This document shows, piece after piece, positions 1-64,000 of a stretch of 64,000 bases of DNA. The position numbers were made by a program, and so were the translations under genes. Numbering within the stretch: the stretch's first letter is position 1; every line of letters begins with the position of its first letter. A model generated the notes under the pieces. It saw only the letters and a program-made list of their open reading frames with translations, did no database searches and had not been told where the DNA came from. The DNA is from an uncultured Pelagibacteraceae bacterium. GTDB lineage: Bacteria > Pseudomonadota > Alphaproteobacteria > Pelagibacterales > Pelagibacteraceae. Where the stretch lies: positions 16,163 through 80,162 of the forward strand of contig CACKWM010000004.1 of NCBI GenBank assembly GCA_902603905.1, written 5' to 3'.

Positions 1-15
1 TAAAGCGAGGGAAGC

Positions 16-1662
16 ATGACCAAAAAAAAGAATACTTGGAAAAATCCTTTGGCTATTTGGGGTGCAAAAGGTGGAAATTATGAAGTTCCAACACCACCAT
101 ATAAAGATCCGCATGATATATGGAAAAAAACAAATTCATATAAAGTTCCAATAAAAAAAATAGGTAGATTTCACTATGAATATAAGTCTTCAAATCACGG
201 AAACAAAATTTGGAATCGTCTAAGATGGTGGCCAACAAGAAGAACTATTTTGTGGACTAAAGGAGTTTATAATAGAAAAAGTTTAAAAGCTGAAAAAATA
301 AGAAAAGACAAAAGACCAATTTTTTGGTTTTTTGGATTGCTTTTTTTAGCTATTGCTCCATTTATTTTACCAGAAGGAAACAAAACTGCTCTTTTAACAG
401 CAGGAGGAATTTTTGGAATTTATGCATCTATTAACTTGTGTTGGACACTTATAATTGGAACTGCAGGCATATTTTCCTTAGCAACATATGCTATTGTAGG
501 AATTTCAGCATTTTTTACATGCTGGCTATCAATAAACTTGGGTCTTCCTTGGTGGACCTTGCCTTTAATAGGTATGTTTATAGGCTTAGGGTTTGGAATA
601 ATTATTGCGCTACCAGCTTTAAGATTAGATGGCTTTTACTATGGATTGCTTACCCTGGGGCTAAATGAACTTTGTAGAGTTTTTATAACGACATCAAAAG
701 CTTTCGGATCAGCATCTGGTGGTTTGTTCGGAGCAGACACTTTTATAAACCAAGACTGGACACCAATGACACAAACCTATGCAAGTTATTATAGTGCATT
801 TCTATTATTAATTGCTGCATTGTTTTTATTTAGATTTGTTGATGGAAAGCGTATAGGAAGAATTTTAAAATTAGCGCCAGAAAAAAAAGAGTCATTTGCT
901 GAAGCTTCTGGGGTAGATTATAAAAGAGCTAGAGTTACAGTGTTTTTAATTTCCTCAGTTGCATTAGGATTCATTGGAGGTTTTTATGCAGCTTATTACA
1001 GAGGCGTAGCTTTTAATCTTTTTGATTTTCATACTGTAGTAATGGGGCTAGCCATGATCACAATTGGTGGAATTGGCAGATCTGAAGGCGCAGTTGTAGG
1101 CACACTAATAATTGTAATTTTAGATAGAGTGTTAATAGAATTAGGTCCAATGAGATATATAATTATTGGGGTTTTAATGATGTTTACCATTTTATTTCTT
1201 CGAAATGGGTTATTTGGAATAAGAAAACAATTTAAGGAATGGAGAAACAAAAAAAAGAATGAAGTAAGATCAACCAGGGTAGAAAGAGGAGGAGAAATGT
1301 TACCAGAGCAATCAACTGAGATGGATAATAAAGATGAAGTGTATAGAAAGAGATATGATAAAATGCAAAGAGAGTTTTTAAAAACCCTAATTTGTAATGA
1401 AATTATTGAAGAACATAAAAATAAACCATTAGGCCAACATAGCGAAGCGCTGGAAAGAGTTTTGTATTATTTTAGAAGAGCAGCAATGAATGATAAGTAT
1501 GTTGTTAAATGCGAAGAGCCTTTTAAGAAATATAAAATTATGGCTTTATCAGGTGTTAGAGGTAGGTCACCACGACTTGTTGAGGACAAAGTTTATCCCT
1601 CAGTAACGGATGCTTACCATGGGTTATTTTTAAGAAGAGTGCAAGATTTAATGGAGGCATAA
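16..1662 (+). CDS. LivM-type ABC permease fused to a DMFase small-subunit (DmfA1-like) domain
   Basis: This 548-residue protein has three parts. Residues 1-100 are a hydrophilic, Trp/Lys-rich extension I do not recognise. Residues 103-410 form about nine membrane segments of a branched-chain amino acid/urea-type ABC permease (LivM family), ending in the usual basic GLFGIRKQ-like tail. Residues 428-548 match, along their whole length, the free 139-residue DmfA1-like protein at 61560-61979: shared positions include EH..KP.GQHSE.LE.VL...RR, KYV..C and GVRG, and the ending FL+RV.DL. The next gene is the matching large subunit, so the fusion partner fits its context. The permease should sit in the inner membrane with the enzyme domain in the cytoplasm. 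Other transporter subunits probably lie upstream of the window. The natural substrate is unknown; an N-substituted amide is inferred. Confidence 0.85.
   Translation: MTKKKNTWKNPLAIWGAKGGNYEVPTPPYKDPHDIWKKTNSYKVPIKKIGRFHYEYKSSNHGNKIWNRLRWWPTRRTILWTKGVYNRKSLKAEKIRKDKRPIFWFFGLLFLAIAPFILPEGNKTALLTAGGIFGIYASINLCWTLIIGTAGIFSLATYAIVGISAFFTCWLSINLGLPWWTLPLIGMFIGLGFGIIIALPALRLDGFYYGLLTLGLNELCRVFITTSKAFGSASGGLFGADTFINQDWTPMTQTYASYYSAFLLLIAALFLFRFVDGKRIGRILKLAPEKKESFAEASGVDYKRARVTVFLISSVALGFIGGFYAAYYRGVAFNLFDFHTVVMGLAMITIGGIGRSEGAVVGTLIIVILDRVLIELGPMRYIIIGVLMMFTILFLRNGLFGIRKQFKEWRNKKKNEVRSTRVERGGEMLPEQSTEMDNKDEVYRKRYDKMQREFLKTLICNEIIEEHKNKPLGQHSEALERVLYYFRRAAMNDKYVVKCEEPFKKYKIMALSGVRGRSPRLVEDKVYPSVTDAYHGLFLRRVQDLMEA
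1284..1299 (+). promoter_or_regulatory. Internal Shine-Dalgarno and in-frame ATG inside the permease-DmfA1 fusion
   Basis: AGGAGG at 1287-1292 lies four bases before an ATG at 1297-1299 that is in frame with the long reading frame. It falls exactly at the junction between permease tail and DmfA1-like domain. Starting there gives a free protein of 121 residues, close to the usual small-subunit length. Most genes here lack so good a ribosome site, so this one may be used, giving both fused and free subunit. Purine-rich codons for Arg-Gly-Gly-Glu could produce the match by chance. Confidence 0.5.
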
Positions 1663-1665
1663 AAA

Positions 1666-3987
1666 ATGGCAGAAATTAAAATATTTGGCTATACTGACAA
1701 GATATCTGTAAAACAAGGAGAAAAAATTAACTTTCACGTGTCAGCAGATGGAACAAAAACTGCTCAAGCACAACTGGTAAAATTAATTCATGGTGATGGA
1801 CATCCAGATGGGCCTGGATATTTAGATGAAAAAATTGATGATAAAATCAATGGAGAGTGGAGTGTTGAAAAACAATTCACGCAATTAGGTTCTTTCTTAA
1901 AAGTAAATGATCCAGAAAATAAATTAGCAATAGATGGTGATTTCACAATATTTGGATACATTTGTCCTTCAACGCCAAAAACTGGACATCACCAGTGGAT
2001 CTTTAGTCGTTGGAATAATAAAACAAACGAGGGGTATGGCATAGGAATTAATAAAGATGGATACTTTGAACTTGCAGTTGGAGATGGTAAAGAAGTTGAC
2101 TATTTGATTTCTGAACTGCCTATGATTAAAAAAGTTTGGTATTTTGTGGCAGCAACCTTTAACTACAAAACGGGCGATGCAACTTTATATCAAGAAGGTG
2201 TATTAACCAGATATAATTCATTACTTGGAAAAGTTGTACCCTATGATTACCGTTCACACACAAAAACAACTTTTAGATTTAAACAAAAAAATAATCCAAA
2301 AACTCCATTTATTGTTTCTGGAGCATATGATTTACATGAGTTAAGAGGTCATTTTATTTCAGGTACTTATGCAGGAAAGGTAGATAGACATGGTATTTGT
2401 AATAAAGTTTTATCTAAAGAAGATTTGGACAAAATTCGTGATGGAGAATTGCCAGAGAAAAATTCTATACTAGCGTATTGGGATACTACTGTAGGTTTTT
2501 CAGATAATGGAATAAATAATACTGTAATTGACATTGGGCCAAATAAATTAAACTCAGAAGGTCATAACCATCCAGTAAGAGCTATGACTGGATGGAACTG
2601 GAATGGAAAGAATGATAATTTTAGATTAGCCCCAAAAGAATATGGTGGAATTGATTTTCATCCTGATGCAATAACAGATGCAAAATGGAAAGTTACAAAC
2701 TCAATGACAATTCCTGAAGATTTAAAAAGTGGTGTTTATGCAATAAGATTAAGATCTGGCCCTGGTACTGGTTTAAGTGAGGAATATATTGTATTTTTTG
2801 TAAGACCTAAAAAACCAAAATCTAAAATTTGTTTTCTAGTTCCTACTGCTAGTTATTTAGCTTATGCAAATGAAAAATTAAGTTTTGAAGCAGTTATAAT
2901 TCAACCAATGACTGGGCAACCACCTACAATTACAGATATTGATATTGAGCAATATAAAAATCCTGAGTTTGGATTATCAACTTATGATAGCTACGCTGAT
3001 GGAGCTGGTGTTTGTTATTCGTCTTATAAAAGACCAATACTAAATATGAGACCGAAGTATAGAACTTCGGGAATGGGTATAACTTGGCAATTTCCTGCAG
3101 ATCTTTCTGTAATTGGGTGGTTAGAACATAATAATTATGAATATGATATAATTACTGACGAAGATCTACATAAAGAAGGTTTAAATTCTGTTAAACCTTA
3201 TAATTGCGTAATTACTGGTACTCATAATGAATATTATTCAGAAAAAATGCTTAACGCCTTAGAAGATTATGTAGCTAATGGTGGTAGAGTTTTTTCTACA
3301 GGAGCTAATGCTTATTATTGGGTTGTTGCATTTCCTGAAGAACAACCTTGGTGCATGGAAGTAAGAAAGTTAGAAGCTGGAATGAGAGCATGGGCTGCAA
3401 AACCTGGTGAGTATTATATGCAAACAACTGGAGAAAAAGGTGGATTATGGAGAACACGTGGACGTCCACCTCAAAAATTTGCAGGTGTGGGATTTATTGC
3501 AGAAGGTTTTGATACTTCTGAAAAATACAGAAAAATGCCTGATGCATGGCATAGAACAGTTTCATGGATCACAGAAGGTGTTGAAGGTGAAATTATTGGA
3601 GATCATGGATTGGCATATGGAGGTGCTGCTGGAGTGGAAATAGATAGATACGATCTTTCTTTGGGAACTCCTCCTCATACTAAAATCATTGCTTCTTCAG
3701 GGGGTCATAGTGATAATTACGTTCTTGTCACTGAAGAACTATTATATGCCTACGCTGGATTGGTGGGATCATTAGATTATAGAATAAGAGCTGACATGAC
3801 TTATTTTACATCTCCAAATAATGGTGCTGTATTTTCCACAGGATCTATTGCATTTGGACAGTCCCTACCTAGTAACAATTTTAATAATAGTTCATCAACA
3901 GTGATGAAAAATGTAATTAATGCATTTATGAAAGATGGAAAGTTGCCTGGAGGCTTGTGGACTTTAGAAGAAAAACAATGGAAGTAA
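1666..3987 (+). CDS. N,N-dimethylformamidase large-subunit-like amidohydrolase (DmfA2-like)
   Basis: The 773-residue product resembles the DMFase large subunit, which hydrolyses dimethylformamide to dimethylamine and formate with a mononuclear iron. An N-terminal beta-rich LamG-like region (about 80-260) precedes the catalytic region. From memory, the known enzyme uses Tyr399, Tyr440 and Glu521 as iron ligands with His519 nearby; here Tyr400 (in SYLAY), Tyr440 (in GLSTY) and His520-x-Glu522 (in GTHNE) fall at nearly the same numbers. The paralog at 59180-61537 keeps all of them. The gene starts four bases after the permease-DmfA1 fusion, so translation is probably coupled. The exact amide cannot be told from sequence, and formamide specificity should not be assumed. 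Confidence 0.85.
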   Translation: MAEIKIFGYTDKISVKQGEKINFHVSADGTKTAQAQLVKLIHGDGHPDGPGYLDEKIDDKINGEWSVEKQFTQLGSFLKVNDPENKLAIDGDFTIFGYICPSTPKTGHHQWIFSRWNNKTNEGYGIGINKDGYFELAVGDGKEVDYLISELPMIKKVWYFVAATFNYKTGDATLYQEGVLTRYNSLLGKVVPYDYRSHTKTTFRFKQKNNPKTPFIVSGAYDLHELRGHFISGTYAGKVDRHGICNKVLSKEDLDKIRDGELPEKNSILAYWDTTVGFSDNGINNTVIDIGPNKLNSEGHNHPVRAMTGWNWNGKNDNFRLAPKEYGGIDFHPDAITDAKWKVTNSMTIPEDLKSGVYAIRLRSGPGTGLSEEYIVFFVRPKKPKSKICFLVPTASYLAYANEKLSFEAVIIQPMTGQPPTITDIDIEQYKNPEFGLSTYDSYADGAGVCYSSYKRPILNMRPKYRTSGMGITWQFPADLSVIGWLEHNNYEYDIITDEDLHKEGLNSVKPYNCVITGTHNEYYSEKMLNALEDYVANGGRVFSTGANAYYWVVAFPEEQPWCMEVRKLEAGMRAWAAKPGEYYMQTTGEKGGLWRTRGRPPQKFAGVGFIAEGFDTSEKYRKMPDAWHRTVSWITEGVEGEIIGDHGLAYGGAAGVEIDRYDLSLGTPPHTKIIASSGGHSDNYVLVTEELLYAYAGLVGSLDYRIRADMTYFTSPNNGAVFSTGSIAFGQSLPSNNFNNSSSTVMKNVINAFMKDGKLPGGLWTLEEKQWK

Positions 3988-4003
3988 CACTTAAAATAAT
4001 AAA

Positions 4004-4075
4004 ATGATAAAATTATTAATAGTGGTAGCTGTGATCGTGATTTTAGCTGCAATTCTAGTTTATTTATATGCCTAA
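4004..4075 (+). CDS. Tiny single-span membrane protein (23 residues)
   Basis: An ATG at 4004 opens 23 codons ending in TAA at 4073-4075. The product is almost entirely one hydrophobic helix (MIKLL then IVVAVIVILAAILVY). It follows the DMFase large subunit by 16 bases and precedes another small membrane protein. No family is recognised and there is no strong ribosome site. The even hydrophobicity and position inside an operon support it, but a chance frame is possible. Confidence 0.4.
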   Translation: MIKLLIVVAVIVILAAILVYLYA

Positions 4076-4092
4076 TTGTGATTTAAATAATT

Positions 4093-4245
4093 ATGGAAAA
4101 CGGAGAAAACAAAAATAAAACGCCATATAAAATGGCTCGTTTAGCTTGGCCAAAAGCAAAATATGGCCTTATATTTGCAGTTATTATGATAGTAATTATT
4201 AATCTGATTTATTATAAAGATGCTATTTTTTCATTATTTAAATAA
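4093..4245 (+). CDS. Small single-span membrane protein (50 residues)
   Basis: An ATG at 4093 opens 50 codons to a TAA at 4243-4245. The first 24 residues are polar and basic (MENGENKNK, then KMARLAWPKAKYG). A hydrophobic span of about 16 residues follows, then a short tail ending FSLFK. This predicts a cytoplasmic N-terminus and one transmembrane helix. It lies 24 bases before the GmaS/GlnT-like gene, within the apparent operon. I recognise no family; it could be an accessory to the upstream permease. Confidence 0.55.
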   Translation: MENGENKNKTPYKMARLAWPKAKYGLIFAVIMIVIINLIYYKDAIFSLFK

Positions 4246-4269
4246 CGTTGAATTAAAATTAAAAAAAAT

Positions 4270-5595
4270 ATGTCAAAAAATTTATCTAAAATAGCAAAAA
4301 CAAAAAAAATTAAATATTTTTTAATTAGTTTCGTTGATTTGTTTGGTGTTCTGAGATCAAAGTTAGTTCCTGCGCGAGCGATTGGCGAAATGCAAGAAAA
4401 TGGCGCTGGATTTGCTGGATTTGCAACTTGGCTTGATATGACACCAGCAGATACTGACATGTTTGCTATCCCAGATCCTGACAGCTTAATTCAACTGCCA
4501 TGGAACAAAGAAGTGGGTTGGTTAGCATCGGATTTATGGATGGGTGGAAAACCTGTAAAAGCATCACCGCGTGTAATGCTTAAAGAACAGATAAAAAAAC
4601 TTAATACAAAAAATTTAACTATGAAATCTGGTGTTGAATGTGAATATTTTTTAATCACACAAGATGGGAAAAAAATTGCAGATGAAAGAGATACTCAATC
4701 AAAACCTTGTTATGATCAATCAGCTTTAATGCGAAGGTATGATTTAATTAAAGAAATTTGCGATAGTATGATTGAACTTGGATGGAACCCTTATCAAAAT
4801 GATCATGAAGATGCTAATGGGCAATTTGAAATGAATTGGGATTACAGCGATTGTTTAACAACGGCAGATCGACATGTTTTTTTTAAATTTATGGTAAAAT
4901 CATTAGCAGAGAAGCATGGTTTAAGAGCAACTTTCATGCCTAAACCTTTTCAAAACTTAACTGGCAATGGTTGTCATGCTCATATTTCTTTATGGGACGG
5001 CAAACAAAATAAATTTTTAGAAAGTGGGGAAAAACTTGGTTTAAGCAAAATAGCATATAATTTTTTAGGTGGAATAATGAAATTTGCACAACCATTAACT
5101 GCTTTCTTTAATCCTACAATAAATAGTTATAGAAGAATTAATGCACCGCCTACTAAATCAGGTGCTTCATGGTCTCCAAGTAGTATTTCTTACTCAGGAA
5201 ATAATAGAACCCACATGATAAGAGTCCCTGACCCAGGAAGATTTGAATTAAGATTAATGGATGGTGCAACTAATCCTTATTTGCTGCAAGCAGGAGTTGC
5301 CGCGGCAGGTATACATGGATTAATTAATAAAATAGATCCAGGTGAACCTTTGTCGTGCAACATGTATACGGAATACAAAAAATATCCTGATTTAAAAAAA
5401 TTGCCTGATTGTATTGAAGATTCTTTAGATGAACTTGATAATAGTAAAGAAATTAAAGAAGCTTTTGGAGAGAATGTAATAAACAGTTTTATAAAATTAA
5501 AAAAAATGGAAGTAGAAGAGTTTAATAAAGAAGAAAATTTTGATAAAAAAAAAGAAGTTACAAGCTGGGAAAAAGAAAACACTTTAGATTGTTAA
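4270..5595 (+). CDS. Glutamine-synthetase-family ligase, gamma-glutamylmethylamide synthetase / GlnT type
   Basis: The 441-residue product is a glutamine synthetase fold enzyme of the group annotated type III glutamate-ammonia ligase. N-terminal signatures such as IKYFLISFVDLFGVLRSK and GFAGFATWLDMTP are typical of GmaS and GlnT. The catalytic half has GNGCHAHISLW, SGASWSPSSISYSGNNR and the arginine-rich RVPDPGRFELRL. GmaS joins methylamine to glutamate with ATP, the first step of the N-methylglutamate pathway; GlnT uses ammonia. Placement next to DMFase genes, which can release methylated amines, favours the methylamine role, but sequence alone does not separate the two. No SD is evident. 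Confidence 0.75.
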   Translation: MSKNLSKIAKTKKIKYFLISFVDLFGVLRSKLVPARAIGEMQENGAGFAGFATWLDMTPADTDMFAIPDPDSLIQLPWNKEVGWLASDLWMGGKPVKASPRVMLKEQIKKLNTKNLTMKSGVECEYFLITQDGKKIADERDTQSKPCYDQSALMRRYDLIKEICDSMIELGWNPYQNDHEDANGQFEMNWDYSDCLTTADRHVFFKFMVKSLAEKHGLRATFMPKPFQNLTGNGCHAHISLWDGKQNKFLESGEKLGLSKIAYNFLGGIMKFAQPLTAFFNPTINSYRRINAPPTKSGASWSPSSISYSGNNRTHMIRVPDPGRFELRLMDGATNPYLLQAGVAAAGIHGLINKIDPGEPLSCNMYTEYKKYPDLKKLPDCIEDSLDELDNSKEIKEAFGENVINSFIKLKKMEVEEFNKEENFDKKKEVTSWEKENTLDC

Positions 5596-5598
5596 CGA

Positions 5599-6723
5599 AT
5601 GTCAACAGGATCTGAAGTTCTAAAATGGAAATATTCACAGTTTTTAAAAAACAAAAAAAATAACTTTAACAAAAATAATATTTTAAACGTACTAACAAAG
5701 CATGAAATTGATGAAGCATACAAGATAATTTCAAAATGGGAGAATTACTCACCTACTCCACTAATATCTTTAAAAAAACTTTCTGAAAAATTAAAACTTA
5801 ATAATATTTTTTATAAAGATGAGTCTAAAAGATTTCATCTAAAATCATTTAAAGCTCTTGGGGGTTCTTATGCTGTTGAAAAAGTTACTAAAGGAAAAAA
5901 AAATATAATTATTTCTACTGCTACTGCCGGAAATCACGGAAGATCAGTTGCATGGGGGTCCAAAAAATTAGGACTAAAATGTAAAATTTTTATTAGTGAA
6001 TACGTAAGTGAATTTAGAGCAAAAGTAATGAGAAGCTTTGGTGCAGACGTAATAAGAGTTAAGGGAAATTATGATAATTCGTTAAAAGAATGTATTAAAC
6101 AATCTAAACAAAATAAGTGGCAAATCATTCAAGATGTCGCGTGGCAAGATTATAAGTTGGTACCTAAATTAACTATGGCAGGATACACAGTAATGATGAA
6201 AGAAATATCAGAACAAATAAATAATAAGAAAATTTCACATGTTATATTGCAAGCTGGAGTTGGTGGAATGGCAGCCGCAATGATAGCTGGTATAGCTAGA
6301 TATTTAAATCATATTCCTCAAATTATTGTAGTTGAACCAGAAAGTGCAGCATGTGTTCTGGAAAGTATAAAAGCCGGCAAAATTGAAAAAATTTCTATTA
6401 AAAAAGAAAGTTTAATGGGTGGCATGTCTTGTGACGAAGTATCCATGGTTCCCTGGGAAATATTAAAAAATTCTGTAAACCATTGTGTAACTGTTTCAGA
6501 TAATTACATTTCAAAAACTGTTAAATCTCTTTCAAACTGTGAGTTTAGTAAAGAAAAAATTATTGGGGGTGAATGCTCAACGCCAGGAATTATTGGTTTA
6601 GCCGGTTTATGTAATGATAATGAAATTAAAAAAAAAATAAATTTAAATGATCGATCTAATGTTTTGCTATTTGGTTGTGAGGGTGATGCGGATGAAGAGT
6701 TGTATCAAAAATTATTAAATTAA
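5599..6723 (+). CDS. Diaminopropionate ammonia-lyase-like PLP enzyme
   Basis: The 374-residue protein belongs to the fold-type II PLP enzymes (threonine synthase/dehydratase group) and looks like diaminopropionate ammonia-lyase, which splits 2,3-diaminopropionate to pyruvate and ammonia. The motif FHLKSFKALGGSYAV places the probable PLP lysine at residue 85. TATAGNHGRSVAWG is the phosphate-binding/substrate motif, and LQAGVGGMAAA the glycine-rich PLP phosphate loop. It is a little shorter than the roughly 400 residues usual for the family. It follows the GmaS/GlnT-like gene by three bases. A related threonine/hydroxy-amino-acid dehydratase activity is the main alternative. Confidence 0.75.
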   Translation: MSTGSEVLKWKYSQFLKNKKNNFNKNNILNVLTKHEIDEAYKIISKWENYSPTPLISLKKLSEKLKLNNIFYKDESKRFHLKSFKALGGSYAVEKVTKGKKNIIISTATAGNHGRSVAWGSKKLGLKCKIFISEYVSEFRAKVMRSFGADVIRVKGNYDNSLKECIKQSKQNKWQIIQDVAWQDYKLVPKLTMAGYTVMMKEISEQINNKKISHVILQAGVGGMAAAMIAGIARYLNHIPQIIVVEPESAACVLESIKAGKIEKISIKKESLMGGMSCDEVSMVPWEILKNSVNHCVTVSDNYISKTVKSLSNCEFSKEKIIGGECSTPGIIGLAGLCNDNEIKKKINLNDRSNVLLFGCEGDADEELYQKLLN

Positions 6724-7220
6724 TGGTTAATTTAATGAAAAAAAACTTAATATTAATAATTATATTTTATTTTATATTTATCATTTCTTCTTATGGAGCT
6801 GGATCAGGTGCTGGTGCTGGATCAACTGATTATTATAAAAAAGCAATATCTCTAGTTAAAAGAGCAAAAAAACTCGAAAAAAAAGGTAAAATTGAGAAAG
6901 CTAATAAGAGGTACGAAAAAGCTCTTCAATATTTAATAAAATCTAACAAAAAAAAACCAAACCAACCTGATACACTTAACTATTTGGGGTTTACTACAAG
7001 AAAATTAGGTGATTATAAAAAAGGAGAAGAATATTATTTATCAGGATTAAAAATTAATCCTAACCATAAAGGAATAAATGAATATCTTGGCGAACTATAT
7101 GTAGTTACAAATAGAATTAAGCTTGCAAAAGAAAGATTAAATGTTTTAAAAAATTGTAACTGTGAAGAGTATATAGAATTAAAAGAAATTATTGAGGGTA
7201 AAAAAAAATCTAAATATTAA
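6723..7220 (+). CDS. Exported TPR-repeat protein
   Basis: The start overlaps the preceding stop as TAATG; a second ATG four codons in (6735) gives a cleaner signal peptide beginning MKKNLILIIIFYFIF. Cleavage is likely near SSYGAG, after which comes a Gly/Ser/Ala-rich stretch. The mature part (about residues 40-150) contains TPR-like helices with W/Y-G-A type spacing, e.g. NYLGFTTRKLGDYKKGEEYY and INEYLGELYVVTNRIKLAKE. It is probably periplasmic and may mediate protein contacts. No specific partner is evident; it is conserved-looking but functionally undefined. Confidence 0.7.
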   Translation: MVNLMKKNLILIIIFYFIFIISSYGAGSGAGAGSTDYYKKAISLVKRAKKLEKKGKIEKANKRYEKALQYLIKSNKKKPNQPDTLNYLGFTTRKLGDYKKGEEYYLSGLKINPNHKGINEYLGELYVVTNRIKLAKERLNVLKNCNCEEYIELKEIIEGKKKSKY

Positions 7221-7225
7221 TTTTT

Positions 7226-7606
7226 ATGCATATTATAGAAGCTCTTGGAAGAATTTTTCTTTCAAGTTTATTTTTAATTGAAGGAATTAAAAAGTTTTTC
7301 TTACAAGAAGAAACTATAATATATATGGAAGAATATGGAGTTCCTGAAATTTTATTTTTTCCTTCTCTTATTCTTGAAATTCTATTTCCCTTGTTAATAA
7401 TTGTGGGATACAAAACCAGAATTTCAGCATCAATAATGTCACTATTTACTTTAACTGTTGCAATAATTTTTCACACTAACTTTCAAAATGAAATGGAATT
7501 AATTTTTTTCTTAAAAGATCTAGCAATTGCAGGTGGTTTTTTGATTATAGCCACAAACGACCCTAAAATTTGTAGTATAGATTATTTTTTAAAATCAAAA
7601 AAATAA
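7226..7606 (+). CDS. DoxX-family membrane protein
   Basis: This 126-residue protein has four hydrophobic segments and the DoxX-type start IIEALGRIFLSSLFLIEGIKKF, followed by MEEYGVPEILFFPSLILEILFPLLIIVGYKTR. DoxX proteins are small inner-membrane proteins linked to thiosulfate:quinone oxidoreduction in some archaea and to oxidative stress in bacteria; the function here is unknown. It overlaps the next gene by one base (TAATG), indicating co-translation. Confidence 0.8.
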   Translation: MHIIEALGRIFLSSLFLIEGIKKFFLQEETIIYMEEYGVPEILFFPSLILEILFPLLIIVGYKTRISASIMSLFTLTVAIIFHTNFQNEMELIFFLKDLAIAGGFLIIATNDPKICSIDYFLKSKK

Positions 7607-8061
7607 TGAAGTTATTAAAAAAAAAGGACAAAGAAAATTTCTATAAAATTTTTAAACCAGAACTTTCTCCAAAAAAAATGTTGGAGTTGGGTGTATTTGG
7701 AGGCTCATATTTTGGAAGTAATATCAAAGAATATCCAAAATCTTGGTTTGTTAATGCAAAAATTAGTAAAGACTTTAATGTTGATCTAAATAGATTTAAA
7801 GTTAAATCAGGTTTATCCAGAGAACATTGGATTGAAAAAGGATGGATTTTTAAAGAGGATCCACTGGGGTGGTTCCAGTGGTATTGTAGATTTTCAAATG
7901 GAAGACGTCTTCCTCATATTGATGAGATCCAAATTAAAAGATGGAAAAATTTTAAGCGTCATGTAGTTGCAATTAAAAAAAACTGTGAACCAATTGATCT
8001 AAATTGTAGAAAAAAGCAAAGACAGGCAATTTTACAGTGGGCATATAGTCCATTTATTTGA
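7606..8061 (+). CDS. Conserved-type hypothetical cytosolic protein (151 residues)
   Basis: The product has no signal peptide or membrane span. It is rich in aromatic and basic residues: GVFGGSYFGSN, then WFVNAKISKDFNVDLNRFK, REHWIEKGWIFKEDPLGW, FQWYCRFSNGRR and a C-terminal Cys/Lys-rich end with CEPIDLNCRKKQRQAILQW. The alternating Trp/Gly pattern suggests a compact conserved fold, possibly nucleic-acid or small-molecule binding. I do not recognise the family with certainty. Its start overlaps the DoxX stop, so the two are probably co-expressed. Confidence 0.65.
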   Translation: MKLLKKKDKENFYKIFKPELSPKKMLELGVFGGSYFGSNIKEYPKSWFVNAKISKDFNVDLNRFKVKSGLSREHWIEKGWIFKEDPLGWFQWYCRFSNGRRLPHIDEIQIKRWKNFKRHVVAIKKNCEPIDLNCRKKQRQAILQWAYSPFI

Positions 8062-8146
8062 CCTAAAATGGGTAATAAAAAGCTAAAATTACCGTAAATA
8101 AAGACTTTTTTTAACTATTCATCCACATCTAGTATGATAAAAGAAA

Positions 8147-8175
8147 CTCAATACTACTGATTGAGATTCGGTAGT
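8147..8175 (+). promoter_or_regulatory. Leader with two mutually exclusive stems upstream of a small hydrophobic gene
   Basis: CTCAAT (8147-8152) can pair with ATTGAG (8160-8165). ACTACTGA (8153-8160) can instead pair with TCGGTAGT (8168-8175) in an eight-base-pair stem with one G-U. Each stem uses the loop of the other, so they compete. A purine-rich ribosome site (GGGAG, 8190-8194) and the ATG at 8201 follow. This could be a simple RNA switch or only a chance overlap of repeats. Confidence 0.35.
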
Positions 8176-8200
8176 TGTTAACAAAAAAAGGGAGTTAAAC

Positions 8201-8416
8201 ATGAAAATATTATCAGGTCTAACCGGCACGATAAATAGCTTAACTAGCGTAGTTATTGCTTTGTTAGGATTAGGTATCGTTGTTTCTCTACTTGGTGGAA
8301 ATGTTCCATTTGTAGGTGGAGTGGCAGATAACATAGTAAGTCTGGTTCAAGGTTTAGGTGATGCAGGTATAGTTGGCTTAGTAGCGGCTATTATCATTTT
8401 GAACCTATATAAATAG
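8201..8416 (+). CDS. Small two-helix hydrophobic protein, first copy (71 residues)
   Basis: The protein is almost wholly hydrophobic, with two helices: residues 15-32 (SVVIALLGLGIVVSLLG) and 55-70 (GIVGLVAAIIILNLYK). Between them lies GNVPFVGGVADNIVSLVQGLGDAG. The second copy at 8526-8762 has the same plan and the shared pattern G.NVPF.G..V..NI.SL...LG..G. A good ribosome site (AGGGAG, 8189-8194) precedes the ATG by six bases. I recognise no named family. Pore-forming, bacteriocin-like or membrane-scaffold roles are conceivable but not shown. Confidence 0.7.
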   Translation: MKILSGLTGTINSLTSVVIALLGLGIVVSLLGGNVPFVGGVADNIVSLVQGLGDAGIVGLVAAIIILNLYK

Positions 8417-8477
8417 AGGAAGATTAACTAAATTAAGTTAGCAACCTCCCTCTCTTGCTAATGGTTATATGTAAAAT

Positions 8478-8508
8478 TCCCTAATCTTACACCTTGTAAG
8501 ATTAGGGA
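8478..8508 (+). promoter_or_regulatory. Perfect 13-bp intergenic hairpin between the two hydrophobic genes
   Basis: TCCCTAATCTTAC (8478-8490) and GTAAGATTAGGGA (8496-8508) form a perfect stem with a five-base loop. No T-run follows on either side, so it does not look like a simple intrinsic terminator. It ends just before the ribosome site of the second gene (AAGGAAGG, 8513-8520). An mRNA-processing or stabilising element, or an attenuator setting the ratio of the two proteins, would fit. Confidence 0.6.
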
Positions 8509-8525
8509 TTTAAGGAAGGAAAATT

Positions 8526-8762
8526 ATGAATAGTTGGATTTCAAAAATTACAAGTTACTTAAACAAATTTTTAGAAGTTGGAGTTTTGCTGTTAGGAGTT
8601 TCTGTTATAGCAGAAATACTGTTTGGCCCTAATGTGCCTTTTTTTGGTTCACAAGTAACTGAAAATATAATTTCGTTGCTTAATAGCCTAGGTAACCAAG
8701 GTACTGCTGCTTTAATAGTAGTTTTCGCAGTATTATTCGTTTACAGAAAATTTTTAAAGTAA
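8526..8762 (+). CDS. Small two-helix hydrophobic protein, second copy (78 residues)
   Basis: This is a paralog of the 71-residue protein just upstream. It has an N-terminal amphipathic stretch (NSWISKITSYLNKFLEVG), a first helix (VLLLGVSVIAEILFG), a central PNVPFFGSQVTENIISLLNSLG segment and a second helix (ALIVVFAVLFVYRKFLK). Divergence between copies suggests an old duplication. A strong purine-rich ribosome site (AAGGAAGG, 8513-8520) lies between the hairpin and the ATG. Function unknown; the pair may form a hetero-oligomer in the membrane. Confidence 0.7.
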   Translation: MNSWISKITSYLNKFLEVGVLLLGVSVIAEILFGPNVPFFGSQVTENIISLLNSLGNQGTAALIVVFAVLFVYRKFLK

Positions 8763-8812
8763 ATATTAAACATAGTTTTTTAAAATTTAAATTTCTAAGA
8801 AAATATTTTTGC

Positions 8813-9232
8813 TTATTTTCCAATGAAATGATGTAATATTTTTCTGGTATGATTTTCTAATCTATGCTCAAATAAATATAAACCCTGCCAAGTTCCAAGT
8901 ATAATTTTATTCTCTTTTACACTTAAAGTTAAATGGCTATTTGTTAAGGTAGATTTAATATGTGCAGGCATATCATCTTTGCCTTCGGTTGAATGTTTAT
9001 AAATTTTATCATCCATAGGAACTAATTTCTTAAAAAAATTATTTAAATCATACAAAACATCTGGATCTGCATTTTCTTGAATGGTTAAAGACGCGCTTGT
9101 ATGCAAAATGTTTAGATTTAAAATACCATTAAAAAGTTTGTTTTTATTTACAAAATCTTGTGCTTGTCTGGTAAAATCATACAATCCAGGTCCATTTGTT
9201 TTAATAATAATTTCATGAAAGATTTGCTTCAT
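8813..9232 (-). CDS. YjbQ/UPF0047 family protein
   Basis: The 139-residue protein has the YjbQ family pattern: LNLNILHTSASLTIQENADPDV, then DMPAHIKSTL and the end region LGTWQGLYLFEHR. Members are small cytosolic beta-rich trimers; YjbQ can supply weak thiamine-phosphate synthase activity, but the main role is unclear. The conserved His in LHTSAS and the His in PAHIK are present. It is followed on the minus strand by nothing close, and its start lies two bases after the preceding cupin gene. Confidence 0.9.
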   Translation of the reverse strand: MKQIFHEIIIKTNGPGLYDFTRQAQDFVNKNKLFNGILNLNILHTSASLTIQENADPDVLYDLNNFFKKLVPMDDKIYKHSTEGKDDMPAHIKSTLTNSHLTLSVKENKIILGTWQGLYLFEHRLENHTRKILHHFIGK

Positions 9233-9234
9233 AA

Positions 9235-9663
9235 TTAATTTTTTGATTTAAAGTCAATTCCATATTTTGATCTTGGTCCTTTTCTTAATCCAAAAGGGCC
9301 TGGAATAAATAAAGTTAAAGGTTTTGTACCAGGTTTTAAATCAACTCTATGAAGATTATTAGCTGATCTAAATCCAATATACCCAGGTGGTCTCCAATGC
9401 TTTCCTGTATTTGTGGTTTCCCAATAACCACCGCGTAAAATTATAGTTATGTAAGGACATAAATGAGAATGAACTCCTTCACCATGATCATCATTTAACA
9501 TTTCATGTATTATAATATTAAAAGGAAACCATTTTGGTCTATGTCTAAATAACAAATAATAACGATTTAACCATGGTTTAGCATTATTATAATTTGGATG
9601 AGATGGTCCTCGATCTAATACTAATTTTTTTCGTCCTATTTTATCAAGCAACTTTAGGATCAT
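9235..9663 (-). CDS. Cupin-fold protein
   Basis: The 142-residue product carries a cupin-like metal-binding layout: HEMLNDDHGEGVHSHLCPYITIILRGGYWE, with several His and a Glu, and later a second His in NNLHRVDLKPG. Such small cupins act as dioxygenases, isomerases or ligand binders; the substrate is unknown. An N-terminal aromatic stretch (WLNRYYLLFRHRPKWFPF) may form a lid or interface. It sits between bamB and the yjbQ-like gene with two-base spacers, so it is probably co-transcribed. Confidence 0.6.
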   Translation of the reverse strand: MILKLLDKIGRKKLVLDRGPSHPNYNNAKPWLNRYYLLFRHRPKWFPFNIIIHEMLNDDHGEGVHSHLCPYITIILRGGYWETTNTGKHWRPPGYIGFRSANNLHRVDLKPGTKPLTLFIPGPFGLRKGPRSKYGIDFKSKN

Positions 9664-9665
9664 TA

Positions 9666-10970
9666 TTAATTAAGTTTAATAATAGAATTTTCTTTAATTA
9701 TATATAAATTTTGATTTAAAACAAATGGTCTTGATATCTTTTCATTATCTATTTTAAGCATTGATATAGTTTTGCCTAAGCTAGCATCAATAACCAATAA
9801 CCTTCCATGATTTGTTGTCAAATAAATGTTTTTTGATCCCATAATAAATCCAATTGGTTTAATTTGTGATCGTTTTTTCTTATTAAATTGTTTAAAAATA
9901 TCAGTCTTTCTGATAATATTTCCTTGTCGACTATCTATAACTACTAAAAATCCTTCCATTGTTACTGTTAAAATTAAATTATTAACTATAGTTGATGTTA
10001 AGGTGGAGTTTATTTTATGCTGCCAGTTTATGATTCCAGTTTTCAAGTCTACTGAAAAAAACTCATTTTTGTCGTTGGATAAATAAATTGAATTTTTGCC
10101 TGCTACCAAAACAGATGATTTTGTAAAAAAAGACTGGCCAACTACTTTTGTATTGTGTGTAGGTGTAAGCCATAATAATTCTCCATCATCAATATTAACT
10201 GCAGATATATCTCCTATAGAATTATTAAAATAAACTTTATTGTCTTTAATAACCAAAGAAAGTTTTTTTACGGATTTTATAAGCGATGCTTCAGTTTTTA
10301 TATTCCAAATTTCAGTTCCATCTTTTATTGAATAACATCTTAAAATATTTTTAGAATCAATTGCAAAAAATTTATCCTTATAAACTTTAACTTGCGAGTT
10401 AAAATGTGCAGAATTATTTTTTGACCATAATAATTCTCCAGTTTTAATGTTCATTGCGTACAATTTTGCAATAGTATCTACTACTATTAAAGTATCTTTG
10501 TTATTAGCAAAAAATAGTATTGGTTTTAAGTTTTTTTCTGATTTTGAATAATGATTTTTTTTCCAGATCAATTTTGAAGAATTGTCAAATTTAAGTATTG
10601 ATCCTTTATTATCAAAAAAAATAACATTATTATTTGAAAAAATAATGCTTGGTTCAAATTGATTAAAATTATCTATTTTTGAAAACTTAAATCTAGAAAT
10701 GCTCTTTAATTTACCATTATAGTTAGTTCTGCCATTATTATTGCTTAAGTTGTTAATAAAACTATTATTAACAACTTTTCCCTTTAAATTTATTTTTAGA
10801 TTTATATTAAATTCAGTTTCTTGAACTTTTTCATCTTTAAATAATACTTCGATAAGTTTTTTTTTCTCTATAGATATTTTTTCACTTTTTGTCCAAAAGT
10901 TAGATTTTTTATTTAAAGAACAATTAGTTACAAATACTATTAATAATAAGGTACTTAAAAATCTAATCAC
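9666..10970 (-). CDS. bamB: BamB-like outer-membrane assembly lipoprotein (PQQ-type beta-propeller)
   Basis: The 434-residue protein begins with a lipoprotein signal (FVTNC, Cys at residue 17). The mature part holds repeated beta-propeller blades: LYAMNIKTGELLWSKN, LRCYSIKDGTEIWNIK, ISAVNIDDGELLWLTP, FFSVDLKTGIINWQHK, LVVIDSRQGNIIRK. This is the BamB architecture, a non-essential part of the BAM complex that inserts outer-membrane proteins. The upstream neighbour is a YfgM-like protein, the arrangement usual in proteobacteria, though der is not adjacent here. Identity as BamB rests on fold and context. Confidence 0.8.
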   Translation of the reverse strand: MIRFLSTLLLIVFVTNCSLNKKSNFWTKSEKISIEKKKLIEVLFKDEKVQETEFNINLKINLKGKVVNNSFINNLSNNNGRTNYNGKLKSISRFKFSKIDNFNQFEPSIIFSNNNVIFFDNKGSILKFDNSSKLIWKKNHYSKSEKNLKPILFFANNKDTLIVVDTIAKLYAMNIKTGELLWSKNNSAHFNSQVKVYKDKFFAIDSKNILRCYSIKDGTEIWNIKTEASLIKSVKKLSLVIKDNKVYFNNSIGDISAVNIDDGELLWLTPTHNTKVVGQSFFTKSSVLVAGKNSIYLSNDKNEFFSVDLKTGIINWQHKINSTLTSTIVNNLILTVTMEGFLVVIDSRQGNIIRKTDIFKQFNKKKRSQIKPIGFIMGSKNIYLTTNHGRLLVIDASLGKTISMLKIDNEKISRPFVLNQNLYIIKENSIIKLN

Positions 10971-11607
10971 TAAAATCTCTATTTAATCTTTTTTCAGCTT
11001 CTATTTTAATATTTTGGTTACTATTTTCTAAAGTTAAAATTTGATTAAAAAATTCTTTGGATTTTTGTTTATGATTTTTATAATAAAAATATTCTGCCAT
11101 TAAATAAAGTGCGTGTGATTTCCAAACACTATCTGAATTAATAATAGGATTTAAAATTTTAATTAAATTATTTTCAGATTCAAATTCTGAATTAAATAAA
11201 GCTTTTTTATAAATTACCAAATTTTTAATTTCTTTTTCTAAACTTGTTTCGTTTATTATTGTATCAAAAAGTTCATTTATTTTTTCATTTTCACTAATGA
11301 TATTATTATCAATTAGAAAATATAGAGCTAATGGTGAATAAGTTCTATCTTTTTCATTAACTATATCTATTAATTCATTTTTTACTTTATTTTTATTTCC
11401 AGAAATAAATTCTATTTTTGCAAAATTATACCTGTCAGCTAATTTAATTTTATTTTTTTTTTCAAATTCTTCAAAAACAAAATATCCAAAAAGAATTAAA
11501 ACTAGTGTTGAAATTACAATTATTATTTTTTTTGTATTTTTAACAAAAAAAACTTTAATTTTCTCTTTTCTAGTATTTTCGTTTATTATTGCTGTATCTT
11601 CATCCAT
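10963..11607 (-). CDS. YfgM-like inner-membrane anchored TPR protein
   Basis: The 214-residue protein has a short polar N-terminus, one transmembrane helix (IIIVISTLVLILFGYFVFEEF, about residues 28-48) and a helical periplasmic domain with weak TPR features. This matches the YfgM group, an ancillary partner of the SecYEG translocon and periplasmic chaperones in E. coli. It overlaps the start of bamB by eight bases, so translation is coupled. The sequence is very Lys/Asn/Ile-rich, as expected in so AT-rich a genome. Confidence 0.7.
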   Translation of the reverse strand: MDEDTAIINENTRKEKIKVFFVKNTKKIIIVISTLVLILFGYFVFEEFEKKNKIKLADRYNFAKIEFISGNKNKVKNELIDIVNEKDRTYSPLALYFLIDNNIISENEKINELFDTIINETSLEKEIKNLVIYKKALFNSEFESENNLIKILNPIINSDSVWKSHALYLMAEYFYYKNHKQKSKEFFNQILTLENSNQNIKIEAEKRLNRDFSD

Positions 11608-11609
11608 GA

Positions 11610-14279
11610 TTAAATCATATTTCGTAAAACGTACTGAAGTATCCCTCCATTTTTATAATATTCTAATTCATTCTTAGTATCAATTCTGCAAAGTGTCTTA
11701 ATTTTTTTTATGTCTCCAGATATATATTTTATTTCCACTTCCACTTTATCTGAAGGTAAAATACCTTTTTCTATATCAATTACACTTAATAATTCTGATC
11801 CAATCAACTTTAGACTTAATCTGTCCATTTCATCAATAAACTGAAGCGGAAGTATACCCATGCCAATCAAATTTGACCTGTGTATCCTTTCAAAACTTTC
11901 AGCTATAACAATTTTTACACCTAACAGTTTTGTACCTTTTGCAGCCCAATCTCTAGATGATCCTGTTCCATATTCTTTTCCACCTATAACAACTAGATCT
12001 GTTCCTCTTTTTTTATACTCTGTAACGGCATCATAAACTGGCATCACTTTTCCTTCTGGGTATAATTTTGTAAAACCACCTTCGGTTCCAGGTGCCATCT
12101 CATTTCTTATTCTTATATTTCCAAAAGTTCCTCTCATCATTACTTCATGGTTTCCTCTTCTTGATCCATATGAATTATAATCTTTTGTCAAAATTTGATG
12201 TTTCATAAAATATTCACCAGTAGGGCTATCTTTTTGAATGGAGCCTGCTGGTGAAATATGATCAGTTGTAATCATGTCTCCTAAAATTAATAAAGGTCTT
12301 GCATTTTTTATTTCTTTAAACCCCTCTGGATCATTTTCTAAATTTTCAAAAAATGGTGGTTTTTTTACATAAGTTGAACTTTCGTCCCAATTATAAATGC
12401 TACTTTTTACAGTTTTGATTTTTTGCCACTGTTCTGGCCCTTTAGAAATATTTAAATATCTTTTTACAAACATTTCAGGGTTTAAAGAACTTCTTAAAGT
12501 ATCTTCAATTTCTTTATTTGAAGGCCAAAGGTCTTTTAAATAAATATCTTTACCTTCAGAATTTTTGCCTAATGAATCATTATAAAGATCAAATTCCATA
12601 TGGCCTGCTAATGCATAAGCAACAACAAGCGGAGGTGATGCTAGATAATTAGCTTTAATTAATGGTGATATTCGTCCTTCAAAATTTCGATTTCCTGACA
12701 AAACCGAAACTGCATAAATGTTATCTTTTTTTATAGATTCAGAAATGTTTACATCTAAAGGTCCAGAATTTCCAATACAAGTTGTACAACCATATCCAAC
12801 TAAATTAAAACCTAATTTATCTAAAAATAGATTTAATCCAGCTTTGGCTAAATAGTCAGTCACAACCTGTGAGCCTGGTGCTAATGAAGTTTTTACCCAT
12901 GGTTTAGTTTTTAATCCAAACTCTACAGCTTTTTTTGCTAATAACCCTGCTCCAATTAAAACATTTGGATTTGAAGTGTTTGTGCAAGAAGTTATGGCAG
13001 CAATTAAAATTGAACCATCTTTAATTTCATAATCTGTGCCTAAAACTTTTGAAGTATTAGGTTTTTTTCTTTTTGTTGTACTTTCAAAAATTATTTTAAA
13101 ATTTTCTGATGCTTTAGTTAATAAAACTTTATCTTGTGGTCTCTTTGGACCAGAGATTGTTGGAACAATTGTAGACATATCTAATGATAAAGTATCAGTA
13201 AATTCAATATCCTCACTTGACCATAAACCTTGTTCTTTTGCATACTCTTCAACAATTTGCAAAGTCGAACTGCTTCTACCTGAAAATTTTAAATATTTTA
13301 AAGTTTCATTATCGATTGGAAAAAATCCACAAGTTGCGCCATACTCTGGAGCCATATTTGCAATAGTAGCTCTATCGGCTAAAGATAAATTCTTTAAACC
13401 TTCTCCATAAAACTCTACAAATTTACCAACTACGCCCTTGTCTCTAAGCATTTTTACAACAGTTAAAACTAAGTCAGTTGCAGTTGTTCCTTCAGGCAAT
13501 TTATTAGTCATTTTAAAACCTATAACTTCTGGAATTAACATTGAAATAGGTTGACCCAACATGCCTGCTTCAGCTTCAATGCCTCCAACTCCCCATCCAA
13601 GAACTGATAACCCATTAACCATAGTTGTGTGACTATCTGTTCCAACTAAAGTATCTGGAAATAAAAAATCTTTTCCTTCAAATTTTTCAGTCCAAACTAC
13701 CTTTGATAAATACTCTAAGTTTACTTGGTGACAAATGCCTGTTCCTGGAGGAACAATTCTAAAATTATTAAAAGCTTGCTGTCCCCATTTTAAAAAAGAA
13801 TATCTTTCTCCATTTCTTTCAAATTCTATCTCAACATTTTTTTTTAAAGAGTCTTTGTTAGCAAATTTATCCACTTGAACAGAGTGATCAATTACCAAGT
13901 CTACTCTGGAAAGTGGGTTAATAGTATTTGGATCTTTATTTTTTTCTTTAACAGCCTCTCTCATGGCTGCTAGGTCTGCAACAGCTGGAATCCCAGTATA
14001 ATCTTGTAATAGAACTCTTGCTGGGCGATAAGATATTTCTGTAGAAGATTTTTTCTTTTGAAGCCAATTTTTTATTGCTTCTATTTGATTTTTTGTAACG
14101 GTTAAATCATCTTCATATCTTAACAAATTTTCTAATAGTACTTTTAAAGATTTTGGAAGTTTTGAAATTCCACTTAATCCATTTTTTTCAGCTTCTAAAA
14201 GAGAAAAATATTTATAATCTTTTCCATCAATACTGATCGTTTTCAAAGAATTATAAGAATTTTTTTGCCCAGGTTTCAT
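11610..14279 (-). CDS. acnA: Aconitate hydratase A
   Basis: The 889-residue protein is full length for AcnA, the TCA-cycle enzyme that converts citrate to isocitrate with a 4Fe-4S cluster. Cluster ligands are visible in ITSCTNTSNP and in the paired cysteines of GYGCTTCIGNSGPL. Other signatures are LVGTDSHTTMVNGL, FEGRISPLIKANYLASPPLVVAYALAG, and the swivel-domain GGKEYGTGSSRDWAAKG. It sits between a YfgM-like gene (two-base gap) and a LysE-type gene (three-base gap), all on the minus strand, so it may be read in one long transcript. Confidence 0.97.
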   Translation of the reverse strand: MKPGQKNSYNSLKTISIDGKDYKYFSLLEAEKNGLSGISKLPKSLKVLLENLLRYEDDLTVTKNQIEAIKNWLQKKKSSTEISYRPARVLLQDYTGIPAVADLAAMREAVKEKNKDPNTINPLSRVDLVIDHSVQVDKFANKDSLKKNVEIEFERNGERYSFLKWGQQAFNNFRIVPPGTGICHQVNLEYLSKVVWTEKFEGKDFLFPDTLVGTDSHTTMVNGLSVLGWGVGGIEAEAGMLGQPISMLIPEVIGFKMTNKLPEGTTATDLVLTVVKMLRDKGVVGKFVEFYGEGLKNLSLADRATIANMAPEYGATCGFFPIDNETLKYLKFSGRSSSTLQIVEEYAKEQGLWSSEDIEFTDTLSLDMSTIVPTISGPKRPQDKVLLTKASENFKIIFESTTKRKKPNTSKVLGTDYEIKDGSILIAAITSCTNTSNPNVLIGAGLLAKKAVEFGLKTKPWVKTSLAPGSQVVTDYLAKAGLNLFLDKLGFNLVGYGCTTCIGNSGPLDVNISESIKKDNIYAVSVLSGNRNFEGRISPLIKANYLASPPLVVAYALAGHMEFDLYNDSLGKNSEGKDIYLKDLWPSNKEIEDTLRSSLNPEMFVKRYLNISKGPEQWQKIKTVKSSIYNWDESSTYVKKPPFFENLENDPEGFKEIKNARPLLILGDMITTDHISPAGSIQKDSPTGEYFMKHQILTKDYNSYGSRRGNHEVMMRGTFGNIRIRNEMAPGTEGGFTKLYPEGKVMPVYDAVTEYKKRGTDLVVIGGKEYGTGSSRDWAAKGTKLLGVKIVIAESFERIHRSNLIGMGILPLQFIDEMDRLSLKLIGSELLSVIDIEKGILPSDKVEVEIKYISGDIKKIKTLCRIDTKNELEYYKNGGILQYVLRNMI

Positions 14280-14282
14280 ATT

Positions 14283-14873
14283 CTATAAATAAAATGTAGC
14301 TATACAACTTACAAGCAAGAATGACATAATATAATTAAAGTTTTTAATAAATTTTTCATTTGTTGCAAATTTTCTTAAAAATTTACCCAGTAATGACCAA
14401 AAAGAAATGCTAAAACATGCAAAAAAGAAAGATACTCCTATTATCCAAATAGAATGTTCCAAATAATGATTTGTGCTATCTACAAAAGTTACAATTGTAA
14501 TAACACCTACTGAAACTCCTTTGGGATTAATAAATTGAAAAAAATAACTTTCAAAAAATTTGACTGGATTGTTAATTAAATTTCCAGATTTTGATTTTGA
14601 AAATGAAATTTTATAGGCAAAATAAATTAAAAAAATTGAACCTAAAACCTTTAATACATCTTGGATAATAGGGTACTTTTTAAAAGGAAATATTAAACCT
14701 ACATCTAAAATAGTTATCATTGATGTGTAACCTAAAGCTACTCCTAACATATGTGGTAGAGTTTTTTTTATACCAAAATTAAATGAGGAATAAGAAGCCA
14801 AAATATTATTAGGGCCTGGTGTACAACTTGTTACAAAACAAAATAACATTAATGATAATAAATTTGGATGCAT
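14283..14873 (-). CDS. LysE/RhtB-family amino-acid exporter
   Basis: The 196-residue membrane protein has about six hydrophobic helices and the LysE/RhtB signature near the N-terminus, CTPGPNNILASYSSFNFGIKKTLPHMLGVALGY. Members export amino acids such as lysine, homoserine or threonine. The helix containing FINPKGVSVGVITIVTF is also typical. The transported amino acid cannot be told from sequence. It is three bases upstream of acnA in the same direction. Confidence 0.88.
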   Translation of the reverse strand: MHPNLLSLMLFCFVTSCTPGPNNILASYSSFNFGIKKTLPHMLGVALGYTSMITILDVGLIFPFKKYPIIQDVLKVLGSIFLIYFAYKISFSKSKSGNLINNPVKFFESYFFQFINPKGVSVGVITIVTFVDSTNHYLEHSIWIIGVSFFFACFSISFWSLLGKFLRKFATNEKFIKNFNYIMSFLLVSCIATFYL

Positions 14874-14889
14874 GAATTTATTAATTTAT

Positions 14890-15231
14890 TTAAGCAATTT
14901 TTAAACCGTTTTTCGTCGGTTGAGATGGGTGCAATAAAACCACTTTCCCATCTTCTTCAAGAGCTCCTAGTACAAGAAATTCAGATTTAACTCCTGCAAT
15001 ATTTTTTTCTGGAAAGTTACAAACTCCAATTACTTGTTTTCCTTTTAAATTTTCTTCATTATAATAGTGTGTAATTTGGGCAGAAGATTGTTTGATTCCA
15101 ATTTCATTTCCAAAATTAACTTCAATAATTAAAGAGGGTTTTCTGGCTTTTTCATTTTTTTTAACAGAAATTACTGTTCCAATTCTTATATCTACTTTAT
15201 CAAATGTATCGTAGGTTATTTGTTCTTTCAT
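14890..15231 (-). CDS. CsaA-like tRNA-binding-domain protein
   Basis: Starting at the ATG at 15231 gives 113 residues, the normal CsaA length; a longer frame to 15282 would overlap the divergent argE start, so the shorter start is chosen. The fold is the EMAP-type OB domain: FDKVDIRIGTVISVKKNEKARKPSLIIEV, then QSSAQITHYY, GKQVIGVCNFPEKNIAGVKSEFLVLGA and the C-terminal VVLLHPSQPTKNG. CsaA binds tRNA and has been described as a secretion chaperone. Only about 27 bases separate its start from argE, so the divergent promoters must overlap. Confidence 0.85.
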   Translation of the reverse strand: MKEQITYDTFDKVDIRIGTVISVKKNEKARKPSLIIEVNFGNEIGIKQSSAQITHYYNEENLKGKQVIGVCNFPEKNIAGVKSEFLVLGALEEDGKVVLLHPSQPTKNGLKIA

Positions 15232-15258
15232 AAAATTAATATATAATTCATTTAATAT

Positions 15259-16449
15259 ATGAGTACAGAAAAAAATTTGCAAACACTGTATGAAAACTCT
15301 GTAAAAATACTTACAGATTTAATTGCTTTTAAAACTGTTTCAGGGGAAGATAATAATTCTTTAATCAATTATTGTGATGAAATTTTAAAAAAACTTGGCG
15401 CTACTTCTTTTAAAACTTTTGACGAAGATAAAAAAAGAGTCAATCTTTTTGCAACTCTAAAAGCTAAAAAACCAAACGGCAAAGCACCAATTATACTTTC
15501 CGGTCATACAGATGTTGTTCCGGTTTCAAAAGGATGGTCCACAAATCCATTTGAAGCGGTAATTAAAGAGGATAAACTTTATGGAAGAGGATCTTGTGAT
15601 ATGAAAGGTTTCATTGCATGTACTCTAGCGTATGCACCAATTTTTTCAAAATCTGATTTAAATAGAGATATTCATTTTTCTTTTACATTTGATGAAGAAA
15701 CTGCATGTAAAGGAGCTCCAATTTTAATTCAAGAATTAAAAAAAAGAGGGTTAAAAAATGGAATATGTATTGTTGGTGAACCAACAAACATGAAAATAAT
15801 TGATGCACATAAAGGTTGTTATGAATATACAACTTATTTTGAAGGTTTGGCTGGTCATAGTTCTCAGCCCGACAAAGGTGTAAGTGCTGTTGAGTATGCA
15901 GCAAGGTATGTAAATAAATTAATAGAATTACGACAGAAACTAAAAGATAGAGCGCCAAAAAATTCAATATTTAATCCTCCACATTCTACTCTTCAAATAG
16001 GAGGAGTTTTTGGAGGAATAGCACACAATGTAATTGCTGATAAATGTTTTGTAAATTGGGAAACAAGACCTGTGGTTAAAGAAGATGGAGTATTTTTAAA
16101 TACAGAATTAGACAAATATGCAAATGAAGTATTACTTCCGGAAATGAAAAAAGTTTTTCCAAGCTCATCGATTAAGAAAGAAATAATTGGAGAAATTATT
16201 GGTTTTGATCGAGTAAAAAATTCAGAAGCGTGTGAATTTGTATCTAGTATTACTGGTGACAACTCTAGAGAAGTTGTTTCATTTGGAACAGAAGCTGGTT
16301 TATTTCAAGAAATTGGTATAAGTACAGCAGTTTGTGGACCAGGTTCAATTGAACAAGCGCATAAAGTAGATGAATTTATTAAATTAGAGGAAATTAATAA
16401 ATGTTTGAAATTTCTTGATGGTATTAAAAATAAAACTATTAATTTATGA
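15259..16449 (+). CDS. argE: Acetylornithine deacetylase-like M20 metallohydrolase
   Basis: The 396-residue protein is an M20 peptidase-family enzyme most like ArgE, which removes the acetyl group from N-acetylornithine in arginine synthesis. Zinc-site motifs are LSGHTDVVP, YGRGSCDMKGF and FDEETACKGAP, with VGEPTNMKIIDAHKG and the late GTEAGLFQEIG. Substrate could also be another N-acyl amino acid such as succinyl-diaminopimelate, but the GRGSCDMKG and CDMKG context favours ArgE. It is the only plus-strand gene between 8.8 and 30 kb, divergent from csaA and convergent with the aldehyde dehydrogenase. Confidence 0.85.
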   Translation: MSTEKNLQTLYENSVKILTDLIAFKTVSGEDNNSLINYCDEILKKLGATSFKTFDEDKKRVNLFATLKAKKPNGKAPIILSGHTDVVPVSKGWSTNPFEAVIKEDKLYGRGSCDMKGFIACTLAYAPIFSKSDLNRDIHFSFTFDEETACKGAPILIQELKKRGLKNGICIVGEPTNMKIIDAHKGCYEYTTYFEGLAGHSSQPDKGVSAVEYAARYVNKLIELRQKLKDRAPKNSIFNPPHSTLQIGGVFGGIAHNVIADKCFVNWETRPVVKEDGVFLNTELDKYANEVLLPEMKKVFPSSSIKKEIIGEIIGFDRVKNSEACEFVSSITGDNSREVVSFGTEAGLFQEIGISTAVCGPGSIEQAHKVDEFIKLEEINKCLKFLDGIKNKTINL

Positions 16450-16465
16450 TTACAAATTTAAGTAA

Positions 16466-17899
16466 TTAATTCCAACCACCTACAGTTTTTACTTCTAAAA
16501 ACTCTATAAGACCTTCTGTTCCTGCTTCTCGTCCAATACCAGAATGTTTATATCCACCAAATGGAGAACTTACAGCTATACCAACTCCATTTACATCCAC
16601 CATTCCAGATCTAAGTTTTTTTGCAACTCTTTTAACTTTTTCTTTATCTTGTGTTTGAATGTAATTTGTTAAACCGTATGGAGTGTCGTTTGCTATTGAA
16701 ATAGCTTCATCTTCATTTTCAAAAGGAATTATAGATAATACAGGACCAAAAATTTCAGTTCTTGCTATCTCCATTTGATTATTTACATCAGCAAAAACAG
16801 TTGGTTTTACATAATAGCCTTTTTCTAAACCTTTAGGTTTGCCAGTTCCGCCTGCTACTAATTTTGCACCTTCGTCTATTCCTTTTTGAATTAAAGTTTG
16901 AATTTTATTAAATTGCACTTCAGAAACCACTGGTCCAATATGATCGCCATCTTTTTCAGGAGAATCTACTTTTGTATTATTCGCTAATTCTTTTACTTTT
17001 GCTACAGTTTCATTATAAATTGATTTTTCAACAAGCATTCTTGTAGGAGCGTTACAGGATTGTCCTGAATTTCTAAAACATCTTAATACTCCTCTTGCCA
17101 CTGCTTCTGAATCTGCATCTTTAAAGATTATATTTGCACCCTTCCCTCCTAATTCTAAGCTTATTCTTTTAAAATCTTTTGCAGCATTTTGGGAAATTAA
17201 TGCACCAGCTCTTGTTGATCCTGTAAAAGAAATCATATCAACATCTGGATGGCTAGTTAAAGCATCTCCAGTAATAGCTCCATCGCCATTTACTAAATTA
17301 AAGACACCAGAAGGAAACTTAACTTCATCAATCATCTCTGCAAGTAACATTGATGACAAAGGTGCTATTTCAGATGGTTTTAAAATCACTGTGCAAGCTG
17401 ATGCTAAAGCTGGAATTACTTTTAAATTAACTTGGTTTATTGGCCAATTCCAAGGCGTAATCAAAGCACAAACACCTTTTGGTTCATACAATAATTTTTG
17501 ATTATTCTTCTCTTCTCCTAAATCCTTCTCAAATTTAAAATCTTTTAATATATTTTTAAAAGACTTAATGTGACTAGCGCCAGTTGCGGCTTGCATTTCT
17601 GTAGAAAATTTCATAGGTGCCCCCATTTCAAGAGAGATAAGTTTTGCCATTTCAGCCCATCTTTTTTTATAGATAACATACAATTTTTCTAATAATTCCA
17701 ATCTTTCTTCTTTTTTCGTGAAAGCCCAAGTTTCAAAAGCTTTTTTTGCAGCGCTAACAGCATTATCTACATCTTTTTTTCCACCAAGAGATATTTCTGC
17801 ACAAGGCTCTTCATTAGATGGATCAATAACTTTGCAAGTTTTTGATTCGACTGGGGAAACCCATTTTCCATTAATGTAAAAATTTTTTTTATCTAACAT
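16466..17899 (-). CDS. NAD(P)-dependent aldehyde dehydrogenase, copy 1
   Basis: The 477-residue protein is a full-length aldehyde dehydrogenase. The catalytic Cys282 is in NSGQSCNAPTRM and the general-base Glu in SLELGGKGAN; ALITPWNWPINQ and SFTGSTRAG line the cofactor site. Substrate is not set by sequence. The next gene upstream is an agmatinase, and a polyamine transporter lies further on, so an aminoaldehyde from putrescine breakdown is a reasonable guess. A close paralog lies at 31072-32502 on the other strand, and both begin MLDKKNFYINGKWV. Confidence 0.93.
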   Translation of the reverse strand: MLDKKNFYINGKWVSPVESKTCKVIDPSNEEPCAEISLGGKKDVDNAVSAAKKAFETWAFTKKEERLELLEKLYVIYKKRWAEMAKLISLEMGAPMKFSTEMQAATGASHIKSFKNILKDFKFEKDLGEEKNNQKLLYEPKGVCALITPWNWPINQVNLKVIPALASACTVILKPSEIAPLSSMLLAEMIDEVKFPSGVFNLVNGDGAITGDALTSHPDVDMISFTGSTRAGALISQNAAKDFKRISLELGGKGANIIFKDADSEAVARGVLRCFRNSGQSCNAPTRMLVEKSIYNETVAKVKELANNTKVDSPEKDGDHIGPVVSEVQFNKIQTLIQKGIDEGAKLVAGGTGKPKGLEKGYYVKPTVFADVNNQMEIARTEIFGPVLSIIPFENEDEAISIANDTPYGLTNYIQTQDKEKVKRVAKKLRSGMVDVNGVGIAVSSPFGGYKHSGIGREAGTEGLIEFLEVKTVGGWN

Positions 17900-17913
17900 T
17901 GGACAAACTTAAC

Positions 17914-18873
17914 CTAAAGTTTTTTATTTGCAAATAAATTAGTTAATTCGTAAATTATTGTAGCTGCGGCTAAAGATGTTAGTTCGGCATGATCATAAGC
18001 AGGTGCTACCTCTACTACATCTGCAGAAATTAAATTCATACCAGAAAGACCTCTTAATACATTTACCATTTCTCTAGTTGTCATTCCTGCAATTTCAGGA
18101 GTGCCTGTTCCTGGTGCATGAGCAGGATCTAAAACGTCTATATCTATTGATAAGTATAATGGATTGTTTCCAACTCTTGTTCTAATTCTTTCTACTATTT
18201 TATCAATTCCTTCTGTTTGAAATTGGTCACAATGAATTATTTTAAAACCAAAACTTGCATCATTTTTTAAATCATCTCTACTATAAAGTGGTCCTCTTAT
18301 TCCAACATGCATTGAAGCATTATCTAAAAATAAATTCTCTTCTCTTGCTCTTCTAAAAGGTGTTCCGTGTGTATATGGAGCTCCAAAATATGTGTCCCAA
18401 GTATCTAAATGAGCATCAAAATGAACTAATGCTACTGGCCCCTTATTAATTTTATTTACTGCTTTTAATAATGGAAAAGCAATTGTGTGATCTCCACCCA
18501 TACTAATTATACCGCCAACTTTATTTAATAAATTTAAAGCACCAACTTCTATTTGTTTTATAGCTTCATTAATATTAAAAGGGTTGCATGCAATATCTCC
18601 AGCATCTGCAACCTGCTGCTCTACAAATGGTTCAGCATCATAATTTGGATGATAATTAGTTCTTAAGTGTCTTGAGGCTTGTCTAATACTTTGTGGTCCA
18701 AATCTTGCACCAGGTCTGTAACTTGTGCCTGCGTCAAATGGGATACCAACAATTGCAATATCACATTCTTTAACATCTCGTAGTTCTGGTAATCTCGCAA
18801 AAGTCGATGGACCTGCAAATCTAGGAACTTTTGTTCCAAGCACTGGTTGAATTGTTTTTTTATTTTTTTTCAA
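17914..18873 (-). CDS. Agmatinase-family ureohydrolase
   Basis: The 319-residue protein has all the binuclear manganese motifs of ureohydrolases: SMGGDHTIAFP, VHFDAHLDTWD and YLSIDIDVLDPAHAPGTGTPE. The early IVGIPFDAGTSYRPGARFGPQSIR is typical of agmatinase, which gives putrescine and urea. Related enzymes act on guanidinobutyrate or guanidinopropionate, and these cannot be ruled out. It precedes the aldehyde dehydrogenase by 14 bases, consistent with a short guanidino/polyamine pathway. Confidence 0.85.
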   Translation of the reverse strand: MKKNKKTIQPVLGTKVPRFAGPSTFARLPELRDVKECDIAIVGIPFDAGTSYRPGARFGPQSIRQASRHLRTNYHPNYDAEPFVEQQVADAGDIACNPFNINEAIKQIEVGALNLLNKVGGIISMGGDHTIAFPLLKAVNKINKGPVALVHFDAHLDTWDTYFGAPYTHGTPFRRAREENLFLDNASMHVGIRGPLYSRDDLKNDASFGFKIIHCDQFQTEGIDKIVERIRTRVGNNPLYLSIDIDVLDPAHAPGTGTPEIAGMTTREMVNVLRGLSGMNLISADVVEVAPAYDHAELTSLAAATIIYELTNLFANKKL

Positions 18874-18883
18874 AGTATATTTA

Positions 18884-19717
18884 TTAATATTTTCCTTTTT
18901 TATTTAGATCTTTATAAAATATTTTTGATAATTCTTCATTAGCTATTTTTCTGACATTATTGTCATTTTGGCCCATGGTAACCTTAGGTCTTGCAACATG
19001 CTCATGATAATTAAAACTATCTTCTCCTCTAGCTTGCTGTACATACATTTTTCCTAAAACTTGCGTAACATTACTTCCAATATAACTTTGAATTACAAAT
19101 CCAATTCTTCTTTCCTTGCTTAAATTAACTCCAGATCCATGAACAATTCTTGGGTGATGCAGAGACATTTGTCCAGCATTTAGGATAACTGGCTCTGTTT
19201 CTTCTAAAGGAACATTTTCAACAGTTTGCCCTCTAGTTAATAAATTTCCCTCATTGTTATCAAATTTTTCTATATGATTTTTTAAATCATTTTTATGAGT
19301 ACCGGTCCACATTCTCATACAACCGTTTTTTTCATTGGTATCCGTTATTGCTATCCATGCTGTTACCCAATTATGAGGTTCTAAACCAATATATTTTGCA
19401 TCTTGGTGGAAACTTACAAATCCTTTTTCATCAGGATTTTTAATAAAAAGAGTTGTTCCACAGGCTAAAATATTTTTACCAATAATACTTTCAACAGCAT
19501 CTAAAATTTTTGAATTATGCACGACCTTATCAAATATAGGGGAAATTAAATGAACATAATTTCTTCCTAAACCATTTAACTCATTAGGCCATTTTTTTTC
19601 TATAAACTCTATTTCATTTTTAACTTCATCTGCTTCTGTTTTAGTTAAAGCATCTATAGGAGCAATAAATCCTTTTTCTTGATATTGTTCATGTTGTTGT
19701 GATGTTAATTTTGGCAC
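18884..19717 (-). CDS. Phytanoyl-CoA dioxygenase (PhyH)-family Fe(II)/2-oxoglutarate oxygenase
   Basis: The 277-residue protein has the 2-oxoglutarate-oxygenase iron motif HQDAKYIG (His-x-Asp) and a distal His with downstream Arg in HHPRIVHGSGVNLSKERRIGF. The gap and length fit the PhyH family, which includes ectoine hydroxylase and many small-molecule hydroxylases. It does not carry the strongest ectoine-hydroxylase signatures, so substrate is left open. It is ten bases upstream of the agmatinase gene on the same strand. Confidence 0.8.
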   Translation of the reverse strand: MPKLTSQQHEQYQEKGFIAPIDALTKTEADEVKNEIEFIEKKWPNELNGLGRNYVHLISPIFDKVVHNSKILDAVESIIGKNILACGTTLFIKNPDEKGFVSFHQDAKYIGLEPHNWVTAWIAITDTNEKNGCMRMWTGTHKNDLKNHIEKFDNNEGNLLTRGQTVENVPLEETEPVILNAGQMSLHHPRIVHGSGVNLSKERRIGFVIQSYIGSNVTQVLGKMYVQQARGEDSFNYHEHVARPKVTMGQNDNNVRKIANEELSKIFYKDLNKKGKY

Positions 19718-19784
19718 TAGGGTTATTATACTAATGCACTAGATTATTGAAATGAATTTTATACCTAACAAAATATATAGATAA

Positions 19785-19952
19785 TTATATTAGTTTGCTG
19801 ATTTTATCTTTTATTTGAAGTTTTAATTTTTTTAATTTTTTTAAATCTCCCCAACTTTTGCTGGTACGATCATTTAATCTTTTTTTTGTTAAGCTTTTAA
19901 TTTGAACTTCAATTTGCTTATGTTTTTTCTTTAGTTCTTTTACCTCAGACAT
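19785..19952 (-). CDS. YdcH-family (DUF465) small coiled protein
   Basis: A 55-codon frame runs from the ATG at 19952 to a TAA at 19785. The product is a charged helical hairpin, MSEVKELKKKHKQIEVQIKS, followed by KSWGDLKKLKKLKLQIKDKISKL, the DUF465/YdcH pattern common in alphaproteobacteria. Function is unknown. It fills most of the 347-base gap between the PhyH and FadJ-like genes; the rest of the gap is AT-rich with nothing else I can identify. Confidence 0.7.
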   Translation of the reverse strand: MSEVKELKKKHKQIEVQIKSLTKKRLNDRTSKSWGDLKKLKKLKLQIKDKISKLI

Positions 19953-20064
19953 TAATTTTAATATTGAATATACTAGACCAGATATATCAATAATTCATTA
20001 ACTATATTTATAATTTTCTAGTTAAAGTTTAATTTTATTTATTTATTTAAATTAAAATTGTTAA

Positions 20065-22287
20065 TTAATTAATTAAAGGTTTGCCTGTTGCTAAAGTATG
20101 TTTAATTCTATCCTGAGTTTTCTTTGTCTCAATTAATCTCATAAAAGAATCTAGTTCTAATTTATATAAATCGTCTTCTGAAAGTGTTTTTTCAATTGTA
20201 GTATCTCCCCCGCTTAAAACGTTGGCTAGTTCTTTGCCTACCTCTACGCCATGGTCTGCTATCACTTTTTCATTATAAAGTTTTTCTAGAGTTTTAATCA
20301 TCTTTTCTTTAAGAGCTCTTCCAGATAAATTAAATTTGCATTCTTTGGGTGCTTTAAAATCTTTGTTGTCATCAAGAATTTTTTTAGAAACAGCTAATAG
20401 ACTATTTCTGTTCATAATTTTTTTATCCTCAGGTCTCAAATATTTCAAAGGTTCTGCTTCAACCGGTGAAGTTGCTGTTTTGGCATAACCAATTATTTCA
20501 AATACTTTTAAAGGAGCAAAATCAGGATTTTTTTTTGCCTCATCTGATTGGCACCATCTCCAAAGTACTTCTTTACAACCACCACCCGCTGGTACCAAAC
20601 CAACAATTGTTTCTACTAATCCCATAACAATGTTTGTGTGTGATACTACAAAATTACTTTGCAAGATTACTTCTTCTCCACCACCTAACGACAATCCTGA
20701 TGGAGCTGAAATCACTGGATATTTTGAATATTTAAGATGCTTGCAAGTTTCTTGAAAATATTTAATAAATTTTTCAATAGATTTAAAATCACCTTTGTCT
20801 GCAAAATTCATCGTATAGCTTAAGTTCACTCCAGCCGAAAATTGCATACTTTCATTAATTATTATCAGCGGCTTATCTGTTGCTTTCTTTAAACAGTCCA
20901 TGGAGTTGTAATCTAAAGTATTAGCTTTGGTAGTAAATTCTACGATATTAAAATCTTTAAACCTATAAATTTCTGCTGAGCTGTTTTTATCAATTTTGAT
21001 AGCTCTTGGTTTAACTTTTCCTAATGTTTCGATATCAGTGTATTGTTGTCTTTCACCATAAAAATTTTCATCTTTTGACTTAGATAAATTTTCCAAAAAT
21101 TCGTTATTTTTAAAATTATCAATTCTTTCAAAAAAATTATTAACGCCTATTTCTTTTAACATTTCAAATGGTCCCTGGGCCCAATTAAAGCCAAGTCGCA
21201 TAGCTTCATCAATATCATTAAATTTATTTGTAATACCAGGAACTAAAGAAGACGCATATTTTATTATTTGTGAAATAACTGACCATGCATATTCACCATA
21301 TTTATCTTTCCTATTAATTAACGAGTTTAAATTTACAGTCTCAATACCTAGGTCAATTTTATTTGACGGTGCATACTCACCTGTTTCGAGATCAATCGCC
21401 TCTAATATTTTTTGATTGCCTTTTTTATTCATCTTATAGAAGCCACCTTTGCCTTTTCTGCCTGTATAGCCTGTTTGAATTAATTTTGTAATTAATGGAA
21501 TTTCCTTGGCAACTAATTGGAAAGGATCATTTTTTGAAAGTTCTTTTATAAAACTTTTCAAAACATCAGCCATTAAGTCTATTCCAATTAAATCATAAAG
21601 ACCAAAGACTCCAGTTTTTGGTATGCCCATTGGTCTACCAAATACTGCGTCTGCTTCTTCAATAGATAGTTTCATTTTAAAAGCTTCAGTCATTGCCACT
21701 TGCATAGCAAAAACTCCTATTCTATTTCCTAAAAAACCTGGAGTATCATTACAAATTATTGCTCCTTTTCCTAGTTCCTGTTCACAAAACTTTTTTAATG
21801 AATTAATTTTATCAAGATCATTATTTTCATTTTTAACAATTTCTAACAAACCCATGTAACGGACAGGATTAAAGAAGTGTGTAATACAAAAATCCTTTTT
21901 TTGATTATCATTTAATTTTTCTGATAAAACTTTTATAGGTATCGAAGAAGTATTAGACGAAACAATTGCACCTGATTTTCTTGATTTAAAAATTTTTTCA
22001 TAAATATTATGTTTAATATCAATTCTTTCAACAACAGCTTCGACGACCCAGTCAGCATCTTTTACTGCATTAAAATCATCGTTTATATTTCCTACATTAA
22101 TATTATTTATTTTTGATTTATCTATTAGCAGTGGAGGTCTTGATTTATGTATTCTCTCTCTAGCTTTCTCTGAAATTTCTGTTTTTAAATCTAGTAGTGT
22201 TACAGGAATATTTGCATTGCATAAATGAGCCGCTATACCACTTCCCATTGTTCCTGATCCTATAATTACTACTTTTTTTATTTTCAT
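20065..22287 (-). CDS. Bifunctional 3-hydroxyacyl-CoA dehydrogenase / enoyl-CoA hydratase (FadJ-like)
   Basis: The 740-residue protein has the order dehydrogenase first, hydratase last. VVIIGSGTMGSGIAAHLCNA begins the NAD fold, SSNTSSIPIKVLSE and CITHFFNPVRYM follow, then the C-terminal dehydrogenase domain (FLGNRIGVFAM). The crotonase half has SAGVNLSYTM and SLGGGEEVILQSN. This order is the reverse of E. coli FadB but common in alphaproteobacteria. It should carry out the two middle steps of beta-oxidation. It lies 49 bases after the permease genes of the polyamine transporter, possibly in the same transcript. Confidence 0.88.
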   Translation of the reverse strand: MKIKKVVIIGSGTMGSGIAAHLCNANIPVTLLDLKTEISEKARERIHKSRPPLLIDKSKINNINVGNINDDFNAVKDADWVVEAVVERIDIKHNIYEKIFKSRKSGAIVSSNTSSIPIKVLSEKLNDNQKKDFCITHFFNPVRYMGLLEIVKNENNDLDKINSLKKFCEQELGKGAIICNDTPGFLGNRIGVFAMQVAMTEAFKMKLSIEEADAVFGRPMGIPKTGVFGLYDLIGIDLMADVLKSFIKELSKNDPFQLVAKEIPLITKLIQTGYTGRKGKGGFYKMNKKGNQKILEAIDLETGEYAPSNKIDLGIETVNLNSLINRKDKYGEYAWSVISQIIKYASSLVPGITNKFNDIDEAMRLGFNWAQGPFEMLKEIGVNNFFERIDNFKNNEFLENLSKSKDENFYGERQQYTDIETLGKVKPRAIKIDKNSSAEIYRFKDFNIVEFTTKANTLDYNSMDCLKKATDKPLIIINESMQFSAGVNLSYTMNFADKGDFKSIEKFIKYFQETCKHLKYSKYPVISAPSGLSLGGGEEVILQSNFVVSHTNIVMGLVETIVGLVPAGGGCKEVLWRWCQSDEAKKNPDFAPLKVFEIIGYAKTATSPVEAEPLKYLRPEDKKIMNRNSLLAVSKKILDDNKDFKAPKECKFNLSGRALKEKMIKTLEKLYNEKVIADHGVEVGKELANVLSGGDTTIEKTLSEDDLYKLELDSFMRLIETKKTQDRIKHTLATGKPLIN

Positions 22288-22336
22288 AAATGAAATGATT
22301 TTTAACTTATAATAGTCTGTCTGAAAATGATAAAAT

Positions 22337-23218
22337 TTATCTATGTTTAATTCCTCTTAATCTTTCAGATCTTCTTCTTAACATCTCAACAGTTGTTAAT
22401 AGTGCTATTGATAATGCTACTAGACATGTTGCCATGCACAAAATAACTGGACTTGTTTCTTGACGAAGTCCTGCCCACATCTGTTTTGGTATGGTTATTT
22501 GTTCAACACTACCAACAAACATAACAACTACAACTTCATCGAAAGAAGTAATGAATGCAAATAATCCACCAGAAATAACACCCGGAAGAATTAGAGGCAT
22601 AATGACTTTAAAAAATGTACGCATTGTATCTGCTCCCAAACTTTGTGATGCTCGAATTAAATTTGTATCAAAACCAGTTAAAGTAGCTGTAACTGTGATT
22701 ACAACAAACGGTGTTCCAAGAGCAGTGTGTGCAAGAATTAATCCTAAATAGGTGTGAGTTAATCCAATTTTTGAGTAAAAGAAAAACATTCCTGCAGCAG
22801 TTATAATTAGCGGAACAATCATTGGTGAAATTAATATTGCCATAAGAATAGCTTTAAATGGCATATGAGGTCTACTTAGACCTAACGCAGCAACAGTTCC
22901 TAGCGCAGTTGCAAGAAGTGTTGCAACAATTCCTATAAAAAAACTATTTCTAGTTCCTAGCATCCATTTGTCAGTAACAACTGTTGTGTCTCCTATACTG
23001 CTAATACCAACCATTTGTCTGTACCATCTAAGAGACCAAGCTTCTGGATCTAAATTCATAAATTCTTTAGTAAATTCAAAAAATGGTGAAGCGCTAAATG
23101 ATAAAGGAAGAATTATAAAAATAGGTGCAATTAAAAAGAAAAAAACTAAACCACAATAGGTAAGAAAAGAATAATATCCTAATTTTTGTCCAGTTGTTGC
23201 ATATGCAGGTAAAGCCAT
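22337..23218 (-). CDS. Spermidine/putrescine-type ABC permease (PotC-like)
   Basis: The 293-residue permease has six hydrophobic helices and the EAA loop region ASQSLGADTMRTFFKVIMPLILPGVISGGLFAF, with the downstream TSFDEVVVVMF typical of PotC. Together with PotB it forms the membrane channel of a polyamine-type importer. It begins two bases after the PotB-like gene. Substrate could be polyamines or related cationic amines. Confidence 0.85.
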   Translation of the reverse strand: MALPAYATTGQKLGYYSFLTYCGLVFFFLIAPIFIILPLSFSASPFFEFTKEFMNLDPEAWSLRWYRQMVGISSIGDTTVVTDKWMLGTRNSFFIGIVATLLATALGTVAALGLSRPHMPFKAILMAILISPMIVPLIITAAGMFFFYSKIGLTHTYLGLILAHTALGTPFVVITVTATLTGFDTNLIRASQSLGADTMRTFFKVIMPLILPGVISGGLFAFITSFDEVVVVMFVGSVEQITIPKQMWAGLRQETSPVILCMATCLVALSIALLTTVEMLRRRSERLRGIKHR

Positions 23219-23220
23219 AA

Positions 23221-24480
23221 TTATCCTAATTTAATATTTTCTATTCCTACTATTTTATTATAAGCCCAATACAAAACAGTCATCATTGCTAAGAGTATAG
23301 CTCCTAGTGAAGCACAAAGTCCCCAATTCAAAGTCGTTTTTAAATGATAAGCAATCCAGTTTCCAACCATTTGGCCATCTTTACCACCTACTAATTCAGG
23401 TGTGATGTAGTATCCAATCGCAATTATAAATACAAGTAAACACCCTGCGCTAATACCTGGAATTGAGTTTGGCATATAAACTTTATAAAATGCATGTAGA
23501 GGAGAAGCTCCAAGATTTAAAGCTGCTCGCATATAAGTTGGTGAAATAGTTTTCATAACACTAAACAAAGGTAAAACCATAAAAGGCAGTAAAATTTGTG
23601 TCATTACTATTACAACTGCTGTTTGATTGTACATGAGTTGCCATCGGTTTTCATCTGCAAGCAAATTTGACATAACTAATAGATTATTAAGCACACCTTT
23701 TTGTTGCAACATAACCATCCAGGCAACAGTTCGAACTAGTAAAGACGTCCAAAAAGGCAGTAAGACACATATCATCAAAAGATTGCTATATTTTAAAGGC
23801 AACGTCGCAAGCAAATAGGAAATTGGATACCCTAAAATCAAACAGAAAAACGTAACTAAAAGACTTACCTTAAATGTTTTAATCCATGTTTTGTTGTAAA
23901 TTCGTCTGTTTTCTTTTTGTTGAATTATATCTTTATTAGAATCATATTTTAAATCAACAGCATTTAAGTAGTATCCCATAGTTGTTGGGTCAACCATTTG
24001 CCCAAGAGCTTTCCAGTACTCAGGATCAGCCCATCTTTTATCGGTCGCAATCATTTGTTCTTTATAAGGACCTTCTTCAATTTTTTTAAATTTTCTTTTA
24101 GATTTTTTTAATAAACTTTTCCAACCAGATTTAGAATAGTTCATTCTAGTGCTAGCTTTACCTATCTGGTAACCTTCACTGTTTTTTACTTCAAAAAACA
24201 TTGTTTTGTAAACTTCTTCGGAAGGTAAACCTTGTCTATCCCATTTTTTATAAACCTCAAAAGTTTTTGGAAAAACTGTATTGATTTGTCTGTCATCAAT
24301 GCTTCGAGCTAACATGTCGCCAATTGGGACTAAGAATGTAATTAATATAAATACCAAAAGCGGAAGTACTAAAAGAAATGCTCTGATTTTATTTATACGT
24401 TCAGCTTTTTTAAGACTAACTTTTAATGGAATCCCATCGGTTGTTAATATTGGACCTGATGCTGTTTGAGCTTGATTCAT
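23221..24480 (-). CDS. Spermidine/putrescine-type ABC permease (PotB-like) with periplasmic insert
   Basis: At 419 residues this is about 120-140 longer than E. coli PotB. The extra part is a hydrophilic insert (residues about 55-205) between the first helix and the rest; similar inserts occur in alphaproteobacterial transporters of this group. The core has YPISYLLATLP, LPFWTSLLVRTVAWM and the EAA loop AALNLGASPLHAFYKVYMPNSIPGI. It follows a strong hairpin located between the binding-protein gene and this gene. Confidence 0.85.
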   Translation of the reverse strand: MNQAQTASGPILTTDGIPLKVSLKKAERINKIRAFLLVLPLLVFILITFLVPIGDMLARSIDDRQINTVFPKTFEVYKKWDRQGLPSEEVYKTMFFEVKNSEGYQIGKASTRMNYSKSGWKSLLKKSKRKFKKIEEGPYKEQMIATDKRWADPEYWKALGQMVDPTTMGYYLNAVDLKYDSNKDIIQQKENRRIYNKTWIKTFKVSLLVTFFCLILGYPISYLLATLPLKYSNLLMICVLLPFWTSLLVRTVAWMVMLQQKGVLNNLLVMSNLLADENRWQLMYNQTAVVIVMTQILLPFMVLPLFSVMKTISPTYMRAALNLGASPLHAFYKVYMPNSIPGISAGCLLVFIIAIGYYITPELVGGKDGQMVGNWIAYHLKTTLNWGLCASLGAILLAMMTVLYWAYNKIVGIENIKLG

Positions 24481-24516
24481 AATATTACTTTATAAAATAA
24501 AAATTATTATAGAATA

Positions 24517-24552
24517 AAAAAAAAGGCGAGATAAAAATCTCGCCTTTTTTTA
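24517..24552 (-). terminator. Strong hairpin between binding-protein and permease genes
   Basis: AAAAAGGCGAGAT and ATCTCGCCTTTTT form a stem of at least 14 base pairs with an AAAA loop (24533-24536). Runs of A on one side and T on the other give terminator shape in both directions. On the minus strand it lies after the binding protein and before potB, a usual place for partial termination that leaves more binding protein than permease. Confidence 0.85.
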
Positions 24553-24568
24553 ATTATATTACGAATTA

Positions 24569-25630
24569 TTAGTTACCTTTCCAAGCACCAAATCTTTCAT
24601 GAACTTCAGCACCGTTATCAGCCCACCAATAAGGGTCAGCTATAACAGCTCTTTTCAGAACTTTTGGAGTAGTTGGCATGTGACCTAAGATATCAATATT
24701 ACCACCTTCTTTTATGAACCAAGGTTCACCTTTTTTGATAATACCAATACTAGATTTTCTCATAGGGCCGTATGGAATGTATTTAGCTTGCTCAGCATTA
24801 GACTCTGCTGTAGAAGCATGCGCCATAAACGCAAGTGCTTCAGCTTCGTTTCCACCTTTGATTGCTACAAGATATTCTTGCTCTAACACAGTTCCGTCCC
24901 AAATGTATTCGAAGTTTTTACCTTCAGAAAGGATAGCAGCACCAATTCTACCATTGTATGCTAATGCCATAACAACTTCACCACTTGAAACTAACTCAAG
25001 CGGCTTAGAACCTGCTGACCAGAATACAACATGATCTTTAATTGTATCTAGTTTTGCAAATGCTCTATCTATTCCTTCAGGAGTACTCATTACATCGTAT
25101 ACTTTGCTTGCTTTAACTCCGTCAGCAACTAGTGCCATTTCGATTAAAGCGTTTGCCCAAGTATGTATTCCTCTTTTTCCAGGAAACTTTTTAACATTAA
25201 AGAAATCTTTCATGCTTTTTGGTTTTTTTCCTGGGAATGCTGCTTTGTCATAAAATGCAGTGTAAGCCCAAAAGATTTGTGGAACTACACAGTCAGAAAC
25301 TGGTGGTACCACTAAGTCATTGATAAACTCACTTTGGTCTACTTTAACAAATAAACCTTCGTCGCATCCTGTGATCGCTTGGTCTGGAAGTACGTCTACT
25401 ACATCCCAAGTTACATTTCCTGCTTCTACTTGTGCTTTGATTTCTCCAAGACCACCGTTGTAGTTTTCAACGGTAATTGAAGAACCTTTAGCATAAGTAT
25501 CTATGTAAGCTTTTTGTTGACTGGCTGTATATGCGCCACCCCAAGAAACGAAAGTTATATCTGCAATTGCAGATCCAACAAACGCCATTGAGATTAAACC
25601 AAAAAAAGCTGCTTTGATTGTTTTTCTCAT
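24569..25630 (-). CDS. Polyamine-type ABC transporter substrate-binding protein (PotD/PotF-like)
   Basis: The 353-residue protein has a clear signal peptide (KTIKAAFFGLISMAFVGSAIA) and then ITFVSWGGAYTASQQKAYID, the usual start of PotD-type binding proteins. DVVDVLPDQAITGCDEGLF and PQIFWAYTAFYDKAAFPG are also typical. It is periplasmic and should deliver spermidine, putrescine or similar amines to the PotBC-like channel. Codon use is slightly less AT-rich than the neighbours, as expected of a highly expressed gene. A GGGGAAA ribosome site precedes it. Confidence 0.88.
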   Translation of the reverse strand: MRKTIKAAFFGLISMAFVGSAIADITFVSWGGAYTASQQKAYIDTYAKGSSITVENYNGGLGEIKAQVEAGNVTWDVVDVLPDQAITGCDEGLFVKVDQSEFINDLVVPPVSDCVVPQIFWAYTAFYDKAAFPGKKPKSMKDFFNVKKFPGKRGIHTWANALIEMALVADGVKASKVYDVMSTPEGIDRAFAKLDTIKDHVVFWSAGSKPLELVSSGEVVMALAYNGRIGAAILSEGKNFEYIWDGTVLEQEYLVAIKGGNEAEALAFMAHASTAESNAEQAKYIPYGPMRKSSIGIIKKGEPWFIKEGGNIDILGHMPTTPKVLKRAVIADPYWWADNGAEVHERFGAWKGN

Positions 25631-25741
25631 TATTTTCCCCTTTAAATTAAGTTAAACTTAAGTTTTAAAGGCGAAAGTAAAACATAATTACTTAAAGACT
25701 GCAAAAAGTTTTTTTGATTGATTTTTCCTAAATTAATTAGC

Positions 25742-26836
25742 TTAATTAAGGTCCAAGGCTCTAGAATCTGATGCTTTCCATGATAGTTTTACTGTCGCAC
25801 CTTCTTTTAGGTTTGCTCCCATATAAGAATTTGGGATTTTAACTATAAATTGATCATTTCCACAAACTTCAACACGAGACCTTATATGATCACCTAAATA
25901 AATTAATTCTTTTACTTTCGCTTCAAAATTATTTTCAAAATTTTCTGACGAGTTAATAGCAACTCTCTCTGGTCTTAATGAAACTAAAGATGAATCGCCA
26001 TTATTATTTACATTTATTTTTAAAGCTTGAATATCATCTCCAGACTCTGTGGTAATAATACAATTCTCTCCATTAATTGATTTTACTTTTCCTTTTAGTT
26101 GATTATTCTCTCCAATAAATTGTGCAACAAAAGAACTATTTGGTTTTTCATATAAAACATCTGGAGAAGAAATTTGTTGAATCTTTCCATCGTTAAAAAC
26201 TGCGATTCGGTTTGACATTGTTAAAGCTTCACTTTGGTCATGAGTTACATAAACAACAGTAATCCCAATTCTTTCATGAATGTGTTTAATTTCATATTGC
26301 ATTTGTTCTCTTAAATTTTTATCAAGTGCTCCAAGTGGCTCATCCATTAAAACTAATCTTGGTTCAAATACCAAAGATCTTGCTAATGCGACACGTTGTT
26401 GTTGTCCACCAGATAATTGTAATGGCATACGATTTCCAAAATCTTGTAACTCAACCATTGCTAGTGCATTTCCAACTTTTTCATCAATTTCAGATTTTTG
26501 CATTTTTCTAACTTCAAGTGGGAATGCTAAATTTTCTTTTACAGTCATATGAGGAAATAAAGCGTAATTTTGAAAAACCATACCTATGCCTCTTTTGTTT
26601 GGCGGAATACTACTTATTGGATTTCCATCCAAATAAATCTCTCCGCTTGTTGGAGTTTCAAATCCAGCTAACATCATTAAAACAGTTGTCTTACCTGATC
26701 CAGACGGTCCTAACATAGTTAGAAACTCACCTTTTGGAACGTCAAGATTTAAATCTTTAACGACCAGTATCTCGCCATCGTAGCTTTTATCTACCTTTTC
26801 GAATTTTACGAAACTATCTTTTTGAGACATGCACAT
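25742..26836 (-). CDS. Spermidine/putrescine-type ABC transporter ATPase (PotA-like)
   Basis: The 364-residue ATPase has Walker A GPSGSGKTT (residues 43-51), signature LSGGQQQRVALARSL, Walker B LVLMDEPLGALD and the switch His in VTHDQSEALTMSNRIAV. The last 130 residues form the OB-type regulatory domain found in PotA/MalK. A second start two codons later (MSQKDS) is equally possible. It heads the transporter operon; the 111-base gap to the binding protein has room for a further promoter. Confidence 0.92.
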   Translation of the reverse strand: MCMSQKDSFVKFEKVDKSYDGEILVVKDLNLDVPKGEFLTMLGPSGSGKTTVLMMLAGFETPTSGEIYLDGNPISSIPPNKRGIGMVFQNYALFPHMTVKENLAFPLEVRKMQKSEIDEKVGNALAMVELQDFGNRMPLQLSGGQQQRVALARSLVFEPRLVLMDEPLGALDKNLREQMQYEIKHIHERIGITVVYVTHDQSEALTMSNRIAVFNDGKIQQISSPDVLYEKPNSSFVAQFIGENNQLKGKVKSINGENCIITTESGDDIQALKINVNNNGDSSLVSLRPERVAINSSENFENNFEAKVKELIYLGDHIRSRVEVCGNDQFIVKIPNSYMGANLKEGATVKLSWKASDSRALDLN

Positions 26837-26909
26837 TTAAAACATTAGATAAAGATTAATTCAAGGATTAATTAACGATCACTTCTTATAGTTGTTTTTA
26901 CTATATATT

Positions 26910-27470
26910 TCATATTGACTGTTCTTTAATTAATTTTTTTATATGCGGAATCATAACCTTTGGTGATTCCATTGATGGATGTAATTTTTCTACTTCTCTA
27001 TAACTTTTAATAGCTTTTTTATAATTTTTTAATTTAATTTGAACCAAACCTTGTCCAGACAATGCTCCAAAGTGTCTTTTTTCAAGCTTAAGTACTTCGT
27101 TTATATCGTTTTGAGACTGTTCATAGTTACCCATCATATAAAGAACTGTAGCACGTTTATTCCAAGCTTCAGCCCATTTAGGATCCTCTAAAATTATCTG
27201 TGAAAAAAGCCCATAGGCTTTTTTTAATTCTCTCTGATTAATTAAAAACGAACCTTGAGCTAACAACTCTGTTAGTCTATAGCCTCGCCTATCTTCAGAT
27301 GGATGCGTTATCCAAATTTTCCATATTTTATTTTCTATTTCTATAGCCTTTGTGTTTTCGCTATTTTTAAGGAGTTTAAATAGATAGTTTAATTCATTAT
27401 CTCTTTTTTCGGCACTAACATTGCTAAAGATTAGGAAGCTTAGAATAATGAATTGTGCTAACTTTTTCAT
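26910..27470 (-). CDS. Exported TPR-repeat protein
   Basis: A signal peptide (KKLAQFIILSFLIFSNVSA) is followed by TPR repeats: AEAWNKRATVLYMMGNYEQSQNDINEVL and GALSGQGLVQIKLKNYKKAIKSYREV. The protein is probably periplasmic, 186 residues, and follows the 208-residue hypothetical gene by eight bases. Similar alphaproteobacterial TPR proteins are uncharacterised. Confidence 0.75.
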   Translation of the reverse strand: MKKLAQFIILSFLIFSNVSAEKRDNELNYLFKLLKNSENTKAIEIENKIWKIWITHPSEDRRGYRLTELLAQGSFLINQRELKKAYGLFSQIILEDPKWAEAWNKRATVLYMMGNYEQSQNDINEVLKLEKRHFGALSGQGLVQIKLKNYKKAIKSYREVEKLHPSMESPKVMIPHIKKLIKEQSI

Positions 27471-27478
27471 AATTTTTA

Positions 27479-28105
27479 TTAAACTTTTTCTAAATAATTT
27501 TTAAGAACTTTGCTTCTAATGTCAATTCTGAAAGTGTCAAATTGATTAATATCTTTTATAGGTGAATCAATTTGATTCGTTGCTTTATCCATATTGTAAC
27601 ATGATAAAATTATTTTTCCTTTATCCTTAAAATCAAATGAAATACTAGTTGCTGTGCTTTTTCCTGATTGGCTTGCCTCTTGAAAAACTTTTCTTGGATT
27701 ATAAGCAACCTTGTATAATTTTTTTTTACTTCGCTTAGTATTTTTAAACAATCCTGATATATCTAATGCTGCAGAATCTAGTTCCTCATTACATTTAACG
27801 TCATCATATTTTTTTTTTACTACTATTCCAACTAACCCTTCAATTATAAAATTGTCATCATCACTTTTATAACTAATTTTAATCCAGTCATAAGTATCTT
27901 TTCCCGATACAAGTGAAGTTGCGTACTCTTTATGACTATAATTAAACCAGTCTAGCTCGCCATTCTCTAGTTCAGATTCATTAAAATAATCCAAAGCACT
28001 ATCTCCAATACTTATGCTTTCAATCTTAAAATCTCTAATATTATCTGTATGAGCGCTTGTACTTAAAAATAAACTCAGAAACACAATCCCTAAAATTTTT
28101 TTCAT
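27479..28105 (-). CDS. Exported hypothetical protein (208 residues)
   Basis: A signal peptide (KKILGIVFLSLFLSTSAHT) precedes a mature part with mixed alpha/beta character, including IRDFKIESISIGDSALDYF and IILSCYNMDKATNQ. No family is recognised. Its start overlaps the stop of the upstream peptidase gene as TAATG and it precedes a TPR gene, so the three are probably co-transcribed. Periplasmic location is inferred from the signal only. Confidence 0.6.
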   Translation of the reverse strand: MKKILGIVFLSLFLSTSAHTDNIRDFKIESISIGDSALDYFNESELENGELDWFNYSHKEYATSLVSGKDTYDWIKISYKSDDDNFIIEGLVGIVVKKKYDDVKCNEELDSAALDISGLFKNTKRSKKKLYKVAYNPRKVFQEASQSGKSTATSISFDFKDKGKIILSCYNMDKATNQIDSPIKDINQFDTFRIDIRSKVLKNYLEKV

Positions 28106-29274
28106 TACCCTTTAATATGTAGCTCATCAGGGAATTTATAAAAATTCTCAGCTCCATTATCTGATACTCTAATTGACTCACTACTTTCAACTCCCCATTC
28201 TCCAAACTGCATTACAGCGATCATATGAAAACAAACGTTTTTTTGTAAAACAGTTTTGTCTCCTTTTTGAATGTTAAGTGTATGTTCGCCCCAATCCGGA
28301 GGATAGCCAATACCTATTGAGTAACCTGTTCTAGATTTTTTTTCTATTCCATATTTATCCAAAACTTTCCAAAATGCTTGAGCTACATCATCCGCAGTAT
28401 TTCCAGGTTTTGTTACATCAATACCAGCTTGTAGTGCTTCTCTTGTTCTTTTCATTGTATCTATTTTTTTTTGATCAGGTTTTCCTAGCAATACTGTTCT
28501 TGCCATTGGACAGTGATATTTTTTATATACTCCAGATATTTCAATTATTGATGCCTCTCCTTCTACAAACTTATCGTCTGTCCAAGATAAATGTGAAGCT
28601 GACGTTCCTTTTCCAGTTGGTATTAATGGTACAATTGACGAATAATCTCCACCATGTTCTTTTGTTCCACTTATCAAAGTTGAATATATTTTTGCAACTG
28701 CATCGCATTGTCTTACTCCAGGATTAATTGATTCAAATGCTGTATTCATTCCTAGTTGAGTGATTTGAGATGCTATTTTCATAAACTTTATTTCTTCATC
28801 TGATTTAACCAATCTCACCCAGTTAACTAATCTCTCACAATCTTTAATTTTAGAATTAGGTAAACCATTTTTTAATTTTTCATGAGAATAAGCAGTGAAA
28901 TAATGACTATCCATCTCAACACCAATACTTAAGTTATCCCACTTTCTCTCTTTTATAATTTCTATCAATCTATCGTAAGGATGTATTGGCCAAACATGGA
29001 TGTATTTTTCATCGTAAACAATAATATTTTCATCTTTTAGATAAGTTTTTATGTAAGCCCCTCCTGCATCTTGTGCTCTTACAAAGCACAAAGGCTCTTC
29101 CAAATTAACATGAACTATTACACACTGAGCATAGTAAAATGACCATGCATCATAACCTGTAAGATAATTCATGTTATTTGTGTCTTGCGAAATTAATAGC
29201 TCAATACCTTTCTCTTGCATTGATTTTTGGACTTTTTTAAGTCTTTCTTTGTATTCTTCTTTTGAAAATAACAT
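28105..29274 (-). CDS. M24-family ectoine-hydrolase-like enzyme (DoeA/EutD type)
   Basis: The 389-residue protein is a creatinase/aminopeptidase-P (pita-bread) fold enzyme. Its pattern is that of ectoine hydrolases: RLVNWVRLVKSDEEIKFM, HGGDYSSIVPLIPTG and GYSIGIGYPPDWGEHTL. These open the ectoine ring to N-acetyl-diaminobutyrate. The upstream neighbour resembles EutA, which often accompanies them. Other ectoine genes (DoeB-type deacetylase, EutB/C/E) are not seen nearby, so the pathway is incomplete in this window. A related creatinase or Xaa-Pro peptidase role remains possible. Confidence 0.75.
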   Translation of the reverse strand: MLFSKEEYKERLKKVQKSMQEKGIELLISQDTNNMNYLTGYDAWSFYYAQCVIVHVNLEEPLCFVRAQDAGGAYIKTYLKDENIIVYDEKYIHVWPIHPYDRLIEIIKERKWDNLSIGVEMDSHYFTAYSHEKLKNGLPNSKIKDCERLVNWVRLVKSDEEIKFMKIASQITQLGMNTAFESINPGVRQCDAVAKIYSTLISGTKEHGGDYSSIVPLIPTGKGTSASHLSWTDDKFVEGEASIIEISGVYKKYHCPMARTVLLGKPDQKKIDTMKRTREALQAGIDVTKPGNTADDVAQAFWKVLDKYGIEKKSRTGYSIGIGYPPDWGEHTLNIQKGDKTVLQKNVCFHMIAVMQFGEWGVESSESIRVSDNGAENFYKFPDELHIKG

Positions 29275-29276
29275 GA

Positions 29277-30023
29277 TTAATTACTCAAAAACAATTTTCC
29301 AAAACCATTAACTGGCTCAGTTTTTTTTATATTTTGTAAAGTGTCCCAAATTAAAACCTGGTTACTAGATAAAACTATTTTGTTTAATTTTTTTTCTAAT
29401 TTATCAACAATATTTAAAGCTGGCAAATTTGTACAAGAAAGAAAAACTGCTTCCGCCTCTCCTAAATCCATTTTTGTAATAACTTCAAACAAATAGTCAG
29501 GATCAACTTTTGCAATATCATTATCATATAAAATATCAAAATATGAATTTGATGTAACAATAAAATTTTCTTTTTTAAAATAGTCCACTACATCATTATT
29601 TAATTTTTCTGAATAAGGTGTAAAAATAGATACTTTTTTAACATTCATTTTTCTAAGCGCGTTAACAGCGGCTGAACTTGGTGTTACAACTCTTGCTTCT
29701 GGTTTTGCTAAATTAATTTTATTTTTAATTGAATCATATCCCGAAGCTATTGTTCCTGAGGTACAACCATATACAACACAATCTAATTTTTCGTCAGGAA
29801 GTATATCTTTAGAAACTTCTGTTACATTTTCACCCATCTTAATTAGATTTTCTTTAGTTAATGGATAATAACTTCGAATACGATTTACAAATAGATCAAT
29901 GTTCATGTTTTCAATAATTTTTTTAAAATCTTTTTCAATCATAAAATCAGTTGATAATGCTATTAAACCTACTTTAGAATTAATTCCTGAGTTGAATTTT
30001 GGAGCTATCTTTATTGAATTCAT
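29277..30023 (-). CDS. EutA / Asp-Glu racemase-superfamily protein
   Basis: The 248-residue protein belongs to the Asp/Glu/hydantoin racemase and maleate-isomerase superfamily. The two catalytic-type cysteines sit in VVYGCTSGTIASG and VFLSCTNLPALNI, and KVSIFTPYSEKLN fits the family. EutA-like proteins are found beside ectoine hydrolase genes in many marine bacteria, as here (two-base gap). The chemical role of EutA is poorly defined. Confidence 0.72.
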   Translation of the reverse strand: MNSIKIAPKFNSGINSKVGLIALSTDFMIEKDFKKIIENMNIDLFVNRIRSYYPLTKENLIKMGENVTEVSKDILPDEKLDCVVYGCTSGTIASGYDSIKNKINLAKPEARVVTPSSAAVNALRKMNVKKVSIFTPYSEKLNNDVVDYFKKENFIVTSNSYFDILYDNDIAKVDPDYLFEVITKMDLGEAEAVFLSCTNLPALNIVDKLEKKLNKIVLSSNQVLIWDTLQNIKKTEPVNGFGKLFLSN

Positions 30024-30108
30024 TTAATATCTTACAATATAGAATAAAAAATGAATATATAATTTAATATTAATTATTCAAATTAGATATTCTTATAGAA
30101 AGGATATA

Positions 30109-31050
30109 ATGAAAATAGGATTTATTGGATTGGGAAATGTAGGTGGAAAGCTCGCTGGAAGTTTATTAAGAAATAAATTTGATTTGACTGTGAGAGACCT
30201 AGAAACAAAACTAACAAACGATTTTAAAAATCATGGAGCTAAGGTTTCAAACAGTGCAAAAGAGCTAGCTGAACAAACAGATTTGATTATTACTTGTCTT
30301 CCTTCTCCTGAAATATGTGCAGAAGTTATGGAATCCCCAGAAGGAGTTATTAATGGACTTTCAAAAAATAAAATATGGTTGGAAATGAGCACAACAGACG
30401 AATCTGAAGTTAAAAGATTGGGTAAATTAGTTATGGACAAAAAAGCTATCCCTTTGGATGGCCCAGTTAGTGGTGGATGTCATAGAGCCGCAACAGGTAA
30501 CATTGCTATTTTTGTTGGAGGAGAAAGAAATAGTTTTGAAAAAATTTTACCAGTTTTAACTACTATGGGTAGAAAAATTTTACACACTGGGGAACTTGGA
30601 ACCGCGTCTATCTTAAAAGTAATTACTAATTATTTAGCTTCTGTTCATTTAGCTGCACTTGGTGAAGCATGGACTGTTGCAAAAAAATCAAAATTAAATC
30701 TTAATAAAACTTACAAAGGAATAGCAGTTTCGTCTGGAAATTCTTTTGTTCATGAAACGGAAAGTCAAGTAATACTAAATGGGTCCTATAATATAAATTT
30801 TACAATGGATTTAGTTAAAAAAGACATGAATCTTTTTAATGAACTTTCTAAAAAACTAAACACACCATTAGAAATATCACCTTTTGTATTAGATATATTT
30901 AAAGATGCTCAAAAAAAATATGGCCCTAGAGCTTGGTCTTCAATGGTGGTAAAAAGACTTGAGGATAAATTTGGTTTGGATTTTAGATCTAATGGTTTTC
31001 CAGATCAATTGATAGATAATGAAAAAGAAGTAAAAGGATATGAAATTTAA
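30109..31050 (+). CDS. 3-hydroxyisobutyrate-dehydrogenase-family oxidoreductase
   Basis: The 313-residue protein starts with the NAD(P) fold IGFIGLGNVGGKLAGSLL and has the family motif DGPVSGGCHRAATGNIAIFVGG. The catalytic Lys is in ILKVITNYLAS. Family members oxidise beta-hydroxy acids such as 3-hydroxyisobutyrate, tartronate semialdehyde or gamma-hydroxybutyrate. It is divergent from eutA and followed 21 bases later by an aldehyde dehydrogenase, so the pair may oxidise an alcohol to an acid by way of an aldehyde; the substrate is unknown. Confidence 0.88.
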   Translation: MKIGFIGLGNVGGKLAGSLLRNKFDLTVRDLETKLTNDFKNHGAKVSNSAKELAEQTDLIITCLPSPEICAEVMESPEGVINGLSKNKIWLEMSTTDESEVKRLGKLVMDKKAIPLDGPVSGGCHRAATGNIAIFVGGERNSFEKILPVLTTMGRKILHTGELGTASILKVITNYLASVHLAALGEAWTVAKKSKLNLNKTYKGIAVSSGNSFVHETESQVILNGSYNINFTMDLVKKDMNLFNELSKKLNTPLEISPFVLDIFKDAQKKYGPRAWSSMVVKRLEDKFGLDFRSNGFPDQLIDNEKEVKGYEI

Positions 31051-31071
31051 TTAATGTGCTAATAATAAATT

Positions 31072-32502
31072 ATGCTTGATAAAAAAAATTTTTATATAAA
31101 TGGAAAATGGGTTAAACCTTTAAAATCAAAAGATTTTGAAGTTATAAACCCATCAAACGAAGAGCCTTTTGCTGTTATTTCACTAGGATCAAAAGATGAT
31201 ACTGATGCGGCCGTTAATGCAGCAAAAAAAGCTTTTTTAAAATGGAAAGAAACTTCTAAGGAAGAAAGAATAAAATTATTAGAAAAACTTCTAAGTATTT
31301 ATAAAAAAAGATTTAATGAAATGGCAGAAGCTATTTCAATGGAAATGGGAGCGCCAATGGACTGGGCAACTGATGTTCAAACTGCTTCTGGGCAAGCTCA
31401 TTTAGAAGATTTTATTTCAAGATTAAAAAATTTTAACTTTGAAAAGCAATTCGATACAAAATCTAACAATCATATATGTTATGAACCTATTGGAGTATGT
31501 GCTCTAATCACTCCATGGAATTGGCCAATCAATCAAATAGCGTTAAAAGTAATTCCTGCTTTTGCAACAGGTTGTACAATGATACTCAAGCCTTCAGAAA
31601 TTGCACCAGTGTCAGCAATGATTTTTGCTGAAATGGTTGATCAAGCTGGTTTTCCTCCTGGTGTATTTAATTTAGTAAATGGTGATGGTGCAGGAGTTGG
31701 AACGCATTTATCTGGTCACAATGGAATCGATATGGTTTCTTTTACTGGCTCGACAAGAGCTGGAAAACTAATTTCTAAAAACGCAGCAGATACAATTAAA
31801 AGAGTTTGTTTAGAGCTAGGTGGTAAAGGAGGAAATATAGTTTTTGCTGATTCTTATCCAAATGCAGTTAGAGATGGAATTAAAAATGTTATGAGTAATT
31901 CTGGGCAATCGTGTGATGCTCCAACAAGAATGCTTGTTGAAAAATCAATTTATGAAAAAGCTATTAAGGAAGCAACAGATGAAGCTAATAAAATTAAGGT
32001 AGATATAGCTTCTAAAAAAGGAAATCATATAGGGCCTGTAGTTTCAAAAGTACAATACGATAAAATAATCAACTTAATAAAAGACGGCATTAATGAAGGA
32101 GCAACGCTTGCGGCCGGAGGTCCTGACTTACCAAATAATTTAAATAAAGGTTATTTCATTAAACCAACAATATTCACAAATGTTACAAATGAGATGCAAA
32201 TAGCAAAAAAAGAAATTTTTGGACCTGTTCTTTCTATAATTCCATTTGAAACAGAGGAAGAGGCAGTCGCTATTACAAATGATACTGAGTATGGTCTTGG
32301 AAACTATTTACAAACTGAAGATAAAGAGAAAGCAAAAAGAGTTGCAAAAAAATTAAGATCTGGATGTGTTTATATCAATGGCAATGGCGCTGATCCCGGA
32401 ACACCTTTTGGTGGATATAGACAATCTGGTAATGGTCGTGAAGGTGGCAATTGGGGATTAGAGGAGTACCTAGAAGTAAAAACAATTACTGGGTGGAAAT
32501 AA
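31072..32502 (+). CDS. NAD(P)-dependent aldehyde dehydrogenase, copy 2
   Basis: The 476-residue enzyme has catalytic Cys281 in NSGQSCDAPTRM and Glu248 in CLELGGKGGN. It is closely similar along its length to the aldehyde dehydrogenase at 16466-17899, differing mostly in the end region (GNGADPGTPFGGYRQSGNGREGG). The two probably arose by duplication and now serve different local pathways. Here it follows a hydroxy-acid dehydrogenase gene and precedes a phosphodiesterase. Confidence 0.93.
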   Translation: MLDKKNFYINGKWVKPLKSKDFEVINPSNEEPFAVISLGSKDDTDAAVNAAKKAFLKWKETSKEERIKLLEKLLSIYKKRFNEMAEAISMEMGAPMDWATDVQTASGQAHLEDFISRLKNFNFEKQFDTKSNNHICYEPIGVCALITPWNWPINQIALKVIPAFATGCTMILKPSEIAPVSAMIFAEMVDQAGFPPGVFNLVNGDGAGVGTHLSGHNGIDMVSFTGSTRAGKLISKNAADTIKRVCLELGGKGGNIVFADSYPNAVRDGIKNVMSNSGQSCDAPTRMLVEKSIYEKAIKEATDEANKIKVDIASKKGNHIGPVVSKVQYDKIINLIKDGINEGATLAAGGPDLPNNLNKGYFIKPTIFTNVTNEMQIAKKEIFGPVLSIIPFETEEEAVAITNDTEYGLGNYLQTEDKEKAKRVAKKLRSGCVYINGNGADPGTPFGGYRQSGNGREGGNWGLEEYLEVKTITGWK

Positions 32503-32511
32503 TAGTATTCA

Positions 32512-33159
32512 GTGACTTCTTTAATAGTCCACAGAGGTATTGTAAACAAACAATATGAAGAGAACCTTCTTAAATCATTTAAACAGTCATTTAAAAAAGG
32601 CTACGGAATTGAAACTGATATCCATTTTACAAAAGACAATGAATTTATTTGCTTTCATGATTTTACCTTAAATAGAATTTTTAAAAAAAAAAGAAGTGTG
32701 AAGAATATAAAGTATTCTAAAATAAAAAAAATAAGTGCTCAAAATAAAAAACCAATCCCACTTTTAAAAGATCTGCTTAAAATTTCAAAAAATAGGTACC
32801 CTTTGTTTATTGAAATAAAACCAGTTTTCTCAAAAAAACTTTTGCAAAAATTATTAAAAGAAACATCTAAATTTTCAAAATGTGTATTTATCTCTTTTAA
32901 ACATAGAAATATTTACAATTTATTAAAAATAAAAAGCAATATAAAAGTAGGACTGTCTTTTTCACCTCCTACAAGCGTTAAAACAATTATTAAAAAATCA
33001 AATAATAAAAAAATTGATTGTTTGATCTTGGACAAATTTTTTTTAAAAAATAAAAGTATTCAAGATTTGAAAATTAAAAAATATTATTACACAATTAAGA
33101 CAAAATCAGAATTTAACAAATATAGTAAAAATAATAATTTGATATTTGAGAATTTATAA
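32512..33159 (+). CDS. Glycerophosphodiester phosphodiesterase-family protein
   Basis: The start is a GTG at 32512. The 215-residue protein has the GDPD catalytic set: His7-Arg8-Gly, Glu34-x-Asp36 and His49-Asp50, with PLFIEIKP in the barrel. It should cleave glycerophosphodiesters to glycerol-3-phosphate and an alcohol in the cytoplasm. It is short for the family (about 240 residues) and very Lys-rich. It ends two bases from a convergent gene. Confidence 0.8.
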   Translation: MTSLIVHRGIVNKQYEENLLKSFKQSFKKGYGIETDIHFTKDNEFICFHDFTLNRIFKKKRSVKNIKYSKIKKISAQNKKPIPLLKDLLKISKNRYPLFIEIKPVFSKKLLQKLLKETSKFSKCVFISFKHRNIYNLLKIKSNIKVGLSFSPPTSVKTIIKKSNNKKIDCLILDKFFLKNKSIQDLKIKKYYYTIKTKSEFNKYSKNNNLIFENL

Positions 33160-33161
33160 AA

Positions 33162-34289
33162 TTATTTTTTTAAATAATTTAATCTTCCAATAATTTCGTC
33201 TCGATCCATATAATAACCTTGAAGATGCCTGTTGCCTGAGTTCGGATCAAATTCAGTTCTTCCATGCAAAAGTCTTCTATTGTTAAATGAAAAAATATCT
33301 CCAGACTCTAATCGAAATTTAATTTGAAATTTATTATCATGTAAAAGTTTTCCAAATCTATGATGAGCTTTATAAACTTTTTCCATAATATCAGGATGAC
33401 AATCTAATGCATCCATAGTAGCAACACTAAATCTTATATCATTATAATCCCCATCTTTGGTCAATGTGATTGCTGGAGCATGAAAGCCCCTATGTAAGTT
33501 TTGTGTGTAATCTTTATCTCTAAATTTAAGTGGCACACTGACTAAAGTATCAAAAATTTCTTTTTCATTCTTTCTTAAATAATCTGCTACTGCAAACGCA
33601 TCAACTGTTGATGAATCTCCTCCTTTTGCAGAATTATCTAAACAATGAAGAAATTGATAACCTGGAGGATTTTCAAACCAAGGTAAATCCATATGATTAT
33701 TTAATGCATGCGCTGTGTAAGCAGAATTATTTGGTTTTGGAATATTTATAACCTCGAAAGGTGTTTTAAAAAAAGTTTCTCTCGTATGACTTATTCTATT
33801 TAAAACTGGAAATGCTGACTCTTTTTCAACTGGTGTATTTTTTACAATTGCAATTCCTTTATAGTGTAAGAGTTCTAACCATTTTATTAAACCTTCATCA
33901 GAATTAATGATTTCATCATGATCTACGTGAATAGATTTTAAATTTTTTTGTAAAGAGTTATCCCATAAGTGATAAGGAGATGTGTATTTTTTTTTGTTAT
34001 TTATAGTGTAGCAATTTTTTCTTAACCATTCTTTGTCATAATAACTTGTATGATTGCCCTCGCTCCATTCTATTTCTAACTTTCCTTCATTGTTAATTTT
34101 GCATTTTTTTGGTTCTATGCTTGTTGAAACTTCAAGGATGTTAAACATTCTATGCCGTGAATCTTTATCGTGAGCTGTTGGACAGTTATCTCTTAACCAC
34201 ATAAAGTTAAAATTACTTTTTTCACCATCACTCCATTCAAGATTTAACGATGAACCATTTTTTGAAACTTTAAAAATCTCTACTGTCAT
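33162..34289 (-). CDS. Gamma-butyrobetaine dioxygenase-like enzyme
   Basis: The 375-residue protein has an N-terminal DUF971-type domain (FMWLRDNCPTAHDKDSRHR) and a TauD/BBOX oxygenase domain. The iron triad appears in NNHMDLPWF and RLLHGRTEFDP, with PPGYQFLHCL as in gamma-butyrobetaine hydroxylase, which makes carnitine. In well-studied homologs three Cys and a His in the N-terminal domain bind zinc; only one of these Cys is obvious here. It is divergent from a ProXWV transporter, which supports a betaine substrate. Confidence 0.8.
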   Translation of the reverse strand: MTVEIFKVSKNGSSLNLEWSDGEKSNFNFMWLRDNCPTAHDKDSRHRMFNILEVSTSIEPKKCKINNEGKLEIEWSEGNHTSYYDKEWLRKNCYTINNKKKYTSPYHLWDNSLQKNLKSIHVDHDEIINSDEGLIKWLELLHYKGIAIVKNTPVEKESAFPVLNRISHTRETFFKTPFEVINIPKPNNSAYTAHALNNHMDLPWFENPPGYQFLHCLDNSAKGGDSSTVDAFAVADYLRKNEKEIFDTLVSVPLKFRDKDYTQNLHRGFHAPAITLTKDGDYNDIRFSVATMDALDCHPDIMEKVYKAHHRFGKLLHDNKFQIKFRLESGDIFSFNNRRLLHGRTEFDPNSGNRHLQGYYMDRDEIIGRLNYLKK

Positions 34290-34319
34290 AAAACAATTGT
34301 TATTTTATTTAGTTTTGTT

Positions 34320-34341
34320 TTCAATTCAATTTATAATTGAA
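34320..34341. promoter_or_regulatory. Inverted repeat in the divergent BBOX-proX promoter region
   Basis: TTCAATT (34320-34326) and AATTGAA (34335-34341) form an inverted repeat about 30 bases from the BBOX start. It is a candidate operator, but such AT-rich repeats arise often by chance here. Confidence 0.3.
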
Positions 34342-34414
34342 TCTACGTATTGTATATTCCTTTTTCCTATATTTTATTGACCCATATCAATCTTATTAAA
34401 GGTTGTCTTTTGTG

Positions 34415-34435
34415 TCGTATCAAGTTTTAATACGA
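34415..34435 (+). promoter_or_regulatory. Inverted repeat in the proX leader
   Basis: TCGTAT (34415-34420) and ATACGA (34430-34435) can pair around a nine-base loop, about 30 bases before the proX ATG. A good ribosome site (GGAGGG, 34455-34460) follows. It could be an operator or leader stem. Confidence 0.3.
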
Positions 34436-34466
34436 TCAGTTTAAACTAAATAATGGAGGGAATTTA

Positions 34467-35492
34467 ATGAAATTTCTTAAAAACTTAATACTTTCATTTG
34501 TATTTGCAGGAGCAATGTCGCTTACAACTACGAGCGCTAACGCTGCATGCAAAGTACACTTGGGAGATTTCGACTGGGATAGTGCTAACATTCATACTGC
34601 AATAGCAGGATATATCATTGAAAAAGGATATGGCTGCAAAGTAGAAGCAACAAAAGGTAGTACTACTCCGATAATGGCAGCTCTTTTCGATCAACAAATA
34701 GATATTATTACTGAGGTTTGGAGAGACAACCTTGTTCAATTAATAGAAGACAATGTAGCTAAAGGAACTATAGTTGAGCTTGGCGTTAACACTCCTTCAT
34801 CTACTCAAGGATTCTATGTAGATAAACCAACAGCTGATAAATATGGTCTAAAACATGTTGATGACATGAAGAGCGAAAAAATTGCAAAACTATTTGCAGA
34901 TCCTGAAGCTCCTGGAAAAGGAAGAATGACAAGCTGTATTTCTGGATGGACTTGTTACACTATTAACTTAGTGAAGCACAAAGTTTATGGTCTAGATAAA
35001 TACTATACTAACTTTGACCCAGGTTCGGGTGGAGCGTTAGACGCAGCAATCGCTGGTGGATTTAAAAAAGGAAAACCAGTATTTTCATACTATTGGACAC
35101 CAACAGGTTTAATGGGCAAAGTAGACTTGGTTAAATTGGAAGAGCCTAAATATGACCAAGCTTGCTGGGATAAAATGACAAAAGTTGTTGAAGATATTAA
35201 AGCAAATGGTCCAGATGTATATAAACCTACGTGTGCGTGTGAATACGTTAATATGTCTTTAACAAAAGCTGCTTCAACTAAATTTGCAAGTAATGCTGCA
35301 AACAAACCAATTATAGACTTCATTAAGAAGTATTCTATACCGACAGCTGATGTGAACAAATCTTTAGCTTTCTATATGGATGAATCTGGTGGAGACATGG
35401 AAGCAACAGCTAAAAACTTCTTATCTAGCAATAGTATGTGGGAGAGTTGGGTACCAAGTGATGTTGCGAGTAAAGTTAAAGCTTCGCTTTAA
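34467..35492 (+). CDS. proX: Glycine betaine/carnitine-type ABC substrate-binding protein (ProX-like)
   Basis: The 341-residue protein has a signal peptide (LILSFVFAGAMSLTTTSANA, cleavage before ACK) and the OpuAC/ProX fold, starting CKVHLGDFDWDSANIHTAIAGYI with QIDIITEVWRDN. It is periplasmic and should bind a quaternary amine such as glycine betaine, proline betaine, choline or carnitine. The gene is less AT-rich than others, as for the other binding proteins here, and is probably highly expressed. Confidence 0.88.
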   Translation: MKFLKNLILSFVFAGAMSLTTTSANAACKVHLGDFDWDSANIHTAIAGYIIEKGYGCKVEATKGSTTPIMAALFDQQIDIITEVWRDNLVQLIEDNVAKGTIVELGVNTPSSTQGFYVDKPTADKYGLKHVDDMKSEKIAKLFADPEAPGKGRMTSCISGWTCYTINLVKHKVYGLDKYYTNFDPGSGGALDAAIAGGFKKGKPVFSYYWTPTGLMGKVDLVKLEEPKYDQACWDKMTKVVEDIKANGPDVYKPTCACEYVNMSLTKAASTKFASNAANKPIIDFIKKYSIPTADVNKSLAFYMDESGGDMEATAKNFLSSNSMWESWVPSDVASKVKASL

Positions 35493-35512
35493 TTTGTAAC
35501 AATAAATTAACT

Positions 35513-35552
35513 ACTAAGAGCCCTTTTAAGTACAAGGGCTCTTAGTTTTTTT
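35513..35552 (+). terminator. Strong hairpin with T-run between proX and proW
   Basis: ACTAAGAGCCCTT (35513-35525) pairs perfectly with AAGGGCTCTTAGT (35534-35546), loop of eight, followed by a T-run. This is a textbook intrinsic terminator. Placed between proX and proW, it probably allows read-through at a fraction of the proX level. Confidence 0.92.
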
Positions 35553-35564
35553 AATCTTATAAAA

Positions 35565-36584
35565 ATGGAAAAATACAAAAAATTTATAAAACCTTTTATT
35601 TACTCATCAGTTTTTATATTTTTAATTATAATTAGCTATCGTTCAGCCAAACCTAGATATAAACCTGATCATTTTACAGATATATTTAAAGATTTTTCTT
35701 GGCTAGGAAATTGGCCTAAGTGGCTTGATTTTCCATTAATGCAACCTCTTAATTCTGGTTTTGATTGGTTAATTGTAAAATACGGATTGTTTTTTGAAGG
35801 AATAAATAACTTTTTATTAGGACTTTATACTACAATGAAAGATTCTATAGTTGGTTTGCCTTGGCCAATTGTTATAGCAATAGTTATTTTTATTACTTAT
35901 TTTGCGAGTGGAAGAAAAACTAACACTACTGTAATGGTTGCTTTCTGTACTTTTTTTCTAGGTTTTTTAAGTCCACGATATTGGGATAAATGTATTATGA
36001 CAACTTGTATCGTGGTTATTGGTATGTTGCTTTGTATAGTTGTAGGAATCCCAATTGGAATTGCAATGGCTAGAAATAAAAGAGTAAGAAATGCATTATT
36101 GCCTGTACTTGATTTAATGCAAACAATTCCAAGCTTTTGTTATTTAATTCCAGGTATTTTACTATTTGGATTGGGTGCGGTGCCAGCAATAATTGCAATT
36201 TTTGTTTACGCGGTCCCTCCCCTTATTAGATTAACTGATCTTGGTATAAGACTAGTTGACAAAGAGGTAATTGAAGCTTCGGAAGCTTTTGGAGCTAACA
36301 AAAAACAAACACTCTGGGGTGTTCAAATCCCTCTAGCTTTACCTAATATAATGCAAGGAATAAACCAATGTACAATGATGTCATTAGCAATGGTAGTAAT
36401 TGCATCAATGATTGGTACCAGAGGAATTGGAGATGAAGTATTGCTTGGATTGCAGCAGTTAAATGTAGGTATGGCAACAGAAGCTGGTATTGCAATAGTT
36501 TTACTAGCTATTATATTCGATCGAATTACACAATCCTATGGAGAAAAAATTCAAGAAAGAACACAAGTAAAGAAAAAAATATAA
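35565..36584 (+). CDS. proW: Glycine betaine-type ABC permease (ProW-like)
   Basis: The 339-residue permease has several hydrophobic helices, the motif DLMQTIPSFCYLIPGILLFGLGAVPAI and the loop EASEAFGANKKQTLWGVQIPLALPNIMQGI typical of ProW/OpuAB. The first 60 residues are an N-terminal extension with one helix. It forms the channel for the ProX-type binding protein. Confidence 0.9.
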   Translation: MEKYKKFIKPFIYSSVFIFLIIISYRSAKPRYKPDHFTDIFKDFSWLGNWPKWLDFPLMQPLNSGFDWLIVKYGLFFEGINNFLLGLYTTMKDSIVGLPWPIVIAIVIFITYFASGRKTNTTVMVAFCTFFLGFLSPRYWDKCIMTTCIVVIGMLLCIVVGIPIGIAMARNKRVRNALLPVLDLMQTIPSFCYLIPGILLFGLGAVPAIIAIFVYAVPPLIRLTDLGIRLVDKEVIEASEAFGANKKQTLWGVQIPLALPNIMQGINQCTMMSLAMVVIASMIGTRGIGDEVLLGLQQLNVGMATEAGIAIVLLAIIFDRITQSYGEKIQERTQVKKKI

Positions 36585-36587
36585 ATT

Positions 36588-37643
36588 ATGTCAAAAATAG
36601 AAATTAAAAATGTTTACAAAATTTTTGGTGACCAACCTTCAAAAGTTCTTCCAATGGTTCAGGATGGAGCAACAAAAGAAGAAATATTAGAAAAAACAGG
36701 ACACACTGTTGGCCTTGATAATGTATCGTTATCAATAGAGGAAGGTGAAACTTTTGTTTGCATGGGTTTATCTGGTTCAGGTAAATCTACTCTTATTCGT
36801 CATATAAATAGATTAATAGATCCAACCTCAGGGGTAGTTTCTGTAGAAGGCACAAATGTTATGGATCTGGATAAAAAAAAATTAATTGAATTTAGAAGAC
36901 ATAAGATGAGCATGGTATTTCAAAGATTTGGTTTATTTCCTCACAAAACTGTTATTGAAAATGTTGGATATGGTCTTGAAGTCCAGGGACAAAAACCAGA
37001 GGAAAGAAACAAAACAGCAATGGAAAAAATTGAATCTGTAGGATTAACTGGCTTTGAACACCAGTACCCAAATCAATTATCTGGTGGAATGCAACAAAGA
37101 GTTGGGCTTGCAAGAGCACTCGCAACAAATACAGATATAATGTTAATGGACGAAGCATTTTCTGCTTTAGATCCATTAATTAGAAGTGACATGCAAAAGC
37201 AGTTAATAGATTTACAAAGTGAATTAAAGAAAACAATAGTTTTTATTACTCATGATTTGGATGAGTCATTAAGATTAGGAGATCATATAGGAATATTAAA
37301 TGGTGGAAGATTGGTGCAAGTAGGCACCCCTATAGATATTATTATGAATCCAGCAGATGATTATGTTGAAAAATTTGTAAAAGATGTGAACCGTGCAAAA
37401 GTAATTAAAGCCAAAATTATTATGACTCCAGCTAATTCATCAAATGGAGTTGATAAATCTAACCTAGTTAAAGTTCAAGAAGATCAATTTTTAGATGAAT
37501 TTTTACCTCAAGTTGTTTGTTCAAATTCAAACTGTGAAGTTGTTGATAAAGAAGGAAATGTTAAAGGATACATAACACAAAAAGAGCTTTCAAAAGCTTT
37601 AACAAAAGAACATATGGCTGATGCTACTAAGCCTAAAAAATAA
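36588..37643 (+). CDS. proV: Glycine betaine-type ABC ATPase (ProV-like)
   Basis: The 351-residue ATPase has Walker A GLSGSGKST, signature LSGGMQQRVGLARAL, Walker B IMLMDEAFSALDP and FITHDLDESLRLGDHIGIL. The insert of about 25 residues before the Walker A is normal for ProV. The C-terminal region (VKGYITQKELSKAL) is a reduced CBS-like domain; ProV uses CBS domains for osmotic sensing. It begins three bases after proW and overlaps the next gene by 23 bases. Confidence 0.92.
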   Translation: MSKIEIKNVYKIFGDQPSKVLPMVQDGATKEEILEKTGHTVGLDNVSLSIEEGETFVCMGLSGSGKSTLIRHINRLIDPTSGVVSVEGTNVMDLDKKKLIEFRRHKMSMVFQRFGLFPHKTVIENVGYGLEVQGQKPEERNKTAMEKIESVGLTGFEHQYPNQLSGGMQQRVGLARALATNTDIMLMDEAFSALDPLIRSDMQKQLIDLQSELKKTIVFITHDLDESLRLGDHIGILNGGRLVQVGTPIDIIMNPADDYVEKFVKDVNRAKVIKAKIIMTPANSSNGVDKSNLVKVQEDQFLDEFLPQVVCSNSNCEVVDKEGNVKGYITQKELSKALTKEHMADATKPKK

Positions 37644-38406
37644 AAAAATCATTATTTCAGCTGGAGCTTCAGGAATTGGTTGGGCAACTGCAAAAGTTTG
37701 TCTTTCTAAAGGTGCACATGTTTTTCTTTGTGATTTAGACAGTAAATCAATAAAAAAAACTCAAAAACATCCTTTAAATAATAAGAGATTATTTTCTTAT
37801 GAATGTGATGCTTCTGATGAAGATGATGTGACTAATTTTTTTAACCAAGTATATAAAAAAACAAAAAAAATTGATGCACTTATAAATAATGTTGGGATTG
37901 CAGGTCCTACTGGAACTATAGAAAAATTAACTTCTGAAGATTGGGAACAAACATTAAAAATTAATGTCATAAGCCATTTTTACTTTACAAAACTTGCAAT
38001 ACCTATGCTTAAAAAAAATAAAGGTGGGTCTATTATAAATCTTTCATCAGGCGCAGGAATTATGGGTTTCCCATTACGCTCTCCATATACCGCAAGCAAA
38101 TGGGCTGTAATAGGTGTAACAAAAACTTTGGCAATGGAATTAGGTAAATTTAAAATTCGTGTTAATGCAATTTGTCCAGGAACCATCAAAGGAGATAGAA
38201 TGGTAAGAGTGATAAGAGATAAAGCAAAGTTTTTAAAAGTTTCTAAAAAAAAAATAGAAAAAGAATTTGTATCTATGGCATCTATGAACTGTTGGATTTA
38301 TGAAGAAGATATTGGAAAAATATGTTCTTTTTTAATTTCAAGTGATGGTGAAAGAATATCAGGTCAAGCTATACCTGTGGATGGAAATGCTACAAGAATG
38401 GATTAA
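37621..38406 (+). CDS. Short-chain dehydrogenase/reductase
   Basis: The 261-residue SDR has the NAD(P) glycine motif ISAGASGIGWATAK, NNVGIAGPTGT, the Ser in INLSSGAGI and the Tyr/Lys of YTASKWAV. The start lies inside the end of proV, so translation is probably coupled and the enzyme belongs with the transporter. An obvious candidate reaction is oxidation of an imported hydroxylated betaine such as carnitine to its 3-keto form. That is inference from neighbours. Confidence 0.85.
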   Translation: MLLSLKNKKIIISAGASGIGWATAKVCLSKGAHVFLCDLDSKSIKKTQKHPLNNKRLFSYECDASDEDDVTNFFNQVYKKTKKIDALINNVGIAGPTGTIEKLTSEDWEQTLKINVISHFYFTKLAIPMLKKNKGGSIINLSSGAGIMGFPLRSPYTASKWAVIGVTKTLAMELGKFKIRVNAICPGTIKGDRMVRVIRDKAKFLKVSKKKIEKEFVSMASMNCWIYEEDIGKICSFLISSDGERISGQAIPVDGNATRMD

Positions 38407-38426
38407 ATAAATTTTTTAATTACTAA

Positions 38427-39311
38427 TTACTTATAATTTTTTAATTTCAATTTTTCTCTAGTTTCTGCAGGAGTCATTATAGATACTCCAAGATCGTTGA
38501 CAATTCTTATCGCTTTTTCAACCAATTGAGCATTAGTAGCTAATTTTCCTTTTTCCAAATATAAGTTGTCTTCAAGACCTACTCTTGGATTTCCTCCCAT
38601 AATTACAGTTTGTGCAACAAAAGGCATTTCGTTTCTTGATATTGCAAAACCAGACCATATACCTTCTTTGGGCATAATATCTTTCATTGCCTGCATTGCT
38701 AAAGGTGTTGCTGGAGCACCCCAAGGTATTCCAAGACACATCTGAAACATTGGTGGATCATCCAATAATCCTTCTTTATATAATTGTGCTCCAAACCACA
38801 TGTTTCCTAAATCAAAGGCTTCTATTTCGGGTTTGACATTTATTTCTTGTAGTCTTTTAGCAGCTTTTCTTAAATCATTAGGAGTGTTAACGGTAATTAC
38901 TGAGCTGTCACCAAAGTTTAATGTACCACAATCTAAAGTACAAATTTCTGGAAGAAACTGTTCAGCGTTTGCGATTCTTTCCATTACATTTGCCATGTCA
39001 GTCATAGGACCAAAATCAAGAGGGTTTTTTCCTTGTCCAATGTCTAAGTCTCCACCCATTCCAGTTGTTAAGTTTAAGACAACATCTGTATCGCTTGAAC
39101 GAACACGATCTACCACTTCTTTATATAATTCTAGTCGTCTGCTGGGTTTTCCATCATTTTCTCTAACGTGAATATGTGCAATTGCAGCACCAGCTTTTGC
39201 TGCTTCTATGGCTGCATTTGCTATTTGTTCTGGTGTTTTTGGCAAATCTGGGTGCTTCTTTGCTGTGTCACCAGACCCAGTTACTGCACAAGATATAAAT
39301 ACTTTGTTCAT
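38427..39311 (-). CDS. BKACE-family beta-keto acid cleavage enzyme
   Basis: The 294-residue protein belongs to DUF849/BKACE, enzymes that condense a beta-keto acid with acetyl-CoA and split it to acetoacetate and a new CoA ester. Zinc ligands His46 and His48 are visible in AHIHVRENDGKPSR, and NLTTGMGGD and the end LYLEKGKLATNAQLVEKA are typical. One known member acts on 3-dehydrocarnitine; its place beside BBOX, ProXWV and an SDR fits that, but sequence alone does not show the substrate. Confidence 0.85.
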   Translation of the reverse strand: MNKVFISCAVTGSGDTAKKHPDLPKTPEQIANAAIEAAKAGAAIAHIHVRENDGKPSRRLELYKEVVDRVRSSDTDVVLNLTTGMGGDLDIGQGKNPLDFGPMTDMANVMERIANAEQFLPEICTLDCGTLNFGDSSVITVNTPNDLRKAAKRLQEINVKPEIEAFDLGNMWFGAQLYKEGLLDDPPMFQMCLGIPWGAPATPLAMQAMKDIMPKEGIWSGFAISRNEMPFVAQTVIMGGNPRVGLEDNLYLEKGKLATNAQLVEKAIRIVNDLGVSIMTPAETREKLKLKNYK

Positions 39312-39346
39312 TTTTTTTTTAATGAAATTATACTATCATATTGATT

Positions 39347-40072
39347 ATGGAAAGATCAGAAATATTAAATGATTTAGCTGCTGCTTTTAGATGGACAGCA
39401 AAATTGAATATGCACGAAGGAATAGCTAATCATTTTAGCGTATGTATGCCAGATTCAAATGACTTTTATGTTAATGGAACCGGTATGCATTTTAGCAATA
39501 TCAAGGCTAGTGATTTAGTTTTAATTAAAGATAAAGAATTTGAAGAAATGAAAAAAAAACCTGAAATTGTTGATCCTACAGCAATTAACATTCATGGTAC
39601 TATTCATAAAAAGGTTCCAAATGCAAAATGTATACTTCATGTTCATTCAAAATACGCATTAGCATTATCTTGTCTAAAAGATCCAACTCTTCCTCCTATA
39701 GATCAAAACACTATGCGTTTTTATAATCGTGTTGCGCTTAACAATGAATTTGGAGGTTTAGGATTTGAGGAAGAGTCTAAAAAAATGGCTAACAGTATTG
39801 GCAACCATAATATATTGTTATTAGCTAATCATGGAATTTTAACAGCCGGTCCGACAGTTGCTCAAGCTTTTGATGATTTATATTATTTTGAAAAAGCATG
39901 CGAAACATACATTACTGCCCTATCAACTGGAAAAAAATTAAATATAGCAAGTCCTGAAGTTGCAGAAAAAACTGCTCAAGATTGGGAAAATTATAGTACC
40001 GATATGGGAGAACTACATTTAAAAGCTATAAGATCAATTCTGGACAAAGAAGACCCTAGTTATAAACAATAA
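39347..40072 (+). CDS. Class II aldolase/adducin-family protein
   Basis: The ATG at 39347 is preferred over an upstream TTG. The 241-residue protein has the family's metal site: HEGIANHFSV, ILHVHSKYALALS and the distal His in LLLANHGILTAGPTVAQAFDDLYYFE. Substrate is not clear; many such proteins in marine bacteria act on unknown hydroxy-acids or sugar derivatives. It is divergent from the BKACE gene with about 35 bases between. Confidence 0.85.
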   Translation: MERSEILNDLAAAFRWTAKLNMHEGIANHFSVCMPDSNDFYVNGTGMHFSNIKASDLVLIKDKEFEEMKKKPEIVDPTAINIHGTIHKKVPNAKCILHVHSKYALALSCLKDPTLPPIDQNTMRFYNRVALNNEFGGLGFEEESKKMANSIGNHNILLLANHGILTAGPTVAQAFDDLYYFEKACETYITALSTGKKLNIASPEVAEKTAQDWENYSTDMGELHLKAIRSILDKEDPSYKQ

Positions 40073-40089
40073 TAAGTAAAAAATATTTT

Positions 40090-40551
40090 ATGAAAAAAAT
40101 ATTAATTATTTTATTATTTATTTGCACACCTTTAAAAGCTGAAAAAATAGAACAACTAAGTTGGTTTAATTTACAGGAAATTCTTGAAGATGATAAGTTA
40201 ACATATAAAATAATAAAAAGTTGTGTATCTTTAAATTCTGCAGTAACTGAATTAATAAAAAAAGAACATCCAAAACTTGCAAAAGAATTTTTTCAAACAG
40301 CAAATTATCTTTATCCTTTTGGCATTCTTGTTTTAAAAAAAATAAAAAATATAGAAAATAAAGAAGCTGAACAAGAGTTTTTTTCTAGCGTAGATAGTCT
40401 TACGGATGATTACATGGATTTTATGATAAAAAATGGCCAAACCACAAAAAGTTTTTTTGAAGGAACTTTTTTAGGAGAGGATTTAAATTACTGTAATGAA
40501 ATTAGAGCAGCTATTGAAACAACTCTATCAGAATCAAAAAAACAAGAATAA
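40090..40551 (+). CDS. Exported hypothetical protein (153 residues)
   Basis: A short signal peptide (KKILIILLFICTPLKA) is followed by a helical mature part: EKIEQLSWFNLQEILEDDKL, a Cys in IKSCVSLNSAV, and a second Cys near the end (LNYCNEIRAAI) that could form a disulfide. No family is recognised. It ends one base before a convergent gene. Confidence 0.55.
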   Translation: MKKILIILLFICTPLKAEKIEQLSWFNLQEILEDDKLTYKIIKSCVSLNSAVTELIKKEHPKLAKEFFQTANYLYPFGILVLKKIKNIENKEAEQEFFSSVDSLTDDYMDFMIKNGQTTKSFFEGTFLGEDLNYCNEIRAAIETTLSESKKQE

Positions 40552-40552
40552 G

Positions 40553-40867
40553 TTATTCTGTTTTTTTCTTTTTAAACTTAGGTATTTTTGATTTTTTTTT
40601 CTTTATTTTAGGTTTTTTAGGTATTTTAGATTTTTTTGTTCCCTTAACTTCTTCCTCTGTTCCACTTGCTTCTTCTAGTGCTGGCATTATCTCTGTACAT
40701 TTTAGTGAGTCGCAAAAGTAGGTTGCCCCTGTGCTACTATTATAAAGGTATGCACCACAATTATCTTTTTTTTTTATAGTACAATTAACAGGTTCTAATC
40801 TATATTCTGCCAACAAAACTGTCGAAGAAAATAAAAAAAGTATCAAAGCTAAAAAAAATCTTTTCAT
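40553..40867 (-). CDS. Exported small protein with Lys-rich tail (104 residues)
   Basis: A signal peptide (KRFFLALILFLFSSTVLLA) leads into a short domain with four cysteines (VNCTIKKKDNCGAYLYNS, YFCDSLKCTEIM), which may form two disulfides. The last 40 residues are a low-complexity tail with repeated KSKIPK/KKPKIKKK units. The tail could bind anionic surface polymers. No family is recognised. Confidence 0.55.
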   Translation of the reverse strand: MKRFFLALILFLFSSTVLLAEYRLEPVNCTIKKKDNCGAYLYNSSTGATYFCDSLKCTEIMPALEEASGTEEEVKGTKKSKIPKKPKIKKKKSKIPKFKKKKTE

Positions 40868-41014
40868 AAAATTAATAAAAAAAAATTAATAAAATATTAA
40901 TAAGATTCAACTCTTATTAGAATAAATTATCAACTATTTTATTTCTAAACTTAGTATATTTTTTTCATTAAAAACAAACAAAAATTTTACCTATAAAAAG
41001 TATATATATAAAAA

Positions 41015-41030
41015 AGGTATTCATATACCT
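41015..41030 (+). promoter_or_regulatory. Inverted repeat upstream of the sugar-type binding-protein gene
   Basis: AGGTAT (41015-41020), loop TCAT, ATACCT (41025-41030) form a six-pair hairpin about 55 bases before the start. A very good ribosome site (AAGGAGGAG, 41071-41079) follows. The 218 bases before the gene contain otherwise AT-rich sequence; a promoter must lie here but I cannot place it reliably. Confidence 0.3.
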
Positions 41031-41085
41031 GGAAAAATCTATCTATACATGAGACAATAATTAAAAATATAAGGAGGAGACTACT

Positions 41086-42288
41086 ATGAGAATAAGTAAA
41101 TTAATCTATGTTGTTCTTTTTTCTTGGTTTTTAGGAATTTTTAGTATTGCCTCTGCACAAGAATTATGCACGGAATGCTTAAGTAAAGTACCTAAAGACA
41201 TGAGAGACTATGTGTACAACATGGACTTTATGGATAAAGACCAACCTTTAGGACCGACTGTCATGAAAGGTTGGAAAAGTCCTAGAAAACCACCTTGGAC
41301 AATAGGTTATGCTAGTACATATGCTGGTAATACTTGGCGTAAAGGTGCAATGGAGCGTTTAATGGAAGTAGTTTATCCAAAATGGAAAGCGTTAGGAATG
41401 GTTGATGAAATCGTTATAACTCAGTCTAACTTGGATGATACTTTACAGATTCAACAGATGAGACAGATGATAGACGGCGGAAAAGTTGATGCCATTATTA
41501 TCTGCTGTTCAAACTTAACAGCGCTTAACCAAACAATTAAATATGGTTGGGAAAAAGGTATTCCTACACTTTCTTTTACAGGATTTACAACTTCACCGTA
41601 TTCAATCAATACATCAGTTAACTATCGACTAGTTGGTTTTTATATTGGTGCATGGATGGCTGAACTAATTGGTGAAAAAGGAAATGTAATAGTTATGGAT
41701 GGAATTCCTGGTTACTCTGCATCTGACCAACAAAGTGATGGTATGTTAGAAGGCTTAGGACAATATCCTGGTATAAAAGTTGTTGCACAGTTAGCACATA
41801 ACTGGACATCGCAAGTTGCACAGAAAGAACTATCTCAATGGTTATCAAGTAACCCTGTTGAGGTACACGGTATTGCTGTTCAATCTTCAGGAGAGACCGG
41901 AACTTTACAAGCATTACTTCAGTCTGGACGTGATCCAATTCCACCAATCGCATTAGGTGGAGAGCTAGGTGCTCTATGTTATTGGAGACAAAATCCAGGT
42001 TATATCGACGAAGCGATATATGCTTGGCCTCCAGGAGATGAAATAGAGTTAGGTATGGAAGTGATGATCAGAACTTTACAAGGTCAGGGTCCAAGAATCC
42101 AATCTATATTGGTTGGTCCTGCGACTAAGAGTTTTGATGATATCGCAAAAGTACTGGGTGAAGATTGTGATAGAAACTCTACAGGTTGGGATAATCCAGG
42201 AATAGAAAACTGGGCTCCTAGAGCTTATGTAGAATCATTCTTTGACAATCCTGCAGATCCAGAGAAATACGATCCAAAATCACACTAA
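41086..42288 (+). CDS. Sugar-type (type I) ABC substrate-binding protein
   Basis: The 400-residue protein has a signal peptide (VVLFSWFLGIFSIASA) and a type I periplasmic-binding fold: WTIGYASTYAGNTWRKGAME, MIDGGKVDAIIICCSNLTALN, GEKGNVIVMDGIPGYSASDQQSDG. Related proteins bind sugars, autoinducers or purine-like compounds. The downstream genes encode an amidolyase rather than sugar enzymes, so the ligand may be a lactam, amide or urea derivative. It is unusually rich in Trp and Cys-containing loops for the family. Codon use is less AT-rich, as with the other binding proteins. Confidence 0.85.
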   Translation: MRISKLIYVVLFSWFLGIFSIASAQELCTECLSKVPKDMRDYVYNMDFMDKDQPLGPTVMKGWKSPRKPPWTIGYASTYAGNTWRKGAMERLMEVVYPKWKALGMVDEIVITQSNLDDTLQIQQMRQMIDGGKVDAIIICCSNLTALNQTIKYGWEKGIPTLSFTGFTTSPYSINTSVNYRLVGFYIGAWMAELIGEKGNVIVMDGIPGYSASDQQSDGMLEGLGQYPGIKVVAQLAHNWTSQVAQKELSQWLSSNPVEVHGIAVQSSGETGTLQALLQSGRDPIPPIALGGELGALCYWRQNPGYIDEAIYAWPPGDEIELGMEVMIRTLQGQGPRIQSILVGPATKSFDDIAKVLGEDCDRNSTGWDNPGIENWAPRAYVESFFDNPADPEKYDPKSH

Positions 42289-42359
42289 TACTTTAAGTTT
42301 AAAGTATGAGTGCTGAACAAAACATTAAAGACAACACCTCTAATAAAGAGGTGTTGTCT
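42288..42359 (+). promoter_or_regulatory. Two hairpins flanking and covering the ATPase start codon
   Basis: ATACTTTAA (42288-42296) and TTAAAGTAT (42299-42307) are perfect inverted repeats that begin at the last base of the upstream stop codon and end on the second base of the ATPase ATG (42306-42308). A second, perfect 13-pair stem follows inside the coding start: AGACAACACCTCT (42329-42341) with AGAGGTGTTGTCT (42347-42359), loop AATAA. Together they should reduce ATPase translation relative to binding protein. Confidence 0.65.
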
Positions 42360-44075
42360 AACAAATCAAAAAATATTACTGGTGATATTTATGTGCAAGA
42401 TGTGCATAAATATTTTGGAGTAACTAAAGCTCTTAACGGAGTTAATTTTAGTGCAAATTTTGGTGAGATTCATGCCATTGTTGGTGGTAACGGTTGTGGA
42501 AAAAGTACGCTTGCAAAAGTAATGTCGGGTGTTTTGCCTATTGATAAAGGTAAAGTTTCTGTTTTGGGTCACGTGCCTACTTCACCAGTTATGGCAAGAG
42601 AGCTGGGTATAGCTACTGTTTTTCAAGAAGTTATGATAGCTGAAGAAGCTTCTGTTGTAGATAACTTATTTGTTGGTTCAGACAGCTTTTGGTACAAAAA
42701 TTTAACGCAAAGAGAAAAAGTAATAAAAGCACAAGAACTTATGGAAGATCTTGCGGGCGAATATATAGATCCATACACTCAAGTATTTAATTTATCATTA
42801 CCAATTAAAGCTTGGATCACTATTGGAAGAGCTTTTTTGCGTGAAAATACGAAAGTACTAATTCTTGATGAATCGTCTGCAGCTCTTGATTTTGATTCAA
42901 CCGAAAGATTGTTTAAAAAAATGAGAGAGTTAAGAGATAATGGTGTTGCAGTTTTTATTGTTACCCACAGAATTGCAGAACTAATACGTATAAGTGATAA
43001 AGCAACAGTTATGAGAGATGGTAAAGATGTTGGTGTTTTAGAAAAAAAAGATCTTAACGAAAAAAATTTATTAGGTTTGATGACAGGTAGAGTTGAAACT
43101 GGAGAAAAATCTACGTCTGTTGCCGTACAAACAAAAACGGATAAAGTGGTAATGAGAGCGGAAAATCTAGTTGTTTGGCCTGAAAGTACACCAGTTAACT
43201 TTGAAGTGCGTAGAGGTGAAATAGTTGGTGTTACAGGATTAGATGGCAACGGACAAGATGATTTTGTAAAAATTTTAGCAGGTGTGCAAGAATCTAATGG
43301 GGGCACTACTGAAGTCTTAGATATTAATAACAAATTCATAAAATATAATTCTTTAATGGATGCAAAAAAAAACGGAATTTCTTTTGTTTCAGGAGATAGG
43401 AAAAAAGAAGGAATACTTCCTAATTTAAGCATATATGAAAATTTAGTTGTTCCACTTTATCGAACAACAAGTAAAGCGGGATGGCTGGGATTTGTTAATT
43501 GGCTGGAGTTAAATGGCATATATGAATACGAAGTTGAAAGACTAAGTATTAAAACTGGACCAAGAGATAATCTTATAGGTTCGCTAAGTGGAGGCAATCA
43601 ACAGAAAGTTATGATAGCTAGATCTCTAGCAACACATCCTAAAATTCTTGTCTTGAATGATCCTGCTAGAGGCATTGATGTAAGCACCAAACGAGATCTA
43701 TACACTCATCTTAGAAAATTTGTAGAAGAAGGAAACACTGTTATTTTTTTATCTAGTGAGCTCGAAGAGTTTATCGGACTTTGTCCAAAAGTAATTGTAT
43801 TTAGACATGGAACAATATTTGATATTTTTGAAAATGAAAAAGTTAAAGCAGATACTTTACTCGAAGGAATGTTTGGTCAAACTGCAGGAATAGGATCAAC
43901 TAGTATTAGCAAATCAACCAGCACGGACGCTTCATTAAATAAAAAAAATATAAACACAAATATAATAAATTCAGCTAAAATAGATAAAAAGATCATAAAA
44001 GTTATAGATTTTGATAAAGAAAAAAAATCTAAAGAAAATAGTTCAAATAAAAAAATAAAAATAAAAACATTTTAA
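42306..44075 (+). CDS. Sugar-type ABC ATPase with two nucleotide-binding domains and a docking-like tail
   Basis: The 589-residue protein is RbsA/MglA-like. Domain 1 has Walker A GGNGCGKSTLAK and VLILDESSAALDF; domain 2 has the altered loop GLDGNGQDDFVK usual in this family, SLSGGNQQKVMIARSL and ILVLNDPARGIDV. The first 25 residues are an extra, hairpin-encoded extension. From about residue 525 a disordered Ser/Lys/Asn tail ends in KKIIKVIDFDKEK (561-573) and KIKIKTF. The same ending occurs in the next gene product and in PxpC (51552-52679), which suggests a shared binding partner. The stop overlaps the next start by one base. Confidence 0.88.
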   Translation: MSAEQNIKDNTSNKEVLSNKSKNITGDIYVQDVHKYFGVTKALNGVNFSANFGEIHAIVGGNGCGKSTLAKVMSGVLPIDKGKVSVLGHVPTSPVMARELGIATVFQEVMIAEEASVVDNLFVGSDSFWYKNLTQREKVIKAQELMEDLAGEYIDPYTQVFNLSLPIKAWITIGRAFLRENTKVLILDESSAALDFDSTERLFKKMRELRDNGVAVFIVTHRIAELIRISDKATVMRDGKDVGVLEKKDLNEKNLLGLMTGRVETGEKSTSVAVQTKTDKVVMRAENLVVWPESTPVNFEVRRGEIVGVTGLDGNGQDDFVKILAGVQESNGGTTEVLDINNKFIKYNSLMDAKKNGISFVSGDRKKEGILPNLSIYENLVVPLYRTTSKAGWLGFVNWLELNGIYEYEVERLSIKTGPRDNLIGSLSGGNQQKVMIARSLATHPKILVLNDPARGIDVSTKRDLYTHLRKFVEEGNTVIFLSSELEEFIGLCPKVIVFRHGTIFDIFENEKVKADTLLEGMFGQTAGIGSTSISKSTSTDASLNKKNINTNIINSAKIDKKIIKVIDFDKEKKSKENSSNKKIKIKTF

Positions 44076-44596
44076 TGAAAAAAGAAACTAAAAATAATTA
44101 TTACACAGATGAAGATTTAATTAACTTTAAAAAATTAAATAATTTTAAGGAATTTAAATCTGATAAATTAAACAATAATCAAACAACTAAGTATCCGGTT
44201 AAATATTCAATGTCTGACAATAATAATTTTAAGAAAATTATGAATATTGAAAATAGTGAAATATTTTCATTTAAAGAGGATAATAAATCAAAAGAGAATT
44301 CTTATTACAATTCATTAGATTTTCAAAAATTTAATAAGCTTAAACAATTCACAAATTTTGAAAATAGTAAAGATTCGAAAACTAAAAAAGAAGATTCAAA
44401 AAGTGTCACAAGCTATACTTCAGATGATGTGAACAAATTTGATAAAATTATTAAAACAAAAAACCAAAGTATTAATAACAAAGCTGCAAATAATAAAAAA
44501 ATAAAAATAATTGATTTTGGTAAGTTAAAAGAAAAAGAAAAAAATTTTAAAAATAAATTAGGTATTGAAAAAATTAAGGTTGTTTATTTTGATTAA
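44075..44596 (+). CDS. Disordered repeat protein, candidate scaffold (173 residues)
   Basis: I know no family for this Lys/Asn/Ser-rich, low-complexity protein. It has four copies of a 12-residue motif at residues 10-21, 44-55, 78-89 and 114-125 (Y10, Y44, Y78, Y114; spacing 34, 34, 36). The pattern is Y-[STN]-x-x-D-x-x-x-F-x-K-[IL]. S/T-x-x-D would cap a short amphipathic helix. Residues 141-150 (KKIKIIDFGK) and the end IKVVYFD match the tails of the transporter ATPase and PxpC. Two more copies of the 12-residue motif are in the biotin-carboxylase/PxpB fusion. Its place between the ATPase and permease genes, with one-base and three-base junctions, indicates co-expression. Confidence 0.7.
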   Translation: MKKETKNNYYTDEDLINFKKLNNFKEFKSDKLNNNQTTKYPVKYSMSDNNNFKKIMNIENSEIFSFKEDNKSKENSYYNSLDFQKFNKLKQFTNFENSKDSKTKKEDSKSVTSYTSDDVNKFDKIIKTKNQSINNKAANNKKIKIIDFGKLKEKEKNFKNKLGIEKIKVVYFD

Positions 44597-44599
44597 TTT

Positions 44600-46921
44600 A
44601 TGGAAATAGTAGATAAAATTACAAAAACTTATAGATCAAGTGTAGATACTTCTTCAAACAAGTATCTTATGGTGCCAATTTTTATTTTCTTTTCATTATT
44701 AATTTTTGCAATGATAAGAAGTCCAATTATAATCTCTCAATCAGGAATTGGTAGTGCAATAATTCTTAGCGCACCACTCATATTAACAACTTATGCTTTA
44801 ACATTTATTGTTATGGCTGGTCGAGGTGGTGTTGATTTATCTATTGGTCCTTTTATGGGTTTTATAAATGTAAGTAGTATTCAATTATATGCTCATGGAT
44901 ATTTACAAACACCTATTGGTTGGTTTATTTACGCCATTGTAATAGGTTTAATTTGGCAATTTTTTTATGCTTTGATTGTAGTATTTGTTAGAGTTTCTCC
45001 AATTATAGTAGCGTTAGCAGGATACCTAGCATTCACCGGGATTAATCTTGTTATTCTATCTCGTCCAGGAGGTATTGCACCAGATTGGCTAATACCTTGG
45101 GGAGAAGGTTTTACAATATTTAACGAAATATTCCTTCTAATGATTTTAGCAACAATTTTATTTTATATCATCACTCATACAGCTTTTTGGGGTCATTTAA
45201 AATTAATGGGCGCAGACGAGCGTGCTGCTTTTACCAGTGGCGTTAAAATTAACTGGGTAAGAATAGTTGCACACTTAATAGCTGGAGTTTTTGCTGCACT
45301 ATCTGCAATATGTTTTACTGCGTTGGTTGGTTCTGGAGATCCTATACAAGGAACTAAGTATACGCTTTTAGGAGTTACCGCACTAGTTCTTGGTGGAGCG
45401 AGTCTTATAGGTGGTCGAGGTGGTGCATTTGGAGCAATTTTAGGTGCTGGAAACCTTTATTTAATTAATTATATTTTGGTTACTTTTAGATTTGAAAGAT
45501 TACAAAGTTTTGTCTCTGATTTATCTTATGGAGCCGTATTAGTTATTGCTTTACTTGTAAGCCTTATTCTTCCTTATGTACAAAGAGTCACTAAAGGATT
45601 GTCTGTTATGGTTTTTTTCATTCTTATGTCTTTTGCCGGTACGTTTGTGATAATGCATCAAGTTTATGATCAGCCTATAGTGGTGGAATCTGAAATAAAA
45701 GAAGATACAGACGAAGCTTCTAAAGCTTATCAACGAGGTCAAAAAGTACGTAAATTAGATGCAACAGGAAACATTATAGTTGAAGAAGGCGAAGCAGGGA
45801 CTACTACTGGAACAGGAACAAAACAAGGTGGTTCTCTGGCTGGTCACTCGGTTGTTCGGTTGACAGAAACGCCAGGAACAATAATGCTTTATATTATTAT
45901 TGGAATTGCAGGTCTTGCTCTTCTTCTTTACCTACTTACTGTTCATAGGAGTCCTGCTACCACAACATTTGCCGTTGTTGTGGCTATTATAGTTGCGGGT
46001 CTAATATTTGATCCTGAAGATAAACAAAAAGATATATTAAAAGATACTGAAAAGATAAGCATACAATCAGGACAAACAAGTAGTATCGAAACTTCTTCTC
46101 CTGAATATTTTAGCCTTGAAAAGATTGATTATTTATCAAATTTATCTATTTCAGGAACAACGTATAGTATAATTTATATTGCTGGAGTTGTATTGCTTGC
46201 TTCTTTAATCGTTATAGCAATGTTGCCTCAATTTAATAATCGTACAAAATCTGCTGCCATGCTTTTTTTCTTGGCCGCTTTAACAATGATTGTTTTGAAA
46301 GGTGTGTCTTATAATAATTTAATAGAAAGTACTGATAAAAGCTTTTTTGGCATCCAAGGGTACGGTGTCATATTAGTAATTTTGTTACTTTTTGTCATTA
46401 CAGCTCCATTTGTTCACTCTAAAATAAAAAATCTTACAAATGTTTATATTTTTGGATTCGGTGTTTTGGCTATTCTTGCAACTTATTTTGTAGGAGGAAA
46501 TACTTTTATTTCTGATGATCCATCTTTGTATCAACCTAAAATTATAAGTGAGTTGAATATTGGAGACATTTCACAAATTAAATATCAAGAACCAAAAAGA
46601 TTTTTTTATGAAATTATAAGGAGTGGTTACTCACAAGTAGCTTTTAGTATACTTGCTGTTTTTTTATTACAGTATTTTTTGTTTTTAACAATGAGCCATA
46701 AGGTAAGCTATAAAAGATTTGCTCCTTATATGTACATAGTAATATTTGCAAGTTTGCTGTGGGCTGCAATGTTTTATTCTGTAGGATATTCTTTTTATAA
46801 AATTATAGCAGTCTTTATAATTGGTATACCCATTACACCTCTAGTATGGCAATTTATGAGAATCTACAGAGAAAAAATTGCTCGTGATAGCCAATTAAGT
46901 CAATGGGAGGAGGTTAAATAG
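44600..46921 (+). CDS. Sugar-type ABC permease with a very long membrane extension (773 residues)
   Basis: Residues 1-345 are an RbsC-like permease: AGRGGVDLSIGPFMGF, VALAGYLAFTGINLVIL, LGGASLIGGRGGAFGAILGAG. Typical members end here at 320-350. This one continues for about 430 residues with eight or more further hydrophobic segments separated by polar loops, including a Gly/Thr-rich loop (GEAGTTTGTGTKQGG, near residue 395-410) and two acidic loops. I recognise no domain in the extension. It may be an added membrane module, a receptor for the neighbouring enzyme, or a second duplicated core now diverged. Confidence 0.82.
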   Translation: MEIVDKITKTYRSSVDTSSNKYLMVPIFIFFSLLIFAMIRSPIIISQSGIGSAIILSAPLILTTYALTFIVMAGRGGVDLSIGPFMGFINVSSIQLYAHGYLQTPIGWFIYAIVIGLIWQFFYALIVVFVRVSPIIVALAGYLAFTGINLVILSRPGGIAPDWLIPWGEGFTIFNEIFLLMILATILFYIITHTAFWGHLKLMGADERAAFTSGVKINWVRIVAHLIAGVFAALSAICFTALVGSGDPIQGTKYTLLGVTALVLGGASLIGGRGGAFGAILGAGNLYLINYILVTFRFERLQSFVSDLSYGAVLVIALLVSLILPYVQRVTKGLSVMVFFILMSFAGTFVIMHQVYDQPIVVESEIKEDTDEASKAYQRGQKVRKLDATGNIIVEEGEAGTTTGTGTKQGGSLAGHSVVRLTETPGTIMLYIIIGIAGLALLLYLLTVHRSPATTTFAVVVAIIVAGLIFDPEDKQKDILKDTEKISIQSGQTSSIETSSPEYFSLEKIDYLSNLSISGTTYSIIYIAGVVLLASLIVIAMLPQFNNRTKSAAMLFFLAALTMIVLKGVSYNNLIESTDKSFFGIQGYGVILVILLLFVITAPFVHSKIKNLTNVYIFGFGVLAILATYFVGGNTFISDDPSLYQPKIISELNIGDISQIKYQEPKRFFYEIIRSGYSQVAFSILAVFLLQYFLFLTMSHKVSYKRFAPYMYIVIFASLLWAAMFYSVGYSFYKIIAVFIIGIPITPLVWQFMRIYREKIARDSQLSQWEEVK

Positions 46922-46924
46922 TTT

Positions 46925-48340
46925 ATGACAAGGTCTGCTTTTCTTTTTTTTAAAGGTTTGGGTTTATTTTTTGCAATCTTGTGCGGAATAGGTACTGCCG
47001 TATTAGGTTGGTTTGATGGTGCTGACTGGATGAATATTGTGACCTATTCGATAGCAGTAACTGGATTAATATTATGGGGCTGGTATCATTTTTCTGTTAG
47101 ATGGATTAATAGTGATCTAAAGCAAAATATATTTACTAAATTTCCAAAAGGAGAAAAAGTTGAAGGTAAGGAAATTCCTGATGAAGAACATGAAGAGAAT
47201 TTCTTTTTTAAAAATATTCGTGCGCATAAGTGGAAAACACTAGCTTTTATATTATTAATACTTATTTTTATTTTTGTTTCATTCATTGCTGAAGGCTTCT
47301 TTTCTGGTCGTACGTTAGTATCTTTTTTAATATTCCTGGGCTTTATTATATTAATGGGAGTTGTTGGCCGATATATAACCGCACAAAAAAGTGTGTTTAT
47401 TGGTATTTGTGTCTTAATTGCATTGTTTATATTAGGCTCGCTTACCATAAGTGGCTTTCTCTCACTTTTAAACATGAAAGCAATGTTAGTGTTTGCAGCA
47501 TTTTTGGGTTTAGCTACAGTGGGACAAACCTTTGTTGCATTATTAGGTGGTCTTGATTTATCAATTCCATTTTTGATAGGAGCGTCCAATGTTGCTCTAA
47601 TGTCATTAATATCAAAAGGTGTACCTCCATGGTTGGCTTTGGCTGCTGTGTTATTATTAGGTCTCATAATAGGATTAATTAATGGCATCTTAAGTTTTAG
47701 GTTACAAGGTCAGGCATTAATATTAACTTTAGGTGTTGGTTTTTTTGTTAAGGGAGGTGTTCAAATCCTTGTAGCGATGGGTACTTTTTCTGCAGGTACA
47801 GTTTTTGGTGTTGTACCAGATTGGATGAGAAATATTGCTTCAATGAATGGTGAAACGGTAGGACTGCCTATACCCCCCATTATTTTGATTTGGATTGTCG
47901 CTTCTATAATCATAATTGTTGCTCTTCGTTTAACTAAATGGGGAAGAAATCTTTACGCTCTTGGAGGTAGCAGGCTATCTTCAGAAAGATTATCTATTTC
48001 TGAAAGAGGATATTGGGTTGGTGCTTATGTAATTAGTGGTTTTTTTGCATCTCTAACTGGAGCATTGCTTCTTGGTTGGAGCGGAGGTGGTTTTATAGGA
48101 GTTGGTGATACATATTTATTTTTAACAATTGCTGCAGTTGTTGTTGGAGGAACTTCTTTATTGGGAGGTGTTGGTGGATACGGATTAAGTGTAATTGGAG
48201 TTTTGATTTTACAAGTAATTACAACAGTACTAATTGGTTGGGGTTTAAAATGGGAAGCGCAACAGTTTATATTAGGTTTATTAATTATACCAATGGTTGC
48301 TCTATACGCTAGATCTCCACATATTAGATCACAAATTTAA
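46925..48340 (+). CDS. Sugar-type ABC permease with N-terminal extension (471 residues)
   Basis: The C-terminal 300 residues are an RbsC-like permease (FVALLGGLDLSIPFLIGASNVALM, LTLGVGFFVKGGVQILVAMG, VVGGTSLLGGVGGYGLSVIGVLIL). The first 170 residues add about four helices and an acidic loop (KGEKVEGKEIPDEEHEENFF). Both permeases of this system are thus longer than usual. It is three bases downstream of the 773-residue permease. Confidence 0.85.
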   Translation: MTRSAFLFFKGLGLFFAILCGIGTAVLGWFDGADWMNIVTYSIAVTGLILWGWYHFSVRWINSDLKQNIFTKFPKGEKVEGKEIPDEEHEENFFFKNIRAHKWKTLAFILLILIFIFVSFIAEGFFSGRTLVSFLIFLGFIILMGVVGRYITAQKSVFIGICVLIALFILGSLTISGFLSLLNMKAMLVFAAFLGLATVGQTFVALLGGLDLSIPFLIGASNVALMSLISKGVPPWLALAAVLLLGLIIGLINGILSFRLQGQALILTLGVGFFVKGGVQILVAMGTFSAGTVFGVVPDWMRNIASMNGETVGLPIPPIILIWIVASIIIIVALRLTKWGRNLYALGGSRLSSERLSISERGYWVGAYVISGFFASLTGALLLGWSGGGFIGVGDTYLFLTIAAVVVGGTSLLGGVGGYGLSVIGVLILQVITTVLIGWGLKWEAQQFILGLLIIPMVALYARSPHIRSQI

Positions 48341-48364
48341 AGTGAAAAGGATAATAATAATAAA

Positions 48365-49084
48365 ATGACAAAAATAAATTGCGATATGGGTGAGAGTTTT
48401 GGAATTTATAATGCAGGTAATGATGAAGAAATAATGCCTCTAATAGATGTTGCTAATGTTGCGTGTGGGTTTCATGCCTCAGATCCCAATCATATGAGAA
48501 AGACAGTTGAGTTAGCAAAAAAATATAAAGTAAAAGTAGGAGCACATCCATCCTTTCCAGATTTACAAGGTTTTGGAAGAAGAGAAATGAAAATGCCAAA
48601 ATTAGATTTAAAAAATATGATAATGTATCAAGTTGGTGCTCTTAAAGCCTTTTTGGATGAACTAAATATGCCTTTAAATCATATAAAACCTCATGGATCT
48701 TTGTATGTTATGGCGTCAAAAGATGAAGAAATAGCAAGAGCAATTGCAGATGCTGTTAAAGCTTTTGATGTAAGTATTTATGGAATGGCAAATACTGCTC
48801 ATGAAAAAATTTATAAAAAAGAAAGAAAGTTGGATTTTGTCGCTGAGTTTTATGCTGATTTAGATTATGACAAAGAAGGAAAACTTGTAATAGCAAAAGG
48901 AAAAAATTCCAAATATAGCAGCAAATTAGCAGTAAAACGCTGCTTAAGAGCTATCAAAGAAAAAAAAGTTAAGAATACTAGTGGCACAGATACTGATGTT
49001 GGGTGTGATATAATTTGTGTTCATTCAGATACACCTAATGCTGTTGAAATAATAAAAAGTTTAAAAAAAGCTCTCAAAAAATAA
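48365..49084 (+). CDS. pxpA: LamB/YcsF-family 5-oxoprolinase subunit A
   Basis: The 239-residue protein is a PxpA (LamB/YcsF) family member: KINCDMGESFGIYNAGND, DVANVACGFHASDPNHM, VKVGAHPSFPDLQGFGRREM and IKPHGSLYVMA. With PxpB and PxpC it forms the ATP-dependent 5-oxoprolinase of bacteria. In this operon PxpB is fused to a biotin carboxylase and a biotin carrier follows, so the complex may work on another lactam or urea-like substrate through carboxylation. Confidence 0.9.
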   Translation: MTKINCDMGESFGIYNAGNDEEIMPLIDVANVACGFHASDPNHMRKTVELAKKYKVKVGAHPSFPDLQGFGRREMKMPKLDLKNMIMYQVGALKAFLDELNMPLNHIKPHGSLYVMASKDEEIARAIADAVKAFDVSIYGMANTAHEKIYKKERKLDFVAEFYADLDYDKEGKLVIAKGKNSKYSSKLAVKRCLRAIKEKKVKNTSGTDTDVGCDIICVHSDTPNAVEIIKSLKKALKK

Positions 49085-49089
49085 ACTAG

Positions 49090-51546
49090 ATGAAGAAAAT
49101 TCTAATAGCAAATCGTGGAGAAATTGCCTGTAGAATTATTAATAGTTGCAAAAAATTAAAGTTTCATTCAATTGCTGTCTATTCGGATGTAGATAAGAAT
49201 AGTAAACACGTTAAAAAAGCTAATGAATCTATTCATATAGGTGGTTCAAAAGCACAAGACAGTTATTTGTCTTCAGATAAAATAATTGAAGCAGCTAAAA
49301 AAGTAAAAGCTGACGCTATTCATCCAGGTTATGGTTTTCTTGCAGAAAATGATAAATTTGCACAAAAAGTAATTGATGCAGGGATCGTGTGGATAGGACC
49401 TAAACCGAATACTATTGTGTCGATGGGTAACAAAGATATAGCTAGAGATTTAGCATTAAAAAGTGGTCTGCCAATTTGTCCGGGCTTAAACAATAAAGAT
49501 TTAGAAAAAAGTGATTTAGAAAAAAAATGTAATGATATTGGATTTCCTATTTTAGTAAAAGCAAGTGCTGGTGGTGGTGGAATAGGAATGCAAATTGTAA
49601 ATAATTACAACGAATTAGTTAAATCTGTAGAAAAAACAAAAAATTTAGCAAAGAAGGCATTTGGAAATAGTGATGTTTTTTTAGAAAAATTTATAAAAAA
49701 TGCAAGACACATAGAAATACAAATATTCGGTTTTGGAGAAAAAAAAGCTGTCCATTTTTATGAAAGAGATTGTTCGATACAAAGAAGATTTCAAAAAATT
49801 ATAGAAGAAAGCCCAGCACCAAAAGTAGGACCCGACATTATAAATAAAATGTCAGAAAGTGCTGTAAATTTTGCTAGCAATCAAAAATACGAAGGTGCAG
49901 GAACAATAGAGTTTATTTATGATGTAGATGAAAAAAAGTTTTACTTTTTAGAAATGAATACACGAATTCAAGTAGAACATCCAGTAACAGAATCTATAAC
50001 AAATTCTGACCTAGTTGAGATGCAAATTAAATTTGCACTAGGAATTGATACTAATTTAACAGAACAAAATAAAATTAATAGAACTGGACATGCTATTGAA
50101 TGTAGATTGTATGCTGAGGATCCCTCAAAGAATTTTCTACCTTCACCTGGAAAAATTTCAAAACTTAAAATTCCAAATACTAATTTGGCAAATATTAGAT
50201 TAGATATTGGAGTAGATGAAGGGGATGAAATATCTTTTTACTATGACCCAATGATAGCAAAAATTATTGCTAAAGGTTCTACTAGGGTTGAAAGCATTAA
50301 AAATATGTTACAATATTTAAAAGAATTTGAAATTGAAGGAATTAATACTAATAAATCTTTTTTAATATCTGTGCTTCAAAATAAAAATTTTGAAGAGGCA
50401 AATTTTAATACCAAATTTATTGAAAATAATTTGACCTTATTCATAAAGAAAAAAGGAGATATTTTACCAACTAAAAAACAAGATAAAACCAAAATTAAAC
50501 AGGAATATAGTGATAAAGATGTAAAAGCTTTTGAAAAAATTATTGCTAAAACACCAAAAAGCAAAAATGGTCAAGGCTATACTGAAAAGGATTTAAAAGC
50601 CTTTGATAATATTTTTTCTTCAAGACATAAAAAAACAGAAATAGAGGTAAAAACAGAAGTTAAAAATATTCAAGGTAAAATTTACGATGCTCCTAAATTT
50701 TTACCTGCTGGTGATAAATATATGCTTATTGAATTTGGTAATGTGATGAATTTAGAATTAAATTTTACTGCTCAAAACTTAGCTAAAGCAATTAAAGATC
50801 ATAAAGTTAGAGGGGTTTATGAAACCTCTCCCTGTTTCGCATCAATGTTAGTTCATTATGAACCAGAAGAAATAAAATTTAATGATTTAAAAAACGAATT
50901 AAAATCTCTTGTAAATTCTTTGGGTCCTTCCGATGATATAGAAATTAATAGTAGAATTTTTTCTTTTCCTACAGTTTATCTTGATAAATGGACAAAAGAA
51001 TGCATTGAAGATTACTCAAGCAAAATTGCTAAAAAAAAACCTGATCCTGAACTTATAACGGAGTTAAATAATCTTGAAAACACAGAACAATTTGTAAGAG
51101 TGCATTCTGGAACTGAATATTGGGTTTCTGCTATAGGTTTTTGGCCTGGTCTTCCGTTTATGATGGCTCTTGACCCAAGGTGTAAACTTACAGTTCCAAA
51201 ATATAACCCACCACGAACATGGACGCCAAAAGGAACAGTCGGAATGGGCGGTGCTTCCACATCAATATATCCAGATCGATTACCAGGTGGATACCAGATT
51301 TTTGGTATTATTCCCGTTCCAATTTGGGATACAAAAAAAAGTTTTCCAGTATTTGAAAATAACATTTGTCTTTTTCAACCAGGAGATAGAGTAAAATTTA
51401 TTCCCACAACATATGAAGAATTTGATCATGTTACTAAAAAAATAGAAGATGGTACTTATGATTATAATATTGTTGAGTATCAGAAATTTTCAGTAAAAAA
51501 TTATAAAAAATGGTTAACTACAATTGATCAAACAAAAAGGTTTTAA
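49090..51546 (+). CDS. Biotin carboxylase fused to PxpB (KipI/AHS1) through a motif-bearing linker
   Basis: Residues 1-445 are a biotin carboxylase: ILIANRGEIACRIINSCK, HPGYGFLAEND, ATP-grasp KASAGGGGIGMQ and EMNTRIQVEHPVTE. Residues 540-818 are the KipI/AHS1 (PxpB) domain with IGFWPGLPFMMAL and GGASTSIYP. The Lys-rich linker between (about 455-535) holds two motifs, Y473-I484 (YSDKDVKAFEKI) and Y497-I508 (YTEKDLKAFDNI), of the same type as the four copies in the 173-residue protein at 44075-44596. There is no biotinyl domain; that is a separate 72-residue protein. The arrangement resembles a urea carboxylase split into parts. Confidence 0.9.
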   Translation: MKKILIANRGEIACRIINSCKKLKFHSIAVYSDVDKNSKHVKKANESIHIGGSKAQDSYLSSDKIIEAAKKVKADAIHPGYGFLAENDKFAQKVIDAGIVWIGPKPNTIVSMGNKDIARDLALKSGLPICPGLNNKDLEKSDLEKKCNDIGFPILVKASAGGGGIGMQIVNNYNELVKSVEKTKNLAKKAFGNSDVFLEKFIKNARHIEIQIFGFGEKKAVHFYERDCSIQRRFQKIIEESPAPKVGPDIINKMSESAVNFASNQKYEGAGTIEFIYDVDEKKFYFLEMNTRIQVEHPVTESITNSDLVEMQIKFALGIDTNLTEQNKINRTGHAIECRLYAEDPSKNFLPSPGKISKLKIPNTNLANIRLDIGVDEGDEISFYYDPMIAKIIAKGSTRVESIKNMLQYLKEFEIEGINTNKSFLISVLQNKNFEEANFNTKFIENNLTLFIKKKGDILPTKKQDKTKIKQEYSDKDVKAFEKIIAKTPKSKNGQGYTEKDLKAFDNIFSSRHKKTEIEVKTEVKNIQGKIYDAPKFLPAGDKYMLIEFGNVMNLELNFTAQNLAKAIKDHKVRGVYETSPCFASMLVHYEPEEIKFNDLKNELKSLVNSLGPSDDIEINSRIFSFPTVYLDKWTKECIEDYSSKIAKKKPDPELITELNNLENTEQFVRVHSGTEYWVSAIGFWPGLPFMMALDPRCKLTVPKYNPPRTWTPKGTVGMGGASTSIYPDRLPGGYQIFGIIPVPIWDTKKSFPVFENNICLFQPGDRVKFIPTTYEEFDHVTKKIEDGTYDYNIVEYQKFSVKNYKKWLTTIDQTKRF

Positions 51547-51551
51547 TATCT

Positions 51552-52679
51552 ATGGTAAAAGTAATTAAAAAAGGTCTAGAAACATCTGTTCAAGATTATC
51601 CTGGAAGAATTGGAACTCTAAATCTGGGCTTTCCACCTTCAGGTCCAATGGATAGTTGGTCTTTTAGACTTGCTAATGTTTTAGTTGAAAATGAACCTGG
51701 TGCTGCAGCTTTAGAATGTCAGTTTATGGGTCCTACTCTTAAATTTAATAGTGATAGAATAATTGCTATTACAGGTGCTGACATGTCTCCCAAAATAGAT
51801 GGCAGTCCAGTTCCTTTATGGGAAAGCTTGGAAGTTAAAAAAGATCAAACTTTAGAAATGACTTTTGCAACAGTGGGTGCAAGATCTTATATTGCTTTTT
51901 CAGGAGGAATAAATACCACTCCATGGTTAGGTTCAAGATCAACTTTTCATAAAGCAGGAGTTGGTGGTATAGAGGGAAAAGCAATTCAAGATGGTCAAAT
52001 TATTCCTTTAAACAAATCTAAATCAGTGGCTGGAAGAAAAGTTAAAAAAAACTCTATACCAGTTATGTCCACAAACAAAAAATGGTCTGTAGAAGTTGTT
52101 AAAGGTCCTAATGATGATTGGGTTGATGAAAAAGGACATAAAATGTTTTTAAATTCTAATTGGAAGCTTCAATCTAAAAGTGACAGAACTGGTTATAGGC
52201 TAGAAGGACCCAAGTGGTCTTTTACAGAAAAAGCAACTCACAAAGGTTTAGAACATGGAACATTTCCTTCAAACATTATTGATCAAGGATATCCAGTGGG
52301 TGCAATAAACTTGGCTGGACAAACCCCAATTATACTAGTCAATGATGGTCCAAGCATGGGTGGATTTATTGTTCCTTACACAGTTCCATCAGCTTCTTTT
52401 TGGAAACTAGGACAAGCAAAACCGGGTGATAGTTTTAATTTTGTAGAAATATCAGTTGAAAAAGCTCAAACATTAAGAACTGAACAAACTATTATCTGCA
52501 GTGAAGCAAGTCTAATGTCATCTAAAAAAGAAAGTGGTTTATTACATGAAGCAGCAGCCAAAAAAATAGAACATATTAAAATAGTAGATTTTGATAAAGA
52601 AAAAATGAACGAAAAAATAAGAAATAAAATGATGGAAAAAAGAGGAATGAAAAATATAAAAGTTCGCTTTTTTAATTAA
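51552..52679 (+). CDS. pxpC: PxpC (KipA/AHS2) subunit with docking-like C-terminal tail
   Basis: Residues 1-330 are a KipA/AHS2 protein: TSVQDYPGRIGTLNLGFPPS, GPMDSWSFRLANVLV, AITGADMSPKIDG and the end PIILVNDGPSMGGFIVPYTVPSA. It pairs with PxpB to form the ATP-dependent amidolyase or carboxyltransferase core. The last 40 residues are an added Lys-rich tail with KKIEHIKIVDFDKEK (337-351) and the end NIKVRFFN, the same motif as in the ABC ATPase and the 173-residue protein. At DNA level 21 bases in the motif (52585-52605) are identical to the ATPase gene. Confidence 0.9.
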   Translation: MVKVIKKGLETSVQDYPGRIGTLNLGFPPSGPMDSWSFRLANVLVENEPGAAALECQFMGPTLKFNSDRIIAITGADMSPKIDGSPVPLWESLEVKKDQTLEMTFATVGARSYIAFSGGINTTPWLGSRSTFHKAGVGGIEGKAIQDGQIIPLNKSKSVAGRKVKKNSIPVMSTNKKWSVEVVKGPNDDWVDEKGHKMFLNSNWKLQSKSDRTGYRLEGPKWSFTEKATHKGLEHGTFPSNIIDQGYPVGAINLAGQTPIILVNDGPSMGGFIVPYTVPSASFWKLGQAKPGDSFNFVEISVEKAQTLRTEQTIICSEASLMSSKKESGLLHEAAAKKIEHIKIVDFDKEKMNEKIRNKMMEKRGMKNIKVRFFN

Positions 52680-52699
52680 AAAAAATACGAAAGAATTTT

Positions 52700-52918
52700 A
52701 TGACAACAGAAGTTAAAACAACTGTGCCAGGCAATATGTGGAAAGTTTTGGTTAAAGAAGGAGATATTGTAAAAAAAGGAGACCCTTTATTCATTATGGA
52801 AGTTATGAAAACAGAAGTTCATCATGACGCGCCTGTAGATGGAAAAGTGATTAAAGTTAATGTTGTTAATGATCAAGAGGGTATAGATCCAGGTACAGTA
52901 GCGGTAATAATTGAATGA
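52700..52918 (+). CDS. Stand-alone biotin carboxyl carrier domain (72 residues)
   Basis: The protein is a single biotinyl domain, with biotin attachment Lys37 in IMEVMKTEVHH. The usual motif is AMKM; VMKT is found in some family members and need not be inactive. VPGNMWKVLVKEGDIVKKGD is the preceding hammerhead turn. It should carry CO2 from the biotin carboxylase half of the fusion to the PxpB/PxpC carboxyltransferase. Its stop overlaps the next start as ATGA. Confidence 0.9.
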   Translation: MTTEVKTTVPGNMWKVLVKEGDIVKKGDPLFIMEVMKTEVHHDAPVDGKVIKVNVVNDQEGIDPGTVAVIIE

Positions 52919-53124
52919 TAAAAAAAATAACAAAAGAAACTTCATATATAAGAATAATAAACGATCTCTCTGAAGATATAGGAATATCAAAAGAAGAAAC
53001 GAAAAGTTTAGTTGATGTAGCTTTATCTTCTACTGACCTTAGAGATGTAAATTATGAAAATCTAAAGGAAGAAATTACAACATTTCTCGTTATTAATATT
53101 TTTTTTCTTATCTGTAAATTGTAA
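52915..53124 (+). CDS. Small hypothetical protein coupled to the biotin carrier (69 residues)
   Basis: The start overlaps the carrier stop as ATGA, which suggests translational coupling. The product is charged at first (SYIRIINDLSEDIGISKEET, then DVALSSTDLRDVNYENLKEE) and ends in a short hydrophobic stretch (ITTFLVINIFFLICKL) that may reach a membrane. No family is recognised. A chance frame cannot be excluded, but the coupling is in its favour. Confidence 0.5.
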   Translation: MIKKITKETSYIRIINDLSEDIGISKEETKSLVDVALSSTDLRDVNYENLKEEITTFLVINIFFLICKL

Positions 53125-53129
53125 TTTTT

Positions 53130-53729
53130 ATGCAAGACCAAATTATTTTGTACAATGGTCCAAACTCTCCTTTTGGAAGAAAAACTAAAATAACCTCTTT
53201 AGTACAAGAAATAAAATTGGAAGAAAAAATTATTAATGTTTACGAAGCTGATTTTTTAGATAAGCATAACCCTATAAGGAAAATTCCAACATTAGTGGTT
53301 AATAAGTTAGCAATTATAGATAGTGATAATATTTGCTTGTATCTTGATACAATATCAAAAAAAAATACATTATTTCCTAAAAAAAAATATTGGGAAATAA
53401 TGTCAATGACTTCGATTGCTAATGGATTAATGGAGTCGGTGCTGGAAAGACGTATGGAAATGATTAGACCTGATAGTGAAAAAAGTAACAATTTCATCAA
53501 CAAACAGGAAGTAAGAATTACAAGAACCATCAGCTGGTTAGAAAATAACTGGAATAATTACAATGACTCTTATTTGACCATGGATCAAATTGCGATTGCA
53601 TGTGCTTTGGATTACACTATTTATAGATTTAACGATAAGTGGAGAACACATAATACAAAACTTAATAAGTGGTTTAGCAATTTTTTAGAAAAAGATTTTA
53701 TGAAATCTACATTGCCACGTGAAAAATAA
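53130..53729 (+). CDS. Glutathione S-transferase-like protein
   Basis: The 199-residue protein has the thioredoxin-like N-terminal GST domain (IILYNGPNSPFGRKTKITSL, with the cis-Pro in KIPTLVV and the following DSDNICLYLD) and an all-helical C-terminal domain (LTMDQIAIACALDY). It is cytosolic. The substrate and link to the amidolyase operon are unknown; it begins five bases after the 69-residue gene. Confidence 0.85.
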   Translation: MQDQIILYNGPNSPFGRKTKITSLVQEIKLEEKIINVYEADFLDKHNPIRKIPTLVVNKLAIIDSDNICLYLDTISKKNTLFPKKKYWEIMSMTSIANGLMESVLERRMEMIRPDSEKSNNFINKQEVRITRTISWLENNWNNYNDSYLTMDQIAIACALDYTIYRFNDKWRTHNTKLNKWFSNFLEKDFMKSTLPREK

Positions 53730-53731
53730 GT

Positions 53732-54703
53732 ATGATTAAAGCAGCTTCAATAGGATTAGGATGGTGGTCAGATGAACTTGCAAAATCAATTCAAGGAAAA
53801 AGTAAAAAAATTAAAATTGTAAGTTGTTATTCTAAAAGCAAAAAAAAAAGAATTAATTTTTCAAAAAAATATAAAACTAATTATCATGACTCTTTCATGG
53901 CCATACTTAAAGATCCCAAAATTGATGCAATAATATTAACAACTCCACATTCACTACATTCAAAACATGCCATTCAAGCAATGCAAAATGGAAAACATGT
54001 TTTTGTAGAAAAACCAATGGCAACAAAATTTTCAGATGCAAAAAAAATGTATTTAATGGCAAAAAAATATAAAAAAACTTTATCTGTTGGACATAACAGA
54101 AGATACTCTAGTGTTTTTGATTTTATTAATAATTTAAATCGAAAAAAAAAAATTGGGAAAATATTACATATCGATTCAAATTTCTCTGCTCCAGGCGCTT
54201 TAAATTATAAAAAAAAATTTTGGCGTTCAAATAAAAAAGAAAGTCCAGGAGGAGCAATAGCTGGACTTGGTATACATATGATAGATTTAATGTGTTATTT
54301 TGGAGGAAAAGTTAGATCAGTACAATCATTGGTAAAAAGGTATGCTGTAAAAGTAAACATTGATGACACTACTTCTGCTCTTTTTGAATTTAATAATTGT
54401 ACAGGAAACCTAACTACTATTTTTGCTTGTCCTTACACTTCAACATTTAATATTTTTGGAACTAATATGAATATTTTTTCCAAAGTAGATAAAAATAAAA
54501 TCAAAATAGTTAAAAAAAATGGAAGCGTTCAAAAAATAAATTTAGCTAATAAAGATACTCTTTTTTTAGAACTACAAGAATTTGCTAGCAGTTGTAATAA
54601 TAAAAAAAAATATAGAATAAAAAATTCTGAAGCTGCTCATAATGTCAAAGTTATGGAAGCAATTGTTAAATCTTCTAAAAAAAATAAAAAAATATATTTA
54701 TAA
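53732..54703 (+). CDS. Gfo/Idh/MocA-family oxidoreductase
   Basis: The 323-residue protein has an N-terminal Rossmann fold (AASIGLGWWSDELAKSIQG) and the family's EKP motif (GKHVFVEKPMATKF), with AIAGLGIHMIDLMCYFGG in the C-terminal sheet domain. Such enzymes oxidise sugars or other polyols with NAD(P). It starts two bases after the GST gene and ends next to a convergent gene. Substrate unknown. Confidence 0.88.
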   Translation: MIKAASIGLGWWSDELAKSIQGKSKKIKIVSCYSKSKKKRINFSKKYKTNYHDSFMAILKDPKIDAIILTTPHSLHSKHAIQAMQNGKHVFVEKPMATKFSDAKKMYLMAKKYKKTLSVGHNRRYSSVFDFINNLNRKKKIGKILHIDSNFSAPGALNYKKKFWRSNKKESPGGAIAGLGIHMIDLMCYFGGKVRSVQSLVKRYAVKVNIDDTTSALFEFNNCTGNLTTIFACPYTSTFNIFGTNMNIFSKVDKNKIKIVKKNGSVQKINLANKDTLFLELQEFASSCNNKKKYRIKNSEAAHNVKVMEAIVKSSKKNKKIYL

Positions 54704-54704
54704 T

Positions 54705-55541
54705 TTAATCGTAATAAAACATTGGTGCTTTTTTCCAATCGGCCCAAGAAACAGGATCATGTCCCCAAACAACTTTTGCATCATATTCTTTTGCAACTTT
54801 TCTTAATTTTTTAACTGATGCAGCAGCATCAGAAGAAGAAGCAACAAGTCCTGGTAAACATTTATCGCACCAGTGATCACCAGTATAACAAGCATCACCA
54901 GTAAATAGCATATAGCCAGTTTTTGGAAGATTAACTAATACTGATTGATGACCTGGTGTATGTCCAGGTGTAAATATTACTTTTATAACTCCATCGCCAT
55001 AAACATCATAAAAATCAGTTTTTCTACCTTGTAAAAATTTCCAACGAATATTCGGTTTATCAAAATCTGCTCTAATGTAAGCTGGTTGTGAAAACCAATC
55101 AGGATTAAATGCATAATCATATTCTAATCTTTGTGTAATATGTGTAGCGTTTGGAAAATGTCCAATTGCACCTGAGTGATCTAGGTGAAGATGGGTTTGT
55201 ATTACATATTTAACATCTTCAGGTTTGGTATTAACGCTTTTTACCACATCTTTACACCACTCTGATACTTTCATAACCGGATCATAGGCTTCGACTACCG
55301 AGCCCCAATGTTTGTGTTTATCCAAAGCTGCTTCTATTGGCATTCCACCGTCAATAATTACATCTCCTTCAGGATGTTTAATTAAAAACCATGGTACTGG
55401 TATTTCATAAGGTTCTTCACCTTGGTTCATTTTTATAAATTTTAATTTTGTTTTAATTGATCCTGTTTGAAACATGTATAATTTAATACCTGAGTTGAAT
55501 TTTTTTGTTTGTTCAAAAATATCTTTATCTTTTTCTTTCAT
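54705..55541 (-). CDS. Metallo-beta-lactamase-fold hydrolase, lactonase-like
   Basis: The ATG at 55541 is chosen; a longer frame from a TTG would overlap the preceding gene. The 278-residue protein has the metal motif QTHLHLDHSGAIGHF, DGGMPIEAALDKH, TPGHTPGHQSVLV and GDACYTGDHW, as in AttM/AhlD-type N-acyl-homoserine lactone lactonases. In this operon a lactone or ester formed in amide breakdown is as likely as a signal molecule. Confidence 0.85.
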   Translation of the reverse strand: MKEKDKDIFEQTKKFNSGIKLYMFQTGSIKTKLKFIKMNQGEEPYEIPVPWFLIKHPEGDVIIDGGMPIEAALDKHKHWGSVVEAYDPVMKVSEWCKDVVKSVNTKPEDVKYVIQTHLHLDHSGAIGHFPNATHITQRLEYDYAFNPDWFSQPAYIRADFDKPNIRWKFLQGRKTDFYDVYGDGVIKVIFTPGHTPGHQSVLVNLPKTGYMLFTGDACYTGDHWCDKCLPGLVASSSDAAASVKKLRKVAKEYDAKVVWGHDPVSWADWKKAPMFYYD

Positions 55542-55552
55542 AAATAACAGTT

Positions 55553-56722
55553 CTACCAAGCTGACTGATAAATGCTAAGTGCATCTGATTCAGTTACTTC
55601 TCTTGGATTATTAACTAATAGTCGTGTTTGTTTCATTGCATCACTTGCCATTTTTTCACATGCATTTTTTGGAATATTAACCTCTCTTAATTTTTGTGGA
55701 AGACCTAATCTCTTAGACAAATCTTCTAGTTTATCAATAAACTCTGCACAAACAGCTTGTGTTCCTTGATTAATGTTTAAATTGGGAAAAACATATGGTC
55801 CAAGCTCAGCATAATTTTTAGCTGCCTTTGTATCAATGCTATTAAATCTAAGTACATAAGGTAAAACTAATGAATTCGAAAGTCCATGTGAAACATGAAA
55901 AGTTCCTCCTATTGGATAAGCAAGAGCATGAACTGCCGCAACCGGAGAATTAGCAAAAGCTTTTCCTGCTAACATAGCTCCAATAAGCATATTTCCTCTA
56001 GCTTCAATATTTGAACCATCAAAAACAGCTTTTTCTATAGAGCCTCCAAGTAGCTTTAACGCCTCAATTGCCAGCATTTTTGAAATAATATTATTGTTTT
56101 TATTTGAAGATGCATATCCTTCAATCGCATGAACCATTGCATCAATTCCTGTTGCTGCCGTAGTCCCAGCTGGAAGACCTAATGTAAGACTTGGATCTAA
56201 AATTGCTAAATCTGGTAAAATTATTGTTGAAGAAACTCCTTTTTTTTCTTCTTCTCCAACTGTGATGATTGATACAGGAGTGACTTCAGAGCCAGTTCCT
56301 GCTGTAGTTGGTATTAACACTAAAGGTAAACGCGGTCCTTTTGCATTTGCAACTCCCCAGGCTTTTTCTAAATCTTCATTAGAACCAAGTATCAAAGCTG
56401 TTAGTTTAGCTACATCCATTGATGATCCTCCACCAAAACCAATAACTCCTGTTGCTTTAAATTTTTTTCCAATCTCTATTGCTGTTAAAAGAGTTTTTTT
56501 AGATGGATCAGCTTCTACTTCATCAAAGACTTCAACCTCTCCCATTGTTTTTAATTCTTGTATAGTTGGCTTGGTTAATCCTAAAGACATTAATCCTTTA
56601 TCTGTAATAAACAAAATACGAGAACCAAGTTTATTAAATATTTCTTTACACGAATTTTTTGCTTCTCCACTTCCAAATCGAAGTCCAGGAGTTGTGTTGA
56701 ATTGAAAATTATTTAAAGTCAT
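55553..56722 (-). CDS. Iron-containing alcohol dehydrogenase
   Basis: The 389-residue protein is a group III (iron-type) alcohol dehydrogenase: GFGGGSSMDVAKLTALI, VLIPTTAGTGSEVTPV and the metal-site histidines in DAMVHAIEGYAS, AAVHALAYPIGG and VSHGLSNSLVL. Substrate is open. It sits between the symporter and lactonase-like genes with six- and eleven-base gaps, so it is part of the second DMFase operon. Confidence 0.92.
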   Translation of the reverse strand: MTLNNFQFNTTPGLRFGSGEAKNSCKEIFNKLGSRILFITDKGLMSLGLTKPTIQELKTMGEVEVFDEVEADPSKKTLLTAIEIGKKFKATGVIGFGGGSSMDVAKLTALILGSNEDLEKAWGVANAKGPRLPLVLIPTTAGTGSEVTPVSIITVGEEEKKGVSSTIILPDLAILDPSLTLGLPAGTTAATGIDAMVHAIEGYASSNKNNNIISKMLAIEALKLLGGSIEKAVFDGSNIEARGNMLIGAMLAGKAFANSPVAAVHALAYPIGGTFHVSHGLSNSLVLPYVLRFNSIDTKAAKNYAELGPYVFPNLNINQGTQAVCAEFIDKLEDLSKRLGLPQKLREVNIPKNACEKMASDAMKQTRLLVNNPREVTESDALSIYQSAW

Positions 56723-56728
56723 GAATTA

Positions 56729-58795
56729 TTATACAAAATAAACATAGAATATTATTGAAAATATTGCCATTCCTATAAGAATTAATATCCAACCATAGCC
56801 TGTTCCAACTTTATCTATATAGTTAACTTCTCCTTGAACCTCATCTGGCTTTTTATATAGATCGTTTGCTTGAATAGGTTTGTTTGGCAAAGTTGATAAA
56901 TCCATTTTACTTGCCAAAAACCAAATTAACCCTATGCCAAATAACCACCAAATCAACTGATATCCCCAAATAGACGGTATCTTAAGTATCCAAGATTCAT
57001 AGCCAGCTCCAGGTTCTCCAAAAAAACTATTTCCAAGAATTTGCCCTGGACCAACTCCAAAAAAAAGCCAGATTAAAGCAATTACATAAGCAAATGATCT
57101 TAGTTTTGTTCTGCTTGGATGTAAGCCCATATGTTCATTTAAAAAATCATGAAACTTTTGTCTGTGTGGTCTGTAAATATCAATTTTTGTAATATTAGAA
57201 AAAGCAGAAATAGAAAAACAGATAAAAACGTTAAATAACATTCCCCATACACCTGAATGTATCGTTAGTGGCCACCTTCCCCAAGGCAATCTGTTTCCGG
57301 CTATTTGTTGTCCAATAGTTTCAGTCAAAATTACAATGATTATTCCAATAACTAATCCAAAAATTGCTGCTCCTCTTGTTATCCAAGGAAACCAAACTAG
57401 ACCAAGTAAAACAATTAAAAACTGAAAGGCTATAGAAATTGCTATTCCGCTAAAAATTACCATTGCTGGCTTAGCAAATGTTGCTAAATAAAGTGATGCT
57501 AAAAATACTAACATCATTATTATACGAGCAGCAGCACGTTCTTTTTCCCAATTTATGTTTTTATTAATATAAGCTTTATATAAATCCCTTGTAATAATAC
57601 TTCCTGATGTCATTAATAAAGCTGCAGCTGTTGACTGAAGTGCTGCAATCAATCCAACTGCTAATAAGCCAGTTAACCAAAGAGCATGCTTGTCCATTAA
57701 ACTTATAATGTGATAAATTATTAATGAATGATCTTTGTTAGAAACTTCTGGCAGCAAAGTACTTATTGAAAGACCGCTCTTATTAATTTCTGCATTTGCT
57801 CCTAATAAATTCGCACCGATTCCTTGATATGTTGCAAATACAAATAATAAAAAACCTACGATAACAGCAGATCCCCAAACTTGATAATAAGAAAAAGCTT
57901 TTGGGTGTTTTGCTGAATAACTCCACATGGAAAATGAAGGTGAAAGAACTATTCCCATAAAAGAAAGTGTAAAAGTAAAAATCATCATTGCAGTCCAGGG
58001 ACCACCAACTGCCTCGTTCTTTCCTAGTCCTGATACCCATTGAACAACACCTGGTAAGGCAAAATATCCATTATAATCACCACCTCCATAACCATTGGTA
58101 GTTTCCCAAGAACTCATATTTGTGCTTGCAACCTTTGCTAATGCTTTGCCAAAAGTTTCAAAATTTCCAATTAAAGAATAAACGATAATTCCTAAAAGAA
58201 TTACTGTCAAAAAATAAAGCCAAGATTGAACCACTCCTACGGTAACAATAGATTTAAAACCTCCTCTCGTTACATAGAACAAAACAATTATGGAAATTAT
58301 CCACATGCTTAATTCCCTAGAAACATGTCCTTCAGTTAAGGTATTGACTAAGTAGCCTGTGGCGCCAAAAAAAACTGCAATTAAGGGTATTGCTATAAAA
58401 AAAGTTACTATGACTGAAATAACACGGATTGCATCACTCTTATAGTAATCATAATACATTTCACCTGGAGTGATATATCCAAACTTTTTGCTTAACATCC
58501 ATTGTCTCTTAAAAAAAAATATACTTCCTAAAGGAACTGTTATCGCAACAAAAGCTGTTCCAACATATTGAAAGCCATCATGAAAAATAAGATTTACCTG
58601 GGATATAACTGTTAAACCAGCAAATGTAGCCGCTGTTGCTGCAAAGAAAAAAACCCATGATGAAACATTTCTGTTTGCTAAATAATATTTCTCTGCACTG
58701 TCAGAATTATATTTTGATCCTCTTACACCCCAAAAAAAACAATAAGCAGCATACAACAAAATAAAAATAAACAACCAAAGAGATTTTTCGGACAT
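56729..58795 (-). CDS. Sodium:solute symporter-family transporter
   Basis: The 688-residue protein has a dozen or more hydrophobic helices of the SSS (SLC5-like) fold, e.g. VSSWVFFFAATAATFAGLTV, WLYFLTVILLGIIVYSL, LTGLLAVGLIAALQSTAAALL. It is longer than most SSS members, with added helices near the C-terminus. It probably imports the substrate of the neighbouring amidase by sodium symport; the substrate is unknown. Confidence 0.88.
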   Translation of the reverse strand: MSEKSLWLFIFILLYAAYCFFWGVRGSKYNSDSAEKYYLANRNVSSWVFFFAATAATFAGLTVISQVNLIFHDGFQYVGTAFVAITVPLGSIFFFKRQWMLSKKFGYITPGEMYYDYYKSDAIRVISVIVTFFIAIPLIAVFFGATGYLVNTLTEGHVSRELSMWIISIIVLFYVTRGGFKSIVTVGVVQSWLYFLTVILLGIIVYSLIGNFETFGKALAKVASTNMSSWETTNGYGGGDYNGYFALPGVVQWVSGLGKNEAVGGPWTAMMIFTFTLSFMGIVLSPSFSMWSYSAKHPKAFSYYQVWGSAVIVGFLLFVFATYQGIGANLLGANAEINKSGLSISTLLPEVSNKDHSLIIYHIISLMDKHALWLTGLLAVGLIAALQSTAAALLMTSGSIITRDLYKAYINKNINWEKERAAARIIMMLVFLASLYLATFAKPAMVIFSGIAISIAFQFLIVLLGLVWFPWITRGAAIFGLVIGIIIVILTETIGQQIAGNRLPWGRWPLTIHSGVWGMLFNVFICFSISAFSNITKIDIYRPHRQKFHDFLNEHMGLHPSRTKLRSFAYVIALIWLFFGVGPGQILGNSFFGEPGAGYESWILKIPSIWGYQLIWWLFGIGLIWFLASKMDLSTLPNKPIQANDLYKKPDEVQGEVNYIDKVGTGYGWILILIGMAIFSIIFYVYFV

Positions 58796-58811
58796 TTAAT
58801 CCTTTTTAAAT

Positions 58812-59180
58812 TTAGGTGCAACGCCTTGGTGCTGATTCACCTCGCTCTTTTTTAATTCTTTCTGCTTCTTTTTGTGCTGCTTCAATTGATGTAAAAACTT
58901 TATCTTCATACAAAATAAATGGCTTAGCTCTATCAGCATTAAGCTGGGCCACACACCATTCTTTACCAGGCTTAGTGCACATTACCATGTAAGCTCCCGG
59001 TATAGGTCCATATTTTCTATTATTTAGAGTAAAAAGACTTTTAGCTAGTTCATTTAGTTTATCTTCATCTAAATTTCCTAAAGCATTTTTTTCTAATTCA
59101 TTAAAAGGTGTAACATTATCAGATCCTAATATGCTTTTACCGCCTGTTCCTTCTGGTCTTGTAAATTGAGGTTTATTCAT
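58812..59180 (-). CDS. Hypothetical protein with a DmfA1-like second half (122 residues)
   Basis: Residues 1-65 are polar and unassigned. From the Cys in YMVMCTKPGKEW to EAAQKEAERIKK the protein can be aligned to the DmfA1-like protein at 61560-61979 with one single-residue gap: shared Cys, a Trp/Tyr seven positions later, Arg, Pro, Glu, Phe, Ser and EA. This suggests a distant third copy of the small-subunit fold, but the match is weak and by eye. It overlaps the large-subunit stop and precedes the symporter by 16 bases. Confidence 0.55.
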   Translation of the reverse strand: MNKPQFTRPEGTGGKSILGSDNVTPFNELEKNALGNLDEDKLNELAKSLFTLNNRKYGPIPGAYMVMCTKPGKEWCVAQLNADRAKPFILYEDKVFTSIEAAQKEAERIKKERGESAPRRCT

Positions 59181-61537
59181 TAAGGTAAAGGCCCTTCCTT
59201 TAAAAATCCGTTTATTGCATTTTCAAGTATTTTAGAAACATTATTATTGTAATTATTATAAGACAAACTTCCGCAAAAAGATAAAGAACCAGGAGCAAAC
59301 AACGCTCCATCATTTGGAGTTTTATAATAAATCATATCAGCTCTAACCATTGGGTTTTCCGTTCCTCCTCCATAAAAACCTCTTACGGTAAAATGAATTT
59401 CTTCATTAACTTGCATCATTAAATTTGTGTGATTTTCAGATCTGGCTAAAAGATATGCATTAGGCGGTGTTCCAAATTCCAAGTCATATCTATCAAGTTC
59501 TAATCCTGCAGCTCCTCCTCCAACTAAACCAAAATCTCCAATTACCTCGTCTTCTCCAACACCATCAAATATCCAAGAGCATTCAGGTCTTTTACTGTCA
59601 TCGCACCTTTTATAATAGGAACTAACATCAAAACCATAAGCTGTAAAAGTTAGACCACAAACTTTAGATGGAATTCTTCCTCTTGCTCTCCACATTCCTC
59701 CATATTTTCCATCAAAGGCATTATTATATTCTCCAGGATTAGCTGTCCATGCTCTAGTGCCAGCTTCTCCTTTTCTAACTTCAATAATATTTGGATTATC
59801 TGGGTGGTATTCACTTATCCAATAAAAACCATCAGATCCTAAATAAATCCATCTTCCACCATTTAATTGATATTGCTCATAGGCAGCTAACATTTTTTCT
59901 GAACTGTATTCAGGGTGTGAGCCAGTTAAGACACACTTATAACGATTTAATAAATCTACCCCTTCCAAATGTAAATCTTCATCAGTTACTACATCAAAAT
60001 CAAAATTTTTTTCTTCTAACCAATCAGTTAAGTGCAAGTCTGCATTTAATTGCCATAAGGAAGGAGACAACCAATGTCTATATTTTGGTCTCATGTTTAG
60101 TATTGGTCTTAATCTTGATGAGATTGCAACTCCGCTACCATCTGAATGTTTAGAATAAGTTGATAATCCATATTCTCTGTGTTCATTTAGATATAAATCT
60201 GACGCAGACATGACAGGGACTTTTCCTGCCAATAATTGGGCAACTACAGAATTTGTTCCTAAATTATCATTTGAATAAGCCAAGTAACTATTAGTTGGAA
60301 GTACAAAACAAAGTTTAGAAGTTGCTTTTCCTTTTGGTGGTTTAATTACAAACGGAATAAAGTCTTCAGTCTCTGCAGACTCTTCTCCATTAATTCTTAA
60401 TCTTGCCGCATAGACTCCACTTCGAATAATATCTGGAACTTTAAATGTAAAATCGACATCCCATCTAGCATCATCTATATCATCATCGTGAAAATGTATT
60501 GCTCCATATTCTTCAGGTTTATGATGAAAAACCATTTCATCTGCAGTCCAATTGTATCCTGTCATAGCTCTACAAGGTAAATTTATAATAAAACCATTTA
60601 AATGATTTGAAGTTGTGTCAATAATAAATGTTGATGCCATATTTTTGGTAATATTTGCATGAAAATCCCAGGCCCCAATTACTTCTGATCTTAACTCTGA
60701 GGTACAACCACTAAATCCTCTTGCAAGAGATTCTATGTCAGATTTTGATAAGGCTTTTTTACTTAATCTTGGTCTATCAATCTTGCCATTGTAGGTTAAA
60801 TTTTGTTCGGGTAATTCTATTGGGTCTATTGCTTCTTTATAATGAGCTCCATGGATATGCCGTCCAGAACGATCCTTTAAAGTGCTTGCTGCCATTAAAA
60901 ATGGTGCGTCATTTGCTCTAGGTTTTAAATTATTTGTAGCTTCAACAAATGCTGTTGTTTCATCCGCAGGATGAAGTAAAGACAATCCTAAACCACCATT
61001 TGTTGGTGTTACACAAGGTTCTTGATAAAGTTTTAATTTTCCTGAATTAGCATCATAAGTTGCGGCCACTAGATACCAAACTTTTCGCATTAACTTTTTT
61101 TCGCTTGAAAGTTTTGTTAACTGACCACTGCCATCACCTATCATTACTGATAAGCATGCATTTTCATCTATAAAAAGTCCATAACCACTTTTTGCTTGAT
61201 CATTCCATTTAGTCAAGATTCCTTGTTGACCTTTATCTGGTGTTGTGGGAAAAATATATGCCTGAAGAGTAAAACTTTCTGTATTTAATCTATCATCTTG
61301 AGGTATTATAATATAGGAACCACCATGTATTCTTTGGTTTCTTCCTTGAAGAGTTTTATTGCACTCTGCTCCAATTTCTTCATCTTTATAGCCTGGTCCT
61401 TCAGGATTTGTATCTCCGTGAATTAGTCTAACAATTTGAACATCATAATTTTCATTTTTTTCTGCGTTTACATAAAATTTAATTTCATCGCCAGGGAAAG
61501 CCTGATATTTATCGCTGTAGCCCGTAATTCTAAGCAT
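59180..61537 (-). CDS. N,N-dimethylformamidase large-subunit-like amidohydrolase, second copy
   Basis: The 785-residue protein is the paralog of the large subunit at 1666-3987. It has a LamG-like N-terminal half and the presumed iron ligands Tyr421 (SYLAY), Tyr461 (GLSTY) and His541-x-Glu543 (GSHPE), at the same spacing as in the first copy. It also shares RPILNMRPKYR, TDEDLH.EG and GG..RARGR.P..+.G..F. It is 22 bases downstream of its own small subunit. The sequences differ enough that the two enzymes may take different amides. Confidence 0.85.
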   Translation of the reverse strand: MLRITGYSDKYQAFPGDEIKFYVNAEKNENYDVQIVRLIHGDTNPEGPGYKDEEIGAECNKTLQGRNQRIHGGSYIIIPQDDRLNTESFTLQAYIFPTTPDKGQQGILTKWNDQAKSGYGLFIDENACLSVMIGDGSGQLTKLSSEKKLMRKVWYLVAATYDANSGKLKLYQEPCVTPTNGGLGLSLLHPADETTAFVEATNNLKPRANDAPFLMAASTLKDRSGRHIHGAHYKEAIDPIELPEQNLTYNGKIDRPRLSKKALSKSDIESLARGFSGCTSELRSEVIGAWDFHANITKNMASTFIIDTTSNHLNGFIINLPCRAMTGYNWTADEMVFHHKPEEYGAIHFHDDDIDDARWDVDFTFKVPDIIRSGVYAARLRINGEESAETEDFIPFVIKPPKGKATSKLCFVLPTNSYLAYSNDNLGTNSVVAQLLAGKVPVMSASDLYLNEHREYGLSTYSKHSDGSGVAISSRLRPILNMRPKYRHWLSPSLWQLNADLHLTDWLEEKNFDFDVVTDEDLHLEGVDLLNRYKCVLTGSHPEYSSEKMLAAYEQYQLNGGRWIYLGSDGFYWISEYHPDNPNIIEVRKGEAGTRAWTANPGEYNNAFDGKYGGMWRARGRIPSKVCGLTFTAYGFDVSSYYKRCDDSKRPECSWIFDGVGEDEVIGDFGLVGGGAAGLELDRYDLEFGTPPNAYLLARSENHTNLMMQVNEEIHFTVRGFYGGGTENPMVRADMIYYKTPNDGALFAPGSLSFCGSLSYNNYNNNVSKILENAINGFLKEGPLP

Positions 61538-61559
61538 TATATAAACCTCAATAAATTAA

Positions 61560-61979
61560 TCATTCTGAATATCTTTCTAGAAGATCCACTACTCTTTTTA
61601 AAAAAATAGCATGCTCAACTGCCTCTTCTGAGGAAAAAGATTCTTCTAAAATTTTAACTGGCTCACCTCTAACTCCTGTTACTATGCCTATTCTATAATC
61701 TTCAAAATCTTTTTTACATACTGTTACATATTTCTTTATATGCATTGGCTGTCTTCTTAGTTTATCTAAAACAATTTGAAGTTCCTTGCTATGCTCAACC
61801 ATTGGTTGGCCTTTGTGTGGTTGAGCTGCCTTACCGACTGGGCACGCTCTATGCTCTTCAATTAATTTATTTCTCATTTTTTCATCTTTTAATAGAGGTA
61901 AAACATATTTTCTGGTTATGAAGTCATCAGTGCTTGTATGACCCCGATCTAATTGAACTCCAGTTTTATCTTTTGTCAT
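61560..61979 (-). CDS. N,N-dimethylformamidase small-subunit-like protein (DmfA1-like)
   Basis: The 139-residue protein is the free form of the domain fused to the permease at the left edge. Shared features are IEEH..CPVGKAAQPH, HSKELQIVLDKLRRQPM, KKYVTVCKKDFEDYRIGIVTGVRGEP and HAIFLKRVVDLLE. In the known enzyme the small subunit packs against the large subunit and stabilises it. It lies immediately upstream of the large-subunit gene, which supports the assignment. Confidence 0.82.
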   Translation of the reverse strand: MTKDKTGVQLDRGHTSTDDFITRKYVLPLLKDEKMRNKLIEEHRACPVGKAAQPHKGQPMVEHSKELQIVLDKLRRQPMHIKKYVTVCKKDFEDYRIGIVTGVRGEPVKILEESFSSEEAVEHAIFLKRVVDLLERYSE

Positions 61980-61982
61980 AAA

Positions 61983-62837
61983 TTACTTATTAGTCCTTTC
62001 TTTAATAATTTTTAAAGCTTCCATTAGATAAACTCTAAATACTTCATGGTTTTCACTCATTGGAAAATGTCCGATATCAGTCATTTCTATATAAACACCT
62101 CCTTTTATTTGTCTTGCGGTATTCTCTGTTGCTTCTGGAGGTGTCAAATAATCATAAGTTCCTGTTAACATTACAACAGGGCATTTATGTCCATCAATAT
62201 TTTTTAATTCTTTTCTTAGATCATGATCAACAGAATAAAAATATAGGTCTCCTTTAAATGCTTCTGAGCCTTGAGTATAATAATGCCAAGTTAACCATCT
62301 ATCTTTTTCAGGAGATTGTGGTGCCATTAGATCCCACGTTCCACTAGCACAAACTTGAGCAGCATTTGCATGAGGATGTCTCCACCAATCTAAATAAAAT
62401 CCTGGAGCATAATCTGCAGCTTCAACAGGTATTACAGCTCTAAATTTGTTTGGATGACGTAATGCTAATTGTAAAGCAACATTTCCGCCAAAAGAAGATC
62501 CCATAAAAATTGGTTTTTGCAAACCTAAGGCATCACATAACTTAACAATAAAATTACAATAGTGTTCAGCTTTTAGTTTGTATTCTTCTTTCCACCATTC
62601 TTTATTATGTGGGGGATCTGATTTTCCATGTCTTGGAAGGTCATAAGCAATAACATTATAATCTTTAGTAATTTCTGGATCTTCAAGCAAACCTCTCCAT
62701 TGATGGTTATGACATCCAGCAGTATGTTGACAAATTAAAGGTATTCCTTTTCCATTTTGAAGGTAAAAAACTTTATATTCACAATCGTCAACCTCAATTG
62801 TAACATAACGTCCTACAACATCATGATGCTTTACCAT
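61983..62837 (-). CDS. Alpha/beta hydrolase
   Basis: The 284-residue protein has the nucleophile elbow MGSSFGGNVALQL (GxSxG), oxyanion-side HTAGCHNHQWRGLL, an Asp in VMLTGTYDYLTPPE and a catalytic-type His in DIGHFPMSE. It could cleave an ester, lactone or amide. It starts three bases before the small DMFase subunit gene, so it probably serves the same pathway. Confidence 0.88.
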   Translation of the reverse strand: MVKHHDVVGRYVTIEVDDCEYKVFYLQNGKGIPLICQHTAGCHNHQWRGLLEDPEITKDYNVIAYDLPRHGKSDPPHNKEWWKEEYKLKAEHYCNFIVKLCDALGLQKPIFMGSSFGGNVALQLALRHPNKFRAVIPVEAADYAPGFYLDWWRHPHANAAQVCASGTWDLMAPQSPEKDRWLTWHYYTQGSEAFKGDLYFYSVDHDLRKELKNIDGHKCPVVMLTGTYDYLTPPEATENTARQIKGGVYIEMTDIGHFPMSENHEVFRVYLMEALKIIKERTNK

Positions 62838-62868
62838 TGTAATACTCCTTCTAATTTAAAATTTTTCA

Positions 62869-63258
62869 TTAAACTGGTACTCCTGTTTTTCTTAATAATT
62901 CAAACTGAACTGTAAAATTTCTAAGATTTTTCATTAATATCAAATGATTGCCCTCAATTTTTAAATCTTTTAAAAAACTAGCAGACCATATACCGTGATA
63001 CATTGGTTTAGGCATTGGTTGTCCAAATTCTCTCCAAGTTTTTGCTGATGCTCTTAAAGCAAAGTCATATGGGTCTAAAGGCGAAGGATTTGTGTTAATA
63101 TTTTTTACTTTGCCGTCGTGCATTTCTATAATTACTTTTGCGTTCTCCATATCAAACATAAAAGAGCAAGTATAATATTTTGCCATAGCTTTAATAGTGT
63201 CATCACTATTAGTAGCTTCTTCATATTTTTTTGCCCAGTTATCTAAACCACTACTCAT
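62869..63258 (-). CDS. SCP2-like sterol/lipid-carrier-domain protein
   Basis: The 129-residue protein resembles the SCP2 sterol-carrier fold: KYYTCSFMFDMENAKVIIEM, then SPLDPYDFALRASAKTWREF and a C-terminal LKIEGNHLILMKNLRNF. Such domains hold a hydrophobic ligand. Its presence suggests the second DMFase operon handles a hydrophobic or lipid-like amide. Assignment is by pattern only. Confidence 0.6.
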   Translation of the reverse strand: MSSGLDNWAKKYEEATNSDDTIKAMAKYYTCSFMFDMENAKVIIEMHDGKVKNINTNPSPLDPYDFALRASAKTWREFGQPMPKPMYHGIWSASFLKDLKIEGNHLILMKNLRNFTVQFELLRKTGVPV

Positions 63259-63273
63259 AATATTTTACTTTCG

Positions 63274-64000
63274 TTACTTAGAACCCTTGGTTCCTTTAGT
63301 TGGATCGTTGTCGAAGTTCATATGATAATCTTTTTTGGGATTTTCATAATCACCAAGAATATTTCTGATATTGCTTATTTCTCCAGGATTCATTCCAATT
63401 TCTCTAAGCAAACTATCTAGAAATGGTTGGTGTGCTCTATAACGTAATGCCGAACTAACTACGTTATCTGCTAAATTACCACTTCTTCCTGATCCTCCTG
63501 CAGTTGCTGTCTCACCACTACCTCCTGAACCAGAAGTTCCACTAAAGCCTGGTAAACCGTTAACATCAACAATTTTAATATCTCCAATGTTTGCCATCGG
63601 TTTAACACTTTCTCTAATGATTGCTTCAATTTTTTCAGCAAGTTTTAATCTTAAAGCACTTCTTCTGCTTGCATCGCTTCTTAGGTTTTCAGCGGCATTT
63701 AAAGCTTCTTTACCAGCGGCATCTATTTCGTATCTTAGTTTCGCTGCCATAGTTGCAAATCTATCCTGTTCCGCTTTTGAAGCAGCTGAAATAACATCTA
63801 CTTTCTTAATACCTTGAGCTTTTTCGATATATCTAGCAGAGTTAGCTTTTTCTTCAGCTTCTATTGCTCTAGCTCTAGTGCTTTCTTCTTCTGCTTTAGA
63901 TTTTAAAACTTGTTTTGATTTATTTATAACTTCAAGATTTTTTTGATGCTCTTCTATACTTAATCTCTTAGCTTTCTCTATATCAAGAAGCCTTACTTCT
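63274..64000 (-). CDS. Flotillin/SPFH-like protein, 3' part only (runs off the window)
   Basis: The reading frame is open to the window edge; the first codon visible is incomplete, so the start and SPFH domain lie outside. The visible 242 residues begin with a long charged coiled coil (ESTRARAIEAEEKANSARYI, then KVDVISAASKAEQDRFA), followed by MAAKLRYEIDAAGKEALNAA. The end has KIVDVNGLPGFSG and a Gly/Ser-rich stretch (about residues 150-175), as in bacterial flotillins (YqiK). Flotillins build membrane microdomains; one beside an SCP2-like protein and a DMFase is notable. An internal ATG at 63750 should not be taken as the start. Confidence 0.75.
   Translation of the reverse strand, partial: EVRLLDIEKAKRLSIEEHQKNLEVINKSKQVLKSKAEEESTRARAIEAEEKANSARYIEKAQGIKKVDVISAASKAEQDRFATMAAKLRYEIDAAGKEALNAAENLRSDASRRSALRLKLAEKIEAIIRESVKPMANIGDIKIVDVNGLPGFSGTSGSGGSGETATAGGSGRSGNLADNVVSSALRYRAHQPFLDSLLREIGMNPGEISNIRNILGDYENPKKDYHMNFDNDPTKGTKGSK

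Follow-up and report, generated by a model that had tools for sequence, protein, structure and literature searches.

Dimethylformamidases (DMFases) of the kind characterized in Paracoccus are built from a small alpha subunit, DmfA1, and a large catalytic beta subunit, DmfA2 (PDB 6LVB-6LVE; PMC7686228). The iron-ligand and catalytic residues have been assigned to the large subunit, which is inactive by itself, and the alpha subunit contributes to forming the active-site entrance (PMC7686228). In Paracoccus, alpha is encoded by a stand-alone gene (dmfA1), without an ABC importer. Importers of the LivHMGF or UrtABCDE type (HAAT importers) are encoded by operons that typically specify a substrate-binding protein (SBP), two ATPases and two permeases of the BPD_transp_2 type. 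In the SAR11 DNA described here, the two kinds of system are joined in one gene: an importer permease whose C-terminal tail is a DMFase alpha subunit, followed directly by the gene for the beta subunit. We propose, with a probability of roughly 55%, that the hydrolase is docked at the importer through this tail and that internal initiation within the same gene also supplies soluble alpha, a reading that was developed from sequence comparisons.

The window, meaning the whole 64,000-nucleotide stretch that was analysed, derives from an incomplete genome (853 kb, 61% complete), and its closest relatives among the contigs searched are single-cell genomes and MAGs of Pelagibacteraceae (SAR11). The features on which the argument depends are the following.

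16..1662, forward strand: LivM::DmfA1 fusion gene, 548 aa in an uninterrupted frame
412..1188, forward strand: BPD_transp_2 permease domain of the fusion, residues 133-391 (Pfam, E 1.8e-23)
1282..1299, forward strand: linker E-R-G-G-E-M, a candidate internal start, with AGGAGG at 1287-1292 and an in-frame ATG at 1297-1299
1297..1662, forward strand: candidate free DmfA1 frame, 121 aa, matching stand-alone DmfA1 in size and register
1342..1650, forward strand: DmfA1 (DMFase alpha) domain of the fusion, residues 443-545 (6lvb_B, E 6.5e-8)
1666..3987, forward strand: DmfA2 (DMFase beta, the catalytic large subunit), 773 aa (PF20254, E 3.5e-91; 6lvb_A, E 1.5e-182)
4270..5595, forward strand: type III glutamine synthetase homolog after dmfA2 (TIGR03105, 613 bits, above the cut-off)
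59180..61537, reverse strand: DmfA2 partner of the free DmfA1 (PF20254, E 1.7e-91)
61560..61979, reverse strand: free DmfA1 of a second, unfused DMFase-like pair, a comparison gene outside the fusion operon

The ATG of the fusion gene overlaps the stop codon of livH, which lies mostly upstream of the window, and genes for an SBP, LivG, LivF and LivH are found just upstream of the window edge. A first-pass annotation had described a LivM-type permease that runs without a stop into a DmfA1-like domain, and both domains are indeed matched within the single 548-aa frame. The DmfA1-like part occupies the last ~110 residues; over its final 125 aa the protein matches 6lvb_B, the DMFase small subunit of known structure (E 6.5e-8), and its final 140 aa show the expected resemblance to the free small subunit elsewhere in the window (37% identity, E 2e-13). 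The next gene was likewise correctly recognized as the matching large subunit, given its matches to DMFA2_C and 6lvb_A. Like other HAAT-type systems, the operon combines an SBP, two ATPases (LivG and LivF) and two permeases of the BPD_transp_2 type, LivH and the fusion. Unlike them, its LivM carries a basic N-terminal extension of ~100 residues before the permease domain, in which alignment shows a WPTRR motif to be kept, and it ends in an enzyme subunit. The fusion permease scores 63 bits against the NCBIfam LivM model (cut-off 366) and 44 bits against the UrtC model (cut-off 296), far under both thresholds, so that it should not be called LivM or UrtC proper.

The side of the membrane on which the tail lies matters for any docking model. 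Counts of hydrophobic segments in the fusion gave 8-9, a parity that is ambiguous for the side of the C-terminus, and AlphaFold models of the fusion reached a pLDDT of 44 alone and 36 with ten SAR11 sequences. LivM proteins end on the inside, and from this family knowledge and the strongly basic tail, the C-terminus of the fusion is taken as cytoplasmic.

The adjoining large subunit appears fully equipped for catalysis. Across 44 large subunits, 42 of them from fusion operons, the iron ligands Y399, Y440 and E521 and the catalytic H519 are identical in every sequence, the one in the window included. The locus thereby shares with the Paracoccus enzyme both the adjacency of its subunit homologs and these four residues, and the combination of an alpha-subunit homolog with a beta subunit bearing a two-Tyr, one-Glu iron site and the His places it in the DMFase family. 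The alpha2beta2 assembly of this family is built from separate chains; here alpha is fused, and a separate alpha is predicted from a candidate start inside the gene. Pocket position F693 is a Tyr in most fusion-linked large subunits; specificity may therefore differ, and DMF should not be assumed to be the substrate. The first-pass annotation had interpreted the gene as a transporter joined to a subunit of a catalytic complex, which would hold the enzyme at the channel mouth. Its domain calls, the fusion and the adjoining large subunit stand, with the qualification that the small subunit is itself non-catalytic, the iron site being in the large one. The interpretation also needs amending at the joint between the domains, which resembles a usable ribosome-binding site with a start codon, so that a free small subunit may be made too.

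At this joint, the aligned fusions have in common the linker R-x-E-(K/R)-GGE-(V)M-(L)PE(E/Q)-(A/S)TE, and its DNA reads in frame as a Shine-Dalgarno (SD) sequence followed by a start codon, placed at the domain boundary (SAR11 form: GAAAGAGGAGGAGAAATG). In genome G397 the linker, GAGAAAGGAGGTGAAGTCATG, includes the whole of AAAGGAGGTGA, which is complementary to the usual 16S tail; CCTCC is retained in the 16S genes of SAR11 relatives. The linker Met lies ~39 residues before a conserved EEH, like the start codons of the stand-alone DmfA1 proteins of Rhodococcus (L024, 121 aa) and Caballeronia (L025, 119 aa). Within the window, the ATG at 1297 has the strongest SD among the 195 internal in-frame ATGs scanned, and this SD outdoes those of 64 of the 66 gene starts examined.

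A less elaborate explanation is that the gene makes the fusion only, that all hydrolase is importer-bound, and that EKGGE(V)M is merely a conserved linker peptide. We regard this as unlikely, although some observations fit it well. The linker protein sequence is conserved even where the Met is missing (GGEALPEE, GGELLPEE), and when linker codons were redrawn from each gene's own codon usage, the SD strength of the SAR11 linkers equalled the expectation (p about 0.5-0.7). The invariance of the SAR11 linker DNA was accordingly rejected as proof of internal initiation, since a conserved peptide and codon bias predict the same DNA. Against a mere linker, GC-rich linkers of the VM type carry SDs above synonymous expectation in 7/7 cases (p 0.012-0.21), and the linker Met is in register with the starts of free DmfA1 proteins. 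Linkers of the M type gave a mixed result in the same codon test, and those of the Ala and Leu types, without Met, had SDs below expectation (8/8).

A further argument against the fusion-only explanation comes from the operons themselves, in that a start codon is kept in every fusion that is its operon's sole source of alpha. For this comparison, 45 fusion loci were used (L141, the cut end of the L143 gene, was left out); in L013 the sequence after the fusion is shorter than 1 kb, and at a few other loci dmfA2 is only partly included. An additional free dmfA1 is found in nine operons, between the fusion and dmfA2 in five and after the first dmfA2 in four. All nine of these fusions have SD-poor linkers with the Gly-Gly codons GGC-GG(C/G), and seven lack an ATG or GTG in the linker. 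By comparison, a linker start codon is retained in all 34 fusions without a detected free operon dmfA1 (ATG or GTG in 32, and TTG behind a good SD in two) and GGC-GG(C/G) occurs in none of them, a count of 34 in which contigs ending inside dmfA2 (e.g. L062 and L013) could have a later dmfA1 copy. The SDs of several Agrobacterium-type linkers are only moderate, although these loci have no free dmfA1. The free dmfA1 copies have at least two separate origins inside the fused clade, and their branches tend to be longer. The codon pattern follows the expected direction at both of the well-supported independent switches in the tree, but with only these two (two to three overall), and having been noticed after the fact, the association between start codons and free genes is too thinly sampled for significance and is best called suggestive. 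Fused alpha domains remain conserved even beside a free alpha, and this persistence argues that tethering matters in itself. We would give slightly less than even odds to the specific arrangement in which one gene would encode a permease with an essential enzyme-subunit tail and, embedded in it, a ribosome-binding site for the soluble subunit, with a separate copy present in lineages where this start has weakened or disappeared.

Some ABC importers have cytoplasmic domains with a regulatory role, and the DmfA1 tail could in principle have turned into a sensor or gate of the permease that is no longer a hydrolase subunit. In favour of such a role, the fused copy is dispensable as an enzyme part where an operon has a free alpha. 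We nevertheless consider it improbable, because the fused domain is the only operon alpha in 34 operons whose beta active site is complete, and the published beta without alpha is inactive (PMC7686228).

The fusion is not confined to the window. By tblastn, the same architecture was found on plasmids of Ensifer adhaerens, Aminobacter MDW-2, Rhizobium and Agrobacterium (54-60% identity), where the gene, if annotated, is named simply branched-chain amino acid permease, and it is also present in 24 further alphaproteobacterial genomes; many of the carriers are relatives that live in soil or in association with plants. These occurrences rule out an oddity of SAR11 and answer the check proposed with the first-pass annotation, a search for the same fusion in homologous loci. 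Counting SAR11, nine family-level groups have it, at low frequency among the genomes searched: 10/250 genomes of one family, 14/298 of an order, 1/397 of the SAR11 family and singly elsewhere, with two to four copies in several genomes. The order SBP-LivG-LivF-LivH-LivM::DmfA1-DmfA2 is constant wherever the contig is long enough. The permease of the window is 45-64% identical to other fused LivMs and at most 31% identical to unfused LivMs from six genomes; the fused LivMs form a separate group, no unfused member of which was found in those six genomes, and in a tree of the permeases the SAR11 fusions group together as a single clade, whose sister is an Ensifer-type clade. A survey of the class showed most DmfA1 homologs to be free proteins. 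The fusion is so a stable and old architecture, rare within any one group and probably of single origin, and its retention in nine family-level groups, with the gene order unchanged, shows that it is selected. A stand-alone dmfA1-dmfA2 pair in genome G683 (L063) was considered as an unfused ancestor and rejected, as no permease gene adjoins it.

Some fusion operons contain two large-subunit genes (L026:13730-18473, and also L138, L143, L145 and L159), which suggests two hydrolases sharing one importer. A stand-alone archaeal DmfA1 on a Halalkalicoccus plasmid (L023:8800-9342) is annotated as 'inner-membrane translocator', a label probably carried over from the fusion.

The joint itself, where a stop or frameshift between residues 410 and 428 would have pointed to two separate genes, is open in 9/10 further SAR11 contigs that carry the fusion, as well as in the distant fusions of other alphaproteobacteria. 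The tenth SAR11 contig, L019, has one extra T within a T-run before the linker (L019:500-560), either an assembly error or a real mutation, which breaks the permease frame and leaves the internal SD, the ATG and the downstream DmfA1 frame all intact. This intact start, and a linker that looks like a former gene start, are what one would expect if read-through were incidental, with two separate proteins, made through the internal start or by linker cleavage, being the functional forms and the fused form a by-product. Such an account is very improbable: neutral read-through should have been lost somewhere among the nine family-level groups in which the fusion persists, the six genomes searched yielded no unfused member of the permease group, and loci with a separate dmfA1 retain the fusion. 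Despite the frameshift near the joint in L019, an assembly artefact or missed stop codon can be dismissed, as the frame is conserved and open in independent assemblies of many species, complete plasmids and chromosomes included.

Under the docking model with internal initiation, the alpha domain on the cytoplasmic LivM tail would bind beta and keep the hydrolase against the importer's inner face, with the entrance to the active site, which alpha and beta form together, near the exit of the transport path. The LivM tail would place one alpha-beta unit at the importer, and beta may need alpha in excess of the number of permeases. Extra soluble alpha from the internal start would then give both importer-bound and free enzyme from one gene, and a separate operon dmfA1 may take over in cases of a weak or missing internal start. 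The probable substrate is a small amide, and the released amine or ammonium would feed the neighbouring glutamine- and glutamate-synthase-like enzymes. The glutamine synthetase homolog at 4270-5595 is a possible sink for it. Flanking the operon in this genome are an ammonium transporter gene, glutamate-synthase-like genes and two glutamine synthetase homologs, and on other SAR11 contigs dmfA2 is followed by glutamate-synthase-like genes. We take the flanking glutamate-synthase-like genes to resemble N-methylglutamate synthase subunits. Together, the neighbouring genes suggest nitrogen scavenging from an amide.

The unfused DmfA1/DmfA2 pair (59-62 kb) is part of a different, published locus, the flotillin-associated rhodopsin (FAR) cluster (PMC10308929), which is matched by positions 41086-63999 of the window with a transporter, carboxylases, the DMFase pair, a symporter and, at the window edge, a C-terminal fragment resembling flotillin. 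Four proteins of this stretch have short repeated peptides in common: an ABC ATPase at its C-terminus (43995-44075), a 173-aa protein without a Pfam match (44102-44593), a biotin carboxylase/carboxyltransferase fusion in its linker (50506-50625) and the partner carboxyltransferase at its C-terminus (52575-52676). The repeats are of the type Y-[ST]-x2-D-[VL]-x2-F-[DEN]-K and/or a K-I-x-[IV]-[IV]-D-F-[DG]-K tail, and might be docking or assembly tags. The same stretch encodes a 773-aa BPD_transp_2 permease (44600-46921), in which the Pfam match is limited to residues 54-317 and ~450 residues are unmatched, and the biotin carboxylase fused to a carboxyltransferase CT_C_D domain (49090-51546, 818 aa), adjoining a CT_A_B protein.

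If the docking model with internal initiation is right, uptake of the substrate would be tied physically to its hydrolysis, and translation would set the balance between bound and free enzyme. The locus would then represent a naturally selected ABC importer that recruits its catabolic enzyme via a shared essential subunit, and substrate channelling by an importer would become directly testable in culturable carriers such as Agrobacterium, Rhizobium, Aminobacter and Ensifer. The link to a hydrolase has been hidden by the database name 'branched-chain amino acid permease', and the fusion offers a handle on the amides scavenged by SAR11 and rhizobia.

Several known systems resemble the fusion in part. 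In SulP-carbonic anhydrase fusions, one polypeptide combines a transporter with an enzyme believed to process the transported substrate, while here the joined part is non-catalytic yet essential and would recruit a separately encoded catalytic subunit. The Paracoccus alpha is a free protein, whereas here alpha is the tail of a permease; the DMFase of the SAR11 FAR cluster (PMC10308929) also differs from the fusion in being unfused and in belonging to another DmfA1 clade. In the open-access literature, we found no paper joining dimethylformamidase with an ABC transporter permease and none describing the fusion. For the proposed internal start, the nearest counterpart is type I CRISPR Cas11, a small subunit experimentally shown to be made from an internal in-frame start inside cas8 (e.g. 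PMC11899642, PMC7684278). In both cases, a small subunit would come from in-frame translation within a larger gene of the same complex; here the start is predicted from sequence, and the full-length product, unlike Cas8, is a membrane transporter. The components of the locus thus belong to known families and transporter-enzyme fusions are a known kind, and we rate the gene with two products as the more novel reading.
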